Shown: positions 1 to 64,000 of the stretch, in pieces
How positions within the stretch are numbered: the first letter of the stretch is position 1
Layout: every line of letters begins with the position of its first letter
Source: a bacterium
Lineage (GTDB): Bacteria; NPL-UPA2; JAUVJM01
Length of the DNA stretch: 64,000 nt
NCBI GenBank assembly: GCA_030606215.1
Contig: JAUWGW010000002.1
Location: 61,325-125,324, forward strand
Direction of reading: 5' to 3'
The notes under the pieces: model-generated
Told to the model about the DNA's origin: nothing
The model's input: the letters and a program-made list of their open reading frames with translations, nothing else
Databases searched by the model: none
Position numbers and translations under genes: made by a program

Positions 1-1
1 G

Positions 2-1471
2 GAATATTGCAGTGGGGCTACTTTAAATCAAATCCTGACAGAGCGGCGTAAATTGGATTTAGCCAGTGCAGACAGGATAGTAGCTCAGATTGCTCAGGCT
101 TTGAGTTATATTCATGAGCACGGATTTGTGCACAGAGATGTTAAACCTTCCAATATTATTGTAGATGACAATGGTCAGGTTAAAATCACGGACCTTGGTA
201 TTGCCAGGGCAATTGAAGGAACAGGGATTACAGTTTCAGGAATAATCTTAGGGACGCCTGAATATATGTCACCAGAACAGGCGAAAGGAGAGAAGGTTAA
301 TGCGAGCACAGATATTTATTCCCTCGGAATTGTCATATATGAGATGTTAACAGGCGAGCTTCCTTTCAAAGGGAAGAATCCTGTTGCGCTTGCACGCCAG
401 CATATTTATGAACCGCCGCCACGCCTGCATTCTTTTGGGCCAGGGATACCTCCGGGTATAGAGAAGGTAATTCTCAAAGCAATTGCAAAGTCTCCGGAGC
501 AGAGGCACAGAAGTTGTAGAGAGTTCTTAACTGATTGGGAGGAAGCTGTCAAATTTAGCGGAACTGAGCAGGTGGGAAGGAAGAAGTGGGTTGCAAGATT
601 TGCGTCAGCGGTGTTTCTGATTGCTGCAGCTTTAGGGTTTCTCCTCTGTAAGTTGCCCGGCTCTATGTATGTTTCATCAATTCCACCAGATGCAGAGGTG
701 TATCTTGACGGTGAGAAGGCTGGCATCACACCAAAAGATATAGTCAGTGTTCATCCGGGCAAACACTACCTGGTTATTGAGAAGGATGACTATCAGGTTT
801 ACGGTATGGAGGTTAATGTGTCCAGGTGGAAGAGGCTTTCTATTTTCGTTCCACTTCAGAAAAATGTAAATCCAACTGCGGTTAATTTGCCTTCTCATGG
901 TACAAAGATGAAGTTGGATAGCATAACACCTCCTGATGTTGAGGTAGCAGAAGAAAAGAGGAGTGCTGGTCTTACAGAACAAAAACATCAGCTCAGGATT
1001 GTGGAAATTTCAGGGGATGAGGAGAATCCGAAAACTTTAAATGTTGGCGATATTCGTAGCGCTGATAAGTCTGAGGAGGCAATATCACAATCCGGAGAGA
1101 GCCTATCCGAAGAGAATTTGCTAACTGCAATAGATTCAGATTTCAACGAATGGATTCATAACGACAGTATGGAATATAGCTTGCCTGATGGAGGGGTGAT
1201 GGCTGAAATGCCTCCAGAGGTAGCTGAGAGGTTTATGGGAGGAGGTGTCCATGTAGGCAAGATTTCCGCTGTCAATCGGACGACAGGTCGCGTATCGTTG
1301 CATATCGGGGGTGTAACGGAGGGAGATATACTACAGGTCGTAAGAGGAAGGAGATTTATAACAAGTATAAAAATCTTCCGTATCTACGATTTCAACACGG
1401 CAGTCGGGGCTGTTACAAAGAGCTCGGAAATCTGGAGGATAAATGCCGGAGATATTGTCATAGGGGATTAG
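2..1471 (+). CDS. Ser/Thr protein kinase (C-terminal part of kinase domain) with PEGA domain, 5'-truncated by window edge
   Basis: Frame stays open upstream of the listed TTG start (EYCSGATLNQILTERRKLDLASADR...). HRDVKPSNI, DLGIA and GTPEYMSPEQ kinase motifs; TM segment; PEGA-like SSIPPDAEVYLDGEKAGITP. Confidence 0.9.
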   Translation, partial: EYCSGATLNQILTERRKLDLASADRIVAQIAQALSYIHEHGFVHRDVKPSNIIVDDNGQVKITDLGIARAIEGTGITVSGIILGTPEYMSPEQAKGEKVNASTDIYSLGIVIYEMLTGELPFKGKNPVALARQHIYEPPPRLHSFGPGIPPGIEKVILKAIAKSPEQRHRSCREFLTDWEEAVKFSGTEQVGRKKWVARFASAVFLIAAALGFLLCKLPGSMYVSSIPPDAEVYLDGEKAGITPKDIVSVHPGKHYLVIEKDDYQVYGMEVNVSRWKRLSIFVPLQKNVNPTAVNLPSHGTKMKLDSITPPDVEVAEEKRSAGLTEQKHQLRIVEISGDEENPKTLNVGDIRSADKSEEAISQSGESLSEENLLTAIDSDFNEWIHNDSMEYSLPDGGVMAEMPPEVAERFMGGGVHVGKISAVNRTTGRVSLHIGGVTEGDILQVVRGRRFITSIKIFRIYDFNTAVGAVTKSSEIWRINAGDIVIGD

Positions 1472-1492
1472 AGTCTTACCGGGATTCCTCTT
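1465..1492. repeat. Left copy of 28-bp direct repeat (GGATTAGAGTCTTACCGGGATTCCTCTT), duplicate of hisF 3' end
   Basis: Identical to 5171-5198; overlaps the kinase stop codon. Confidence 0.9.
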
Positions 1493-1606
1493 TCTTTTTG
1501 TACTTCCTCAACAGTCAAAACAACCGGCAGTCTGTGGCCACGTTTTGCCCTGGCTGTCTTGTTCAGTTCTTTAAGGTCAAGTATCAATGGGTGTAGCTTC
1601 ATCATA
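1471..1606 (-). pseudogene. Integron/XerC-type tyrosine recombinase fragment (N-terminal/core junction)
   Basis: Reverse strand reads MMKLHPLILDLKELNKTARAKRGHRLPVVLTVEEVQ, matching the RLPVVLT-x-EEV region of IntI-like integrases, then runs into the hisF-like repeat (ERGIPVRL*). Confidence 0.6.
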
Positions 1607-1632
1607 CAACTTTGGGACAACCGTTATGACTA

Positions 1633-1661
1633 TTGAAAAAACTACGTAATATTGATATAAT
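1633..1661 (+). promoter_or_regulatory. Sigma70-type promoter (TTGAAA-17-TATAAT), candidate cassette promoter
   Basis: TTGAAA at 1633-1638, TATAAT at 1656-1661, spacer 17 nt; upstream of the HicB-like cassette and divergent from the integrase fragment. Confidence 0.6.
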
Positions 1662-1770
1662 AAAGTTGAGGAAAAAATTAATCTTCAAAAAGAAGGCAAA
1701 AATGCAAAACCATATCAAGTTAAACAAGTTCGAAATATTATCCAGAAATATGGGTTAGGAGGGTTATTCG

Positions 1771-1983
1771 ATGTATAAGTATGAGATTGTTATGTACTGG
1801 AGTGCCGATGATGACGCATTTGTTGCCGAAGTGCCTGAGCTTCCTGGCTGCATGGCTCACGGGAGCACTCAGGAGGATGCCCTGAAAAACATCAACGAAG
1901 CAATGCATCTTTGGATTGATACGGCACGTGAGCACAGCGAGCCTATTCCAGAGCCAAGGTGTCATCGTCTTATGTACGCATAA
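1771..1983 (+). CDS. HicB-family antitoxin-like protein
   Basis: MYKYEIVMYWSADDDAFVAEVPELPGCMAHGSTQEDALKNINEAMHLWID is typical of HicB-like proteins; AGGAGGG upstream. Confidence 0.8.
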   Translation: MYKYEIVMYWSADDDAFVAEVPELPGCMAHGSTQEDALKNINEAMHLWIDTAREHSEPIPEPRCHRLMYA

Positions 1984-1990
1984 AATCAAG

Positions 1991-2060
1991 CCATAACAAA
2001 TCAATGAACCTGACCTAAAATAGCTGGCACAATTTTAGGCAGGTGATTTTTGTGTTAGGT
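1991..2060 (+). other. attC-type integron recombination site
   Basis: R''-like CCATAAC (1991-1997), R' GTTAGGT (2054-2060). Stem ACCTG-(a)-CCTAAAAT / ATTTTAGG-CAGGT, i.e. 13 bp with one extrahelical base. Lies just after the cassette ORF stop. Confidence 0.75.
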
Positions 2061-2236
2061 GCCATGTCATCTGTTGCCTTTTGCAGTTATCAGCGTTTTC
2101 GTTCTGCGATGGTGCTATAGCTACTGGGGGGAAGAGGAAAACCACATGATAGAATCAAAAGGAAATGCCCAACCAAGTGCTGTAGCGGATGTGGACAAGC
2201 TGCGTCGATGAGTTTGGATGTTAGAGGAAATAAGAA

Positions 2237-2575
2237 TTACTTAATTGAAATCTTCTTTAATAACGGTAGGATTTGAGGGATGTGTTTTTCAATGACTTGC
2301 CACACCATCTGTCTGTCAATACCGAAATATTCGTGAATTAGTTTATTTCTCATGCCTGCCATTTGTTTCCATGGTATGTCCGGATATTCCAGCCTGAACG
2401 TCACCGGCAAATTTTTGGTTGCTTCTCCGATAACTTCAAGGCAGCGGATGACTGCATTGACCGTCTTTTTATCCGCGGAAAAATCTTTAAAAGACATCCC
2501 TTTGGTAAATTCAAGAATATCTCCGCATGATTCTATTAAATCATTTATATAGTCTCGAACATCACGCTCTTTCAT
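2237..2575 (-). CDS. hepT: HepT-like HEPN domain toxin (DUF86)
   Basis: GMRNKLIHEYFGID matches the RxxxxH HEPN motif; overlaps an MNT partner gene. Confidence 0.85.
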   Translation of the reverse strand: MKERDVRDYINDLIESCGDILEFTKGMSFKDFSADKKTVNAVIRCLEVIGEATKNLPVTFRLEYPDIPWKQMAGMRNKLIHEYFGIDRQMVWQVIEKHIPQILPLLKKISIK

Positions 2576-2871
2576 ACCATCTGAACTTCTTTCAAAATAT
2601 ACTCTCCTATGTAAGGTCTTAAAGCCCTACGAGAAACAAGCTCAACCTTGATATTCAACAGATTAGATAATTCCTCTTCCATATCGATAAATTCAAAAAG
2701 GCTTATCGGAGCAGAAAAATCAACCAAAATATCAACATCGCTATGGGATGTTTGTTCATTTCTCACATATGAACCAAATACTCCTATCTGGCTAACGTGA
2801 TATTTGTTGGCTAATTCTGGCTTGTGTTTTTCCAAAACCTCTTTTATTTCGGAAATTCCCATATCTGTCAC
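2572..2871 (-). CDS. mntA: MntA-like minimal nucleotidyltransferase antitoxin
   Basis: GVFGSYVRNEQTSHSDVDILVDF matches the GSxxR...SDxDxxV motif; adjacent to the HEPN gene. Confidence 0.85.
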   Translation of the reverse strand: MTDMGISEIKEVLEKHKPELANKYHVSQIGVFGSYVRNEQTSHSDVDILVDFSAPISLFEFIDMEEELSNLLNIKVELVSRRALRPYIGEYILKEVQMV

Positions 2872-2932
2872 CCACCTAAATTATAGCACAAATTTGCAGG
2901 AAATTGTGAGAAAATAAAGCAAGCTTTTCAGC

Positions 2933-2970
2933 GAACAACGTTCCGCTGCCGCTGAGCTTCCACGTTAGGT
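2933..2970 (+). other. Possible degenerate/short attC remnant
   Basis: GAACAACGT...ACGTTAGGT: GTTAGGT core and AACGT/ACGTT arms, but no clear inner stem. Confidence 0.3.
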
Positions 2971-2995
2971 GTAGTAAAAAAGGGTATGCAATGAG

Positions 2996-3036
2996 ATACA
3001 AGAAACTCTTAGAATAGATTAGAGTCTTATTGGGAT
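2996..3036. repeat. Internal copy of 41-nt repeat (ATACAAGAAACTCTTAGAATAGATTAGAGTCTTATTGGGAT)
   Basis: 37/41 identical to 5151-5191; all four differences are transitions. Confidence 0.85.
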
Positions 3037-3073
3037 GAGCGAAGAAGGTTTGGACCTGTAAAAAAAGATGCAT

Positions 3074-3270
3074 CTATGAATCAAGGGGGCTTCTGATCCC
3101 AAGTTTATTTTTCCGGGCGACGTGGGTGTAGATCATCGTTGTCTGCAAGTTCGCATGGCCCAACAACTCCTGAATGGTCCGGATATCATATCCCTCTTCA
3201 AGAAGATGTGTTGCAAAACTGTGGCGCAGAGTATGAATTGTAGCCCGCTTAATGATTCCTGCTTTTCTTG
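3074..3270 (-). pseudogene. Integron-type tyrosine integrase, C-terminal fragment
   Basis: Reverse strand: [63 protein letters not shown]; has [12 protein letters not shown], LLGH and Y (IYTHV) catalytic motifs. N-terminal part missing. Confidence 0.85.
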
Positions 3271-3352
3271 ACTTTTATATATTATCTGCTACCATAAATA
3301 TGAAAAACAAGGTAACTGTTCAATAGTGTATGTTCTGCAAAGGAGAAGTTAA

Positions 3353-3958
3353 ATGGATGTAAAATGGCATATTGCATTCTGTAACGTGACGTTTACCGAG
3401 TACGCGGGAATGACCTACCGGGATTATTATGCTTCCCCCACCAACATGCTGGAAGCCCAGCTGACGGCAAAGACCGTTGCGGAGAAGAAATTCGGCGCCG
3501 GGACTTTCATTACGCCCTGCATTGACACACCCGCAGTTTCATTCGCTTCGTACCTTGGAATGACATTTATCGAACCGTATGATGATGAGTTGCCCTATAT
3601 TGACGGACAGGCACCTTTGCTCAAGGAACCTGTAGACGTGAAGTGCCTTCACTCGGGTGACCCGAAGACAACCGGCCTTATGGCCAAGCGCTGGCAGGCG
3701 TGGCAATACTACAGATCGCAGGGGTACGAAGTTCGCTTCGGAGGGCATGGCGGTTCAATTCTGACCACAGCGCACGAAATCAGTGCTGGCAACATCCTGC
3801 TGTGGCTTGCAGAGAATCCCGCGGGGGCCGAATGTGTGCTTGATGCCGTAACTGATGCCGATTTGGCGATTCGCGCTTTCGATGAGTCACTTTGCGGGGC
3901 AACGGACTCGGTCTATACCGGGGACGACTTCTCCGGTCTGCTCTCGCCCGAAATGTAG
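3353..3958 (+). pseudogene. Uroporphyrinogen-decarboxylase-superfamily-like protein, C-terminally truncated
   Basis: 201-aa ORF with URO-D-like segments (RWQAWQYYRSQGYEVRFGGHGGSILTTAHEI); stop codon lies within the following attC-like site. Confidence 0.5.
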
Positions 3959-4014
3959 AACAAACGGATGGAGGCCGACCTCGTAAACTCGGCGGCTCAT
4001 CCTAAACATTAGAA
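3955..4014 (+). other. attC-like site
   Basis: GTAGAAC ... ATTAGAA ends; stem GGATG(g)AG(g)CCG(a)CC / GGCGGCTCATCC with three extrahelical bases on one arm; 10-nt loop. Confidence 0.6.
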
Positions 4015-4017
4015 TAA

Positions 4018-4319
4018 ATGTTAAAAAATTTATGGAATAATTATGGATGGATTGTATTAGTTGTAGGATTAATCCTCCTTAATATTCTATTTTTAAAACC
4101 AATGGGTAAAATTATTAGTGGTTTTCATCGGGGAGTTAACTATACTAGTGTAATGTCACAGTAATAGCTTTACAATTCTTGAGAGCATTCATCATTGTAA
4201 AGAAGCATTAGGGACACTACACTAGAAAAGAAACGTTTGGAGATATCGCCCAGGGAATAATTTTTCTATTATTTTCAGGCTATATTATCTATCTTTTGAT
4301 ACGCGGAGTCATTGGATAA
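4018..4319 (+). pseudogene. Small two-TM membrane protein interrupted by a MITE-like element
   Basis: Removing 4149-4225 yields MLKNLWNNYGWIVLVVGLILLNILFLKPMGKIISGFHRGVNYTRKETFGDIAQGIIFLLFSGYIIYLLIRGVIG* (74 aa). Confidence 0.75.
4145..4225. mobile_element. MITE-like hairpin element with ~32-nt imperfect terminal inverted repeats and an (A)CTAG duplication
   Basis: Left arm 4145-4176 CTAGTGTAATGTCACAGTAATAGCTTTACAAT, right arm 4194-4225 ATTGTAAAGAAGCATTAGGGACACTACACTAG; ACTAG at both ends. Confidence 0.75.
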
Positions 4320-4359
4320 AATCCGAGCCGTAAAAAAGATGCAATTTAATTTAAAATTA

Positions 4360-4368
4360 TGATATAAT
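4360..4368 (+). promoter_or_regulatory. Extended -10 promoter (TGaTATAAT) upstream of DUF4160 gene
   Basis: TGATATAAT at 4360-4368 about 25 nt upstream of the 4393 start. Confidence 0.4.
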
Positions 4369-4392
4369 ATGTTTGTTTGGAGGTAGGTTAAT

Positions 4393-4641
4393 TTGAGTCC
4401 TACAGTATTCAGAGAAGGAAAATATAGATTTTATTTTTTCTCCAAAGAGGAACCGAGAGTTCATATTCATGTTATTTCTCCAGACGGAGAAGCAAAGTTT
4501 TGGTTAGAACCGTTAATTTCATTAGCAAATTATTCAGGTTTTTCCAAAAAACAATTAAATTTTTTACAAAAAACTGTAGAGAGGCATAAAAATGAAATTA
4601 TTAAAAAGTGGAAAGAGCACCTTAAAACCAGAGATAACTAA
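4393..4641 (+). CDS. DUF4160-family protein
   Basis: MSPTVFREGKYRFYFFSKEEPRVHIHVISPDGEAKFWLEP is typical of DUF4160; TTG start after GGAGG. Confidence 0.8.
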   Translation: MSPTVFREGKYRFYFFSKEEPRVHIHVISPDGEAKFWLEPLISLANYSGFSKKQLNFLQKTVERHKNEIIKKWKEHLKTRDN

Positions 4642-4852
4642 TATTTCTGAACATGGTTTTTGGATTTTATTAAATGGGAAGGAATATTTTCTCCCTTTCG
4701 AAAAATATCCTTGGTTTAAAAATGCCAAAATATCTTCAATAACTACTGTAAAATTATTCCATAATCATCATCTATACTGGCCGGAGTTAGATGTTGACTT
4801 ATCTACAGAAATTTTAACCAGTCCAGAAAAATACCCTTTAACATACAAGTAA
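4592..4852 (+). CDS. DUF2442-family protein (partner of DUF4160)
   Basis: GFWILLNGKEYFLPFEKYPWFKNAKISSITTVKLFHNHHLYWPELDVDLS; overlaps the DUF4160 gene. Confidence 0.8.
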   Translation: MKLLKSGKSTLKPEITNISEHGFWILLNGKEYFLPFEKYPWFKNAKISSITTVKLFHNHHLYWPELDVDLSTEILTSPEKYPLTYK

Positions 4853-4861
4853 TAAATTCTA

Positions 4862-4888
4862 TTCTAACAAATCATTGCACCTGACCGC
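4862..4888 (+). other. Left half of an attC-like site
   Basis: TTCTAACAAATCATTGCACCTGACCGC matches the usual attC left end; no matching right half follows. Confidence 0.5.
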
Positions 4889-5138
4889 AATTCCGCATAT
4901 TGTCAGCTGTGGCGTGCAGATTTATCAACTGCTGGTTGAGTTCCATCATCTGGAGTTTAGAGACGTGGGAGTAAGAGCAACAGAAAGGTGCCTGCGGTTA
5001 CTGAAGGATAACGCATATCGGCTGTTCTCCGTTTCAGAAAAGGGGCAGGAGTACTCCTTCGTGCGCGAGGATGTCTTGAGACAGAAAGATCCAATGACCT
5101 GCTATGCCCCACGCCCGAATGTATGGCATCTTCGGTGA
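4875..5138 (+). pseudogene. C-terminal fragment resembling FkbM-type methyltransferase
   Basis: VEFHHLEFRDVGVRATERCLRLLKDNAYRLFSVSEKGQEYSFVRED; the frame starts inside the attC-like half-site. Confidence 0.4.
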
Positions 5139-5150
5139 GGTTCAGACAAA

Positions 5151-5198
5151 ATACAAGAAACTCTTAGAGTGGATTAGAGTCTTACCGGGATTCCTCTT
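5151..5198. repeat. Right copy of repeat (41-nt version and the 28-bp hisF-end direct repeat)
   Basis: 5171-5198 is identical to 1465-1492; 5151-5191 matches 2996-3036 at 37/41. Confidence 0.9.
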
Positions 5199-5929
5199 CC
5201 TTTGAGATATATCTTCGCCTCACTTATAGTGTATTCTCCATAGTGGAAGATAGAAGCTGCGAGGACAGCATCTGCTTTGCCTTCGGAAATAACATCATAC
5301 AGATGCTGGAGGTTTCCCGCTCCCCCGGAAGCAATTACTGGTATATTAACCGCTTCGGAGACTCTCCGGGTTAATTCAACATCGTATCCGTTCTTTGTCC
5401 CATCGCAATCCATACTTGTAAGCAATATTTCACCTGCTCCAAGTTTTTCAGCTTTCTTTGCCCATTCAATAGCATCAACGCCGGTTGGAGTTGTCCCGGA
5501 ATCTGTGTAAACTTCCCAGTTTGAACCTTTGCGTTTTGCATCAATTGCCACTATTGTGCATTGAGTTCCAAATCTTCTGGCAACCTGGTTGATAATGTCA
5601 GGATTTAAAACAGCCGCTGTGTTAATTGAAACTTTATCGGCCCCCGCTCTTAATAATTGCCCGACATCCTCAACAGTTCTGATTCCCCCTCCTACAGTCA
5701 AGGGGACGAAAACCTGCTCAGAAGTTTTCCTGACAACTTCAAGCATTGTTGGACGGTTCTCGATCGTTGCAGTGATGTCAAGGAAGGCAAGTTCATCAGC
5801 TCCCTCTTTGCTATACCGGGAACCAATTTCAACAGGGTCTCCTGCATCTCTGAGATTAAGAAACCTTACACCTTTAACTACCCGTCCATCTTTTACATCC
5901 AGGCATGGAATAACTCTTTTTGCACGCAT
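5174..5929 (-). CDS. hisF: Imidazole glycerol phosphate synthase subunit HisF
   Basis: [23 protein letters not shown]...; full length. Confidence 0.97.
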
Positions 5930-6008
5930 TACATTTCTCCTCCAGGTTGAAAACTACAACGTCTGTAATTATATCACAATCCGGCAGAAGGTTGAATTGA
6001 TTTTTATA

Positions 6009-6038
6009 TTGCAATTGTCGGTCAAGAATGCATATAAT
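6009..6038 (+). promoter_or_regulatory. Candidate sigma70 promoter TTGCAA-18-TATAAT
   Basis: Spacing and -10 match; upstream of the DUF3108 gene. Confidence 0.4.
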
Positions 6039-6064
6039 ACCGTAAGTACTCAGTAAACGCCGTT

Positions 6065-6146
6065 GTCATTCTGACCCTGAGTGAAGCCCTGAGCAAAGCA
6101 AATGGGGAAGCGGAGGGCCTGTCCTTGAGCGAAGCGAAGGAATGAC
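6065..6146. repeat. Intergenic GTCATTC...GAATGAC-bounded repeat-like element
   Basis: Begins GTCATTCTGACCC, ends GCGAAGCGAAGGAATGAC; inverted termini. Confidence 0.5.
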
Positions 6147-6149
6147 AGA

Positions 6150-7025
6150 TTGGGATGTAGTTCGCTGAATATTTACGAGGAAATGAGGAGCGGAGCAACG
6201 AATTTGCTTGCCGGGATATTCTTGAGTGGTTTAGCAGGGGCGACTTTTGTAGCTGCCCAGGGTGGGTCTGCCCCGATGCAGGTCGGGGAACAGAAGCCCC
6301 ATCCCTACGCGTCTGAATGTTCTCAGCCTCATCCGTTTAGACCCGGCGAGAGACTGGTCTTCCGTGTCATTTATTTTGCCATGCCGGCAGGAACAGTTAC
6401 ACTGGAAGTAAAGGAAACAAGCAAAATTCAGGGGGTTCCTGTTTATCATTTCAGGGCGGAAGCAAAGTCATCAGCCGTCTTTTCTCTCTTCTACAGGGTA
6501 AGGGACCGGGTGGAATCTTTTGTTGATATTGCAAATCTTTTGCCTTTTCGTTTTGAAAAACATCTGCGCGAGGGGCCTCGTTACAAGAATGATGAAATCA
6601 CAGTTTTTGACCGTTCACTCAATATCGCTGAGAGTGAAGGTAGAGAGATGGAGATTCCGGAAGATACTCAAGATTGCCTCTCATCATTCTATTATTTGCG
6701 AGTGCAGCCGCTTGAGGTTGGGAAATCGGTGTTTGTAGATGTAAATGCTGATGAGAAAAATTACCAGGTAGAGGTGAAAGTGCTGCGAAAGGAAGTTGTA
6801 AAAAAGTGGGGGAAGCATGTGGAGACGATTGTTGTCCAGCCTGTTATTAAGGATGTCAGGTTAGGGGGAATTTTGAAGCAGAAGGGCGATGTGTTCATAT
6901 GGTTGACTGCCGATGAGAAGAAAATCCCGGTTTTTATTGAAGCTAAGGTAGTTGTTGGACGATTGAGTTTTGTCTTGGTAGAATATGAGGAGGGAGAAAC
7001 GAGTGGCGAAGAAGAAACTTCGTGA
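6150..7025 (+). CDS. DUF3108 domain-containing protein
   Basis: RPGERLVFRVIYFAMPAGTVTLEVKE...VEYEEG; start codon uncertain. Confidence 0.75.
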   Translation: MGCSSLNIYEEMRSGATNLLAGIFLSGLAGATFVAAQGGSAPMQVGEQKPHPYASECSQPHPFRPGERLVFRVIYFAMPAGTVTLEVKETSKIQGVPVYHFRAEAKSSAVFSLFYRVRDRVESFVDIANLLPFRFEKHLREGPRYKNDEITVFDRSLNIAESEGREMEIPEDTQDCLSSFYYLRVQPLEVGKSVFVDVNADEKNYQVEVKVLRKEVVKKWGKHVETIVVQPVIKDVRLGGILKQKGDVFIWLTADEKKIPVFIEAKVVVGRLSFVLVEYEEGETSGEEETS

Positions 7026-7980
7026 AATAATTGAAAGATTTAGCTCTGCGAGGATTCTTACAGTGGGAGACTTGATGCTTGATGAGTTTGTGTGGGGGAA
7101 AGTTTCTCGCATTTCTCCTGAGGCTCCAATCCCGGTGGTTAGAGTCATTTCTGAAACAGCTATTCCGGGAGGAGCGGCAAATGTAGCGGCTAACCTGAGC
7201 AGTTTGGGTGCAGATGTAAACTTGACCGGGATTATTGGTGATGATGTAGAGGCAAGAATCCTTAAAAGAGAATTGAGGGTAAGAGGGGTTGCAAGTTCTG
7301 GTCTCATTGTGGATAAGAGTAGACCGACTACTTTAAAGAGGAGAATTATTGCTGATAATCAGCAGGTTGTGAGGATGGACAGAGAAGAAGTCGGGGAAAT
7401 TCACACAGCTCTTATTGAGAAAATTATTGATTATTGCATGAGTGTAATCCCGGATGTGGATGGCATTGTCATATCAGATTATGGGAAGGGAGCAGTTACT
7501 AAAAAACTTGTTCAGGAACTGCGAAAGTTCAAAGAGGGGAAACACCTCCCAATCGCCGTTGACCCCAAAACGAGTCATTTTGGCACGTATAGCTGGGTGG
7601 CTGTAATCACTCCGAATAAACGGGAGGTTGAGGAGAACCAGCATATGCTGATAGAAAATGAGAAAATGTTGGTAAAGGCGGGCAGGAATTTGTTAAGAGA
7701 GCTCGGATGTTCTGCCATTTTGATAACGAGAGGTGAGGGGGGGATGTCTCTCTTTGAGAAAAATGGTTCTATCACGCATATCCCAACAGTTGCGAGAGAG
7801 GTTTATGATGTGACAGGGGCTGGGGATACTGTAACATGCACTCTCGCTTTATCCCTGTCCTGTGGTGCAACAATGAAAGAGGCGGCAATCATTTCCAACT
7901 ATGCCGCGGGTGTTGTGGTTGGTAAGCGTGGCACAGCAACGGTAACAAGGGAAGAACTGCTAACTATATTGGAGAGGTAA
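6985..7980 (+). CDS. PfkB-family sugar kinase, RfaE1/HldE-N type
   Basis: RILTVGDLMLDEFVWGKVSRISPEAPIPVV...DVTGAGDTV. Confidence 0.9.
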   Translation: MRREKRVAKKKLREIIERFSSARILTVGDLMLDEFVWGKVSRISPEAPIPVVRVISETAIPGGAANVAANLSSLGADVNLTGIIGDDVEARILKRELRVRGVASSGLIVDKSRPTTLKRRIIADNQQVVRMDREEVGEIHTALIEKIIDYCMSVIPDVDGIVISDYGKGAVTKKLVQELRKFKEGKHLPIAVDPKTSHFGTYSWVAVITPNKREVEENQHMLIENEKMLVKAGRNLLRELGCSAILITRGEGGMSLFEKNGSITHIPTVAREVYDVTGAGDTVTCTLALSLSCGATMKEAAIISNYAAGVVVGKRGTATVTREELLTILER

Positions 7981-8059
7981 CACCCCCACCCTTCCCTCCC
8001 CCTTGAAGGGGGAGGATTAAGGAGAGGGTGAAATAATAAAAGTTCGGCGAGTATTCACA

Positions 8060-8878
8060 ATGAAAAAGGTTTCAGTCGGTAATGTCAATATTGGGGCGGG
8101 GCTTGTTCTTATTGCAGGGCCATGTGTGATAGAAAGTGAAGATAGTTGTTTAGAGACAGCCGGGGAACTTAAATCTATAACTCAGGAGATAGGAATCCCA
8201 TTAATTTTCAAGTCTTCTTATTACAAAGGGAATCGCACTTCTCACAACTCCTTTCGTGGCCCAGGTCTTGAGAAAGGACTCAGAATTCTTGAGCAGGTCA
8301 AAACTGAGTTTGCAGTGCCTGTTCTGTCGGATGTTCATTGCAGAGAGGAAGTGAAAGCCGCTGCCTGTGTGCTTGACATGCTTCAGATACCAGCTTTCCT
8401 ATGCAGGCAGACGGATCTTATCATTTCAGTTGCTAAAACTGGAAAAGCAGTGAATATAAAAAAGGGTCAGTTTGTTGCGCCATGGGATGTGGGAAATATT
8501 CTTGAGAAGGTAAAAAGTTGTGGAAATGAAAGTATTGTCATTACCGAAAGAGGGACATGTTTTGGCTATAATAATCTTATAGTTGACATGCGCGCGTTTG
8601 CTCAATTGAGAAAATTTGGATATCCTGTCATATTTGATGCCACACACAGTGTTCAGCTTCCTGGAGGGAAGGGTTCTGCATCGGGTGGTGAACGTGAATT
8701 TGTGATTCCTTTAAGCAGGGCCGCAGTAGGTGCAGGATGTGATGGATTATTTCTGGAGGTGCATCCGAAACCTGATGAGGCTCTCTGCGATGGTCCAAAT
8801 ATGCTTCCTCTCAATGAAGTTAAAAGTTTACTTGAGCAGGTAATGGCTATTGACGCTATTGTTAAAAAAGAAGGATAG
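8060..8878 (+). CDS. kdsA: 3-deoxy-8-phosphooctulonate synthase
   Basis: LIAGPCVIESED...KSSYYKGNRTSHNSFRGPGLEKGL...DATHSVQLPGG. Confidence 0.97.
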   Translation: MKKVSVGNVNIGAGLVLIAGPCVIESEDSCLETAGELKSITQEIGIPLIFKSSYYKGNRTSHNSFRGPGLEKGLRILEQVKTEFAVPVLSDVHCREEVKAAACVLDMLQIPAFLCRQTDLIISVAKTGKAVNIKKGQFVAPWDVGNILEKVKSCGNESIVITERGTCFGYNNLIVDMRAFAQLRKFGYPVIFDATHSVQLPGGKGSASGGEREFVIPLSRAAVGAGCDGLFLEVHPKPDEALCDGPNMLPLNEVKSLLEQVMAIDAIVKKEG

Positions 8879-8887
8879 GGATATCCT

Positions 8888-9505
8888 GTGGCGGGAGATA
8901 AAATCTTAAGGCGGGCAAGAGAGGTTCTCAGAATAGAAAAGGAAGCAATTGAAGATGTATCTCTGAACCTCAATGATAGTTTTAAAGAGGCTGTGGAGCT
9001 TATCTATTCCTGTCGGGGAAAAGTAGTTGTCACCGGAATGGGGAAAGGAGGTATTATCGGCAGAAAAATTGCTGCAACTTTTGCAAGCATTGGAACTCCT
9101 GCTGTTCCTCTTCACCCAGCTGAAGCAATCCATGGTGATGTCGGTATTGTTACGAAAAGTGATATAGTGCTTGCAATATCCAATAGCGGTGAGACTGAGG
9201 AAATTCTGCGGCTCATTCCTGTTATCAGGAAAATTGGAGTTAAGCTGATTTCAATGACAGGCAATCCGGCATCGCACCTTGCAAAAATGAGTGATGTTAT
9301 TTTGAATGTTTCAGTGAAACGGGAAGCATGTCCAATGGGTCTTGTTCCAACTGCGAGCACAACTGCTACTTTAGCGGTCGGGGATGCGCTTGCAATGGTT
9401 TTGCTTGATAAACGCGGGTTTCGGAAAGGGGATTATGCTGTGTATCATCCGGGCGGGGAGTTGGGAAAGAAACTCAGTCTTAAGTCCAAAGCCAGAAAGA
9501 AATAG
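8888..9505 (+). CDS. kdsD: Arabinose-5-phosphate isomerase, SIS domain only
   Basis: VVTGMGKGGIIGRKIAATFASIGTPAVPLHPAEAIHGDVGIV; ends at 205 aa with no CBS domains. Confidence 0.9.
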   Translation: MAGDKILRRAREVLRIEKEAIEDVSLNLNDSFKEAVELIYSCRGKVVVTGMGKGGIIGRKIAATFASIGTPAVPLHPAEAIHGDVGIVTKSDIVLAISNSGETEEILRLIPVIRKIGVKLISMTGNPASHLAKMSDVILNVSVKREACPMGLVPTASTTATLAVGDALAMVLLDKRGFRKGDYAVYHPGGELGKKLSLKSKARKK

Positions 9506-9506
9506 G

Positions 9507-10445
9507 ATGAGAAAAGAAAAGTTCCCATTGGATAGAGCAAAAAAAGTAAAGATGCTGGTAATTGACGTAGATGGTGTCTTGACTGACGGGAGGATTATTA
9601 TCGGGAGTGGAGGGGAGGAATTCAAAAATTTTCATGTGCTGGATGGAACCGGTATACGGCTTGCACTCAGAGCGGGTCTCAAAATTGCAATTATCTCAGC
9701 GAGGAAATCAGCCGTAACGAGAATGCGCGCAAAGGAGCTTGGAATAAGTGAACTCTGGCAGGTGGATGGAGGGAAGGAGAAAGTTTATGAAAGACTTCGC
9801 AGAAAATATAACCTGACCCATTCCCAGATTGCATACATCGGTGATGATGTGTATGATGTTGGGATTATGAAAAAGGTCGGCCTTGCAGCCGCGGTCCCGA
9901 ATGCGGTGGATGAGGTGAAACGGGTGGCTCATTACGTAACCAGGAAAGCCGGTGGATATGGTGCTGTGCGTGAAGTGGTAGATTTTCTCTTGAAAACTCA
10001 GAAGAAAAGAATAATTTCTTTTATATCCATCCTGCTTCTTGTTAGTTGTTTGTGGATGAGTTCATGTAGCAAAAAAGCGGAAGTCTCCCAAATCCAGCCG
10101 TATTATGCGGAGACAGGTGAGAGGATAGAAGGGGGATTCTCATATACTGCTACTGAGGATGGGAAAGTAATTTTTGAAGTAGAAGGTGAGAGAGCTGCAG
10201 GTTTGAGTGGTGATACTGTGCATATTGAGAAGCCAGAGGTCAAGTGGCACTCCAGTGATGGGTTAGTGGAAGTAAGAGCTGATAAAGGCGTGCTTACAAG
10301 AAAGACAGAGGATATTTTGTTTGAGGGGAACGTGTCTGTCACTTCTACCTCGGGCAGAATGAATTGTGATAAGCTGGACTGGAGTGCCTCAGAGAAGAAA
10401 ATGACGGCGCAGGGCAATGCAAAAGGGGAGTTCTACCTACGCTGA
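9507..10445 (+). CDS. KdsC (Kdo-8-P phosphatase, HAD) fused to LptC-like C-terminal domain
   Basis: Start [27 protein letters not shown]...[12 protein letters not shown]; continuous frame into [28 protein letters not shown] and an LptC-like beta region. Confidence 0.85.
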
Positions 10446-11167
10446 TGGTTCTGAAAGTTGAAAATCTCATTAAATCCTACAGAAAGAAAAAAGTTGTAGA
10501 TCAAGTATCACTAAGAGTGACTGATGGTGAGGTTGTTGGTCTTTTAGGTCCAAATGGTGCCGGGAAGACAACAACTTTTCGTATGGTAGTTGGGTTGATT
10601 CGTCCAGACGGAGGCAAAATTTATCTTGATGAGAGAAGGCTGTCTGAACTGCCAATGTATTTGCGGGCGCGTGAGGGGATAGGTTACCTGCCTCAGGAAT
10701 CATCTGTGTTCAGGGGTCTTACAGTGGCGGAAAACATAGTGGCTATTCTTGAAACACTGGGGCTGAGCAGGAGTGAATGTAATACGAGATTAAAGACCTT
10801 GATGGCCGAACTAAAGATTTCACATCTGGCGCGGCAGAGAGCATATACACTTTCAGGGGGTGAGAGGAGACGCGTTGAAATAGCAAGAGCTCTTGTTACG
10901 TCTCCTTCTTTTATTCTCCTTGATGAACCTTTCACCGGAATAGACCCTATTGCCCTCGCTGATATTCAGCAGATTATATCCGAGCTGAAAGAGAAAGGAT
11001 TTGGAATTCTTATAACAGACCATAGTGTCCGGGAAACACTTGCCATAACGGATAGAGCTTACATAATGTTTGAGGGTAAGATTCTTATTTCCGGGACATC
11101 CAGGGAACTTGCAACAAATGAGGAAGCTAAACGAATATATCTCGGTGAGAAATTCAGTCTTGAATAG
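10445..11167 (+). CDS. lptB: LPS export ABC transporter ATP-binding protein
   Basis: [20 protein letters not shown]...[15 protein letters not shown]...[11 protein letters not shown]. Confidence 0.96.
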
Positions 11168-11170
11168 GAG

Positions 11171-11503
11171 GTGACAGGGTTGGAATTCGCAGTTACAACC
11201 AGACATTTTGAACCTGCTGAGGAGTTTCGAAATTTTGTAGAGAGGAAAGTGAAAGCTTGTGTTGAGAAATATTTCCCAAGGGCAGTTGAAGCGCATGTTA
11301 CGGTATCAATGGAAGGGCACGGATACATTGCTGAGGTTGATATTAAAATCAAGGGTGTTTCTTTCCATGCCAGGGGAGAAATGCGCGACCTGCACGGTGT
11401 TATGGAGACGGTGATGGGCAAAATAGAAACTCAGATGCGGAGGTATAAGGGGAGAAGAAAAAGCCGCAAACAACAATCATGCCGCATGCTCGAAGAGAGG
11501 TAA
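11171..11503 (+). CDS. hpf: Ribosome hibernation-promoting factor / RaiA
   Basis: RHFEPAEEFRNFVERKVKACVEKYFPRAVEAHVTVSMEGHGYIAEVDIKIKG; AGGAGG then GTG/TTG start. Confidence 0.85.
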   Translation: MTGLEFAVTTRHFEPAEEFRNFVERKVKACVEKYFPRAVEAHVTVSMEGHGYIAEVDIKIKGVSFHARGEMRDLHGVMETVMGKIETQMRRYKGRRKSRKQQSCRMLEER

Positions 11504-11751
11504 AAATTCAGAATAACCTTGGACTTCATGCAAGACCTGCTACGAAGTTCGTGCAGTTAGCAAGTAAGTTCAGGTGTAAGGTCACTGTGAGGAAGGATAG
11601 CCAGACTGTAAATGGCAAGAGTGTGATGGGGATGATGATGCTTGCGGCGGCCAAAGGAACCAAGATTGTCATTGAGGCTAATGGGCAAGATGCGTTAGAG
11701 GCGGTGGAAGCTCTTGAAGGATTGGTCAAAGAACGATTTGGAGAGGAGTAG
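11479..11751 (+). CDS. ptsH: HPr phosphocarrier protein
   Basis: NNLGLHARPATKFVQLASKF...VNGKSVMGMMML. Confidence 0.96.
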   Translation: MPHARREVKIQNNLGLHARPATKFVQLASKFRCKVTVRKDSQTVNGKSVMGMMMLAAAKGTKIVIEANGQDALEAVEALEGLVKERFGEE

Positions 11752-11752
11752 G

Positions 11753-13480
11753 GTGAAACTTACTGGAATTGGCGTTTCTCCTGGCATTGTTATTGGAAAA
11801 GCATATATATTTGCCAGCGAGAGGTTCTCTATTCCGAAAATCCATATAGACAGCGCTAAAATTGAGCGGGAGATAACCCGTTTTAGGGAGGCCCTTACGG
11901 GAACAACAGGGGAAATACAGGAACTCAAGAAAAAGGTGACTTCCGAGATAGGGGATGAGCATGCCCATATACTTGATGCTCACCTGCTTGTTTTGGAAGA
12001 TACTCTTTTGATTGAGAAAACAATAGAAAAAGCCAGGAAGGAAAAACTTAATATTGATTATGTGTTCTCTGAAGTTCTGGAGGAACTGGCGGGGGCCCTT
12101 TCAAGGTCCAGCGATAGTTACCTGAGGGGAAGAGCATCTGACGTGCGGGATGTTGGCAAGCGCGTTCTGAGAAACCTTCTCGGAAAAGAGGAAAGGGCTC
12201 TAAGAGATATTGGTGAGGAAGTAATTGTTGTTGCATATGACCTTTCCCCCGCAGATACAGCAGGTATGCATAGGGAGAAAGTTATTGGTTTTGTGACTGA
12301 TGTTGGCTCCAGAACTTCACATACGGCAATAATGGCGCGCTCACTTGAAATTCCTGCTGTGGTTGGACTTGAGGATATCAGTCATCGTGTTGCTTCCGGG
12401 GACAGGCTTGTTGTTGATGGCACTGCTGGAGTGGTGATTGTCAATCCTGACAGAGAGATTCTTAAAAGTTATGAAGAGAAGCGTATCCGTTTTGAAGTCA
12501 GGGAGAGAAAACTTCGCGGACTGAGCGGGTTTCCGGCACAAACACTGGATGGGCGTGTTGTGAAACTTATGGCAAATATTGAACTGAAGGATGAACTGCC
12601 CTCAGTGCTGGCACATGGTGCAGATGGGATTGGTCTTTACCGGACAGAGTTTTTTTATTTTAACCGTCCAGATCTTCCCGGAGAAGATGAGCAGTATAAA
12701 GCTTACCGGTATATTGCCAGGAGGGTGGCTCCTCACCCTATTGTGATACGCACGGTGGATCTCGGCGGTGACAAATTTGTCTCACCTCTGGAAATAGCAC
12801 GTGAGCTCAATCCATTTATGGGCTGGAGGGGCATTCGTTTTTGTCTGGAGCAGCCGGAGATTTTCAAGACGCAGTTAAGAGCAATTTTACGTGCGAGCAC
12901 TGAAGGGAAACTACGTGTTATGTTTCCGCTGGTGTCAACTCTTGCTGAGCTGAAGAAAGCAAAAGAGTTTTTGGAAGAGGCGAAGAAAAGACTGAGAGAG
13001 AGGGGGGAGAGTTTTGATGAAAATCTGGAAGTTGGAGTGATGATTGAGACTCCGTCTGCGGCGATGATTGCTGATATACTGGCCGATGAGGTAGACTTCT
13101 TCAGTATTGGAACAAATGACCTCATACAGTATTCCATGGCAATAGACCGTATTAATGAGAAGGTTGCTTATCTCTATCGGCCGGCTCATCCGGGAGTTCT
13201 CAGACTTATCAAAAGGGTAGTTGACGCGGGGCATAGTAAAGGTATACGTGTTGATATGTGCGGGGAGATGGCAGGAGAAGCACAATTTGCCATCGTTCTA
13301 CTCGGGTTAGGGCTTGATGGATTCAGTATGAGCCCTGTTGCAATACCTGTGATTAAGACGATAATAAGGTCAGTAACACTGAGCGATGCCAGGGAAGCGG
13401 CATCGGATGTTCTGAAACTCTCTACGGCGGATGAGGTTGAGAAAGTATTGAGCAAAATAAATGCGGGAGGAGTAGTATGA
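11753..13480 (+). CDS. ptsI: PTS enzyme I
   Basis: KLTGIGVSPGIVIGKAYIF...GSRTSHTAIMARSLEIPAVVG...; GTG start at 11753 is more likely than 11714. Confidence 0.96.
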   Translation: MKLTGIGVSPGIVIGKAYIFASERFSIPKIHIDSAKIEREITRFREALTGTTGEIQELKKKVTSEIGDEHAHILDAHLLVLEDTLLIEKTIEKARKEKLNIDYVFSEVLEELAGALSRSSDSYLRGRASDVRDVGKRVLRNLLGKEERALRDIGEEVIVVAYDLSPADTAGMHREKVIGFVTDVGSRTSHTAIMARSLEIPAVVGLEDISHRVASGDRLVVDGTAGVVIVNPDREILKSYEEKRIRFEVRERKLRGLSGFPAQTLDGRVVKLMANIELKDELPSVLAHGADGIGLYRTEFFYFNRPDLPGEDEQYKAYRYIARRVAPHPIVIRTVDLGGDKFVSPLEIARELNPFMGWRGIRFCLEQPEIFKTQLRAILRASTEGKLRVMFPLVSTLAELKKAKEFLEEAKKRLRERGESFDENLEVGVMIETPSAAMIADILADEVDFFSIGTNDLIQYSMAIDRINEKVAYLYRPAHPGVLRLIKRVVDAGHSKGIRVDMCGEMAGEAQFAIVLLGLGLDGFSMSPVAIPVIKTIIRSVTLSDAREAASDVLKLSTADEVEKVLSKINAGGVV

Positions 13481-14529
13481 AAGATAGTGATTGGGAAAAA
13501 CTCATAGAGAAAGTAGATAAATCAAATATGCTTGAACTCATCCTTGATTTTCACAAACAGTGCGGGGATGCAGTTGAGAAGGCATCTTCTCTTAGATTAC
13601 CTCGAGAATATGGAGGGGTGAAGAAAATTGTTGTAGCTGGGCTTGGAGGGTCTGCTATTGGGGGGGATTTACTTTTTACATATCTGGCAGGAGAACTTGG
13701 CATTCCCTTTCATGTATCACGCGATTATCAGCTCCCTGCCTTTGTTGATAAGGAAACCCTTCTCTTTGCTGTGAGTTATTCTGGCAACACTGAGGAAACC
13801 TTGAGTGCATATAGCGAAGCAGTTTCCCGTTCAGCTAAAATTGTTGGTATAACAAGTGGAGGCGAATTAAAAAAGCGCTGTGAAGAGATGGGCAAACCTG
13901 TAGTTTTGATTCCAGGTGGAATGCCGCCGCGGACGGCTCTCGGATATCTTTTCTTTCCGATGCTTGTTGCACTGGAAAAACTCAAGGTGGTAACTGACAA
14001 ATCTAATGAGATAAAAGAAACATTAACTTTACTTAAGGAGTTGAGTCAGAAGTATCATTCCCTCCCGGATAACCCTGCAACTGTGCTGGTGAAAAAGTTA
14101 TATGGGAGGATACCCATAATATATGGTTCAAGAGATACCTCAGCGGCTGCCCTCCGCTGGAGGACGCAGATTAATGAGAACAGTAAAACACTTGCTTTTC
14201 ATCATCTTTTCCCGGAGATGAATCATAATGAAATTGTTGGATGGGAAAAATTAGAACAGATTACGCAGAATTTCAGAGTTGTTATTCTGCGGGATAAAGG
14301 TGAAAGCCCGAGGGTGAAAACAAGAATAGAGATAACCAAATCCATAATTGGCGATGTGCCTTCCGGAATTGATGAAATCTTCTCAGAAGGAGAATCACTC
14401 CTGGCAAGGTTATTCTCCCTTATTTGCCTGGGTGATTTTGTGAGTTTCTACCTGGCTGTAGTGAACGGAGTTGACCCTGCTCCTGTAGAGAGGATTGATA
14501 CTTTAAAGAGGAGGTTGGCTCAAGAATGA
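13477..14529 (+). CDS. Bifunctional phosphoglucose/phosphomannose isomerase
   Basis: SIS domain VAGLGGSAIGGDLL...SYSGNTEETLSAY...WRTQINENSKTLAFHHLFPEMNHNEIVGW. Confidence 0.9.
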   Translation: MKDSDWEKLIEKVDKSNMLELILDFHKQCGDAVEKASSLRLPREYGGVKKIVVAGLGGSAIGGDLLFTYLAGELGIPFHVSRDYQLPAFVDKETLLFAVSYSGNTEETLSAYSEAVSRSAKIVGITSGGELKKRCEEMGKPVVLIPGGMPPRTALGYLFFPMLVALEKLKVVTDKSNEIKETLTLLKELSQKYHSLPDNPATVLVKKLYGRIPIIYGSRDTSAAALRWRTQINENSKTLAFHHLFPEMNHNEIVGWEKLEQITQNFRVVILRDKGESPRVKTRIEITKSIIGDVPSGIDEIFSEGESLLARLFSLICLGDFVSFYLAVVNGVDPAPVERIDTLKRRLAQE

Positions 14530-15266
14530 AAGCTTTAATCCTGTCCGCAGGTTATGGAACACGCCTCTATCCATTAACCGAGAAGCAGGCAAAACCACTG
14601 CTTCCCGTAGCTGGTAAGCCTATGGTGGAGCATATCATAAATAAGGTGAAGGAAATAGATGAAGTAGATGAAATCTGTATGGTAGTCAATCAGAAATTTG
14701 TGAGTCACTTTGAGAAGTGGGTTAGCGGTTTTGAAACCGATAAGAAAGTCAGTTTGTTCAATGATGGTTCAGTAGATGATGCCGATAAGCTCGGGGCAAT
14801 TGGCGACATGAAGTTTGTGATTGAAAAAGGGGGAATTTCGGATGATTTACTTGTTATTGCGGGTGATAACCTCTTTGATTTTTCTCTTAGCCCGTTCGTA
14901 AAATTTTTTAAAGAGAAAGGAACTTCTATTGGACTCTACCGCGTTAGACCGCTTGAACTTGTCAAAAGATACAGCGTTGTGGAACTTGACGAGAACGAGA
15001 GGGTTCTGAATTTTGAAGAAAAACCTGAGGAGCCTTCTACTAACCTCATTGCGATCTGTTTGTATCTTTTCCCGAAGGACAAGTTGAGTCTTATTTCAGA
15101 TTACTTGCAGGAGGGCAACAATCCTGATGCACCAGGTTACTATATAAAATGGCTGGTCCAGAAGATGAGAGTTTATGGATTTGTGTTCAGTGGCGTGTGG
15201 TTTGACATAGGGGATTTTAAATCTTATAATGAGGCAGACAAAGCATTTAGGGGAGGAGAAAAGTGA
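14526..15266 (+). CDS. Sugar nucleotidyltransferase
   Basis: [37 protein letters not shown]. Confidence 0.92.
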
Positions 15267-16408
15267 CATCAGAATATCTCTTTACTTCAGAATCAGTTGC
15301 TGAGGGGCATCCTGATAAACTTGCTGACCAGATTTCAGATGCTATTCTTGATACAATACTTGCACAAGACTCCAATGGAAGGGTAGCATGTGAAACACTG
15401 GTTACTACAGGACTTGCTTTTGTCGCAGGCGAGATAACCACCAAATGTTATGTGGATATCCCGGCTGTGGTTCGTGAGACAATAAAGGAGGCAGGATATA
15501 CGAACCCTGAGTACGGATTTGATTACGAGAGCTGTGGTGTAATTACAGCAATCCAGGAACAATCACCTGATATAGCGCTTGGGGTTGATACCGGGGGTGC
15601 GGGGGACCAGGGAATGATGTTTGGATATGCGACCCGTGAGACTCCTGAACTCATGCCGCTTCCAATAATGCTTGCGCACAAACTGGTAAGAAAGCTCGCT
15701 GAGGTGAGGAAGAACGGAATTGTAGATTATCTTCGCCCTGATGGAAAAGCTCAGGTGACTGTATTATATGATAATGGGTGTCCTGTAGAGGTAAGAACAG
15801 TAGTTTTATCTGCGCACCACAGTCCTGGAGCAGACATGAAACGTATTCGCAAAGATTTGGAGGAATTTGTGATACGGCAGGTTTTGCCGAAAGAATTAAT
15901 TGGGGAAAAAGCAAAATTTTTGATTAACCCAACAGGCAGGTTTGAAGTAGGGGGACCTCGTGGAGATACTGGAGTTACAGGCAGGAAGATAATTATGGAT
16001 ACATATGGTGGGGTTGGCAGTCATGGAGGCGGATGTTTTTCTGGAAAGGACCCTACAAAAGTTGACCGCTCCGCTTCTTATCTTGCAAGATACGTTGCGA
16101 AGACAATAGTTTCCTCAGGCATTGCAGATAAATGCGAAATACAAATTGCTTATGCAATTGGTGTGGCCGAGCCTGTTTCTCTGATGGTGAATACGGTTGG
16201 AACAGGCAAGATTCCTGAGGATAAAATTAAGGAGCTTATCTGGAAGAATTTTGACCTCACTCCGCGTGGAATAGTAAAGATGCTGGATCTACAAAAACCA
16301 ATTTACAAAAGGACAGCAGTTTACGGTCACTTCGGACGGAACGAAGAAGGGTTTACGTGGGAGGAGACGGATAAGGCAGATTTGCTAAGAGAGGAAGCGG
16401 GGTTATAA
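15263..16408 (+). CDS. metK: S-adenosylmethionine synthetase
   Basis: [24 protein letters not shown]...[12 protein letters not shown]...[15 protein letters not shown]. Confidence 0.98.
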
Positions 16409-16409
16409 A

Positions 16410-17666
16410 ATGAAATATGATATAAGAGATATCAAACTTGCCGAGGAGGGAAAACAGCGTATTGAGTGGGTGAGGGACAGGATGCCTGTTCTTGAACTCA
16501 TCCGCAAGAGATTTGCGAAAGAGAGACCACTGCGCGGTATATGTATAGGAGCGTGTCTCCATGTTACTACAGAGACGGCTATCCTCGTATCAACACTTAA
16601 AGAGGGGGGGGCCAGCGTCTTGCTATGCGCTTCAAATCCATTGAGTACCCAGGATGAGGTGGCTGCAAGCCTGGTGAAGGATTGCGGCATCAGTGTTTTT
16701 GCAATAAGAGGCGAAGATAACGATACTTATTATTCGCACGTAAATCATGTTCTGGATAGCTGTCCTGTTGTGACAATGGATGATGGAGCTGACTTAGTTT
16801 CAACAATTCACAAAGAGAGAAGGGAATTGATAGAGAAAGTTCTTGGAGGGACGGAGGAAACAACGACCGGAGTCATTCGTCTGAGGAGTCTGGAAAGTAA
16901 GGGGTTGCTTGCGTTTCCCCTGATAGCTGTCAATGACGCTGATACCAAACATCTTTTTGACAATCGCTACGGAACAGGGCAGAGCACTGTGGATGCCATC
17001 ATCCGTATGACAAATATTCTTTTTTCTGGAGCTACATTTGTCGTCTGTGGTTATGGATGGTGCGGGCGTGGAATTGCTTTGAGGGCAGAGGGTATGGGAG
17101 CGAATGTTATAGTGACTGAGGTTTCTCCACTCCGCGCTCTTGAAGCTGTTATGGATGGATATAGAGTGATGCCGCTTGTGGATGCGGCAAAGAAGGCAGA
17201 TGTTCTTGTAACTGTGACAGGAGATACAAAAGTTTTGGCATCGGAACACTTTGCTGTTATGAAAGATGGAGCGATTGTAGCCAATTCCGGTCATTTCAAT
17301 GTGGAGGTGGATATTCCCGCACTTGAAAGGCTTAGCGTTAGCAAAAAGAGAGTAGGAGAGCTTATTGATGAATATGCAATGGAGGACGGAAGAAAAATTA
17401 ATCTTCTCGGTGAAGGGCGCCTTGTCAATTTAGCCGGAGCTAAGGGGCATCCTCCGGCAGTTATGGATATGAGTTTTGCAAATCAGGCTTTATCTGCGGA
17501 ATTTATTGTTAAGGAAGGAAAGAAACTCGATAAAAAAGTTTATCCTGTACCTGAGGAAATAGACAGGCGAATTGCAGAAATGAAATTACAGACAATGAGC
17601 GTAGAAATTGACAAACTCACCCCCGAGCAGGAGAAATACCTATCTTCATGGGAGCTTGGCACCTGA
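16410..17666 (+). CDS. ahcY: Adenosylhomocysteinase
   Basis: [29 protein letters not shown]...[10 protein letters not shown]. Confidence 0.97.
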
Positions 17667-17683
17667 GTCTTTTAAGGTGGGTG

Positions 17684-18853
17684 TTAACTGGATAGGCAGG
17701 GTACCTGTGAGAGATTGATAATACCATAGGCTGCGAAGATAGCATTAGCAAACCATGCTCCCAGGATAGCGGGCATAAAACTTTCTCCCAGCACATTGCC
17801 AACCGCCTGCAGCAAGTAATAGATGAGGCATATAGCGAGCGCGTTTCCAAATCCAATCAGGATTCCGCCTCTTCGCTGGCGTATTGCAAATGGGATGCCA
17901 ATTAGTATGACGACAAGATTTGCGAACGGAAGTGAAATTTTGTTGTGTAAGCTCACAAGCTCTGCCTGTGGATTGAATCCCATCTTCTGTAACCGCTTTA
18001 TATATTCACTGAGCTCCTGAAAATGCATTTCTTCCGGTCTTAGCTGTTTTTTTGTGAAGTCTTCCGGGATTTCCTCAATCCTGGAAAGTTCAGCAGTTCT
18101 CCTCTCAAAGAATTTTTTTCCTTCTCTTGTAGATAGAGCGCCTTTCAGAAATATCCATCCCTTTTCATCCACTTTTACCTCATCTGCGTAAGTAGTCAAC
18201 TCTACTTTGCCATTTGAATCAAACTCCCGCAGTGTTGCATTATAAAAAATCCACTCACCGTTAACCCATTTACCTCTATTTGCATGAAACTTTGATAATT
18301 CCAGCCCATTCTTGCTGTATTCTGTTATTTCTATGTTTGACAGGAGATTTTTCTTAGTATCAAGCAATTTCACGTAGAACTTGCGATTCCCCGACCCGTA
18401 GAATATACGGTCCCGCCAGAGGTGTTGTTCCTTTTTTCCTTTAATTTTAATCTCTTTTATCCGGTAAGCATTTCTGGCGGCATCGGGGACATTTCTCTCA
18501 TTAACTGCCATTGAGGTGAGAGAGAGAATAAAACCTGAGAGAATAAAGGGAACGAGGAGCCTGTGAGGGTGTATACCACCTGCTGCAGCCGCTGTGAGCT
18601 CATTGTTTTTTGAGAAATTAGCGAGAGTATACATGGTTGAGAGGAGTATAGCCAGGGGACACATCCTGACGAATACCAGCGGAATGAGGCTAAGATAATA
18701 GTTGATTACAATTTCTACTGGAGTTTTTCTCTCTATAATTTCATCCAATCTCCCGAAAAGGTCAATTATTACATAGAAGGATACAAATGTTAGAATACAC
18801 CAGAGCAGGGAAGTGAAAAAGGAACGCAGGAAGTATCTATCAAGTGTTCTCAT
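17684..18853 (-). CDS. LPS export permease LptG-like
   Basis: YjgP/YjgQ family: MRTLDRYFLRSFFTSLLWC...; paired with LptF-like gene. Confidence 0.88.
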   Translation of the reverse strand: MRTLDRYFLRSFFTSLLWCILTFVSFYVIIDLFGRLDEIIERKTPVEIVINYYLSLIPLVFVRMCPLAILLSTMYTLANFSKNNELTAAAAGGIHPHRLLVPFILSGFILSLTSMAVNERNVPDAARNAYRIKEIKIKGKKEQHLWRDRIFYGSGNRKFYVKLLDTKKNLLSNIEITEYSKNGLELSKFHANRGKWVNGEWIFYNATLREFDSNGKVELTTYADEVKVDEKGWIFLKGALSTREGKKFFERRTAELSRIEEIPEDFTKKQLRPEEMHFQELSEYIKRLQKMGFNPQAELVSLHNKISLPFANLVVILIGIPFAIRQRRGGILIGFGNALAICLIYYLLQAVGNVLGESFMPAILGAWFANAIFAAYGIINLSQVPCLSS

Positions 18854-19929
18854 TTAGTTCTCCACAATAGGAAACTGCCAACAGCGCCAAGTATAATGTT
18901 TGGTGCCCAGACAGAAACTTCAGGAAGAATTCCTTTCTCTCCAAGAGCTTGCCCTGCAGTGAAAAGGAGATAGTAGATGATTATCAAAAAGAGACTCAGC
19001 CCGAAACCTGTTGATTTACCACCTTTCCTTACTCTCAGCGCAAGGGGAGACGCAATCAGTGCAAAACTCAGTGAGGCGAACGCAAGGGAAAGTTTCCTGT
19101 TAATTTCGGTCAGTAAAGGGCTTATATCAATTCTCTTCTGTTGAAATTCAGCTATTTTCTCTTTGAGTTCTCTTATAGTCATATCCTTTGGTCTTTTACT
19201 CACGGAAGTTTCCTGTGGAGGCAGTTTCAATTCCAGATAATATTCATTGAAGCTGGAACGGTCACAGCGATATGGTTCATCCAATTTTGCTTCGTCAATT
19301 GTGCCATGCATAAGTTTCAATGTAATTATCCCCTCATGTGAACTTGGGAGAATTTCTCCTTTTGTAGCTGCTATGCTGGTTGGCAAACCTTCTTCCTTTA
19401 ATTTCGCAATTTGAACGCCATAGAGATAGTTCCCTTTGACTTTCCGGATATAGATTACATAGTTACTGAAATCTTCAATGAGCGTTCGCTGTTGAAGGAA
19501 TATGGATGGTTTCCTCACCCCCAGACTTGCGATTAGCTTTCTTCCCGCATATGTTGCTTTTGGAAGAACACTATCATTCAGTTTCACGCACAGTAGACTC
19601 AGGAGGAGAGAGAAGAGAATAACGGGAGTTATGAGATGTAGAGGGTTGAGACCGCTTGCCTTAATTGCTATAATTTCGTTGTCGGAATTAAGTTTTCCGA
19701 ATGCAAGTAATATTGAAAGCAGAACAGCCATCGGAAGAGAGTAGGAAATAATAAATGGGATGAGATAAAGGAAAAGCTTCATTACCACCATAGCTTCCCC
19801 TTTCTGCCTCATGACTATTCTTACAAGTTCTCCCATATTGCCCATGAATAATATGAATGCAAAGACAGATAGACCGAGAAGAAAAGGTTTTAGATGTTCA
19901 GCAATTACATATGTTTTGAGTATCCTCAT
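18850..19929 (-). CDS. LPS export permease LptF-like
   Basis: YjgP/YjgQ family: ...PMAVLLSILLAFGKLNSDNEIIAIKASGLNPLHL. Confidence 0.88.
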   Translation of the reverse strand: MRILKTYVIAEHLKPFLLGLSVFAFILFMGNMGELVRIVMRQKGEAMVVMKLFLYLIPFIISYSLPMAVLLSILLAFGKLNSDNEIIAIKASGLNPLHLITPVILFSLLLSLLCVKLNDSVLPKATYAGRKLIASLGVRKPSIFLQQRTLIEDFSNYVIYIRKVKGNYLYGVQIAKLKEEGLPTSIAATKGEILPSSHEGIITLKLMHGTIDEAKLDEPYRCDRSSFNEYYLELKLPPQETSVSKRPKDMTIRELKEKIAEFQQKRIDISPLLTEINRKLSLAFASLSFALIASPLALRVRKGGKSTGFGLSLFLIIIYYLLFTAGQALGEKGILPEVSVWAPNIILGAVGSFLLWRTK

Positions 19930-20014
19930 TTCCCTTGAAATTATTCCTCTTATTGTGTAGAATGTAGCACATCAGAAATCGGTAGTCAAGAAATAGGAAT
20001 TGGGAGGATATTCA

Positions 20015-20167
20015 ATGCCAATGCATAGTAGCTTGAAATCTCACCACACCCGTCAGAGACGAAATGTCCTGAAGCGCTCGGAACGCATAAAAGTTCTCAA
20101 GGCCGAGAAGAAGTGGAAAGAAGGAGATTCAGCCTACGGTTTACCCAAGGTAAAAACAAAACCTTAA
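20015..20167 (+). CDS. Small basic protein (TIGR04137-like), 50 aa
   Basis: MPMHSSLKSHHTRQRRNVLKRSERIKVLKAEKKWKEGDSAYGLPKVKTKP*; GGGAGGA SD; too short for the ORF track. Confidence 0.8.
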   Translation: MPMHSSLKSHHTRQRRNVLKRSERIKVLKAEKKWKEGDSAYGLPKVKTKP

Positions 20168-20177
20168 GCTGGATTGT

Positions 20178-20253
20178 GGGGCAGTAGCTCAGTTGGGAGA
20201 GCGCATCCCTCGCACGGATGAGGTCAGGGGTTCGAATCCCCTCTGCTCCACCA
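20178..20253 (+). tRNA. tRNA-Ala (CGC)
   Basis: GGGGCAGTAGCTCAGTTGGGAGAGCGCATCCCTCGCACGGATGAGGTCAGGGGTTCGAATCCCCTCTGCTCCACCA; cloverleaf and encoded CCA. Confidence 0.97.
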
Positions 20254-20269
20254 CTTTACCGTCTATAAA

Positions 20270-20505
20270 AGTGTTTAGCAAGAAAGAGAGCAAATAAGCA
20301 AGGGACTATTTTGGGACTAAATGGCTCACCTTTTCAAACGAACGGATAATCGTAACATTTTATCAAGGTGACAAGAAATTAGGAAAGGATTTGATTATAG
20401 ATTCCCTTGCTCCTACTTTGCCAATGGGCACAAGGGTTTTTGCCGGCACATGTGTTGTTGAAGGGAATCCCACTAGAGCAGTTCTAAAAATCAAGCTACA
20501 TTAAA
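20270..20505 (+). pseudogene. Decayed coding remnant downstream of tRNA-Ala, possible tyrosine-integrase start
   Basis: GGGACTATTTTGGGACTAAATGGCTCACCTTTTCAAACGAACG reads MAHLFKRTDNRNI then stops; a second frame gives IVTFYQGDKKLGKDLIIDSLAPTLPMGTRVFAGTCVVEG. Confidence 0.35.
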
Positions 20506-20550
20506 GATATAAGAGGAGTAGTTATCGAGGTGTTGTTGTAGATTTGAGAT

Positions 20551-21171
20551 CTATATCCAAGTCGCTGGACGGTTTAACTGTTGATTTTGTGTAACTGATA
20601 TGATATCAGGAAACTGGGAAGCTTTTAAATGCCTTTGCTTTATTTTCATGTGGCCATCTGTTATTTGCTTTAGCAATTCTGCTCTTCTTCCTATCGGAAT
20701 GATGACGACTATTTGTTTTTCTGGAAATTTTGCTTTAACAGCTTCTATTGCAGGTATCAAGTCACTGTCTCCTGAAACTATCATTGCTTTATCCCATATA
20801 TCATCTATTGCAGTTTTGAAAAGAGTAACTGAAATATTTACGTCTGTGCATTTTTCCTCAAATGTCCGATATTTCTTGTGGCACTCATTACAAATTCGTT
20901 CTACAGGTCTGAAGGCTCCCAAAACTATTTCTACATTAACGGATTTTAATGCGCGAATATATATTTCGTGCCTTTTGCGTTTGTCCAAGTTCCATGGAGT
21001 ATATGCAGTGAAATAAAATAAGCCAACAATGGTTTCCCTTGAGAGGACAAAACATTCAGCCAATTTTCTAAGATTCAGCCATTTGTATTTATGATAGGCG
21101 GATTTATAATCCAAGGCATGATAAACATTGAAACCATCTATGAAAAATGCAATGCGGTTGGTTTTCATCAT
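20551..21171 (-). CDS. NYN (LabA/DUF88-like) domain protein
   Basis: RIAFFIDGFNVYHAL...KAMIVSGDSDLIPAIEAVKAKFPEKQIVVIIP. Confidence 0.88.
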   Translation of the reverse strand: MMKTNRIAFFIDGFNVYHALDYKSAYHKYKWLNLRKLAECFVLSRETIVGLFYFTAYTPWNLDKRKRHEIYIRALKSVNVEIVLGAFRPVERICNECHKKYRTFEEKCTDVNISVTLFKTAIDDIWDKAMIVSGDSDLIPAIEAVKAKFPEKQIVVIIPIGRRAELLKQITDGHMKIKQRHLKASQFPDIISVTQNQQLNRPATWI

Positions 21172-21180
21172 ATAATGAAA

Positions 21181-21231
21181 ACCCGGGCCCTCAGGGAACC
21201 CGGGGCCAGTGGAACTCGCGGTCCCACTGGG
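21181..21231. repeat. GC-rich multi-palindrome intergenic element
   Basis: CCCGGG...CCCGGG and CCAGTGG(11 nt)CCACTGG perfect 7-bp stem. Confidence 0.55.
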
Positions 21232-21396
21232 GTGATATTATTTATTGCTCTTAATCCATCCATTGTGAATTATTCCACTTTAGTGGAAAAATGTCAAGCA
21301 AAAAATGCGTGTCCAAAATGTATCCACTTTTTCGAAACTCTTGGCTACTTATGACACAAAGTGGAAACCCATTTTACCGTGGGTGATGAGGAGTTT

Positions 21397-22317
21397 TTAT
21401 TCTGCAGGAATTGCCCAGATATCAAAACTTCCTTCATAATCTGCCTGGAATGCTGCCCACTTACCATCGGGGGAGCAGGTTGGTGAGGATTCCTGCCCCG
21501 GTCCATCAGTCAGTTGAGCGAGGCCTGTTCCGTCCGGCTTTATTTTCCACAGGTCATAGTATTCGCCGCGATTCGAAACAAAAACTATTCTCTCTTTCTC
21601 CAGGCACCAGTCAGGCTGATTGTTCCATCCTGAAGATGTCAAAGGAGTGCGCATACTACCATCTTTATTAATCATGATGAGCCCGCCATCTGAGAAGAAA
21701 ACAATTTGTTCTGCATCTTGTGACCAGCATGGGAACTCATTGTAGCCGGAGGCAGTGAGATACCGCCGCGATTTTTTATTACTTAATTCCATTGTCCAGA
21801 TGTTATTCATATCAACGAAGACAATTTCATCGCCCTGTGGTGACCATCGCGGATATATTCCTTCCTGTTCAAGGTTAATAATTTTATTATCAGAAAGTTC
21901 CACAATGAAGAGGCCGGATTTCCCATTCCTGTTTGATGAGAAGACAATCCTTTCTCCATCAGGTGACCAGGATGGGGTCTCATCTACGAAAATTCCGGTT
22001 GTAATCTGGACTGGTTTCCCGGCAGGCACAAGTTTGTCTTCACCGGTGGTGATTTCTACCACCCATATATTCTGCGCACCTTTTCTATACTCTGCATAAG
22101 CAATTCTTATTCCATCTGGTGACCACGATGGAGAGCAATCGTAGTAATCGCTTGTTGTAATTCTGATTGCCTGCTGCAGTTCTCTGGAAACAGCTTTTGT
22201 CTCCACCTGCTTTCTCGCCTCGCCCGAGGGGCGGGTTGGGATAAGTTCGGAAGGTTTTTCTTCCCCACAGCCGAAGAGAAAAATAGCAAAAAAGTAAATT
22301 AAAATTTTCGATTTCAC
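21397..22317 (-). CDS. TolB-like/PD40 beta-propeller lipoprotein
   Basis: Lipobox-like FLFGCGEE; repeated CSPSWSPDGIRIAY/ETPSWSPDGERIVFSS motifs. Confidence 0.85.
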   Translation of the reverse strand: MKSKILIYFFAIFLFGCGEEKPSELIPTRPSGEARKQVETKAVSRELQQAIRITTSDYYDCSPSWSPDGIRIAYAEYRKGAQNIWVVEITTGEDKLVPAGKPVQITTGIFVDETPSWSPDGERIVFSSNRNGKSGLFIVELSDNKIINLEQEGIYPRWSPQGDEIVFVDMNNIWTMELSNKKSRRYLTASGYNEFPCWSQDAEQIVFFSDGGLIMINKDGSMRTPLTSSGWNNQPDWCLEKERIVFVSNRGEYYDLWKIKPDGTGLAQLTDGPGQESSPTCSPDGKWAAFQADYEGSFDIWAIPAE

Positions 22318-22901
22318 TTTCGTCTCCTTCTTTCCATCTTCAATAAAACATTATACAACTTTTTCAGTGCTTCAGCACGGTGGCTGATACTATTCTTAAC
22401 CGATGGCGGCAATTCGGCAAATGTTTTGTTGCGCCCTGCGACTATAAATACAGGGTCATATCCAAACCCATATCTTCCGCTCGGTTTCTCAGCTATTCTG
22501 CCTCTGCATATACCTTCCCGAACTATTGTTTTATTTCCTGGAGATGCTAAAGCGATAACACATCTGAATTTAGCCTTTCTATTGCTGACGCCTCTCATCA
22601 GTTCTAAAAGTTTCCTGTTATTCTTTGTATATGAGACTTTTTCTCCGGCAAACCGCGCTGACTTTACGCCCGGTATGCCTCCAAGTGCTTTCACTTCAAG
22701 ACCTGAATCATCAGCAAGAGCCATTTTTCCCGTATAATCTGCTATCGTCTCTGCTTTGCGGATAGCATTCTCACTCAATGTTTTCCCATCTTCTTTGACC
22801 TCCGGAAGATTTTTGGAGCAGAGAAACTTTACCCCTTTCATAATACCTTTAATTTCCCTTATTTTATCACGATTTTTTGTCGCAAGCACAATTTCCATCA
22901 T
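22314..22901 (-). CDS. rdgB: XTP/dITP pyrophosphatase (RdgB/HAM1)
   Basis: VLATKNRDKIREIKGIM...ALADDSGLEVKALGGIPGVKSARFAGE. Confidence 0.94.
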   Translation of the reverse strand: MMEIVLATKNRDKIREIKGIMKGVKFLCSKNLPEVKEDGKTLSENAIRKAETIADYTGKMALADDSGLEVKALGGIPGVKSARFAGEKVSYTKNNRKLLELMRGVSNRKAKFRCVIALASPGNKTIVREGICRGRIAEKPSGRYGFGYDPVFIVAGRNKTFAELPPSVKNSISHRAEALKKLYNVLLKMERRRRK

Positions 22902-23266
22902 TTCCAGTAAGATGCCCAGTTACTATCAGTCTCACCAACCGAGACTCTCTTTACGCGAACAAGTTCCCCGTTAACCATCTTTTCAAGCCCCTCAAATATT
23001 ATGCGTGCAATATTTTCCGTTGTGGGGTTGTTATCTTTGAACTCAGGCAGTTCATTTAAGTTTACATGGTCAAACTTCTCCACGAACTTGTTTGCAATCT
23101 CCTTTAATGTCTTAAAATCCATTGCCAGCCCTTTATCGTCAAGGTCTGCGGCACTTACAGTGATTCGCACTTTCCAGTTATGCCCGTGCAACTTTTCACA
23201 TTCCCCTTCATAATTTTTTAGAAAGTGAGCCGCACTGAAACCAGCTTCAACAGTTACTTCGTACAT
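22898..23266 (-). CDS. queD: 6-carboxytetrahydropterin synthase family
   Basis: FSAAHFLKNYEGECEKLHGHNWKVRITV...FDHVNLNELPEF. Confidence 0.93.
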   Translation of the reverse strand: MYEVTVEAGFSAAHFLKNYEGECEKLHGHNWKVRITVSAADLDDKGLAMDFKTLKEIANKFVEKFDHVNLNELPEFKDNNPTTENIARIIFEGLEKMVNGELVRVKRVSVGETDSNWASYWK

Positions 23267-23268
23267 TA

Positions 23269-24075
23269 TTAATACTCCTCAATATTTATCTCTTCGACTG
23301 GAATGTTTTCTTCGCCAAGGAATAACCTTGCCATTTTTTTGAACTTTTCCGGGTCATCGCTGACAAAATATCTGTGTGAGTTTGCCGCCTGTCCGGTCGA
23401 GGTTAGAAGCCCTTTCTTCCTTAGGAGTTCCTTTACTTCAATAACAATTTCCTTAGATGAATCAATGAGAGTTGTTCTGTTCCCCATCTCCTTCTCAATG
23501 ACAGTTCTTAACATCGGATAGTGTGTGCAGCCGAGAATTAATGTATCCACCTCGTCTTTGAAAGATGAAAGGTATGCTCTAACAGCGAGATGGGGAATCT
23601 CCCCATCAAGCCGGCCTTCCTCAACAAGTGGAACAAACAATGGGCATGCTTTACACATAATCTGGACATCGGGGTCTAATTCCTTGATGGTTTTTGGATA
23701 AATACCACTTGAAATGGTGGCCTCCGTGCCAATTACTCCTATCTTCTTTTCTTTAGTAGCTTTAACTGCGGTTCTGCATCCTGATTCAACAACCCCTATG
23801 ACGGGCACTGATGACTGGTGAGATAGTTCCCGGAGACCAATTGCAGAGACTGTATTGCACGCAACCACCAGAAGTTTCACTCCACACTCTGTGAGAAAAT
23901 GTGCATCCTGAACAGCATATTTACCCACAAGCTTAGCAGATTTTGTTCCGTAAGGGACTCGGGCAGTATCTCCAAAATAGATGATATTTTCCTGTGGAAG
24001 CTGCCTGAGGATTTCCCTGGCAACTGTCAGCCCGCCTATGCCTGAATCAAATATCCCGATAGCTTTGTCCATCAC
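23269..24075 (-). CDS. murI: Glutamate racemase
   Basis: IGIFDSGIGGLTVAREILRQLPQENIIYFGDTARVPYGTKS. Confidence 0.97.
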   Translation of the reverse strand: MMDKAIGIFDSGIGGLTVAREILRQLPQENIIYFGDTARVPYGTKSAKLVGKYAVQDAHFLTECGVKLLVVACNTVSAIGLRELSHQSSVPVIGVVESGCRTAVKATKEKKIGVIGTEATISSGIYPKTIKELDPDVQIMCKACPLFVPLVEEGRLDGEIPHLAVRAYLSSFKDEVDTLILGCTHYPMLRTVIEKEMGNRTTLIDSSKEIVIEVKELLRKKGLLTSTGQAANSHRYFVSDDPEKFKKMARLFLGEENIPVEEINIEEY

Positions 24076-24554
24076 TCTTCCTTTATGAGATTCACTACAG
24101 CATAAGCTGATATGCCTTCTCCCCGTCCTGCGAAACCAAGTCCTTCAGTGGTTGTTGCCTTAATATTTATCCTTTCCACATCTACTTCAAGTGTCTCAGC
24201 TATATTTTTGCGCATCAGACTTTTATAGTCCAAAAGTTTTGGTTTTTCTGCCACAACAACAATATCAATATTGCCTATTGTGAACTTGCGTTTTTCAAGT
24301 AAACTGTAGACTTTACCAAGAAGAAGAAGGCTGGGCACATTCTCATATTGTGGGTCGTCTGTGGGGAAATGCTCTCCGATGTCTCCGAGAGAACCTGCCC
24401 CAAGCAGAGCATCCATCAGCGCGTGAATTAGCACATCCCCGTCAGAGTGTCCTTCAAGACCGTACTCAAAAGGTATGTCCACACTCCCGAGAATGAGTTT
24501 CCTGCCTTTGGTAAGACGATGCACATCATAACCATAGCCGATAAAATTACTCAT
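24072..24554 (-). CDS. ispF: 2-C-methyl-D-erythritol 2,4-cyclodiphosphate synthase
   Basis: GYGYDVHRLTKGRKLILGSVDIPFEYGLEGHSDGDVLIHALMDALLGA. Confidence 0.97.
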   Translation of the reverse strand: MSNFIGYGYDVHRLTKGRKLILGSVDIPFEYGLEGHSDGDVLIHALMDALLGAGSLGDIGEHFPTDDPQYENVPSLLLLGKVYSLLEKRKFTIGNIDIVVVAEKPKLLDYKSLMRKNIAETLEVDVERINIKATTTEGLGFAGRGEGISAYAVVNLIKEE

Positions 24555-25243
24555 CCTCCAAGTTCCCGTAACATTGCCTCAGCCATTATTAAATCTTCAG
24601 GTGTAGTAATCTTTATATTATCCAGGGCACCTTCAACAACCTTTACAGGATGTCTCATTCTCTCCACGAGAGAAGCATCATCTGTGCTTACAAAGTTCTC
24701 CTTCTTCGCCCGTTTATGAGCTTCGAGAATGAGCTCATAGTCAAATACCTGTGGAGTCTGAACTGCCCAGAGATTTTCTCTCGGTAAAGTCCTTTCAATA
24801 AATCCATGATATTTTGCCTCTTTTACAGTGTCGGTTACAGGAACCGCTACGACGGATGCCTTATGGATATTTGCCTGTGCAATAGCTTCAATGAGTATAT
24901 CCTCGGTGATAAACGGGCGAACGCTGTCATGGATAACCACAAGATTGCAACCTTTCCCAACAACCTCAAGTGCATTATAGACTGAATCCTGTCTCCTCTT
25001 CCCGCCTTCAATAAGCTTGCGCACCTTGGTAATATTAAATTTCTCAATTATTTCCCTATGACAGTACTCTTCTTCTTCCTTTCTTACTGCCACTAATATT
25101 TCATCTATCAGTGTAAAGTTTTCAAGTGCCAGAAGCGTCCTTGCAATAATTGGTTTCCCTCCAAGGGGGAGGTACTGTTTGGAGAGACTGTGATTCATCC
25201 TTACTCCTCTGCCTGCCGCTGGCACAATCGCTGCTATTTTCAT
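24551..25243 (-). CDS. ispD: 2-C-methyl-D-erythritol 4-phosphate cytidylyltransferase
   Basis: IVPAAGRGVRMNHSLSKQYLPLGGKPIIARTL...VVIHDSVRPFI. Confidence 0.97.
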   Translation of the reverse strand: MKIAAIVPAAGRGVRMNHSLSKQYLPLGGKPIIARTLLALENFTLIDEILVAVRKEEEEYCHREIIEKFNITKVRKLIEGGKRRQDSVYNALEVVGKGCNLVVIHDSVRPFITEDILIEAIAQANIHKASVVAVPVTDTVKEAKYHGFIERTLPRENLWAVQTPQVFDYELILEAHKRAKKENFVSTDDASLVERMRHPVKVVEGALDNIKITTPEDLIMAEAMLRELGG

Positions 25244-25857
25244 CCCACAATCTCTTTCACTTTCATAAGCCGCACACGACTTGCTCTTTCAATCTCTTCA
25301 AGTTTCATGACAATGCGCTTCATGGTTTCTTCAATATCCGGGATCAATATATACTCAAGAGCGTTTACCCTGCGCCTCGTTTTCTCAGCTTCGTCTGCTA
25401 CGATGAGAAGTTTTCTCTCAATTTCGCACAGTTTGACAAGCTCTGGTATAACCTCTGAGAATAGAGAGAGAGCATTGTCAAGGTCGCTATTCGTCCACAG
25501 AAAACCATAATTGTAAATGTTCCCTTCTATTTCCACGCTTAACTCGGGAACCCGCAAATTTAAGAGCCGTTTCTCCTGCTCTTCTATATGGGTTTCAACC
25601 TGAAGAAAGCTTATTACATTCTTTATCAGGTTTTCCCCGAGAGTTGATTCTGCCAGCAGGAATAGCCGGAAGGCTTTTGTGAGTTCTTTTTCCACCTCTT
25701 CTCGCAGGTGTCTCGCTTCATCTATCAGTCTGTAGAGTATTCTCATCAACTCATCCTGTTTCTGTTTAAGCAGACGGTGTCCCCTCTGGCACAGAGTGAG
25801 CCTTTTCCTGAGACGCAGGACTTCCATCCTGTTTGGATTTACTCCGATAAGCGCCAT
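25240..25857 (-). CDS. V-type ATP synthase subunit D
   Basis: NPNRMEVLRLRKRLTLCQRGHRLLKQKQDELMR...; follows subunit B. Confidence 0.93.
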   Translation of the reverse strand: MALIGVNPNRMEVLRLRKRLTLCQRGHRLLKQKQDELMRILYRLIDEARHLREEVEKELTKAFRLFLLAESTLGENLIKNVISFLQVETHIEEQEKRLLNLRVPELSVEIEGNIYNYGFLWTNSDLDNALSLFSEVIPELVKLCEIERKLLIVADEAEKTRRRVNALEYILIPDIEETMKRIVMKLEEIERASRVRLMKVKEIVG

Positions 25858-27228
25858 TTAACTCCCTATATACTTATTAATAAACTCCTGACGGACTCTT
25901 TTCAATTCTCCTTTTGGCAGCATTGATAACAATTTCCAGCCCAGTTCAAGAGTTTGTTCAATACTTCTATTTTCATACTGTCCCTGCTGGACATACTCCG
26001 CTTCAAATTTATCGGCAAACTTATAATACAGTCTATCCATTTCACTGAGTGCGGTTTCCCCGAGTATAATGGAAAGTTCTCTCGCTTCCTTCCCTTGTGC
26101 GTAAGCTGAAAATAATTGATTTGAAAGGTCAGAATGGTCCTCTCTCGTTCTACCTTCTCCAATTCCCTTATCCCTCAACCGTGAAAGGGATGGAAGAACA
26201 TCAATAGGAGGATAGATTCCTTTCCTATGTAATTCTCTGCTCAAGATAATTTGACCTTCAGTTATATAACCTGTTAAATCCGGAATTGGATGTGTCTTAT
26301 CATCCTCAGGCATTGTAAGAATTGGGATTTGTGTGATTGAGCCTTTCTTTTCCTTTATCCGCCCGGCTCGTTCATACATCGTTGCAAGGTCTGTATACAT
26401 ATACCCGGGATAACCACGTCTACCCGGAATTTCCCTCCGTGCGGCGGAGACTTCCCGCAAACTTTCACAGTAATTTGTCATGTCAGTGAGTATGACAAGA
26501 ACATGCATTCCTAAGTGGAAAGCTAAATATTCTGCGGTGGTAAAAACAAGTCTTGGAGTTGCGATTCTCTCAATAGCAGGGTCATCAGCTAAGTTGACGA
26601 AAAGGACAGCTCTCTCAATTGCGCCTGTTCTCCTGAAGTCTGACATGAAAAAGTTTGCTTCTTCAAAGGTAATTCCCATAGCTCCAAAGACAACTGCAAA
26701 CGTCTCTTCTTTCCCGAGTACTCTTGCCTGCCTTGCTATCTGAGCGGCAATCTGTGCGTGCGGCAGCCCTGCTCCTGAAAATATTGGAAGTTTCTGACCG
26801 CGGACAAGTGTATTCAACCCATCAATTGCTGAGATACCGGTCTGTATAAACTCAGATGGATAATCTCTGGCATATGGGTTTATTGGGAGCCCATTTATGT
26901 CAAGACGTCTCTCTGGAATGATGGCGGGACCATCATCTATTGGGTTCCCCAGCCCGTCAAATATTCTTCCAAGAATATCAGGTGAGACGCCAATCTCAAT
27001 ACCCCTCCCGAGAAATCTCACCTTGCTCTTATAGATATTTACTCCCTCTGCTCCTTCAAAAAGCTGGATTAAAGCTGTATCTTGAGATAATTCAAGAACT
27101 CTACCTCTTCTTATCTGACCATCGGGCAATTCCAGTTCAACAAGCTCTTCATAACTTGCTCCACTTACCTGCCCGACGAGGACAAGCGGACCGAAAACTT
27201 CTTTTATTGTGAAATACTCTTTAAGCAT
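25858..27228 (-). CDS. V-type ATP synthase subunit B
   Basis: [66 protein letters not shown]. Confidence 0.97.
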
Positions 27229-28967
27229 CCTTCAAACTCCTGTTTCATTCTCTTTTCAATATCCTTGAAACTTTCAAGTTTATCTTCAGGAATATATTTC
27301 ATCCTTGCTATTTCCTCCCTGATTGGAAGTGTAATAAGCTCTTTCAATTCCACTCCATTCTCAAATCCTTTGAGGCACATTGTATGAAACCCCATGATAA
27401 TCTTGAGCATATGATATTGCTTCACAGGAGAGGTATAGGTATCTATTTCATGAAAGGCATTCTGGTGAAGAAAATCTTCCCTGATTGACTTTGCTGATTC
27501 AAGGGTAAGTCTATCCTGTGCTGACAGTGTATCAATCCCAACCAGTCGTGCAATCTCTTCAAGCTCTGCTTCTTGCTGAAGTAACCTCATTGCCTCGCGG
27601 TGAAGGTCTGGCCACTCAGATGCTATTTCTCTCTCCATAAATGGTTTGAGATTATCCAGATAGAGAGAATAACTGTTCAACCAGTTAATAGCGGGAAAAT
27701 GCCTCCTGTAGGCTAACTTATCCTCCAGACTCCAGAAAACCTGAACCACCTTTAGAGTTCCCTGAACAACCGGGTCAGCTAAATCTCCGCCAGGCGGGGA
27801 GACGGCTCCCACCACACTCAACGCTCCTCCACGGTGGTCTTTACCGAGACATACCACCCTTCCAGCCCGCTCATAGAATTGAGCAAGTCTCATCGGAAGA
27901 TAGGCAGGATAGCCTTCTTCTCCGGGCATCTCTTCCAGCCTGCCGGACAACTCTCTCAATGCTTCAGCCCATCTTGATGTAGAATCGGCCATAACGGCTA
28001 TACTGTATCCCATATCCCGGAAATACTCAGCAATTGTAATCCCTGTATATATGGAGGCTTCGCGTGCCGCAACAGGCATGTTTGAAGTATTGGCGATCAA
28101 TACAGTTCTCTCAATCAGTTTGCCCCCGGTCCTTGGGTCATCCAGTTCGGGGAGTTCCATTAAAACATCTGTCATCTCGTTGCCTCTTTCCCCACAACCT
28201 ATATAAACTATGATGTCAGCATGGGCCCACTTGGCAAATTGATGAAGGCACACAGTTTTTCCGCTTCCAAACGGACCCGGGATACAAGCTGTGCCTCCTT
28301 CAGCAATTGGGAAGAGTGTGTCTATCACACGCTGGCCTGTTACAAGGAGCTTCTCAGGCGGCAGTTTCTTCTGACAGGGTCTTTCAACACGGACAGGCCA
28401 TTTCTGAAACATACTGATAGACTTTTCCCCATCTTTTGTTTTGAGGCGTGCTACAGTATCCTCAATACGAAATTCCCCTTCACCTATCCATTCAATATAT
28501 CCCCCGATCCCCGGGGGAACAAGTATCCTGTGGCGAACTACTCTTGTTTCCTGAATTTCACCGAGTATATCCCCGGCAGAAACTTCCTCTCCCTTTTTTG
28601 CAGTTGGTTTAAATAACCACTTCTTCCTGCGGTCAAGGCCGGGTAGACGGAAGCCTCTGGTGATATAATCGCCGGTTTTCTCGCGAATCTGGTCAAGAGG
28701 ACGCTGAATACCATCATATATGGAACTCACTAAGCCAGGTCCCAGCTCTACACTTAGTGGTTCCCCGGTGCATGTTACAGGGGCTCCTATTTTAAGCCCT
28801 CCTGTTTCCTCGTAAACCTGAACTGAAGCTTCCTCACCACGAAGTTCAATGACCTCCCCGAGGAGATTTTTGTCACTAACCCGCACTACATCATACATCC
28901 TTGCTTCACCCATACCGTTGGCTATGACCAGCGGACCGGATATTTTGATTATTTTCCCCTCACTCAT
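27204..28967 (-). CDS. V-type ATP synthase subunit A
   Basis: [39 protein letters not shown]. Confidence 0.97.
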
Positions 28968-29238
28968 CTCCTTCTCCTACTTCTGTACCAGTAGCCTTCT
29001 TAATCACATTTTCCAGAATTGCTTTCCCATATCCGAAACTTCCTTTTCTTCCGGGAATCACTGTTACATTTGGAGGAGGTTCTCCCTCTATCAAATCCTC
29101 TGTAATAAACACTATCCTTTTTTGCGTGATTGAATCAAGAATTTTTTGAGCCTCGGATGAATCCTTAGCCTCAAAGGTTGATATACCAAACGCCTTAAAA
29201 GGAAGTATTGATTTTCTATCCCCAATTATAGCTATCAT
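28960..29238 (-). CDS. V-type ATP synthase subunit F
   Basis: IAIIGDRKSILPFKAFGISTFEA...IVFITEDLIE; operon position. Confidence 0.88.
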   Translation of the reverse strand: MIAIIGDRKSILPFKAFGISTFEAKDSSEAQKILDSITQKRIVFITEDLIEGEPPPNVTVIPGRKGSFGYGKAILENVIKKATGTEVGEGDE

Positions 29239-30248
29239 GACGGGAGGGGAATCCTTTCTCTTATCATATCAACCGGCACACCATTAATTTTTCCTGAAAC
29301 TATGGTGCGGATTGATTTCAGTTCATTTTCCTTTATCATCAAATATGCGAAGAGGACTTCCGGTCCAAAAACTATATGTTTTGTAGATTTTAGAAACTGA
29401 AAGAGGTATTCATCAGCCAATCTCTCGAACCCGGCAGATGTTCCATCTGTCTTCCAGTAATCTAAACTCTCCCTTACAAGGTGAGAAAAATCCGTGTGAA
29501 GCCCGCTCGCAAACTCTTCAACCGGCTTGAAAAACGCTTTCTTGTCTAAACTCCCGTGGTCAAACAAAACTCTCTCAAGAAAATTTCTGTCTTTTCCCTG
29601 ATTATGAACACGGAAGAAAATTTTTATGTTTGAAAGGTCGGCAAAGAGCTCCAGGTATTCAATAAAAAACCTTTTTCCATATTCGGAAGAAACTCTGTAA
29701 AAGGTATTCACGAACTCTCTGTCCAGAACTACATCTATTGCCGAAAGCTCCTCTGTTTTCTCAAACTCGGTTTCTGCTTTTCTGACCGCATCTGCGAAAC
29801 CTTCCGGGAGAGCTCGCATTTTTCCTTCAGTTACAGCATACTTTATTTCTTTCACATCCAGATTCCCACAGTCAAAAAGATGAAGCTCAACATCCTTTGA
29901 GAAATATTTTGCTTTAAGCAAGACTTTGAAGTTGTAGAAATCATATTTCATGGTTAGAAGCTGGGTCAGCGGCATCTCTAAACTGAGTTGTTTCACAAGA
30001 GAAATTACTCCAATTAGTTCTTCTCTACACTTTTCTTCAAGAGCTTCTACAGATCCAACTCCATATTCTCCTCCCTGCAGTATTCTGAAAAGACTTTCCT
30101 CATCTTCTGCTTCCAGGAGCTGGCTCATAATCTGGTCTGACAAAAGCTTATTTTCAAGCACTCTTATATATGCAGTTGCATATGCATACCGTTTATCCTC
30201 AACAAATGTGGATTGCGGATTGCGGATTGTGGATTTAAGTCTTATCAT
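29235..30248 (-). CDS. V-type ATP synthase subunit C
   Basis: VEDKRYAYATAYIRVLENKLL...; native start may be near VEDKRYAY, the upstream MIRLKSTIRNPQSTF looks acquired. Confidence 0.85.
   Translation of the reverse strand: MIRLKSTIRNPQSTFVEDKRYAYATAYIRVLENKLLSDQIMSQLLEAEDEESLFRILQGGEYGVGSVEALEEKCREELIGVISLVKQLSLEMPLTQLLTMKYDFYNFKVLLKAKYFSKDVELHLFDCGNLDVKEIKYAVTEGKMRALPEGFADAVRKAETEFEKTEELSAIDVVLDREFVNTFYRVSSEYGKRFFIEYLELFADLSNIKIFFRVHNQGKDRNFLERVLFDHGSLDKKAFFKPVEEFASGLHTDFSHLVRESLDYWKTDGTSAGFERLADEYLFQFLKSTKHIVFGPEVLFAYLMIKENELKSIRTIVSGKINGVPVDMIRERIPLPS
30207..30237. repeat. Short heptamer tandem repeat (GGATTGC/TG)n at 5' end of subunit C gene
   Basis: TGTGGATTGCGGATTGCGGATTGTGGATTT. Confidence 0.7.
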
Positions 30249-31063
30249 TAATTGTTCTTTTCAAATTTTAGTTTTATCTGAGTGGGTTGCTTTATAAAGG
30301 ACAGTTGCTGATTCGCTGGCTTCTTATACACCTCAACAGGTTTCCTTATCTCATTCTGTGGAATTGCAAGTTTTGCACCGTTCTCTTCGAGAAAAATCTT
30401 AACGGTTTTGCGATTGAATCCGGGAATACCAAGTTTATGAAGTTCTTTGCATTCATCGCTGTCAGTTGTAAAGACAGGTATTTTTGCCTCAGCAATTCTT
30501 TTTGCCATTGTGTAAGTTTTTGAGCCTTTGGGGCCGAAAGGAACAAAAACAATATCTGCAAGGACACAGGAGAGCCAGTTCCTTTCCATTATATTCTTTC
30601 GCGACTGTTTTGTTTCATCTGGATTGCTGGCAGAAAGCATTAACAATTCACCACTTTTGGCCCGTCTGAAATACTCATCCCTTTCAGGAAACTCATGCAA
30701 TGGTGGATAAAACCTATCTAATAAAAAAGAATCAATTGTTTCTTGGTTTAGTCCTTTTGCCGAAAAAAGGGTTGTTGTTGTATTTTTTCTAAACAAACTC
30801 AGTCTAAAAATTTCAGTCTCTATCACCGAATGCCAGCCGCCAATATAATTCATTTCGTATTCTCGCACTGTAAAAAGGACCTGGTTCGTCTCCAGCAGTG
30901 CAATCCCACCACTTTTGTCTGAACAAATTACGGCTATAGTAAAGTGGTCAAGAAGTTCTAATGGGCCGCTATAATAAATTTTATCAGGGCATTTATCTCC
31001 CAGTCTTTCAATAAGTTTTCGTGGATATTTAGAATCGTTCGGAGTTGCTATTTTACATTCCAT
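30248..31063 (-). CDS. DprA/SMF-like Rossmann-fold protein
   Basis: NDSKYPRKLIERLGDKCPDKIYYSGPLELLDHFTIAVICSDK...LADIVFVPFGPKGSKTYTMAKRIAEAKIPVFTTDSDE. Confidence 0.65.
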   Translation of the reverse strand: MECKIATPNDSKYPRKLIERLGDKCPDKIYYSGPLELLDHFTIAVICSDKSGGIALLETNQVLFTVREYEMNYIGGWHSVIETEIFRLSLFRKNTTTTLFSAKGLNQETIDSFLLDRFYPPLHEFPERDEYFRRAKSGELLMLSASNPDETKQSRKNIMERNWLSCVLADIVFVPFGPKGSKTYTMAKRIAEAKIPVFTTDSDECKELHKLGIPGFNRKTVKIFLEENGAKLAIPQNEIRKPVEVYKKPANQQLSFIKQPTQIKLKFEKNN

Positions 31064-34000
31064 AACTTTTTTGCAACCAAGTCTATTTCCTTTTCAATGC
31101 TTTCTATACTTTTGCCTCTTTTAACAAGATTGTGTGCTTTTCCTGATAGTTCCGCAAGTTTCTTATGAGTTTTATTACTGTTATTAAACAGTGGGATAGC
31201 AAAATTATTCATAATAGATGGAGTCCCAAATCCCCTTCCTGCAGCCGAGAAGCTTTTAATAAAATCATTAACAATCTCTGAGTTTAATATAGCACAAAGA
31301 TAATGAGCCTCGTCTTTGTTATTAGTAGGAATAAAAGAAGTAACTTTAGTAGAAATCATTGATTTTGTTCCAATGTCGGTTCTAACGCTTGATAAAACCA
31401 CGGTGGACATCTTAGATGCCATTGCCTTCCAAGTAACCCGATATTTACTGAATGTATACTTTCCTACTCCGAAAATAGCATAAGGTTCAGTCTTTCTTGC
31501 CAATTCCCTTATTACTTTGGAGCCACGCGAAAGTAAAATTTGCTCAAATTGTTTAAGATAGGCAAGAGTCATCGGAACATTTTGAAGCATCCAATTTTCG
31601 CTGTAAGGTTTTTGCTTCTTCGGATCTTGAGGTACCAATAAATAAAAATTATCTTTTATTCCAAATTTTACTATATTTTCTCCGGTTATTGCTGGGAATA
31701 ATAAATGTGGCTCTATAGATGTTATAACACTTTTTATTTTACTTTTACCTCTCTCATGTAGATTCTCAATAACAGGGAAACCATCAGGTCGAACTTCCTT
31801 AATCTGCAACCAAAAAATTCCATAAGGATCTGCATTTACGCCGAGGTGAGCAACATATGGATTTTGTCCTTTTAATTGAGCATAAACTTTCAGTTCCTTA
31901 GGTTGTGCAGTTTGCCAGGATGAAGATGGTTTGTCGGGATTGACAGGTATCGCCTGTAGCTGTTTTATCTCGCAATTTGTTTTGACTTTATCCAGAGACC
32001 AGTCTGGCGGGATACGACCAATCTTAGGTTTTCGCTTCCATTCAATGACTTTGACAGGGTAGGTTGTTTTCTCTCCCTTTCTCATGAAAAATACGGATGT
32101 CTTATTAGCAGACTGGAAAGGCTGTAAATTTACCATATCTTCCATGCCTAAAACTTTGAGAGGAATCTCCTTGTCTTTTAATTCAAATTGCCTGAATCCT
32201 TCTCCTGCTCCTTTTGATTTAAAGACTTCCATAGTAATTATAAACCCTAAAATTCCTTTGCTCTGCAGGTAATTATCTGCAGATGCATAAGTAAATAACA
32301 TAGAGAAATCTTTTTTGCCACCCCCTAATCTTGCCTCATAACCCCTCAGGGAAAAAAGTCCATATCTCTGCCATAGTTTAAGGGTTCTCTTTCGGTAATC
32401 ATCTGAGAGATAATCCCATCTTACCCAGGGGGGATTGCCAATCACAAAATCAAATTTACCCAGATAGACAGGAGCGAATGCATTTTTTATATATCGTGTC
32501 CATATTCCATTCTCCCCATTATCATCTAACTCTTTTATGCGTCTGTAAATATCGGCAAGAAGTGATGTCTCTTTTTCAGGTAGTTTAAACTCTGTTTTAA
32601 CTTTATTTTTGAAGTTTTCTGGCTTAACTTTTCCTCTTAAGGCAACATCCATCATTGACGTAAACTTATCTATATGACTTTTCTCCTTCATTGAAATTGG
32701 AAAAGTGTAGTTACCTTTTGTTGTAGTAAAAATGATTGTGTCCTCAAATGGGAGTTCTCCTTCTTCTACATAATTGGTTGGTGTAAGTATAGAATCGCAT
32801 AAGTAAACCGGGATGGAAATTGGCCGTATGTATGAAATGAACCTTGAAAATGCAATTAAATAATTTGTGCGGGCTGATAACACTGCAATTGGATTCAAAT
32901 CAAAACCTACGATATTTTCGAGTATGTGGCGTGCTACAGTTTCTTTATTACCTTTAGCATGTCTAACTGCTTTATTAATAGCTTGGACCAGAAAAGTGCC
33001 TGACCCACAGGCAGGGTCAAGGAAACGAGAACCAATAATTCCTTTATATCCACTTTTATCTATTACATAGCCTGCAAGCCAGTCTGGGGTATAATATTCT
33101 CCTAAGTCGTGTCGCAACTTCCGAGGAATGATTAACTCATATAGCCTTTGCAGTAAGTCTTTTGTCCATTCAGGTTCAAGAATTGGGGTTGCTGATTCAA
33201 AATCAGAAAGTGCATTTACAATATTACGGAAAATGTTTGCGATATGTGAATCCCATCCATCAAGATACCAGGAGAAGAAATCTGCTTCCAAAAAGTTAAT
33301 AATTCCCTGGTCGTTAAAGTCTGCACCACTCTCTAAATACGTTAATCTATTCTTTAATTCATCATCGTCCATTGCAGTGAGTCCTTTAACCAGAGACTTT
33401 ACTGTACTTTCGTCTTGCAACGAAACAAGTTCAATGGAAATAATCTTCATAAGGAACGCGTAGAAAGTGTGAATTGCAAAAAGCAGTTGTTTAAGTCTAA
33501 CCCCGGCCGGCATCTGGTACAATCTCGATGTTTCCGCGGCCGATTTTTCTGCCTTCTCTAATTCCTGCCCATATACAACACCAAAGATTCTATCCCATTC
33601 ATGGAAGAATGTCTTTATTCTGGAAGGCACCTGTCTTCTCTGAGCTCTCATCAGTGTGGAATATAGTCCAGACACTGCTTGCTGGGCTATCTCGCAGGTA
33701 GGAGCAAATACTGTAGCAAGGTTCTCTGCGGTTAAAGGACGCCGAGCCGAAGCCCTGACAAATATTAGTAGGTTACTAATACTTGATTTGTTTATTGGAT
33801 ATGGACCCGAGACCTGAAAGCCACGTTTGGCTTCAACCTCGGGGGAAAGAACAGCTTGTATCTTTTTTATAGGTGTAGGCGTTTGTAAAATTGCAGGGAC
33901 TTTTGTAAATCTTAAGAAAAGTATGTGTTCGCCGTCAGTTGCAACCCCAACTGCTTTCTCCAGGAAATCTTCTTTCTGTTGTCCAAAATGTACAGCCTGC

Positions 34001-34305
34001 TCAGCTAAGTAGCGTTGAAGTTGTTCTGTAACTATTTTGACATCTGTCTTTTTTGATAATTTGCCTGGGACTTTATATTCTATTGTTAGGTAACCATAGA
34101 CCGCATCCGGTCTCCCTCTAAAAGCCGTGGCTGTTTTCTCATATCTGACAATGTTAATGTCAATACCCATCTTCTTAAATGTTTTTTGAAGCAATGGTTC
34201 CATGCCCATTTTGAGGTCTTCTTCTGTTTTAGCTTTGCGAGCAATTTCTTTAATATCTTTTGCTAATTTCTCCGTGTCTATTTGCCAGTATTTTTTTTCT
34301 TTCAT
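31048..34305 (-). CDS. Type IIG-like restriction-modification protein: PD-(D/E)xK-like N-terminus plus N6-adenine methylase
   Basis: GRPDAVYGYLTIEYK (PD..ExK); RFLDPACGSGTFLVQAINKA (motif I); DFVIGNPPWVRWDYL (NPPW); C-terminal target-recognition-like region. Confidence 0.88.
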   Translation of the reverse strand: MKEKKYWQIDTEKLAKDIKEIARKAKTEEDLKMGMEPLLQKTFKKMGIDINIVRYEKTATAFRGRPDAVYGYLTIEYKVPGKLSKKTDVKIVTEQLQRYLAEQAVHFGQQKEDFLEKAVGVATDGEHILFLRFTKVPAILQTPTPIKKIQAVLSPEVEAKRGFQVSGPYPINKSSISNLLIFVRASARRPLTAENLATVFAPTCEIAQQAVSGLYSTLMRAQRRQVPSRIKTFFHEWDRIFGVVYGQELEKAEKSAAETSRLYQMPAGVRLKQLLFAIHTFYAFLMKIISIELVSLQDESTVKSLVKGLTAMDDDELKNRLTYLESGADFNDQGIINFLEADFFSWYLDGWDSHIANIFRNIVNALSDFESATPILEPEWTKDLLQRLYELIIPRKLRHDLGEYYTPDWLAGYVIDKSGYKGIIGSRFLDPACGSGTFLVQAINKAVRHAKGNKETVARHILENIVGFDLNPIAVLSARTNYLIAFSRFISYIRPISIPVYLCDSILTPTNYVEEGELPFEDTIIFTTTKGNYTFPISMKEKSHIDKFTSMMDVALRGKVKPENFKNKVKTEFKLPEKETSLLADIYRRIKELDDNGENGIWTRYIKNAFAPVYLGKFDFVIGNPPWVRWDYLSDDYRKRTLKLWQRYGLFSLRGYEARLGGGKKDFSMLFTYASADNYLQSKGILGFIITMEVFKSKGAGEGFRQFELKDKEIPLKVLGMEDMVNLQPFQSANKTSVFFMRKGEKTTYPVKVIEWKRKPKIGRIPPDWSLDKVKTNCEIKQLQAIPVNPDKPSSSWQTAQPKELKVYAQLKGQNPYVAHLGVNADPYGIFWLQIKEVRPDGFPVIENLHERGKSKIKSVITSIEPHLLFPAITGENIVKFGIKDNFYLLVPQDPKKQKPYSENWMLQNVPMTLAYLKQFEQILLSRGSKVIRELARKTEPYAIFGVGKYTFSKYRVTWKAMASKMSTVVLSSVRTDIGTKSMISTKVTSFIPTNNKDEAHYLCAILNSEIVNDFIKSFSAAGRGFGTPSIMNNFAIPLFNNSNKTHKKLAELSGKAHNLVKRGKSIESIEKEIDLVAKKLWNVK

Positions 34306-34322
34306 TGATTCTCAAGTAGAAT

Positions 34323-34922
34323 TTAGTGCAATTTCAGAATTTTTGAAACTTCTGTTTCCAGCTCTTCTCTCTTCTTCTTGAAAAATGAACTGAGACTGCA
34401 GTTTATCTCTATTCTCCCCATTTTCAGAATAAAACCACCGTCAATATTCACTTCTTCTTGAGCTAACTCCAGAGCTGCAGATTTGCCTATCTTATGGAGT
34501 GTTTTGTTTGCCTCATTTATCAAGGATTTGGTAATTCTCTTCCTGTCCATATTTGATATGAAGATTTTTCCGTTACCTGGTTCAGCCAGTTGGAGAATGA
34601 GTTTTTTTACAAGTTTTCTATAATCATCATCACTTAAGTTTCGTATATCCTCAAATGCAGTTTTGAATGTTTCATCAAGTAAGAACCTTTTTTCCGTAAG
34701 CAGCGCTTTTCTGAAATCTAACTGTGTTGTGGCAAGTTTACTTCTTCTCTCTTCTTTAATTCTCCCCTCTGCTTCACGTAATAAATTTTCCCTGAGTCTG
34801 GCAATTCTCTCTTCGCCCTCCTTCGTAATTTCTTGCACTCTTTTCTTTATGCGGGAATCAATCTCAGAGAGTTTCACGTCAGTCTCTTCTCTGATCTTCT
34901 TCAGTATATGTTCAAGTGCCAT
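34323..34922 (-). CDS. V-type ATP synthase subunit E
   Basis: Charged coiled-coil N-terminus; VNIDGGFILKMGRIEINCSLSSFF; operon position. Confidence 0.85.
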   Translation of the reverse strand: MALEHILKKIREETDVKLSEIDSRIKKRVQEITKEGEERIARLRENLLREAEGRIKEERRSKLATTQLDFRKALLTEKRFLLDETFKTAFEDIRNLSDDDYRKLVKKLILQLAEPGNGKIFISNMDRKRITKSLINEANKTLHKIGKSAALELAQEEVNIDGGFILKMGRIEINCSLSSFFKKKREELETEVSKILKLH

Positions 34923-34923
34923 G

Positions 34924-35439
<516 letters not shown>

Positions 35440-35440
35440 A

Positions 35441-37423
35441 TTATCTTATTTCAATATGTCTGTTCTCTACCGCAAATGGGCGGAAGGTTCGTCCTCCACC
35501 CTGATAGAACTTGGTAAAGAATTCCACGAATTGAAGCCGCACTGTGTGAATGAAGGCACTCAGGACATTTATTGCCATATTGAAGAAGTGCCCCCCGACG
35601 AAAATCGGGAGAGCTAAGATAATCCCGAGTTTTGGCACTTTCATTGCCATTCCAGCCATAGTATTTATTGCTGTAGCCATGGCAAGTGTTGCAAGTCCGA
35701 GAGCGAAAAGCCTGACATAAGAAAGGATATCTCCAAAACAGCCGACAATCCCATACAGACGGTAAATTCCAAGCCCTATCCGCTTGAATAAATTTCTACT
35801 CCCTGGCTGGATAAACATACCACACACACCGGAAATAATTAAAATTCTTGCTATTAAATCCCAGGAACCGCCGAGCGGGCTTTTCTCTACAAGCCCGAGA
35901 AGCACTATATCTGGTTTCCTTACAAGACCCAGGATAAGAAGCCCGGGCAAAAGTATGAGCCATGGTATCTGCCCTAATATAGCCCGCATGCGATTCTGCT
36001 TTAGTTCTACAAGCATTTTCACAAGAAACCCAAACCATACCTGGATAAATCCAATCCCGAAACAAAATATAAGGAAGGGAAGAAATTGTTTCATAGGGTC
36101 AAGAATCATAACGGAATCACGAAAAGTTTTCAAAAATCTCAAGTTTTTAGGAACATTCTCAAACTGGAGTCCGAATATACCTCCTGTGAGGCATCCGATA
36201 ACAACTGTCACAACACCTGCTATGAGTAAAAGAGTCAGAAGCTGCCTGCCTGCCTTGCCTAAATTCAGTTTCTTAAGGAAAAACAATGCTAAGGCTGCAA
36301 GTAGCAAACCATATCCTGCATCTGTCAAACAGACCCCGAAGAAAAGAGCGAAGAAAGGTGCCAGTAGTGGAGTTGGGTCCATTTCTCCGGGATTCGGCAT
36401 CCCGTATAAACCTGTCACTACTTCAAAAGGCTGGATGATCTTTTTATTCTCAAGGTCAACCGGGGGAGTTTCTCCTTCATTAGGAACTGTCGTTTCCACA
36501 TGGATTTCAGGAAATTTTTCCTCCAATCTGCCGGCAATGTATCTCAAATCTCTTTCTTTGGTCCACCCTTCCAGGATGAAGGTAGATTCAGTAACCTTGA
36601 GTTCTTTGAGGACATTCTGCCTTTCCCTGAAATTGCATAGATGGTCATGCAAAATCAACAGTGCTCTGATGTGAGAGGAAGCTTTTTCTGTCTCTCTTTC
36701 TAAAACTTCTCTTGCCTCCTTGATTTTTGAGTGACGCGTTCTGATTTTTTCAAGGATTTCTACGGGAGTTTTCCGGGATTCATCTCCTCCCACCTCAGGC
36801 AGATGCACTATCTGAGATTCCTCAACCTGCCCATCTAAAAGTGAGCGCTCTTTCCTCAGAATTGTAATGAGGCAGTAAATGGCGGCTTTCGTCTCTTCAA
36901 TAATTTCAACAGTCCCAACTTTTTCAATTTCGTCTGTTAATGAAGAGAAACTACGCCGTGGAACTTTAACAAGAAGTAACTCCGCATTCTCAGTTCCATT
37001 GAGTTCTTCAAAAGTAAGGGTGAGTTTCCTCCATGGGAATAATTCCTGAGATTTAGTTCGGAGATTGCTTTCCTCAATATTCAACTCCCTCAATTTTCCT
37101 TCTCTTTCTCTGCACTCCTCGTAAACTCTCTCAAGGTCAAAATTTTCTGTTACCTCCTGATATTCTCTGAAATCTACCTTTACCTTCTCCGGCAGGAAAC
37201 TTTCCATAACTCCTTTTTTCTGGAATGGGCTGAAACTCTTCAGGCAGAACTCAACCTGGTTGATTTCCTTCTCGCTCGTCTCGCTGATTTCTACAGGTGC
37301 AGCATCTCTCTCAGATACTTCCACAACCTCTAAAACTCCTGCCTTCTGTAATTCCTTAAGCGCATCATCCTGGCAGGATTTATGCCCCATTATGCGTATC
37401 TTGACAAACTTTGCAATCGCCAA
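35441..37423 (-). CDS. V-type ATP synthase subunit I (a)
   Basis: PTPLLAPFFALFFGVCLTDAGYGLLLAALALFFLKK; multi-TM C-terminal half. Confidence 0.94.
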   Translation of the reverse strand: MAIAKFVKIRIMGHKSCQDDALKELQKAGVLEVVEVSERDAAPVEISETSEKEINQVEFCLKSFSPFQKKGVMESFLPEKVKVDFREYQEVTENFDLERVYEECREREGKLRELNIEESNLRTKSQELFPWRKLTLTFEELNGTENAELLLVKVPRRSFSSLTDEIEKVGTVEIIEETKAAIYCLITILRKERSLLDGQVEESQIVHLPEVGGDESRKTPVEILEKIRTRHSKIKEAREVLERETEKASSHIRALLILHDHLCNFRERQNVLKELKVTESTFILEGWTKERDLRYIAGRLEEKFPEIHVETTVPNEGETPPVDLENKKIIQPFEVVTGLYGMPNPGEMDPTPLLAPFFALFFGVCLTDAGYGLLLAALALFFLKKLNLGKAGRQLLTLLLIAGVVTVVIGCLTGGIFGLQFENVPKNLRFLKTFRDSVMILDPMKQFLPFLIFCFGIGFIQVWFGFLVKMLVELKQNRMRAILGQIPWLILLPGLLILGLVRKPDIVLLGLVEKSPLGGSWDLIARILIISGVCGMFIQPGSRNLFKRIGLGIYRLYGIVGCFGDILSYVRLFALGLATLAMATAINTMAGMAMKVPKLGIILALPIFVGGHFFNMAINVLSAFIHTVRLQFVEFFTKFYQGGGRTFRPFAVENRHIEIR

Positions 37424-37424
37424 T

Positions 37425-37760
37425 TCAATCTCCCAGGATTTTCTCCTTAATAACCCTGATAGCTTTTTTTCTATTCTTTGAGACCGAGTTTCTCAATTCT
37501 TCTTTATCCTTTTCGTGTTTTCTGGAGAGAGCACGAATTTCTTTATCACACTCTTCCTGCGCTTTTCCGGACATTACCTCAATTTCTTCCTTTATTTCCG
37601 ATTCGGCTTTTATTAGTTTCTCCTCAACTTCTGAAGCCGCTTTTCTATACCTAATTTTCTCTTCTTTCTCAGCGTTCTTAATACTCTCTCTCCCTTCAGC
37701 TTCAACCTGCCTGATTTTTTCAAGCGTTTCCATTTCTTCAGTCCGAAGTCCCAAGTCCAA
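37425..37760 (-). CDS. V-type ATPase peripheral-stalk (G/H-type) coiled-coil protein
   Basis: Glu/Lys-rich coiled coil at operon start, upstream of subunit I. Confidence 0.6.
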
Positions 37761-38688
37761 GGTCCTGGGAGAACCATTCTATGGTCTTTTTCAACCCCTC
37801 TTCAAGCTCAACGCTGGGTTCCCAACCCAACTCCTGTTTTGCTCTGCTGATATCAGGTTTACGCACTTTCGGGTCATCTACAGGGAGTGGTTTGAAAATA
37901 ATCTCGCTTTTACTCCCTGTCAGGGAAAGAATAAGGCGGGCAAAATCAGTAATTGAAATCTCGTTTGGATTCCCTAAGTTTACAGGTTCACATATTTCTG
38001 AATTTGTCAACTTCACTATGCCCTCTACAAGGTCTGTTATGTAACAGAAACTTCTTGTTTGAGAACCATCGCCGAAGATAGTGAGAGGTTCACCCGAGAG
38101 AGCTTGACTTATGAAAGCTGGCACAACTCTTCCATCGTTCTTACGCATCCTGGGACCGAATGTATTAAAAATCCTAACTATTCTCGTTTTTATGCCATGC
38201 ACTCTATGGTATGCCATTGTTAGAGCTTCCGAAAATCTTTTCGCTTCATCATACACCCCTCTTGGACCGATTGGGTTCACATTGCCCCAGTAGTCTTCCC
38301 GCTGAGGATGAACGAGAGGGTCACCATAGACTTCAGAAGAGGATGCAAGCAGAAAAGACGAACCTTTCGCTTTTGCCAGTCCAAGAGCTTTATGAGTTCC
38401 GAGAGAGCCGACTTTGAGTGTCTGGATTGGAAGTTCCAGGTAGTCAATAGGACTTGCAGGAGAGGCAAAGTGAAGGATGCAATCAATATCTTCATCAAGG
38501 TCAATATATTCTGTCACATCCTGTCTTAAAAAGGTGAAATTGCTATTGTCTCTGAGATGGGATATGTTCCTTAGATTCCCTGTGATAAGGTTATCAATAC
38601 AGATTACTCTGTGGTTCTCACTGATGAGCTTCTCACATAGATGAGAACCTATAAATCCGCTGCCTCCTGTAACAAGGAACCTTTTCAT
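37738..38688 (-). CDS. UDP-glucuronate decarboxylase-like NAD-dependent epimerase
   Basis: [19 protein letters not shown]...[26 protein letters not shown]. Confidence 0.88.
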
Positions 38689-39983
38689 AATTTAACAATT
38701 TTTCTGCGATACTTTTTGATGGAACAGGTAGCATTCCTTGTATCCACGATAAGTTTTGCTTTTGACGCTATTTTGGCAAAATCATATTTGCTGTGGTCTG
38801 TAATAATAACTGTACAATCAGCTTTCCCGAGAATTTTCCCTGTGAGAGGGGTTGACTTCATAGTTCTCTCATCAAACCTTAGCTCAGGGACGAGCGGGTC
38901 ATTGTAAATGAGTTTTGCCCCTTTCCTTTTGAGAATATTCATTATTTCTATTGCAGGTGATTCTCTACTATCATTGACGTCCTTTTTGTACGCAACTCCA
39001 AGAATGAGAATTAAAGAACCTTTTATACTTTTCTTCTGTTCATTCAGAGCATCGGAAATTTTAGTGGCCACGTATTCTGACATTGAACGGTTTATCTCAC
39101 CTGCAAGTTCAATAAACTTTGCTTCATATCCAATTAACCTTGATTTCCAGGTAAGGTAATACGGGTCTACAGGAATACAGGCGCCGCCAAGTCCTGGACC
39201 TGGATAGAAAGGCATAAAACCAAAAGGTTTTGTTGCCGCCGCATCAACCACTTCCCACACATCTATCCCCAAACGGTTGCTGATAAGAGCCATTTCATTT
39301 ACCAGAGCAATATTTGTACTTCTGAAGGTATTCTCTAAAAGTTTCACCATCTCTGCTATACGACTTGATGAAACAGGGATGACTGCCTCACACACCTGCT
39401 CATATAATAACTTCGCCATATGTGTGCATTTCCTGGTAATTCCCCCTACAACTTTAGGAATATTCTTTGTCTGAAAAACTTTATTCCCGGGGTCAATCCG
39501 CTCGGGGGAGAAAGCGAGGTAGAAATCTTTCCCGACTTTCAACCCTTTTTCGGAAAGAATCGGAAGGATGAGTTCATCTGTTGTTCCCGGGTATGTTGTG
39601 CTTTCAAGGATAATCAACTGCTCTTTCCTGAGACAGTTTGCGATTTCTCCGCTTGCGCCGATAACAAATGAGATATCAGGTTCCCTCGTTTTGCGAAGCG
39701 GTGTTGGAACACATATACTTATTGTATCAAGTTCACTCAAAATCTTATAATCTGACGTAGCTCGGAGTTTCCTTCTTTTCACCAAGTTCTTTATCTCATC
39801 ACTCCTGACATCGGGTATATCAGAATGCCCTCTATTTATACTTTTTACCTTCTGAGGGTCTGTATCAATACCAAACACCTGGAAACCTGCATTTGCGAAT
39901 TCAACAGCCAGTGGTAACCCAACATATCCAAGTCCGATAACTCCAACCTTAGCCTGCCTCTGCCTGATTTTTTCTTCCAGCAT
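38685..39983 (-). CDS. Nucleotide-sugar 6-dehydrogenase (WbpA-like)
   Basis: [22 protein letters not shown]...[19 protein letters not shown]. Confidence 0.9.
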
Positions 39984-39993
39984 ATTTACCTCC

Positions 39994-40977
39994 TCATCCT
40001 ATCTTTTCTCTCCAGTAATTCAGAATATCTTCCAGTGTCTTCTCGAACGGGATTTTTGGTTCCCATCCGGTCTCCTTGTGGAATTTCCCGCTATCCCCGA
40101 GGAGAACTGGCACATCAGAAGGGCGCACCCTCTCGGGGTCAGGTTCTACTTTGACTTTCGCACCTGAGAGCTCAAGCAGCATATCCAGAACCTCGCGCAT
40201 TGAGAAACATTTCCCGGAGGAGATGTTATAAACTTCCCCGGGTTTACCTTTCTCAAGGGAAAGCCAGTATGCAGAAACCATATCCCGGACATCAGTGAAA
40301 TCCCTTTTTGCATCAAGATTGCCAACAAGTATGGAATTTTCTCTCTTCCCCTTCTCTATTTCCACAATCTGTTTTGCAAAGTTTGAGCAGACGAACATCT
40401 CTCCTCTCCTCGGCCCTGTATGGTTGAATCCACGAGTCCTGACTATCTTCAACCCATAACTCATGAAATACTGATAACCAAGCAAATCTTCCGCAACTTT
40501 GCTTACTCCATACGGACTTAAAGGTCTTAAGGGACTATTTTCAGATACAGGGAGTTCGTCTTCTTTGACCATACCATATTCCTCGGAACTCCCCGCTATC
40601 TGTATTCTGGATTCAGGACATATACTTCTAATTGCTTCCAGAAGGTTAATTGTTCCGATAATATTGGTCGTCATAGTCTCCTGCGGCGCATTCCATGACG
40701 CAGGGACAAACGACTGAGCGCACAGATGGAAACATAAATCCGGCTTGCACTCTTCAATGAGACGCAGGACACTGTGGCTATCTGTAATATCCATGGTGAG
40801 CCATTTTACCCGCGGCAGGTTCATAAGATGCGCAACATTTTCTATATCACTCCTGCGTCTCCTCGTTGCATATATCGTAACTTCATCCCTGCGCAGGAGA
40901 TATTCAATTAGATGGCTGCCGACAAACCCTGTTGCTCCTGTAATAAGAATTTTCATTTTTTGAGTCTCCTCCACCAA
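39994..40977 (-). CDS. GDP-mannose 4,6-dehydratase-like SDR
   Basis: LITGATGFVGSHLIEYLL...SGSSEEYGMV...FNHTGPRRGEMFVCSNFAKQIV. Confidence 0.85.
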   Translation of the reverse strand: MVEETQKMKILITGATGFVGSHLIEYLLRRDEVTIYATRRRRSDIENVAHLMNLPRVKWLTMDITDSHSVLRLIEECKPDLCFHLCAQSFVPASWNAPQETMTTNIIGTINLLEAIRSICPESRIQIAGSSEEYGMVKEDELPVSENSPLRPLSPYGVSKVAEDLLGYQYFMSYGLKIVRTRGFNHTGPRRGEMFVCSNFAKQIVEIEKGKRENSILVGNLDAKRDFTDVRDMVSAYWLSLEKGKPGEVYNISSGKCFSMREVLDMLLELSGAKVKVEPDPERVRPSDVPVLLGDSGKFHKETGWEPKIPFEKTLEDILNYWREKIG

Positions 40978-41927
40978 TCCTCATTTTCTACATACCAGTC
41001 TATAGTTTTCTCAACACCTTCATCAAAGTCAACAGCTGCGCTCCAGTTAAGAAGCACCTTAGCTTTTGATGTGGATGAAACAAGCTTTTTCACGTGACCG
41101 GGTCTATCCTCCACAAACTTTATAAGAGATTCTTTCTTGCCAAGCCTTCTCAGGATACAACTAACAATAGTGTTTACACTTGTTTCCCGCCCTGTTCCGA
41201 TATTTACCACTTCCCCCTGGAGCCTGTCAATATCCGTGTGTATTACCTTATCAATTGCCCTGCAGAGGTCTTCCACATACAGCCAGTCTCTTGTAAATTC
41301 CCCATCACCATAAACCGGCAGGGGTTTATCGTAGAAGGCATTCGTTATGAAAAGTGGAATAAGCTTCTCAGGATACTGATGAGGCCCATAATTATTGAAC
41401 GGGCGCAGTATTATTATCGGCAGTTGGTAGGTTGCATAATAGGAACAGGCGAGCCTATCTGCACCTGCTTTTGCTCCCGCATACGGGCTCTGTGGAAAAA
41501 GCGGATGTTCCTCTGTCATTGGGATATCTCGCGCTGTCCCGTAAACTTCCGAGGTGCTTATATGAATGAATCTTTCCACGGGATGTTGTCTTATTGCTTC
41601 TAAAAGAACCTGTGTCCCTTTGACATCTGTATCAACAAATGGGTTGGCATTTTCGATACTGCGGTCAACATGTGTCTCAGCTGCCATGTGAACCACCACA
41701 TCCACATGACGCATGATGTTATTAACCACATTGACATCACGAATATCCCCATGCCAGAAGGAGAACATAGAGTTTTCCCACATCTCCTGGTCATAATTTT
41801 CAAGGTTACCGCAGTATGTCAGTGCATCAAGTACTGTGATGTGATATTTGGGGTATTTGTTGAGCAAGAAACGAGTAAGATTACTGCCTATAAAACCCGC
41901 TCCTCCTGTAATCAGGATGCGCATCAC
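40953..41927 (-). CDS. rfbB: dTDP-glucose 4,6-dehydratase
   Basis: ILITGGAGFIGSNLTRFLL...AAETHVDRSIENANPFVDTDVKGTQVLLEA...STSEVYG. Confidence 0.92.
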   Translation of the reverse strand: MMRILITGGAGFIGSNLTRFLLNKYPKYHITVLDALTYCGNLENYDQEMWENSMFSFWHGDIRDVNVVNNIMRHVDVVVHMAAETHVDRSIENANPFVDTDVKGTQVLLEAIRQHPVERFIHISTSEVYGTARDIPMTEEHPLFPQSPYAGAKAGADRLACSYYATYQLPIIILRPFNNYGPHQYPEKLIPLFITNAFYDKPLPVYGDGEFTRDWLYVEDLCRAIDKVIHTDIDRLQGEVVNIGTGRETSVNTIVSCILRRLGKKESLIKFVEDRPGHVKKLVSSTSKAKVLLNWSAAVDFDEGVEKTIDWYVENEDWWRRLKK

Positions 41928-41928
41928 T

Positions 41929-43215
41929 CTATCTCCCTATACTTACATATGTGAAACCGAGTTTTTTCATTTTAACCGGCTCGTATATGTTCCGTCCGTC
42001 TATTACTACGGGTTGTATCATTTGCTTTTTAACCTTTTCCAGGTCAAGCTCTTGAAACTCTCTCCATTCCGTTAAAATCATTATGGCGTGGCATCCTTCC
42101 GCTGCCTCATAGGCATTTTTACAGTAAGTTATACCGTTCCAGATTCTTTTAGCATTCTCAATTGCGGCAGGGTCATAAGCTCTTATACTCACACCTTCTT
42201 TCTGAAGTTCATTGACAATATAAATTGAAGGTGCTTCCCTCATATCGTCAGTATCAGGTTTGAAGGAAAGACCGAGAATACCAACTGTTTTATTATTAAG
42301 TGTCCAGAGAACATCCCTCAACTTTTTTACAATTTTCTCTCTCTGTACTTTGTTGATGTTTTCCACAGCCTTTAGCAATTCAAAATCATAACCAAGTTCG
42401 CCGGCAATGTCAATAAAAGCGGAAATATCTTTCGGAAAACAGCTCCCGCCATACCCGATCCCCGCTTTCAGGAAAGATGCTCCAATTCTCTTATCCAGTC
42501 CAATCCCGGCAGCCACTTTCTCAACATCGGCTTTAGCAAGCTCGCAGATCGTTGCAATAGCGTTGATATATGAAATTTTTAGAGCAAGGAAGGAGTTGCC
42601 TGCGTGTTTTATAATCTCAGCGCTCTTTATGTCAGTGATGACAATAGGCGAAGATAACGGAGCATAAATCTCTCTCATTATTTTCTCAGCCCTCTCGCTT
42701 TCAACTCCTATCACTATGCGGTCAGGCTCCATAAAATCCTTAATGGCTGTTCCTTCTCTCAAAAATTCGGGATTTGAGACGACATCAAAATCTACGGAAT
42801 GGATATTCCTCTGCAGTGTCTGTTTCACCCATTCACCGGTCTCAACGGGAACCGTGCTCTTCTCAACTATTATCTTGTAGCTGTCCATCACCTCGGAAAT
42901 CTCCCTGCATACTGCCTCCACATAGGAAAGGTCTGCCTTACCATCGGGCATGGGTGGGGTTCCAACAGCAACAAAGATAACATCTGAATCTCTTACAGCT
43001 TTACTTAGTTCAGCGGTGAAAAGGAGCCTTCCACTATTTCTTCCTTTTTCAACCAGTTCCTCGAGCCCGGGCTCATATATCGGTATAACTCCATTTGAGA
43101 GCTTCTCAATCTTTTCCCTGTCGCTATCAACGCAGATTACTCTGTGACCGATTTCAGCAAAGCAGGCTCCACTTACAAGCCCCACATGCCCTGAACCAAT
43201 AATACAGAGTTTCAT
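41929..43215 (-). CDS. UDP-glucose 6-dehydrogenase
   Basis: MKLCIIGSGHVGLVSGACFAEIGHRVICVD...AGIGYGGSCFPKDISAF. Confidence 0.95.
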   Translation of the reverse strand: MKLCIIGSGHVGLVSGACFAEIGHRVICVDSDREKIEKLSNGVIPIYEPGLEELVEKGRNSGRLLFTAELSKAVRDSDVIFVAVGTPPMPDGKADLSYVEAVCREISEVMDSYKIIVEKSTVPVETGEWVKQTLQRNIHSVDFDVVSNPEFLREGTAIKDFMEPDRIVIGVESERAEKIMREIYAPLSSPIVITDIKSAEIIKHAGNSFLALKISYINAIATICELAKADVEKVAAGIGLDKRIGASFLKAGIGYGGSCFPKDISAFIDIAGELGYDFELLKAVENINKVQREKIVKKLRDVLWTLNNKTVGILGLSFKPDTDDMREAPSIYIVNELQKEGVSIRAYDPAAIENAKRIWNGITYCKNAYEAAEGCHAIMILTEWREFQELDLEKVKKQMIQPVVIDGRNIYEPVKMKKLGFTYVSIGR

Positions 43216-43305
43216 TAATTCTCCTCCGGACATTTCCACAACATGCTTCCCCCCACTAATCCCCCTTTAATATCAATTTATTGCTTCCTATTATAAACTT
43301 TACAG

Positions 43306-43328
43306 GCAAAAAAGCAAATCTTTTTTGC
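43306..43328. repeat. Inverted repeat GCAAAAAAG-CAAAT-CTTTTTTGC in divergent intergenic region
   Basis: Perfect 9-bp arms. Confidence 0.7.
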
Positions 43329-43343
43329 ATTTTGACAAAAGGC

Positions 43344-43372
43344 TTGACAAGGTTTGTTTGTTAGGGTAGAAA
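43344..43372 (+). promoter_or_regulatory. Sigma70 promoter TTGACA-17-TAGAAA
   Basis: TTGACA 43344-43349, TAGAAA 43367-43372, upstream of the Gfo/Idh gene. Confidence 0.6.
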
Positions 43373-43412
43373 TACTCTGGCTGCGGGAAATGAAATAGGG
43401 AGAAGAGAAAAA

Positions 43413-44411
43413 ATGGTTAAGGTAGGGATTGTTGGAGCTGGAGTTATGGGCAAGATGCATGCCGCATGTTACGATGTCTTGCCTGATGCTCAATTAATCG
43501 GAATAGCAGATAAGGATGTGAAGAAAGCAGGGGAGATTGCTGATACATACAAGGCTAAAGTTTTCTCGTCTCTAAAAGAACTTCTCAGCGACCCTGTAGA
43601 TATAGTTGATATATGTTTGCCAACTTATTTACATAAAGAGGGAGTGATTGAATCAGCAAGGGCAGGGAAGAATGTTCTATGCGAAAAACCGATTGCCCTG
43701 AATGCTGGTGAGGCAGATGAGATGATTTCTGAGACTAAGAAAGCAGGTGTTAAATTTATGGTTGCCCATGTAATAAGGTTCTGGCCGGAATATGTGAAAC
43801 TTAAGGAAATATTTGACAGTCAGAGTCTGGGCAGGTTAAGAAATCTTACTTGCAGGAGACTTTCTCCTGCACCAACCTGGAGTTGGCAGAACTGGTTGAT
43901 GGACTCTGAGAAAAGCGGAAGTGCTCTAATTGACCTGCATATCCATGATACTGACTTTATCCTTTACCTTTTAGGAAGACCGAAGTCCATTTTCAGTCAG
44001 ACAACTAAAACTGAAATTGGTCACTCCCATGTGTGGTCAATCTTTGAATATCCGGGTAGAATAGCAATGGCTGAGGGAAGCTGGGATTTTGCGGCAAACT
44101 CCCCTTTCCTGATGGCTTTTACTGCGGTTTTTGAAAAAGGGGTGGTAGAGTATAACTCTCAGAAAGAGAAAACACTTGCTATTTATGATGGAGAAAGCAT
44201 AGAATATCCAGAAGTAGAAAGTAAAAAGGCAGAAGGAAGTGGGAATATCAGTGAGTTAGGAGGATTTTACAGCGAGATTAAGTATTTTGTAGAGTGTGTG
44301 GAAGGAGATAAAGAACCACAAGTCGTTACTCCTGAGGGAGCGAGAGATTCCTTAAAGCTGGTTTTAGCTGAACTTAAGTCTGCAGAAAGTGGGGAGAAAA
44401 TTTTAATTTAA
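43413..44411 (+). CDS. Gfo/Idh/MocA-family oxidoreductase
   Basis: VGIVGAGVMGKMHAACYDVLPDAQLIGIADKD...GKNVLCEKPIALN. Confidence 0.93.
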   Translation: MVKVGIVGAGVMGKMHAACYDVLPDAQLIGIADKDVKKAGEIADTYKAKVFSSLKELLSDPVDIVDICLPTYLHKEGVIESARAGKNVLCEKPIALNAGEADEMISETKKAGVKFMVAHVIRFWPEYVKLKEIFDSQSLGRLRNLTCRRLSPAPTWSWQNWLMDSEKSGSALIDLHIHDTDFILYLLGRPKSIFSQTTKTEIGHSHVWSIFEYPGRIAMAEGSWDFAANSPFLMAFTAVFEKGVVEYNSQKEKTLAIYDGESIEYPEVESKKAEGSGNISELGGFYSEIKYFVECVEGDKEPQVVTPEGARDSLKLVLAELKSAESGEKILI

Positions 44412-44424
44412 GAGGAGGAGAAAA

Positions 44425-45201
44425 ATGAGGGTAATTGTTGCAAAAGACTATGATGAGATGAGCAAGAGAGCTGGAAGTATTGTTAAAGATAGACTGGCCA
44501 AGAAACCTAATTTAGTTTTAGGTCTTGCAACCGGAAGCACGCCTGTAGGACTCTACAAGGAACTTATCCGTCTCCACAAGGAAGAAGGTTTGAGTTTCAA
44601 GGATGTGGTTACTTTTAACCTTGATGAGTATTGCGGGCTTTCTCATGACCATCCACAGAGTTACCATTACTTTATGAAAGAGAACCTGTTCAAAGACATT
44701 GATATCAAACCTGAAAACACTCATATTCCTGAAGGACTTTCAAAGAATGTAGAAGAATTTTGCCGGAAGTATGAGGAGGAGATAAAAAAGTGTGGTGGGA
44801 TTGACCTGCAGGTTTTAGGTATTGGCGGGGATGGGCATATTGCTTTCAATGAGCCGGGTTCTTCCCTTTCTTCGCGCACAAGAGTTAAGACTCTTGATGA
44901 AGGGACGATAAAAGATAATGCCAGGTTCTTTGAGCGGGAGGAAGACGTTCCCAAAATTGCTATTACTATGGGTATAGGTACGATTATGGAGGCAAAGGAG
45001 CATCTTCTTCTAATCAATGGGAAGAATAAAGCAGAGGCGGCGGCAAAAGCAATTGAAGGTCCGATTACTTCTCAGATAACAGCTTCAGTTCTCCAGAATC
45101 ATCCAAAGACAATTGCTATTCTGGATGAAGAAGCGGCTTCTCTTCTTGAAAGAAGCGATTACTACAAGTTCACTGAGGAGCAGAGCGGCGAAATTTCTTG
45201 A
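44425..45201 (+). CDS. nagB: Glucosamine-6-phosphate deaminase
   Basis: LGLATGSTPVGLYKELIRLHKEEGLSFKDVVTFNLDEYCGL...GGDGHIAFNEPGSS. Confidence 0.96.
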   Translation: MRVIVAKDYDEMSKRAGSIVKDRLAKKPNLVLGLATGSTPVGLYKELIRLHKEEGLSFKDVVTFNLDEYCGLSHDHPQSYHYFMKENLFKDIDIKPENTHIPEGLSKNVEEFCRKYEEEIKKCGGIDLQVLGIGGDGHIAFNEPGSSLSSRTRVKTLDEGTIKDNARFFEREEDVPKIAITMGIGTIMEAKEHLLLINGKNKAEAAAKAIEGPITSQITASVLQNHPKTIAILDEEAASLLERSDYYKFTEEQSGEIS

Positions 45202-45240
45202 CGTATGACTCACCCGGGGGTAAGATTGTTTAGTATAAGA

Positions 45241-45317
<77 letters not shown>

Positions 45318-45341
45318 GATTTAGTGGTTAGTGATACGGTA

Positions 45342-45375
45342 GTCGGGCTCGTCCCTGAGCCCGACAAACTTTTTT
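45342..45375 (+). terminator. Rho-independent terminator
   Basis: GTCGGGCTC-gtccct-GAGCCCGAC followed by aaacTTTTTT. Confidence 0.75.
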
Positions 45376-45562
45376 AGCCTGCCACAAAATTTCCCTTGCT
45401 TTTCATCAGAGAATTATTAATAATGTAATGAAGCACCACTATTCGCAATATGTGAGGATATCGGAATTTCAATCATATCATCTTAATCCTCTTCCCCCGA
45501 CTTTCGTTCGGGGCAGGCCTGGAGGGAGGGTAGGGTAGGGGTGAGGGGGTATCTTGTATTAC

Positions 45563-45638
45563 GGCGGTGTAGCTCAGTTGGTAGAGCAGGAGAATCATAA
45601 TCTCTGTGTCGGGGGTTCGAGTCCCTCCACCGCCACCA
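45563..45638 (+). tRNA. tRNA with CAT anticodon (Met elongator or Ile2)
   Basis: GGCGGTGTAGCTCAGTTGGTAGAGCAGGAGAATCATAATCTCTGTGTCGGGGGTTCGAGTCCCTCCACCGCCACCA. Confidence 0.95.
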
Positions 45639-45662
45639 GGACTTAGTTAATAGTGGTGAGCG

Positions 45663-47135
45663 ATGGGTGAACTTAATCGAGTTCTAAAGAAAGTTCAGAG
45701 AACAATCGAAAAGTATGGGATGCTGGATAAGGGAGACAGGGCTCTTGTTGCTGTCTCAGGTGGACCGGATTCAGTAACTTTGCTGGATGTGTTATTCTCT
45801 CTGAGAGATAAATATGACCTGTCTCTATCAGTAGCGCATCTGAATCATATGCTGCGGGGGAAAGAGGCTGAAAAAGATGCGTGTTTCGTGAAGGAGTTGT
45901 CAGAGAAACTTGGACTTCCGTTTTTTTCGGGAAAGAGAGATGTTCGCTCTTTCATGAAGAAGACTCATCTTTCTCCGGAGGAAGCGGCAAGAAAATTGAG
46001 GTACGATTTTCTGGAGGATGTTGCGAGGCGTGAAGGAATGGACAAAGTCGCTCTCGGGCAGACTGCGGATGACCAGGCGGAAACAGTCCTGCTTGCCTTT
46101 CTGAGAGGTTCTGGACTGGCGGGTCTTTCTGGAATTCCTCCTGTTCGGGTGCTTGGCGAATCCTCTATTAAGGTAATCCGTCCGCTCATTGGGACATTTC
46201 GCATAGAAATTGAGAAATATCTGGAGGGGAAGGGAATTACTTCAAGATTGGATGCTTCCAACCTCGAGCCAATTTATCTTCGCAACAAGATTCGTCTTGA
46301 GTTACTCCCGCTTATTGCGCATGAATATAACCCTAAGATCAAATCGGCACTTGTGAAGTTGGCGGGAATCTTGCAGGAAGACAATCGGTATATCGGTGAA
46401 AGGGCAAAGGAGCTCATTCCGGGAATGTTTGGCGGGAACAAAAAAAAGATTGAAATAAATTTAGCATCTTTACAATCTTTGCCGGTAGCTTTACAGCAGA
46501 GACTTGTTCGTGAGGCAGTAAATGAGATATGCGGGAATATGCGGCCGCTTTCGCTCATTCATTGGGAGAAAATACACGAGCTTATAGGGGAAGGGAAGAC
46601 AGGTTCATATATAGCTCTGCCGGATGGAGTTGTGGTCAGGAAAGAATATGGGAATCTACTCATTATGGTTGAGGAAGCTCGACATAAGATGAGTGAATTA
46701 GATTGTGAGCTGGAAGTCCCGGGGAAGAATTATGTCCCTGAAATTGGTCTTATAGTGGATGTGCATCTTTTTGGAAGAGAAGATGTATCCCGGTTAGAGG
46801 TGGGAGGAAGGGCAGCTTGCTTTGATTGTGACAGGATAAAATTCCCGTTGCATATACGGTTCAGAAAGAATGGAGACAGGTTTTCTCCTCTCGGGATGAA
46901 AGGAAGCAAAAAGTTAAAGGACTTTCTTATTGACAGGAAGGTTTCAGCCAGTAAAAGGGATAGGATACCATTACTGCTGAGTGATGGGGAAATTATCTGG
47001 GTGATGGATCCAGGTGAAAATGGGTGGGGCAGGATAGGGGAAAAGGTGAAAGTAACTGAGAAAACTACAAGGGTTCTTCAAGTTGAGGTTGTTGCGACCT
47101 CTGAAATGTGTTATAATGGCAATGGAGGTTTTTAA
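45663..47135 (+). CDS. tilS: tRNA(Ile)-lysidine synthetase
   Basis: VAVSGGPDSVTLLDVLFSLRDKYDLSLSVAHLNHMLRGKEA. Confidence 0.95.
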   Translation: MGELNRVLKKVQRTIEKYGMLDKGDRALVAVSGGPDSVTLLDVLFSLRDKYDLSLSVAHLNHMLRGKEAEKDACFVKELSEKLGLPFFSGKRDVRSFMKKTHLSPEEAARKLRYDFLEDVARREGMDKVALGQTADDQAETVLLAFLRGSGLAGLSGIPPVRVLGESSIKVIRPLIGTFRIEIEKYLEGKGITSRLDASNLEPIYLRNKIRLELLPLIAHEYNPKIKSALVKLAGILQEDNRYIGERAKELIPGMFGGNKKKIEINLASLQSLPVALQQRLVREAVNEICGNMRPLSLIHWEKIHELIGEGKTGSYIALPDGVVVRKEYGNLLIMVEEARHKMSELDCELEVPGKNYVPEIGLIVDVHLFGREDVSRLEVGGRAACFDCDRIKFPLHIRFRKNGDRFSPLGMKGSKKLKDFLIDRKVSASKRDRIPLLLSDGEIIWVMDPGENGWGRIGEKVKVTEKTTRVLQVEVVATSEMCYNGNGGF

Positions 47136-49108
47136 TGCAGAAAAAAAAGGCTGATTCTCCAGGCAAAACAAAGAAAAAAGCTGATTTTCCTTTAGGCAAA
47201 CCAATTTTTTTCTGGATTCTGATATTTGCTGTTATCTTCATGGTTCTCAGTTACTACAGGCTGAATCCGGTCCAGGAAAGGCGGATACGGTATGACACTT
47301 TTATTGAAGAGTTAGAGAGGGAAAATGTTAAGCTTGTTCGTTTAAGAACTAATCAGATACGGGGAGAATTGAATGGAGCAGCTGTTCTCCTTGACGAAGC
47401 GCGCGGCAAGCAAATTACATACCGATATTTCAAAACAGCTAATCCTTTCAGGGATGATGCTCTTCTCCAGAAACTTCTCAGCGATCATGGAGTCCAGATT
47501 ATTCCGGAGCCGGAGAACTCTTTCTGGACAATGTGGATTGGTCCGGCAATTCCACTGCTTCTGATTATTGGGTTTTTCTGGTTTTTTCTCTACAGACAGA
47601 TTCAGGTTGGCGGGAATCGCGCTTTATCTTTTGGTAAGAGCAGGGCGAAACTTTTAACTGAGGACCATCCAAAAGTTACTTTTGATGATGTGGCGGGAGC
47701 TGAAGAGCCGAAACAGGAGCTGCAGGAAATTATTGCTTTCCTGAAAGACCCGAAGAAATTTACCAGGCTTGGAGCAAAGATTCCAAAAGGGGTGCTTCTG
47801 TTTGGCCCTCCTGGTTGTGGTAAGACGCTCCTGGCAAAGGCAGTTGCGGGTGAGGCGGATGCCCCTTTTTATTCTATAGTCGGTTCAGATTTTGTTGAAC
47901 TTTTTGTCGGGGTCGGAGCTTCCCGTGTGAGGGACCTTTTTGAGCAGGGGAGAAGAACTGCTGTTAGCGGTGGGCATGGATGTATTATATTTATTGATGA
48001 GATAGATGCTGTCGGCAGGCAGAGATTTGCAGGAATTGGCGGCGGACATGATGAGCGCGAACAAACACTGAATCAACTCCTTGCGGAGATGGATGGGTTT
48101 AACACAAGAACAGGTCTTATTCTTATTGCGGCAACTAACCGTCCTGATGTTCTTGATGCGGCTTTGCTGAGACCCGGCAGGTTTGACCGCCAGATTGAGG
48201 TCTACAGTCCTGATATTATCGGGCGGGAACAGATTCTGAAAGTTCATGCCCGCGAAGTCAGTCTTGCTAAAAATGTGAATCTCAAGACGGTAGCCCGTGG
48301 GACACCCGGTTTTTCCGGGGCGGATCTTGCAAACCTTGTTAATGAGGGAGCTCTCTTAGCCGCACGGAAGGATAAAGATAAGGTGGGCATGAAGGAGTTT
48401 GAAGAAGCAAGAGAAAGGATAATCGCAGGTCCTGAAAGGAAGAGCAGAGTAATATCTGAATATGAGAAGAAGATAGTTGCATATCATGAATCAGGTCATG
48501 CCTTGCTTGCGTATCTCATTCCTGAGGCTGACCCTCTGCACAAGGTTTCTATCATTCCCAGAGGGGGGCAAGCTCTCGGTTACACATTGCAAATACCTAT
48601 TGAGGATAGGTACCTTACCACGAAAAAGGAGCTTCTGGGACGGATGACTGTTTTTCTTGGGGGGCGTGTAGCGGAAACAATGGTTTTCAATGAGGAGACT
48701 ACGGGCGCTCAAAACGACCTTGAGATGGTATCGCGGGTAGCGCGTAAGATGGTCTGTGAATTTGGGATGAGTGAGAGGTTAGGACCGCTGACTTACAGGG
48801 AAAGACCTGAACAGGTTTTTCTCGGGCGGGATATCACAAAGGAGAAAGCTTATAGCGAGAAGGTTGCGGTTGATATTGACCATGAGGTGCATTCCATTGT
48901 CAAACAGTGTTATGATAGGGCATTCCACCTTCTTAAGGAGAACAGAGAAAAACTTGATAAACTCGCATCTGCCTTGAAAGAAAAAGAAGTTCTTGATGGG
49001 AAAGATGTGGAGAAAATGTTGAAAGAAAATGGACAGGGAGAAAATAAAAAAAGCAGTAGTAATGATTCTGGAAGCAATAGGGGAGAATCCAGAACGCACA
49101 GGACTTAA
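47135..49108 (+). CDS. ftsH: ATP-dependent zinc metalloprotease FtsH
   Basis: [46 protein letters not shown]...HESGHALLA. Confidence 0.98.
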
Positions 49109-49586
49109 ATCCACTCCCGATAGAATAGCTTCCATGTATGAAGAATTCTTCGGCGGATTGTCGAAAGACCCGGCTGAGGAGTTGAAAAAAGTGGTTGGGG
49201 AAGACCATAGAGAAATGGTCCTTGTAAAAAATGTCCCCTTTTTTTCTATTTGCGAACATCATCTCCTCCCATTTTTCGGTAAAGCGCATGTTGCTTATAT
49301 CCCGAGGGGCAAGCGAGTTACCGGGCTCAGCAAGTTGGTGCGAGTGGTGGATATTCTGAGCAAACGCCCGCAACTTCAGGAAAGGCTCACTACACAGGTT
49401 GCAGAGACAATTACGAAAGTTTTGCAGCCACGGGGTGTTCTTGTGGTAATTGAAGCTGAGCATATGTGTATAACTGTGAGGGGGGTTCAAAAGCCCGGTT
49501 CTATAACTGTGACTTCGGCTGTGCGCGGGATTTTCAGGACAAGTGAGTCCACAAGAGCTGAAGCTATGGCACTCATCCGGAAATAG
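49029..49586 (+). CDS. folE: GTP cyclohydrolase I
   Basis: [24 protein letters not shown]...[23 protein letters not shown]. Confidence 0.97.
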
Positions 49587-50432
49587 ATGGAATTTCAGGG
49601 AAGACACAGAACTCTGGAATTAGGAGAAGAAACAGTCGTCTGTGGCGTGCTCAATCTAACTCCTGATTCTTTCTCCGATGGTGGGTTATATACTGATAGA
49701 CAAAGAGCTATTGAGAAAGCTTGTCAGATGGTTGATGAAGGGGCTGGTATGATTGACATTGGGGGGGAGTCAGCCCGCCCTGGAGCACTTCCAGTATCAG
49801 TTGATGAGGAACGAAGAAGGATCATGCCTGTTTTGGAAGAACTTGTTCACAGTGTAAATATCCCAATTTCTGTTGATACATACAAATCGCAGATAGCAAA
49901 AGAGGCTCTTGAAATGGGAGTTGAGCTCATCAATGATATAACCAGCTTGGGCGGAGACCCTGATATGGCATCTGTAATAGCTGAGAGCGGAGCAGGTATC
50001 ATTCTAATGCATATGCAGGGCAGCCCTCGCACTATGCAAGAAAACCCGCAATATGGAGATGTTGTATCAGAAATTAGGGAATTTCTGAGTGAGGCGATAG
50101 ATAAAGCAGTGTCTTCGGGAATAAGCAGGGAGAAAATAGTTGTGGATCCCGGCATAGGTTTTGGGAAGAGAACAGAACATAATCTGGAGATAATTAAAAG
50201 CCTTCATGAGTTTGGAAGTCTGAGACAACCGATTCTTATAGGGGTTTCACGGAAATCTGTTATTGGCGATGTCCTTGACCTGCCGGTGGATGAACGCCTT
50301 GAAGGCACAGCCGCCCTTGTTGCGTGCGCAATATGGAATGGTGCGAATATTGTGCGAGTGCACGGTGTCAAATGTATGTGTCGAGTTGCTCGTATGGTAG
50401 ATGCGGTAAAGAAGGGTATATCTTACACATAA
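49587..50432 (+). CDS. folP: Dihydropteroate synthase
   Basis: [19 protein letters not shown]...[11 protein letters not shown]. Confidence 0.97.
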
Positions 50433-51148
50433 TGCCAAGACTCGGAGTTAATATTGATCATGTCGCAACCATTCGTCAGGCACGACGGACTTTTGAACCT
50501 GACCCGGTGAGAGCCGCTATTATCTGTGAACTTGCGGGCGCTGATGGGATAGTTGCTCATCTGCGCGAAGATAGAAGGCACATGCAGGATAGAGACTTAG
50601 AACTTATAAGGCAGGTAATCAATATAAAATTGAATTTTGAAATGGCCGCTACGGATGAGATGGTTGAGAAAGCTCTGGGTATTCTACCTGAGCAGGTTAC
50701 TCTTGTTCCGGAGAAAAGAGAAGAATTGACTACTGAAGGCGGGTTGGATGTTCGTAAGCAAATCAGGGAGCTATCCAGAGTTGTAGGGATACTGCAAGGG
50801 AATGGTATAACTGTGAGTCTTTTTATTGACCCGGAGGAGGAACAGATTAGAGCATCTATAGAAACCGGAGCATTTGCAGTTGAACTTCACACAGGCAGGT
50901 ATGCTGAAAGTTGTCTTAAAGGAAAGTTTGAGAAAGAATTGAGGAAACTCATTACTGCAGTTGAAATTGCAAAAAAGGCACATCTATCGGTCAATGCAGG
51001 ACATGGTCTGACGTACCAGAATGTTGCATTAGCAGCAAATATCAGTGGGATAGAGGAGTTGAATATCGGTCATACAATTATTGCCAGAGCTGTCCTTGTG
51101 GGACTTGAAAGGTCAGTTAAGGATATGGTTGCCTTGGTTAAAATATGA
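50432..51148 (+). CDS. pdxJ: Pyridoxine 5'-phosphate synthase
   Basis: [60 protein letters not shown] overlap with folP. Confidence 0.97.
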
Positions 51149-51507
51149 TTGTAGGAGTAGGAGTAGATCTGGTAGAAGTTGCGCGGGTGGAAAGGGCAAT
51201 TAAGAAGTGGGGAGGCCATTTTCTTAAACACGTTTTCACACCTGCTGAGGTAGCATACTGTAGGAAGCGTGCTAATGAGGGGGTTCATCTTTCAGCACGC
51301 TTTGCTGCAAAGGAAGCTGTTAGAAAAGCGGTGGGGAGAAATATCAGATGGACTGATGTAGAGATTACGAATGAAGAAGACGGAAAACCTGTGGTGAGGT
51401 TGGCAAAAAGTGATTCAGGACGGCAATTTTTTTTAAGTATGTCGCACACAGGTGAGTATGCAATTGCATATGTAGTAATTCAGACTACAGAATCAAGACA
51501 GTTGTAG
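51145..51507 (+). CDS. acpS: Holo-ACP synthase
   Basis: [38 protein letters not shown]...[14 protein letters not shown]. Confidence 0.96.
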
Positions 51508-51593
51508 TTGCCGAGCTTGCTCGGCTAAAGAAGGATTGAAGGCAAAGCAAGCTTTGCAGCTACATTTCGTGTTCTAATTGGGGAGGGTGAAGA

Positions 51594-53141
51594 ATGAAAG
51601 TTGTAACTGCTGGGCAGATGAAGGAAATTGACAGGAAGGCGGTGAAGGATTTTTCTATACCTGGAGTTATACTCATGGAAAATGCCGGCATCCAGGTTGC
51701 GCAGAAGGTAAGAGAAATGCTGAAAGGTGTGAATAACCCGAATGTTTGTGTCATCTCGGGCAAAGGTAATAACGGTGGGGATGGTTTCGTCACCGCAAGG
51801 CATCTCAGGAAAGCAGGGATTGAAACTGTTACTTTCCTTATCGGAAGGAAGAGAGAAATAAAAGGTGATGCACGAACAAACCTGAACATTGTTAGCCGGC
51901 TTGACTTACCGGTTGTTGAAGTCTCAAATCATGGCATTCTGAGGAAAATGAAGGCAAAGCTTGAATCATGCAGCCTCATAGTTGATGCTATTGTTGGGAC
52001 GGGTGCAAAGGAGCGGATGAAAGGATTGGTTGCAGATGCAATTAGCGCTGTGGTTGAGTGTGATAGACCTGTTGTGTGTGTTGATATTCCTTCGGGTCTT
52101 GATGCTGATAACGGGGTTCCACTTGGAGTATGTGTCAGAGGCACTGAGACTGTTACTTTTGGTCTTCCGAAAGTGGGGCTTCTTCTATATCCAGGGGCGG
52201 ATTTTGCAGGGAATGTCACAGTAGCGGATATAGGTTTGCCGGATAATCTGTTAATGGACAAAAAACTTTCCCTCAATCTTCTTGAAGGGAAAGAAGTAAC
52301 TGCTCTTCTGCCTGCCAGACCCTCTAACGCACACAAGGGCACAATGGGGCATGTTTTTATCTTATCCGGTTCATGCGGGTATACAGGTGCGGCTGTTCTG
52401 ACCAGTATGGGGGCACTTCGCTCAGGATGCGGGCTTGTTACTCTTGGTGTGCCGAGAACTTTGAATACAATCTTCGAGGTTAAGTTAACCGAGGTGATAA
52501 CAAAACCACTTCCCGAGACGGAAGCAACTACGTTTGGACTTGAGGCGGAAGATGAGATTATTGATATTGTTGACCAGGTGGATGTGTTAGCTATAGGCCC
52601 GGGGCTTGGAAGACACCCGGAGACAGGAGCTCTAATACGAAAGTTGGTAGTGACAGTTACTAAACCAATGGTAATTGATGCAGATGGGCTTAATGTTTTC
52701 GAGAGAGACGTTTCTCTACTCAGTAAGAGGCAAGCTCCAACTGTTATAACACCACACCCCGGAGAAATGGGCAGACTTCTTGGAGTTCCAACTTCTGAAA
52801 TTCAGGCAAATCGCATTAAATTTGCCAGGGATGTAGCCGTTAAGCACAAAATAGTCGTAGTTTTAAAAGGAGCCGGAACAATAGTGGCTGGGGTGGATGG
52901 CAGCGTGTTCATCAACTCTACAGGTAATCCCGGTATGGCAACTGCAGGTATGGGAGATGTCCTCACCGGAATTGTTAGTAGTCTTATAAGCCGGGGTTTG
53001 GAGCCTTTTGATGCAGCGAAGACTGGCGTTTATCTTCATGGACTTGCAGGGGATGTAGCGGTTTCCGCTAAGGGGGAAGAATCACTTATAGCTACGGACC
53101 TTCTGGATTCCTTGCCCCGGGCTTTCAGCCAGGTTCATTAG
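51594..53141 (+). CDS. nnrD: Bifunctional NAD(P)HX epimerase/dehydratase
   Basis: MKVVTAGQMKEIDRKAVKDFSIPGVILMENAG...GKGNNGGDGFVTARHL...NSTGNPGMATAGMGDVLTGI. Confidence 0.95.
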   Translation: MKVVTAGQMKEIDRKAVKDFSIPGVILMENAGIQVAQKVREMLKGVNNPNVCVISGKGNNGGDGFVTARHLRKAGIETVTFLIGRKREIKGDARTNLNIVSRLDLPVVEVSNHGILRKMKAKLESCSLIVDAIVGTGAKERMKGLVADAISAVVECDRPVVCVDIPSGLDADNGVPLGVCVRGTETVTFGLPKVGLLLYPGADFAGNVTVADIGLPDNLLMDKKLSLNLLEGKEVTALLPARPSNAHKGTMGHVFILSGSCGYTGAAVLTSMGALRSGCGLVTLGVPRTLNTIFEVKLTEVITKPLPETEATTFGLEAEDEIIDIVDQVDVLAIGPGLGRHPETGALIRKLVVTVTKPMVIDADGLNVFERDVSLLSKRQAPTVITPHPGEMGRLLGVPTSEIQANRIKFARDVAVKHKIVVVLKGAGTIVAGVDGSVFINSTGNPGMATAGMGDVLTGIVSSLISRGLEPFDAAKTGVYLHGLAGDVAVSAKGEESLIATDLLDSLPRAFSQVH

Positions 53142-53157
53142 AATGCTGAATATTTAT

Positions 53158-54558
53158 CTATTTTCGGAGGTTTGAGGGGAGGATTCTAAGTTGTTCCCTG
53201 TATTTGGCAACTGTGCGTCGTGCAATATTAATTCCATTTTTTCTCATTAGTTCAGCTATCTTGTTGTCTGAGAGAGGTGCCCCCGGGTTTTCATTTTTGA
53301 TGACCTTTGCGATTTTTGCCTTTATACTTCTGGTTGACATTGCTCCGTCTTCATCACTCTGAAGTGCTCCACTAAGGAAATACTTCAGTTCAAAGATTCC
53401 CCGTCCTGTTTCAATGTATTTGTCGGTGGTAACCCTGCTTACTGTGGATTCATGAAGGTTCAATTCCCGTGCAATATCTTTTAGTCTTAACGGTTTAAGG
53501 AAAGAAATACCTTTATCAAGAAATTCCATCTGTCTTTTCACAATACATTCAGCCACGCGATATATTGTGCGTTTTCGCTGCTCAATACTTTTGATAAGCC
53601 ATAATGCGGATTTAAATTTCTCGGTTAAATATTTTTGTGTCTCCGGGGACCGATCGTTTTTTAAAAGCCTCTTATAAAATGGACTGATTCTCATCGTTGG
53701 AAGGTCAGCATCGTTCACAATAATCTGGTATTCGCCGTCTATCTTTTTCACAGAGACATCCGGCAGAATATACTGTGGGGAAACTGGATTGAACTTATGC
53801 CCTGGTTTTGGTTCAAGGGCTGCAATGTTTTTTGCGGTTTCCCTGACATCTTCAACATCTATGGTTAATTTTTTGGCAATTTGAGAATACTTCTTCTTTT
53901 CAAGTTCCTCAAGGTACTCGGAAACTATTTTCATGGCGAGGGGACTTTCTTCCTTCCTGCCCCTAAGCTGGATGAGCAAACATTCTTTCAAATCTCTTGC
54001 TCCAACACCTGCAGGCTCAAAAGTCTGAATCAGGACTAAAATTTCCTCAACTTTTTCTGCAGTAGAACCTGATACAGCTGCTATTTCCTGTGTTGATGTG
54101 CGCAAGTATCCATCTTCATCAATGTTCCCGATTATTAATTCTCCGATACTATAGTCAGAACAGTCCGAGGTTCTAAGCTGCCGTAAGAGGCGAGCTTGCA
54201 GATTTGGTCTGGCAGTAAGCAGGGTTTTGGAATAGCCATCTTTCTCCTCATCTGAAACTGCGTCAGAATAGTTGAGGTTTCGGAAGTATTCTTGCCAGAG
54301 TTCTTGGGAGCTTGCAATTTTTTCCATCTCCTCTATGAGGTTTCTTGTTTCTTCATCATAATTCTCATCCTGATTTTCCACATCTCTTTCTTTCCCTTCC
54401 TGCACTTCTTCAAGAGTTGGATTTTGGCCCAGTTCTTGTCGGACAACCTGCCTCAGTTCCATCAGAGGCAATTGCAGGATGTGCAGCGCCTGTTGCATCT
54501 GAGGAGCGAGAATCATCTTCTGAACCTGTTTTTGAGAAAGTCTTTGTTCAAATACCAT
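53158..54558 (-). CDS. rpoN: RNA polymerase sigma-54 factor
   Basis: MVFEQRLSQKQVQKMILAPQMQQALHILQLPLMELRQVV...ARRTVAKYREQLRILPS RpoN box. Confidence 0.97.
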   Translation of the reverse strand: MVFEQRLSQKQVQKMILAPQMQQALHILQLPLMELRQVVRQELGQNPTLEEVQEGKERDVENQDENYDEETRNLIEEMEKIASSQELWQEYFRNLNYSDAVSDEEKDGYSKTLLTARPNLQARLLRQLRTSDCSDYSIGELIIGNIDEDGYLRTSTQEIAAVSGSTAEKVEEILVLIQTFEPAGVGARDLKECLLIQLRGRKEESPLAMKIVSEYLEELEKKKYSQIAKKLTIDVEDVRETAKNIAALEPKPGHKFNPVSPQYILPDVSVKKIDGEYQIIVNDADLPTMRISPFYKRLLKNDRSPETQKYLTEKFKSALWLIKSIEQRKRTIYRVAECIVKRQMEFLDKGISFLKPLRLKDIARELNLHESTVSRVTTDKYIETGRGIFELKYFLSGALQSDEDGAMSTRSIKAKIAKVIKNENPGAPLSDNKIAELMRKNGINIARRTVAKYREQLRILPSNLRK

Positions 54559-54618
54559 ATTTATTCCCTGTACAATAGAAAATATCACAAATGGGTACCT
54601 GTTGTCAAAAAAATTCCA

Positions 54619-54647
54619 TTGTTATCCTGACTTTTATGTGATATAAA
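54619..54647 (+). promoter_or_regulatory. Sigma70 promoter TTGTTA-17-TATAAA
   Basis: Upstream of the LOG-family gene; favours the ATG at 54683. Confidence 0.5.
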
Positions 54648-54682
54648 AAATGGAGACCTTTCACACATTTGGAGGGAAGAAA

Positions 54683-55390
54683 ATGATTAAAAAACGGGAT
54701 AAATATCATGATGATAGGGAATTGCTCAAATTAGTTCCGGAACTAAAGGAGGATTTTACCAAGACCGATCCATGGAGGGTTCTGCGGATTCTTGGGGAGC
54801 TTGTTGACGGATTTGATGCACTTTCCAGGATAGGGCCTGCTGTTGCAATTTTTGGTTCTTCTCGCTTCAAGCAGGATAATTTCTACTATAAAGCCGCAGA
54901 AAAGACAGCAGAAATTTTTGTAAATTCCGGCTTTGCTGTAATGACAGGAGGTGGGCCAGGGATAATGGAAGCCGCAAACCTTGGCGCATACAAAGCAGGC
55001 GGGGTATCAGTTGGTTGCAATATTGAGCTTCCCGAAGAGCAAATAGCAAATGATTACCAGACAATTCGTCTAAATTTCCGCTACTTTTTTGTCAGAAAAA
55101 TTATGTTTGTAAAATACTCTGTAGCTTTTTTAATTTTCCCTGGTGGATTTGGGACAATGGACGAACTCTGCGAATCACTCACACTGGTTCAGACGGACAA
55201 AATTGAACATTTCCCTGTAGTGCTTTTTGGTTCAGATTACTGGGGAAAACTACTTGAGTGGATGAAAAGTTCTGTGCTGAAGCAGGGGTGTATCTCTAAG
55301 GAGGAGCTTGCGATTTGCACGGTTACAGATGACCCTGAAGAAGCGGCAGGGATTATTATTGAAAATGCTAAGGAGAATAGATACATTTAG
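54683..55390 (+). CDS. LOG-family protein (TIGR00730-like)
   Basis: VMTGGGPGIMEAANLGAYKAGGVSVGCNIELPEEQ...FPGGFGTMDELCESLTLVQT; GGAGGG upstream of 54683. Confidence 0.9.
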   Translation: MIKKRDKYHDDRELLKLVPELKEDFTKTDPWRVLRILGELVDGFDALSRIGPAVAIFGSSRFKQDNFYYKAAEKTAEIFVNSGFAVMTGGGPGIMEAANLGAYKAGGVSVGCNIELPEEQIANDYQTIRLNFRYFFVRKIMFVKYSVAFLIFPGGFGTMDELCESLTLVQTDKIEHFPVVLFGSDYWGKLLEWMKSSVLKQGCISKEELAICTVTDDPEEAAGIIIENAKENRYI

Positions 55391-55427
55391 TCTATCTTAA
55401 TTGTACATTTCTGTGCAAACTTATAAC

Positions 55428-56174
55428 CTATCTTATTGTACATTTTTGTACACATTTAGCCATTATACCTTGAAATTTCCTGAATTCCTCATCAGAGTAT
55501 AGGAACGACCCTTGCGGTTGTCCAGAGTGGACCAACTTGCTGGTGAGGTGGGGACGAGTCCCACCCCTGCGCTCCGGAGTGTTTTTCCCGGGACTAACAT
55601 ATTTCTGCAATACACATAACTTTGCACCTTTTATCAATTCTCCAATTTTTGATATATCGTTTTCATCAAGCTCGCTTTTGACAATAGTTGTTCGGAATTC
55701 ATAGTCTATATTTGAATTCATTATCAACTCAATAGTCTTTTTAATTCTTTCGGGTTCAATGGTGAAGTCGGTAATTTCTTGATATTTTTCAAGCGGCGCC
55801 TTTACGTCCATTGCAATATAATCTACAGATTTGGAACTAATCACATTTTCCATTATCTCAGGATTGCTCCCATTGGTATCTAATTTAACCAGGAAACCAA
55901 GTTTTTTAATTTTCAGAATGAAATCAAGTAAATCTGCCTGTAATGTTGGCTCCCCTCCTGTTATTGTTACAGCGTCAAGTTTACCTCTGCGTCTGGTGAG
56001 AAATGAGAAAATCTCTTCTTCAGGAATTGGTTTGTTGAAAAGTTCTGGATATACAAGTTCTGGATTATGGCAGTAGGAACATCTGAAGTTACATCCGAGA
56101 GTGAAAACAATAGCGCATATCTTCCCCGGGTAATCTATAAGTGAGCATTTTTGGAAACCACCAATGCGCATCAC
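55428..56174 (-). CDS. nrdG: Anaerobic ribonucleotide reductase-activating radical SAM protein with in-frame C-terminal insertion
   Basis: GCNFRCSYCHNPEL CxxxCxxC; adjacent to nrdD; insert GKNTPERRGGTRPHLTSKLVHSGQPQGS. Confidence 0.9.
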   Translation of the reverse strand: MMRIGGFQKCSLIDYPGKICAIVFTLGCNFRCSYCHNPELVYPELFNKPIPEEEIFSFLTRRRGKLDAVTITGGEPTLQADLLDFILKIKKLGFLVKLDTNGSNPEIMENVISSKSVDYIAMDVKAPLEKYQEITDFTIEPERIKKTIELIMNSNIDYEFRTTIVKSELDENDISKIGELIKGAKLCVLQKYVSPGKNTPERRGGTRPHLTSKLVHSGQPQGSFLYSDEEFRKFQGIMAKCVQKCTIR

Positions 56175-58244
56175 ACCTTAAATGTCTTCCTCAGGCGGAA
56201 TTCTTCCTTTTTCCCTCTATTCCACTGACTGACAGGGCGAAGATAACCAACTATCCTTGAGTAGATTTCACATTGTGAATTGCATTTAGGGCAACTCGCG
56301 AGTTCCCCTGCGAGATAACCATGGTTTGGGCAAATGCTGAAAGTGGGTGTGAAGGTAAAGTAGGGTAAGCGATAATTCTCACATATCTTGCGAACCATAT
56401 TCTTGACGACATTCCCATCTTCAATATGTTCGCCTATGAAGAGATGGATGACAGTTCCCCCTGTATATTTTGTCTGAATCTCATCCTGCAAATCCAGAAC
56501 TTCAAAAATATCATCTGTAAGATTCACACGCAGTTGAGTCGAGTTTGTATAAAAAGGTTCTCCGTTGTCGTTTGCGCACAGTATCGCAGGGAATTTCTCC
56601 TTATCTTTCTTTGCCAGTCTGTAGGAGGTTCCTTCTGCAGGGGTAGCTTCAAGATTATAGTTATTGCCTGTTTCATTCTGGAATTCTATCAATTTATCTC
56701 GCATGAAATCCAGGACTTTTAAGGTGAATGTTTGTCCTTTCTCACTTGCAATATCTTTTTGAAACAGGTTGAGGCACGCTTCATTCATTCCGAGAAGCCC
56801 GATGGTTGAGAAGTGATTCTTCCAGTATTCGCCGAGATGCTGTTTTATATTCCTTAAATAGAATTTTGCATATGGATAGAGATTTTCCCCGGTAAATCTT
56901 TCAAGGATCTTTCTCTTGATTTCCAGACTGTCCCTGGCTAAAAGCATAAGTTTTTCAATACGATTGATAAATTCCTCTTCATTTTTTGAAAGATACCCCA
57001 GTCTCGGCATATTTATTGTCACAACTCCGATTGAACCTGTTAACGGGTTTGCGCCGAAGAGTCCGCCGCCTCTTTTCTCCAGAGTTGTCGTATCCAGGCG
57101 AAGTCTGCAACACATTGAGCGGGCATCTTCCGGGTTCATATCGGAATTTATAAAATTGCTGAAATAAGGGATCCCGTATTTACCTGTTACCTGCCACAGA
57201 AGCTGGTGATTCCCGTTTTCCCAATCAAAATTTTTTGTAATATTATAGGTCGGGATGGGAAAAGTGAATACCCTTCCTTTTGCGTCCCCTTCAAGCATTA
57301 CCTCAAGGAATGCTTTATTAAACAGGTCAACTTCCTTCTGGAAATCTCTATATATTTCCTTCTGAGGTTTGCCTCCGACTATAACTGGTTGATTTGCGAA
57401 GATTCCCGGAACAGTCAAATCCATGGTGATATTTGTAAATGGAGTTTGGAACCCTACCCTTGTTGGTACATTAATATTGAAAATAAATTCTTGTAATGCC
57501 TGTTTCACTTCTTTATAGTTTAGTCCATCATATCTTATAAGTGGAGCGAGAAGGGTGTCAAAGTTTGAAAATGCCTGAGCTCCTGCTGCCTCACCCTGTA
57601 ATGTATAGAAGAAATTTACTACTTGTCCGAGGGCACTGCGCAGATGCCTTGCTGGTTTACTTTCTACCTTCCCCGGCACTCCTCTAAATCCTTCCACAAG
57701 CAGGTCAAATAAGTCCCACCCAACACAATAAACAGAAAGGATATTGAGGTCATGGATATGAAAATCACCGCTCATGTGAGTTTCTCTTATTTCAGCGGGA
57801 TAAATTTTGTTTAACCAGTAGATTTTGCTAATCTCAGAGGATATGTAGTTATTCAACCCTTGCAGAGAAAAAGCCATGTTGCTATTTTCATTAACCTGCC
57901 AGTCTGTTTTTTCCAGATACTGGTCAACTATATCAACTTCGGCTTTTGCGGCAATTGCCCTTATACGGGCATGTTGTTCTCTGTAGATGATGTAGGCTTT
58001 TGCGGTTTTCCGGTATGGGGAAGATATTAAGACTTCTTCAACAATATCTTGAATTTCTTCAACTGTTGGTGAGTCTTTTGTAATTGCCTGCTGGGCTAAA
58101 TTCAAAACTCTTATGGTTAGTTTCCTTGCAGTTTCTTCCTCAAACTCACCACTTGCCAACCCCGCTTTCTTTATTGCATTAACAATCTTCTCTGAATTGA
58201 AATCTACAACCCTGCCATCCCTTTTCTTAGTTTTTTGGAACATA
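56171..58244 (-). CDS. nrdD: Anaerobic ribonucleoside-triphosphate reductase
   Basis: ATP cone KKRDGRVVDFNSEKIVNAI...; Cys-rich CPNHGYLAGELASCPKCNSQC; RIVGYLRPVSQWNRGK. Confidence 0.97.
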
Positions 58245-58324
58245 TTGTTTCTCCTAATAGACTGCCTTGCTATGCTTGGCAGAGGGTTCAAAGTTTCGAG
58301 GTTTCGCGGCTACACCTATGTTTG

Positions 58325-58398
58325 TGGAGCGGGCGATGAGAATCGAACTCACATGTGCAGCTTGGAAGGCTGCCGTTCTACCATTGAATTACGCCCGC
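58325..58398 (-). tRNA. tRNA-Gly (TCC)
   Basis: Reverse strand GCGGGCGTAATTCAATGGTAGAACGGCAGCCTTCCAAGCTGCACATGTGAGTTCGATTCTCATCGCCCGCTCCA. Confidence 0.96.
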
Positions 58399-58439
58399 CT
58401 GACCGTTTAGCCATTTCTATAAATGGCTAAACAGCTGCT

Positions 58440-58524
58440 TGGTGGGGAGAGGAGGATTCGAACCTCCGAAGCATTCCGCACTTGATTTACAGTCAAGCCT
58501 CGTTGGCCGCTTGAGTATCTCCCC
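58440..58524 (-). tRNA. tRNA-Tyr (GTA)
   Basis: Reverse strand GGGGAGATACTCAAGCGGCCAACGAGGCTTGACTGTAAATCAAG...CTCTCCCCACCA; long variable arm. Confidence 0.96.
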
Positions 58525-58526
58525 GT

Positions 58527-58602
58527 TGGAGCTGGCGGAGGGATTCGAACCCCCGACCTGAGGTTTACAAAACCCCTGCTCTGCCAACTGAGCTACGCCA
58601 GC
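58527..58602 (-). tRNA. tRNA-Thr (TGT)
   Basis: Reverse strand GCTGGCGTAGCTCAGTTGGCAGAGCAGGGGTTTTGTAAACCTCAGGTCGGGGGTTCGAATCCCTCCGCCAGCTCCA. Confidence 0.96.
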
Positions 58603-58640
58603 AACTACTATAGTAATTCTATTGTTTTTCTGAACCCCGG

Positions 58641-60056
58641 TCAATGCTTTTCCATCCTGTCGGTGTTTTTCTCTTCTATTTCCTTTACCTTTTCATCTGT
58701 CAGGATATACGGAGTGAGGAAAATCAGCAAGTCAATTTTCACCTTTACAGGGCTGTGCTTTCTAAAAAGCAGTCCGATAAGAGGAATGTCACCAAGGATA
58801 GGAACTTTTGAGACTGTTTTCTTTTTACTATCTGTTATTAAACCTGCAATAACGATTGTTTCTCCATTTTTCACTCTGACCTGCGTATCGGCGCGCCTTT
58901 CAGAAAGATGTGGTTTTTCCTTGTTCCCCGAGGGACCATATAACCAATCTATGATTTCATTTACTTTAGGTGAAACAGTCATAACAATATCCCCATCGCT
59001 GACATGTGGAGTAACCTTAAGAGTTATTCCAATATCCTGTTCGTCGTATCCTGTGATTTCCCACTTGTCTCTATCTTCGTTGTAGCTATACTTTGGGATA
59101 GGGACAACTTCGCCAACATGTATGTTTGCCTCCTGGTTATCAAGTGTTGTGATTTTAGGGGAGGAGAGAAGATTGACATCAGTAGTTGATTCAATTAGCT
59201 TGAGAACAGCACTGAAATCAGTAAACGATAATGTTCCGAAGGCGAAATCATCGGTGTCGGGATATGGGAAACCACCTCTTGCAGGGAAATCTGCATCAGA
59301 CGGTTTCGTTCTCGGGAAATGTTTACTATCCCGCCCCGTATATTTTTTATTAAATGGAAATGTGGTTGGTCTGCTTGCTCCTGTTGCTTTAGCTTGCAGA
59401 TTCCAGTCAATTCCTATATCTGCCTCCCTTTCCAGAGACACTTCCATAATTCTTGCCCGAATCATTATCTGCGGTGCTGGTATATCAAGCTGACTTACTA
59501 TTTCTTCTATTTTTTTTAAGTTTGATGGGATATCAGTAATTATAAGTACATTTGACCTGTCCTTTGTCTTCTCACTTCCAACACCTTTAGTTCTTCTCAT
59601 GGTCTCAATTATTCCGTATTGAGTAGTCACACCACTTAGAGAGTTCTTAATATCCTCGGCGTCCACATGCTTTAGAGTAAAAATTTTGGTAACTCTTTCT
59701 ACTCCCGGCTGGCCGAGTTTTATTATCCTGATGATGTTACCTTCTCTTACATAGTCATACCCATTTGTTCTCAATATGGATGTGAGCGCATCGTCCAGCT
59801 TAACTTCTGTAAAACTTACAGTCACACGACCGGTTATGTCTCCTCCTGCAATAATATTCAGCCCGTATTCTTCAGAAAGTATCCGAAGCACATCACTGAT
59901 TTCAGCTTCATTAAAATCTACTGTCAGCAGCTGCCCCTCAACATTTTCTTCACCTATCTGGCAGGAACATTCCTGCGCTATAGTCAGTAGAGCGAAGATA
60001 CACAGGAATCTCAGCCATTTACTAATCAATGACGTAGTTCGGTGGATATTTACCAT
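58641..60056 (-). CDS. pilQ: Type IV pilus secretin PilQ-like
   Basis: LTVDFNEAEISDVLRILSEEYGLNIIAGGDI...; secretin signature region VPILGDIPLIGLLFR. Confidence 0.93.
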   Translation of the reverse strand: MVNIHRTTSLISKWLRFLCIFALLTIAQECSCQIGEENVEGQLLTVDFNEAEISDVLRILSEEYGLNIIAGGDITGRVTVSFTEVKLDDALTSILRTNGYDYVREGNIIRIIKLGQPGVERVTKIFTLKHVDAEDIKNSLSGVTTQYGIIETMRRTKGVGSEKTKDRSNVLIITDIPSNLKKIEEIVSQLDIPAPQIMIRARIMEVSLEREADIGIDWNLQAKATGASRPTTFPFNKKYTGRDSKHFPRTKPSDADFPARGGFPYPDTDDFAFGTLSFTDFSAVLKLIESTTDVNLLSSPKITTLDNQEANIHVGEVVPIPKYSYNEDRDKWEITGYDEQDIGITLKVTPHVSDGDIVMTVSPKVNEIIDWLYGPSGNKEKPHLSERRADTQVRVKNGETIVIAGLITDSKKKTVSKVPILGDIPLIGLLFRKHSPVKVKIDLLIFLTPYILTDEKVKEIEEKNTDRMEKH

Positions 60057-60059
60057 TTT

Positions 60060-60503
60060 CTATCTCCTTAAATATAACACATATTTTTTCTTGCCATCTG
60101 ATAATACCACAGCATCCTTTTCAATAATGATAACCTTTTTCCCTTCAACTATATCACCAATTCGGACTATTTTTCTATTCACAATTGCGGATGGATTCTC
60201 TCCCCGCAAGACAATCCCTGTAATGACTATTCCTGTATCTTCCTCCACTTCAATAAGTGATTCCTCTAAAACCTCCACTTCTTCAGATGGTTCCAGAGGA
60301 GAAGCGAACGGGTCACGCTCGCTATGGGATGGTTCCTTCTGAATGTCTGCAATAGTGGGTTTCTCGGTAAGCCGGGCTGAAATAACTTCAGTCTCAGAAG
60401 ATTTGATGCCAACATTCACTTTCCAGGACAAGTACCATATACCGCCGATGACGATTACAGCTACGGCTATGATACACTTTACTCGCCTACTGAGGTAATA
60501 CAT
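60060..60503 (-). CDS. PilP-like pilus assembly protein
   Basis: N-terminal TM; DPFASPL and ...SAIVNRKIVRIGDIVEGKKVIIIEKDAVVL; position. Confidence 0.65.
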   Translation of the reverse strand: MYYLSRRVKCIIAVAVIVIGGIWYLSWKVNVGIKSSETEVISARLTEKPTIADIQKEPSHSERDPFASPLEPSEEVEVLEESLIEVEEDTGIVITGIVLRGENPSAIVNRKIVRIGDIVEGKKVIIIEKDAVVLSDGKKKYVLYLRR

Positions 60504-60999
60504 ATGTTTTTACCAGGAGTTCCACCCTTAGCTTGTGGGGTGCTGTTTCATCCCTCATAATTTCCAGATTGCCTATTCGCAAGAGTTTTGGGAACGTGCC
60601 AATTTTACCGAGATAACTTAGTATTTTCCCATATTCTGCGCTGAGCTCTATTTCTACGGGGACTTGCTCGTAGAACTCTTTTCTCACACGAATTCTCTGG
60701 CTAACTGAACTCAATGTTAGAGCAGTTTCTTCAGCGGATTCTGTAAGAAAAGCCAGAACATCGTTAATCTCACTCTCAACAGCAAGTTTTTCTTCAAGTT
60801 CCCCTGCTTTGCCCATATCATCATCACCCTTTTTCGTGAGTATTTGAGCTTCCTCTAACTCTGACGATATTTTTGTGAGTTCGCTTTTCAACGCAAGTAT
60901 TCTCTTTATTTCCGGTCGATATATAAACTTAAGAAGCATTCCCAGAATAATAACTACTACAATACTTAGAAGTATTTGCTCCCTTTTTGCTTCTGTCAC
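60487..60999 (-). CDS. PilO-like pilus assembly protein
   Basis: Single TM, coiled coil, ...VPVEIELSAEYGKILSYLGKIGTFPKLLRIGNLEI. Confidence 0.75.
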   Translation of the reverse strand: MTEAKREQILLSIVVVIILGMLLKFIYRPEIKRILALKSELTKISSELEEAQILTKKGDDDMGKAGELEEKLAVESEINDVLAFLTESAEETALTLSSVSQRIRVRKEFYEQVPVEIELSAEYGKILSYLGKIGTFPKLLRIGNLEIMRDETAPHKLRVELLVKTYVLPQ

Positions 61000-61003
61000 T
61001 ATT

Positions 61004-62620
61004 TCAATCCTCTCTTATAACACAATCAATTTCGAAAACTACTATTTCTCTCCTGGTGGTTTGCCTCTGCTTGATGCTGCCTAATTTAGCCTTCTTGATA
61101 AGTTTTGAACTTTCCAGCTTCCCTAAAAACTGTGTTACTCCAACATTTGAAAGCGCTCTTCCTCTTATTTTGAGATTGTCCTCTTCATTAAACCTGAGTT
61201 CTGTAATCCAGGCGTCTTCCGGGATTAGATTCCTGAGTTCCTGAAGTACTTTTAGACATGGAGAACGCTGCCTGTCAATAAGTTCTGTTAGGGCAGTTGT
61301 TCTCTTGGCTTTCTGCACGATGGGTCTTGAATTTAAAAGCTGTGTTCTCTTATTCTGTAATTGTTTTCTCAAACAAGTCTCCGTTCCCAAAAGTGCACTG
61401 TAGATGAAAACCAATCCCAGAACAGTTATAGCGAAAGTGCCTTTTATGTGAAATCTTAACTTCTTCTTAGCTTCAATCCTGGGAGAGAGGAGATTTATTC
61501 CCCCAGTCTTACTGAAAGCCGCTCCTGCTGCGGTAATAAATTGTGGATCCAGTTGTTTAATGGTTTTCACCGGCAACTGCATTTTCTCTCCTAAATAACC
61601 ATCCAGCCCTGTGAGTTTACCAGCTCCACCACTCATCAATATCCTATTCACATACCCTCCACCTGCTGTAGTGAAATAGTTCAGAGAGCGTTCCAATTCC
61701 CGTTGGAGGTGTTCAAGGACAGGTCTGATCATAGGAAATTCAGTTGCTCCTGGTGAAAATAAATCTTTCTCCTTCTTAAAACGTTCTGCTTCCTCAGTGG
61801 ACAGGGACAAATTGTCTGCAAGAGCTTTTGTGAGATTATTCCCTCCAATCTGCACCTGGCGTGCAAAAAGAAGAGATTTCCCTCTTACAATTGCAATATT
61901 TGTCTCCTTTGCCCCTATATCAACAAGTGCAGTTGTATCATCACTATACTCAGTCTCCAACAGGCAGTTGAGGAGTGAAAATGGCACTACGTCAATCTTT
62001 AAAGGTTGGATGCCGCTGTACCGAAGGCAGGAAAGTAATCTCAAGAGATATTCTCTTTCCATGCCGGCTATTAGCAGCTCTTTTTTATTCACACCTCTCT
62101 CAGTAGTTTCTCTCAAGATAACAAAATCCATAGCTGCATCGTTTACATCAATTGGAAGGAATCTTTTCATCTCCAATCTGATTGTTTTCTTTAATTCTTC
62201 TTCCCCCATCTGCGGCAGTTTAATCTGGCGGAGGAATATAGAAGAACCGGAGATAGTGCAATTAGCTTTTCTTACCCTTATTTTATGCTTATTCAGAATT
62301 TTTCGTATTGCGCCGGCGATAGCTCTGAACCGCCTATCTTCAGAAAGACCGGGAGTCAATTCAGTCATCGCAGTATTCAAAACGCTGCCTCTTGAAAACC
62401 AGACTACTTTTATAGAATTTTCTCCAAGGTCTATCCCGATAGCTTTTTTCGCTTTTTTGTATTCAATGTGAACTGATGTTTTAATTGATGCTGTTTTAGT
62501 AGAGGTCCTTTTAAGAAGAGAGGGGACGTCTTCTTCTTTCTTCCTTAAGTGTTTTTCGGGCATCTCCCCAAGTATGGAAGAAACGTCCTTACTGAGGCCT
62601 GACTTCTTTCTCACGGGCAA
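61004..62620 (-). CDS. PilM-PilN fusion protein
   Basis: PilM ATPase part (AIGIDLGENSIKVV...LLNCLLETEYSDDTTALVDIGAKETNIAIVRG...) continuing into a TM + PilN-like domain (LRFHIKGTFAITVLGLVFIYSAL...PEDAWITELRF). Confidence 0.85.
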   Translation of the reverse strand: MPVRKKSGLSKDVSSILGEMPEKHLRKKEEDVPSLLKRTSTKTASIKTSVHIEYKKAKKAIGIDLGENSIKVVWFSRGSVLNTAMTELTPGLSEDRRFRAIAGAIRKILNKHKIRVRKANCTISGSSIFLRQIKLPQMGEEELKKTIRLEMKRFLPIDVNDAAMDFVILRETTERGVNKKELLIAGMEREYLLRLLSCLRYSGIQPLKIDVVPFSLLNCLLETEYSDDTTALVDIGAKETNIAIVRGKSLLFARQVQIGGNNLTKALADNLSLSTEEAERFKKEKDLFSPGATEFPMIRPVLEHLQRELERSLNYFTTAGGGYVNRILMSGGAGKLTGLDGYLGEKMQLPVKTIKQLDPQFITAAGAAFSKTGGINLLSPRIEAKKKLRFHIKGTFAITVLGLVFIYSALLGTETCLRKQLQNKRTQLLNSRPIVQKAKRTTALTELIDRQRSPCLKVLQELRNLIPEDAWITELRFNEEDNLKIRGRALSNVGVTQFLGKLESSKLIKKAKLGSIKQRQTTRREIVVFEIDCVIRED

Positions 62621-62966
62621 TTACCTCTTCAGTTAGACTTTGATAATCTCCGGAGCCGATAGCCCTGGCATCGTAGAGAATTATAGGTTTCCCGGCACTT
62701 GGAGCTTCAGCTAATTTTATATTATTATTTATGACTGTATCAAACACTTTATCACGAAAGTGAGCTCTTATACCATTTAGAACATCTTTACAGAGATTTG
62801 TTCTTCTGTCAAAAAGCGTTGGGAGGATTCCAAGAATTGTCAGCTTGTAGTTAAGTCTTTTTTTTATTATATCTATGGTTTTAAGCAATTGTTTCATTCC
62901 CTCAAGAGGAAAATACTGCGTATGCACCGGTATAAGCAGCTCATCAGCCGCTGTCAAAGCATTTAT
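62589..62966 (-). pseudogene. ParA/Soj-type ATPase, C-terminal half only
   Basis: NALTAADELLIPVHTQYFPLEGMKQLLKTIDIIKKRLNYKLTILGILPTLFDRRTN; in-frame TAG immediately upstream; Walker A missing. Confidence 0.8.
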
Positions 62967-62973
62967 CTATGTC

Positions 62974-62993
62974 GGTGTTGCTATTGCAACACC
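62974..62993. repeat. Perfect hairpin GGTGTTGC-TATT-GCAACACC
   Basis: 8-bp arms at the parA/IS boundary. Confidence 0.8.
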
Positions 62994-63210
62994 ATTTGTA
63001 ATAGGAGAATGAATTGAACTTATTACATTTTAATAACCTTTCTTTTCTGGTAGATGTTCCTTATAGGTTGTCTTCATCTATTCGCGGTCTAATGCCGCCT
63101 GAGAACGAGTGCACGGCGGCCGGGCTTTATTCACATTACCGCGGTCTGAGGCATTTTCGCCTGCTGCCGCAAAACGAATTCAAAGTCACCGGCCCACCGT
63201 TTTTACCTAC
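62978..63210 (-). ncRNA. Structured repeat copy A (candidate IS110-family end/bridge-RNA-like element; strand uncertain)
   Basis: Aligns to 63260-63486; stem 63114-63128/63182-63199. Confidence 0.45.
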
Positions 63211-63259
63211 CAGAAACCTCGCTGAGGTATGTATGAGACCTATGGCAGATATACCTGCA

Positions 63260-63486
63260 GTTGCCATTATAGTACCATATGCAATGGGAGAATCAAACAA
63301 ATTTTCCTCCCATCTTAACTATCTCTCTGCCACAGTACACAACCCTCATAAGCTACCTTCATCTATTTGCAATTCGATGCTATTTGATAATGAGTGCATG
63401 GTGCCCGGGTTTTCTTCACGCTACCGTGGTCTTGACTACTTGCCGCAAAAAGAACCCAAAATCACCGGAGCACCATTCTTACTTAC
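63260..63486 (-). ncRNA. Structured repeat copy B, directly downstream of IS110 transposase (candidate bridge-RNA-like element; strand uncertain)
   Basis: Stem 63399-63413/63458-63475 is conserved with copy A through compensatory changes. Confidence 0.5.
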
Positions 63487-63490
63487 AAGG

Positions 63491-64000
63491 TTAATGAGCT
63501 GCTTCAGCCAGAGATTCAGCATGTCTATAAGATTTACTGCAAATAGGGTTATTCGTTTCCTTATTCCAGTTAGACTTAGTTCTATGCATAGCCCAAAGCC
63601 ATATAAGGAGTTTTCTTGCCAGAGCAGTAGCAGCTTTTTTCTTTCCTGCTCTTTTGGATATTTTAAGATGAACCTTCCTGCAGTAGGGATTTGTTCTAAA
63701 GGCAACCCAAGAAGCTTGTTGGAGCACCCATCTGATATTAGGAGGTCCTGCCTTAGAAATATGTCCATGATGGACCGTATCTGCAGACTGATATATTCTT
63801 GGAGCAAGACCGGCATAGGAAGCAAGTTGTTCAGGTTCATTGAATCTATCAAGGCCACCTGTTTCAGTAAGGACAGTGGCAGCAGTGATGAGACCGACTC
63901 CTGGAGCAGTCATAAGTCTTTCGATATCCTCATGAATCTCTGGGAGAGATTCAATCTCAAGATGAAGTTCTCTTCCAACTTTCTGGAGTTGCCTTTCAAG
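63491..64000 (-). mobile_element. IS110-family transposase (Transposase_20/IS116-110-902 C-terminal domain), truncated by window edge
   Basis: LERQLQKVGRELHLEIESLPEIHEDIERLMTAPGVGLITAATVLTETGGLDRFNEPEQLASYAGLAPRIYQSADTVHHGHISKAGPPNIRWVLQQASW; frame open to window end. Confidence 0.92.

What the first reader, a model, noticed from the sequence alone, without database searches (positions are those of the whole stretch)
62978..63486. Two tandem diverged copies of a structured element downstream of an IS110 transposase, with compensatory base changes: bridge-RNA candidate
Copies A (62978-63210) and B (63260-63486) align over ~230 nt. Each folds a 14-pair stem with the same bulge and 1x3 internal loop: A 63114-63128/63182-63199, B 63399-63413/63458-63475. 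Pairs change together: C-G to T-A (63114/63199 vs 63399/63475), G-C to C-G (63119/63194 vs 63404/63470), C-G to T-A (63125/63185 vs 63410/63461); the C·A mismatch at 63117/63196 is T-A in B. Inner GCGG/CCGC and ATTC/GAAT-type helices enclose internal loops. IS110-family recombinases use a non-coding bridge RNA from an element end (shown for IS621), and IS1111-type members carry it downstream of the gene as here. Two tandem copies with different loop sequences would be unusual.
Basis: partly seen in the sequence, partly recalled or inferred. Interest (0 to 1): 0.8.

Follow-up and report, generated by a model that had tools for sequence, protein, structure and literature searches.

The report
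Two tandem IS1111-type bridge RNAs
Beside a jumping gene that interrupts a parA gene lie two side-by-side, diverged copies of the guide RNA that such elements use to choose where they insert; the RNA type is known, and the doubling most likely reflects the ends of two related elements lying next to each other.

Summary
In detail: two diverged copies (65% identical) lie where stated. All 27 stem pairs are kept in both, with three two-sided compensations, and the sequence is not coding. In about 17 planctomycete relatives (transposase 33-49% identical) the region downstream of the gene repeats one plan: a first stem-loop whose 5' arm is, in 7 elements, a 7-10 nt-class (9-10 nt) perfect complement of the element's own right target flank, then a second stem-loop with 'AATAG' plus 3-6 nt copying the element-end/target junction. 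A and B both carry AATAGATGAAG; a second insertion in the same genome (contig C12) ends CATAGATGAAG. Four copies of one relative show 10-11 bp sub-terminal inverted repeats, so the group is IS1111. Unusual is the tandem: none of about 15 relatives has a second RNA. B has its own end-like CATAG (63240-63244), 123 nt from its guide against 111 in A, so two neighbouring or nested element ends are likelier than one element with two guides. The contig stops inside the transposase gene, so this stays undecided.

The parts
63491..64000 (-). C-terminal 169 aa of an IS110/IS1111-family RNA-guided transposase, cut by the contig end at 64000
   Evidence: Pfam Transposase_20 E 4e-26; NCBIfam NF033542 E 4e-38, below its cutoff because the protein is truncated; contig ends here
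63357..63492 (-). Copy B bridge RNA (SL1 about 63492-63397, SL2 63393-63359)
   Evidence: homology to A, model R1 match, joint fold
63450..63457 (-). Copy B, position of the 5'-arm right-target guide (GGGTTCTT)
   Evidence: position inferred from relatives, 85-106 nt 5' of the 3' guide; match to flanks inconclusive
63357..63367 (-). Copy B 3' guide AATAGATGAAG
63240..63244 (-). CATAG, probable right-end terminus belonging to copy B (CAT = element end, AG = target core)
   Evidence: 123 nt from the B guide against 111 nt in A; the following bases GTCTCAT do not match the B guide, so weak
63217..63239 (-). Spacer between B's end-like CATAG and copy A; possibly the last codons of a second transposase gene, unproven
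   Evidence: homology to the 3' end of the transposase gene not significant, p 0.16-0.26
63072..63216 (-). Copy A bridge RNA (SL1 about 63216-63111, SL2 63108-63074)
63174..63181 (-). Copy A, position of the 5'-arm right-target guide (GAATTCGT)
   Evidence: position inferred from relatives; 6 of 8 pairs with wobble to each known right flank, background 5%, inconclusive
63072..63082 (-). Copy A 3' guide AATAGATGAAG
   Evidence: equals the C12 junction CATAGATGAAG apart from its first base
62972..62981 (-). Right copy of the expected sub-terminal inverted repeat (GCAACACCGA); the left copy lies beyond the contig end
   Evidence: by position, as in L018/L116-L118; not testable here
62967..62971 (-). 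Right end of the element at copy A: CAT (element) + AG (target core), then parA
   Evidence: RE pattern CATAG in relatives; second copy on C12 shares the end and then diverges
62589..62966 (-). C-terminal remnant of a ParA/MinD-type ATPase interrupted by the insertion
   Evidence: Pfam AAA_31 and CbiA; frame meets a stop at the junction

Best explanation
A and B are two diverged copies of an IS1111-type bridge RNA (seekRNA), transcribed from the minus strand in the non-coding right end downstream of the transposase gene. Each folds into SL1 (stem, right-target guide in the 5' arm, apical hairpin, probable left-target guide in the 3' arm) and SL2, whose 3' side holds AATAG+ATGAAG. The transposase would bind the RNA and use these segments to pair the element ends with a target whose right half begins AG-ATGAAG. 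The two copies most likely are the right ends of two related elements lying side by side or nested, the transposase gene of the outer one having been displaced or lost. Shown: RNA position, strand, shared fold, guide identity with the C12 junction, and the same plan in relatives. Inferred: transcription, binding, function of each copy, and the two-element origin.
For: Position downstream of an IS110-family transposase gene on the same strand. Compensatory changes, no codon pattern. Guide AATAGATGAAG in A and B equals the junction CATAG-ATGAAG of a second insertion in the genome. Relatives: 3' guide agrees with the own junction by at least 3 nt in 10 of 14, against 11% for swapped loci; 9-10 nt perfect complement of the own right flank in 7 distinct elements, 9 of 22 rows against 4 of 442 swapped; same SL1/SL2 fold; the R1 model finds the L006 RNA at the right place and strand, E 2e-4 to 8e-4. 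IS1111 ends in the four-copy relative. Two-element origin: B's own CATAG at the expected distance; no tandem RNA in about 15 relatives.
Against: The right-target guide of A and B matches neither the parA nor the C12 flank by more than 3-4 Watson-Crick pairs in a row, at best 6 of 8 with wobble. The bases after B's CATAG do not match B's guide. The supposed transposase remnant between B and A is not statistically supported. The left end, the N-terminal catalytic part and the other side of parA are not in the assembly.
Confidence: 0.6

Rival explanations
1. One IS1111 element carries two bridge RNAs in tandem by internal duplication: same 3' guide, different SL1 loops, so one transposase could be given two target-loop versions.
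For: Both copies lie between one transposase gene and the only well-supported right end; both keep SL1 and SL2 and the identical 11-nt guide; the contig assembles through both copies without a break.
Against: B has its own end-like CATAG at the expected distance; none of about 15 relatives has a second RNA; A and B are only 65% identical, old for an internal duplication.
Confidence: 0.25
2. A and B are a structured part of the insertion-sequence end with another job, for example a terminator or regulator of the transposase gene, not a guide RNA.
For: The right-target guide of A and B does not match the known flanks; folding energy unremarkable.
Against: The guide equals the C12 junction, and relatives with the same plan have 9-10 nt target complements.
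Confidence: 0.08
3. The similarity is that of two protein-coding repeats: an open + strand frame (63014-64000) runs through both copies.
For: Offsets of 285 and 276 nt are multiples of three and the frame is open.
Against: No codon-position bias (p = 0.38); no Pfam match of the translation; compensatory stem changes.
Confidence: 0.02

Closest known systems
seekRNA of IS1111-group elements (ISEc11, ISPa11, ISKpn4; PMC11187229)
   Same: Downstream of the transposase gene, same strand; in the relatives a top-strand match lies 5' of a bottom-strand match and the two overlap in the target; 10-11 bp sub-terminal inverted repeats in a relative.
   Different: Two copies in tandem; top-strand match not recognisable in A or B for the known flanks; RNA not shown experimentally.
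Bridge RNA of IS621 and other IS110-group elements (PMC11208160)
   Same: RNA with internal loops whose segments match the target; IS110-family transposase.
   Different: IS621 encodes it upstream of the gene; here it is downstream, as in IS1111.
TIGR-Tas guide arrays (PMC12045711)
   Same: Guide RNAs in tandem; the Tas model gives a weak, sub-cutoff hit to this transposase domain.
   Different: Those are tandem interspaced guide arrays with a Tas protein; here there are two whole bridge RNAs of about 145 nt beside a transposase gene.

Membership tests
IS110/IS1111 family element | Transposase with the IS110-family C-terminal domain (PF02371) | tested here: met
   E 4e-26; NF033542 E 4e-38 on the truncated protein
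IS110/IS1111 family element | N-terminal DEDD catalytic domain | not testable with these tools
   contig ends inside the gene; no N-terminal part elsewhere in the genome
IS1111 group | Long non-coding region downstream of the transposase gene | tested here: met
   about 520 nt between stop codon and right end, including both copies
IS1111 group | Sub-terminal inverted repeats | tested here: inconclusive
   met in the four-copy relative (AACCGGAGCC/GGCTCCGGTT); left end absent here, so not testable in the window itself
Bridge RNA / seekRNA | Conserved RNA secondary structure with covariation | tested here: met
   27 pairs kept in A and B, 3 two-sided compensations; same plan in relatives
Bridge RNA / seekRNA | 3' segment matching the element-end/target junction (bottom-strand match) | tested here: met
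   AATAGATGAAG against CATAGATGAAG on C12; the parA junction matches only in part
Bridge RNA / seekRNA | 5' segment complementary to the top strand of the target | tested here: inconclusive
   9-10 nt perfect in 7 relatives; 6 of 8 pairs with wobble in A, background 5%
Bridge RNA / seekRNA | RNA expressed and bound by the transposase | not testable with these tools
   no RNA data

The most novel reading that the evidence does not exclude
A single IS1111-type element carries two functional bridge RNAs in tandem, with one shared 3' guide and different target-binding loops, giving one transposase two target specificities.
Probability: 0.2. Interest if true: 0.65.

Novelty: new member of a known kind. 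Interest (0 to 1): 0.4.

Why it matters
It adds a bridge-RNA subgroup (relatives in planctomycetes, a copy in a little-sampled phylum) with a readable code: the AATAG guide and the 9-10 nt complement in SL1 predict the right half of the target, and near-identical elements (L016, L019, L022) with different flanks suggest natural reprogramming. If the two copies did work in one element, it would be a natural system with more than one target setting.

Tried and rejected
Coding repeat: rejected. Rfam families: no match to the copies. Close DNA relatives in plasmids, in 98 genomes and in viral contigs: none useful; two short hits in G079 and G097 are chance. Transposase-gene remnant in the spacer: not significant. 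Left end and N-terminal parts in the same genome: not found among the contig tips or by protein search. Other CATAGATGAAG sites in the genome lack the right-end context. Folding energy as evidence: uninformative. A first attempt at the SL2 comparison was misaligned by one base and was redone.

Full report
Setting. The window is the end of contig C13 (61325-125324) of a 1.52 Mb draft genome from a phylum with only nine held genomes. Position 64000 is the contig end. Many contig tips share exactly 141 nt, the signature of a k = 141 assembler broken by repeats. A 169-aa C-terminal part of an IS110-family transposase lies on the minus strand at 63491-64000. A parA-type gene is interrupted near 62967. 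Between them lie copies B (next to the transposase gene) and A (next to parA).

Observation. A and B are 65% identical over 239 aligned positions, with more transitions than transversions, 60 to 24. On the minus strand 27 pairs form in both, none broken, three with both sides changed. SL2 is also kept, with one two-sided change in its inner helix. Random placement of the nine stem differences reproduces this about once in 10,000; the structure was chosen on the same two sequences, so this overstates the strength somewhat. Substitutions show no codon pattern.

What it is. The transposase's nearest held relatives are planctomycete elements L006 (49%) and L012 (41%), then many at 33-39%. Downstream of the gene these share a plan. 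The right end is CATAG; by the published 3-bp rule for IS1111 (PMC11187229) CAT is the element's extension and AG the first target bases. A 3' guide in the RNA reads AATAG plus 3-6 nt equal to the target: L006 and L012 CTG (both inserted antisense in a prepilin gene, left flank GTGAAACCATG), L020 and L022 ATGG, L013 and L024 CAGG, and so on. Agreement is at least 3 nt in 10 of 14 elements and in 11% of swapped pairs. A second segment 85-106 nt 5' of the guide is a 9-10 nt perfect complement of the right flank in L013, L018 (with two further copies), L019, L020, L022, L024 and L110; swapped flanks reach 9 or more in 4 of 442, some of them possibly related elements. L016, L019 and L022, nearly the same element, have different flanks and correspondingly different complements (L016 with one mismatch, read by eye). 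The RNAs fold as SL1 and SL2 with the complement in the 5' arm of SL1. Four copies of the G385 element fix the ends: LE ATG-AAACCGGAGCC, RE GGCTCCGGTT-CAT-AG, an IS1111-type sub-terminal inverted repeat. This is the order reported for IS1111 seekRNAs, top-strand match 5' of bottom-strand match, overlapping in the target (PMC11187229).

Application to A and B. Both carry AATAGATGAAG. A second insertion in the genome, at the start of contig C12, shares 141 nt with A's end at 95% and continues CATAG-ATGAAG-CTTTT. The parA junction reads CATAG-ATAAATG, a partial match. The SL1 position of the target complement is GAATTCGT in A and GGGTTCTT in B; neither matches the known flanks beyond 6 of 8 with wobble. 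Some relatives (L006, L012, L029, L112) also lack a clear complement, so this is a gap, not a refutation. The R1 model built from A and B finds the L006 RNA directly upstream of its guide and nothing else significant, and no third copy in the genome.

Why two copies. B is followed at 123 nt by CATAG, as A is at 111 nt. The chance of these five bases within about 15 nt of the expected place is about 3% (my estimate). No relative shows a second RNA in its right end. This favours two related elements, one inserted in or beside the other; identical 3' guides would send both to similar places. Against: the bases after B's CATAG do not match B's guide, and the spacer is not provably a transposase remnant. 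A single element with a duplicated RNA stays possible at about 0.25.

Known or new. The element and its RNA work like IS1111 seekRNA systems (PMC11187229) and belong to the same broad family as IS621 bridge-RNA elements (PMC11208160). In the papers searched I found no description of two whole bridge RNAs in tandem downstream of one transposase gene; PMC11187229 reports 26 elements with two longer non-coding regions, which in the examples described lie one on each side of the gene.

Limits. No RNA data. The left end is missing. The left-target guide (GTGAAT/GTGAAG region) was seen by eye in L006, L012, L020 and L022 and was not tested statistically.

Noticed in passing
L016, L019, L022 (region downstream of the transposase gene): Nearly identical elements with different right flanks carry correspondingly different 9-10 nt complements in the RNA, which looks like natural reprogramming.
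   Followed up: partly
L006:1500-3060 and L012:800-2200: Two related elements are inserted antisense at the same prepilin codons (HGFTL), with RE junction CATAG-CTG.
   Followed up: partly
contig tips L044/L076/L077/L100/L102, L046/L079/L104, L056/L080/L083: Exactly 141 nt shared between tips, so several multi-copy insertion sequences break this assembly; two groups share a 24-nt end (AAAAAAAGTGGCGAAAAAGGCTTG), possibly the two ends of one element.
   Followed up: no
window 61004-62620 (-): A PilM-type pilus assembly gene lies directly downstream of the interrupted parA, in a pilus gene cluster.
   Followed up: no
window 63491-63580 (-): The transposase has a C-terminal tail of about 29 aa beyond the homology with its nearest relative L006, whose own tail is about 10 aa.
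   Followed up: no
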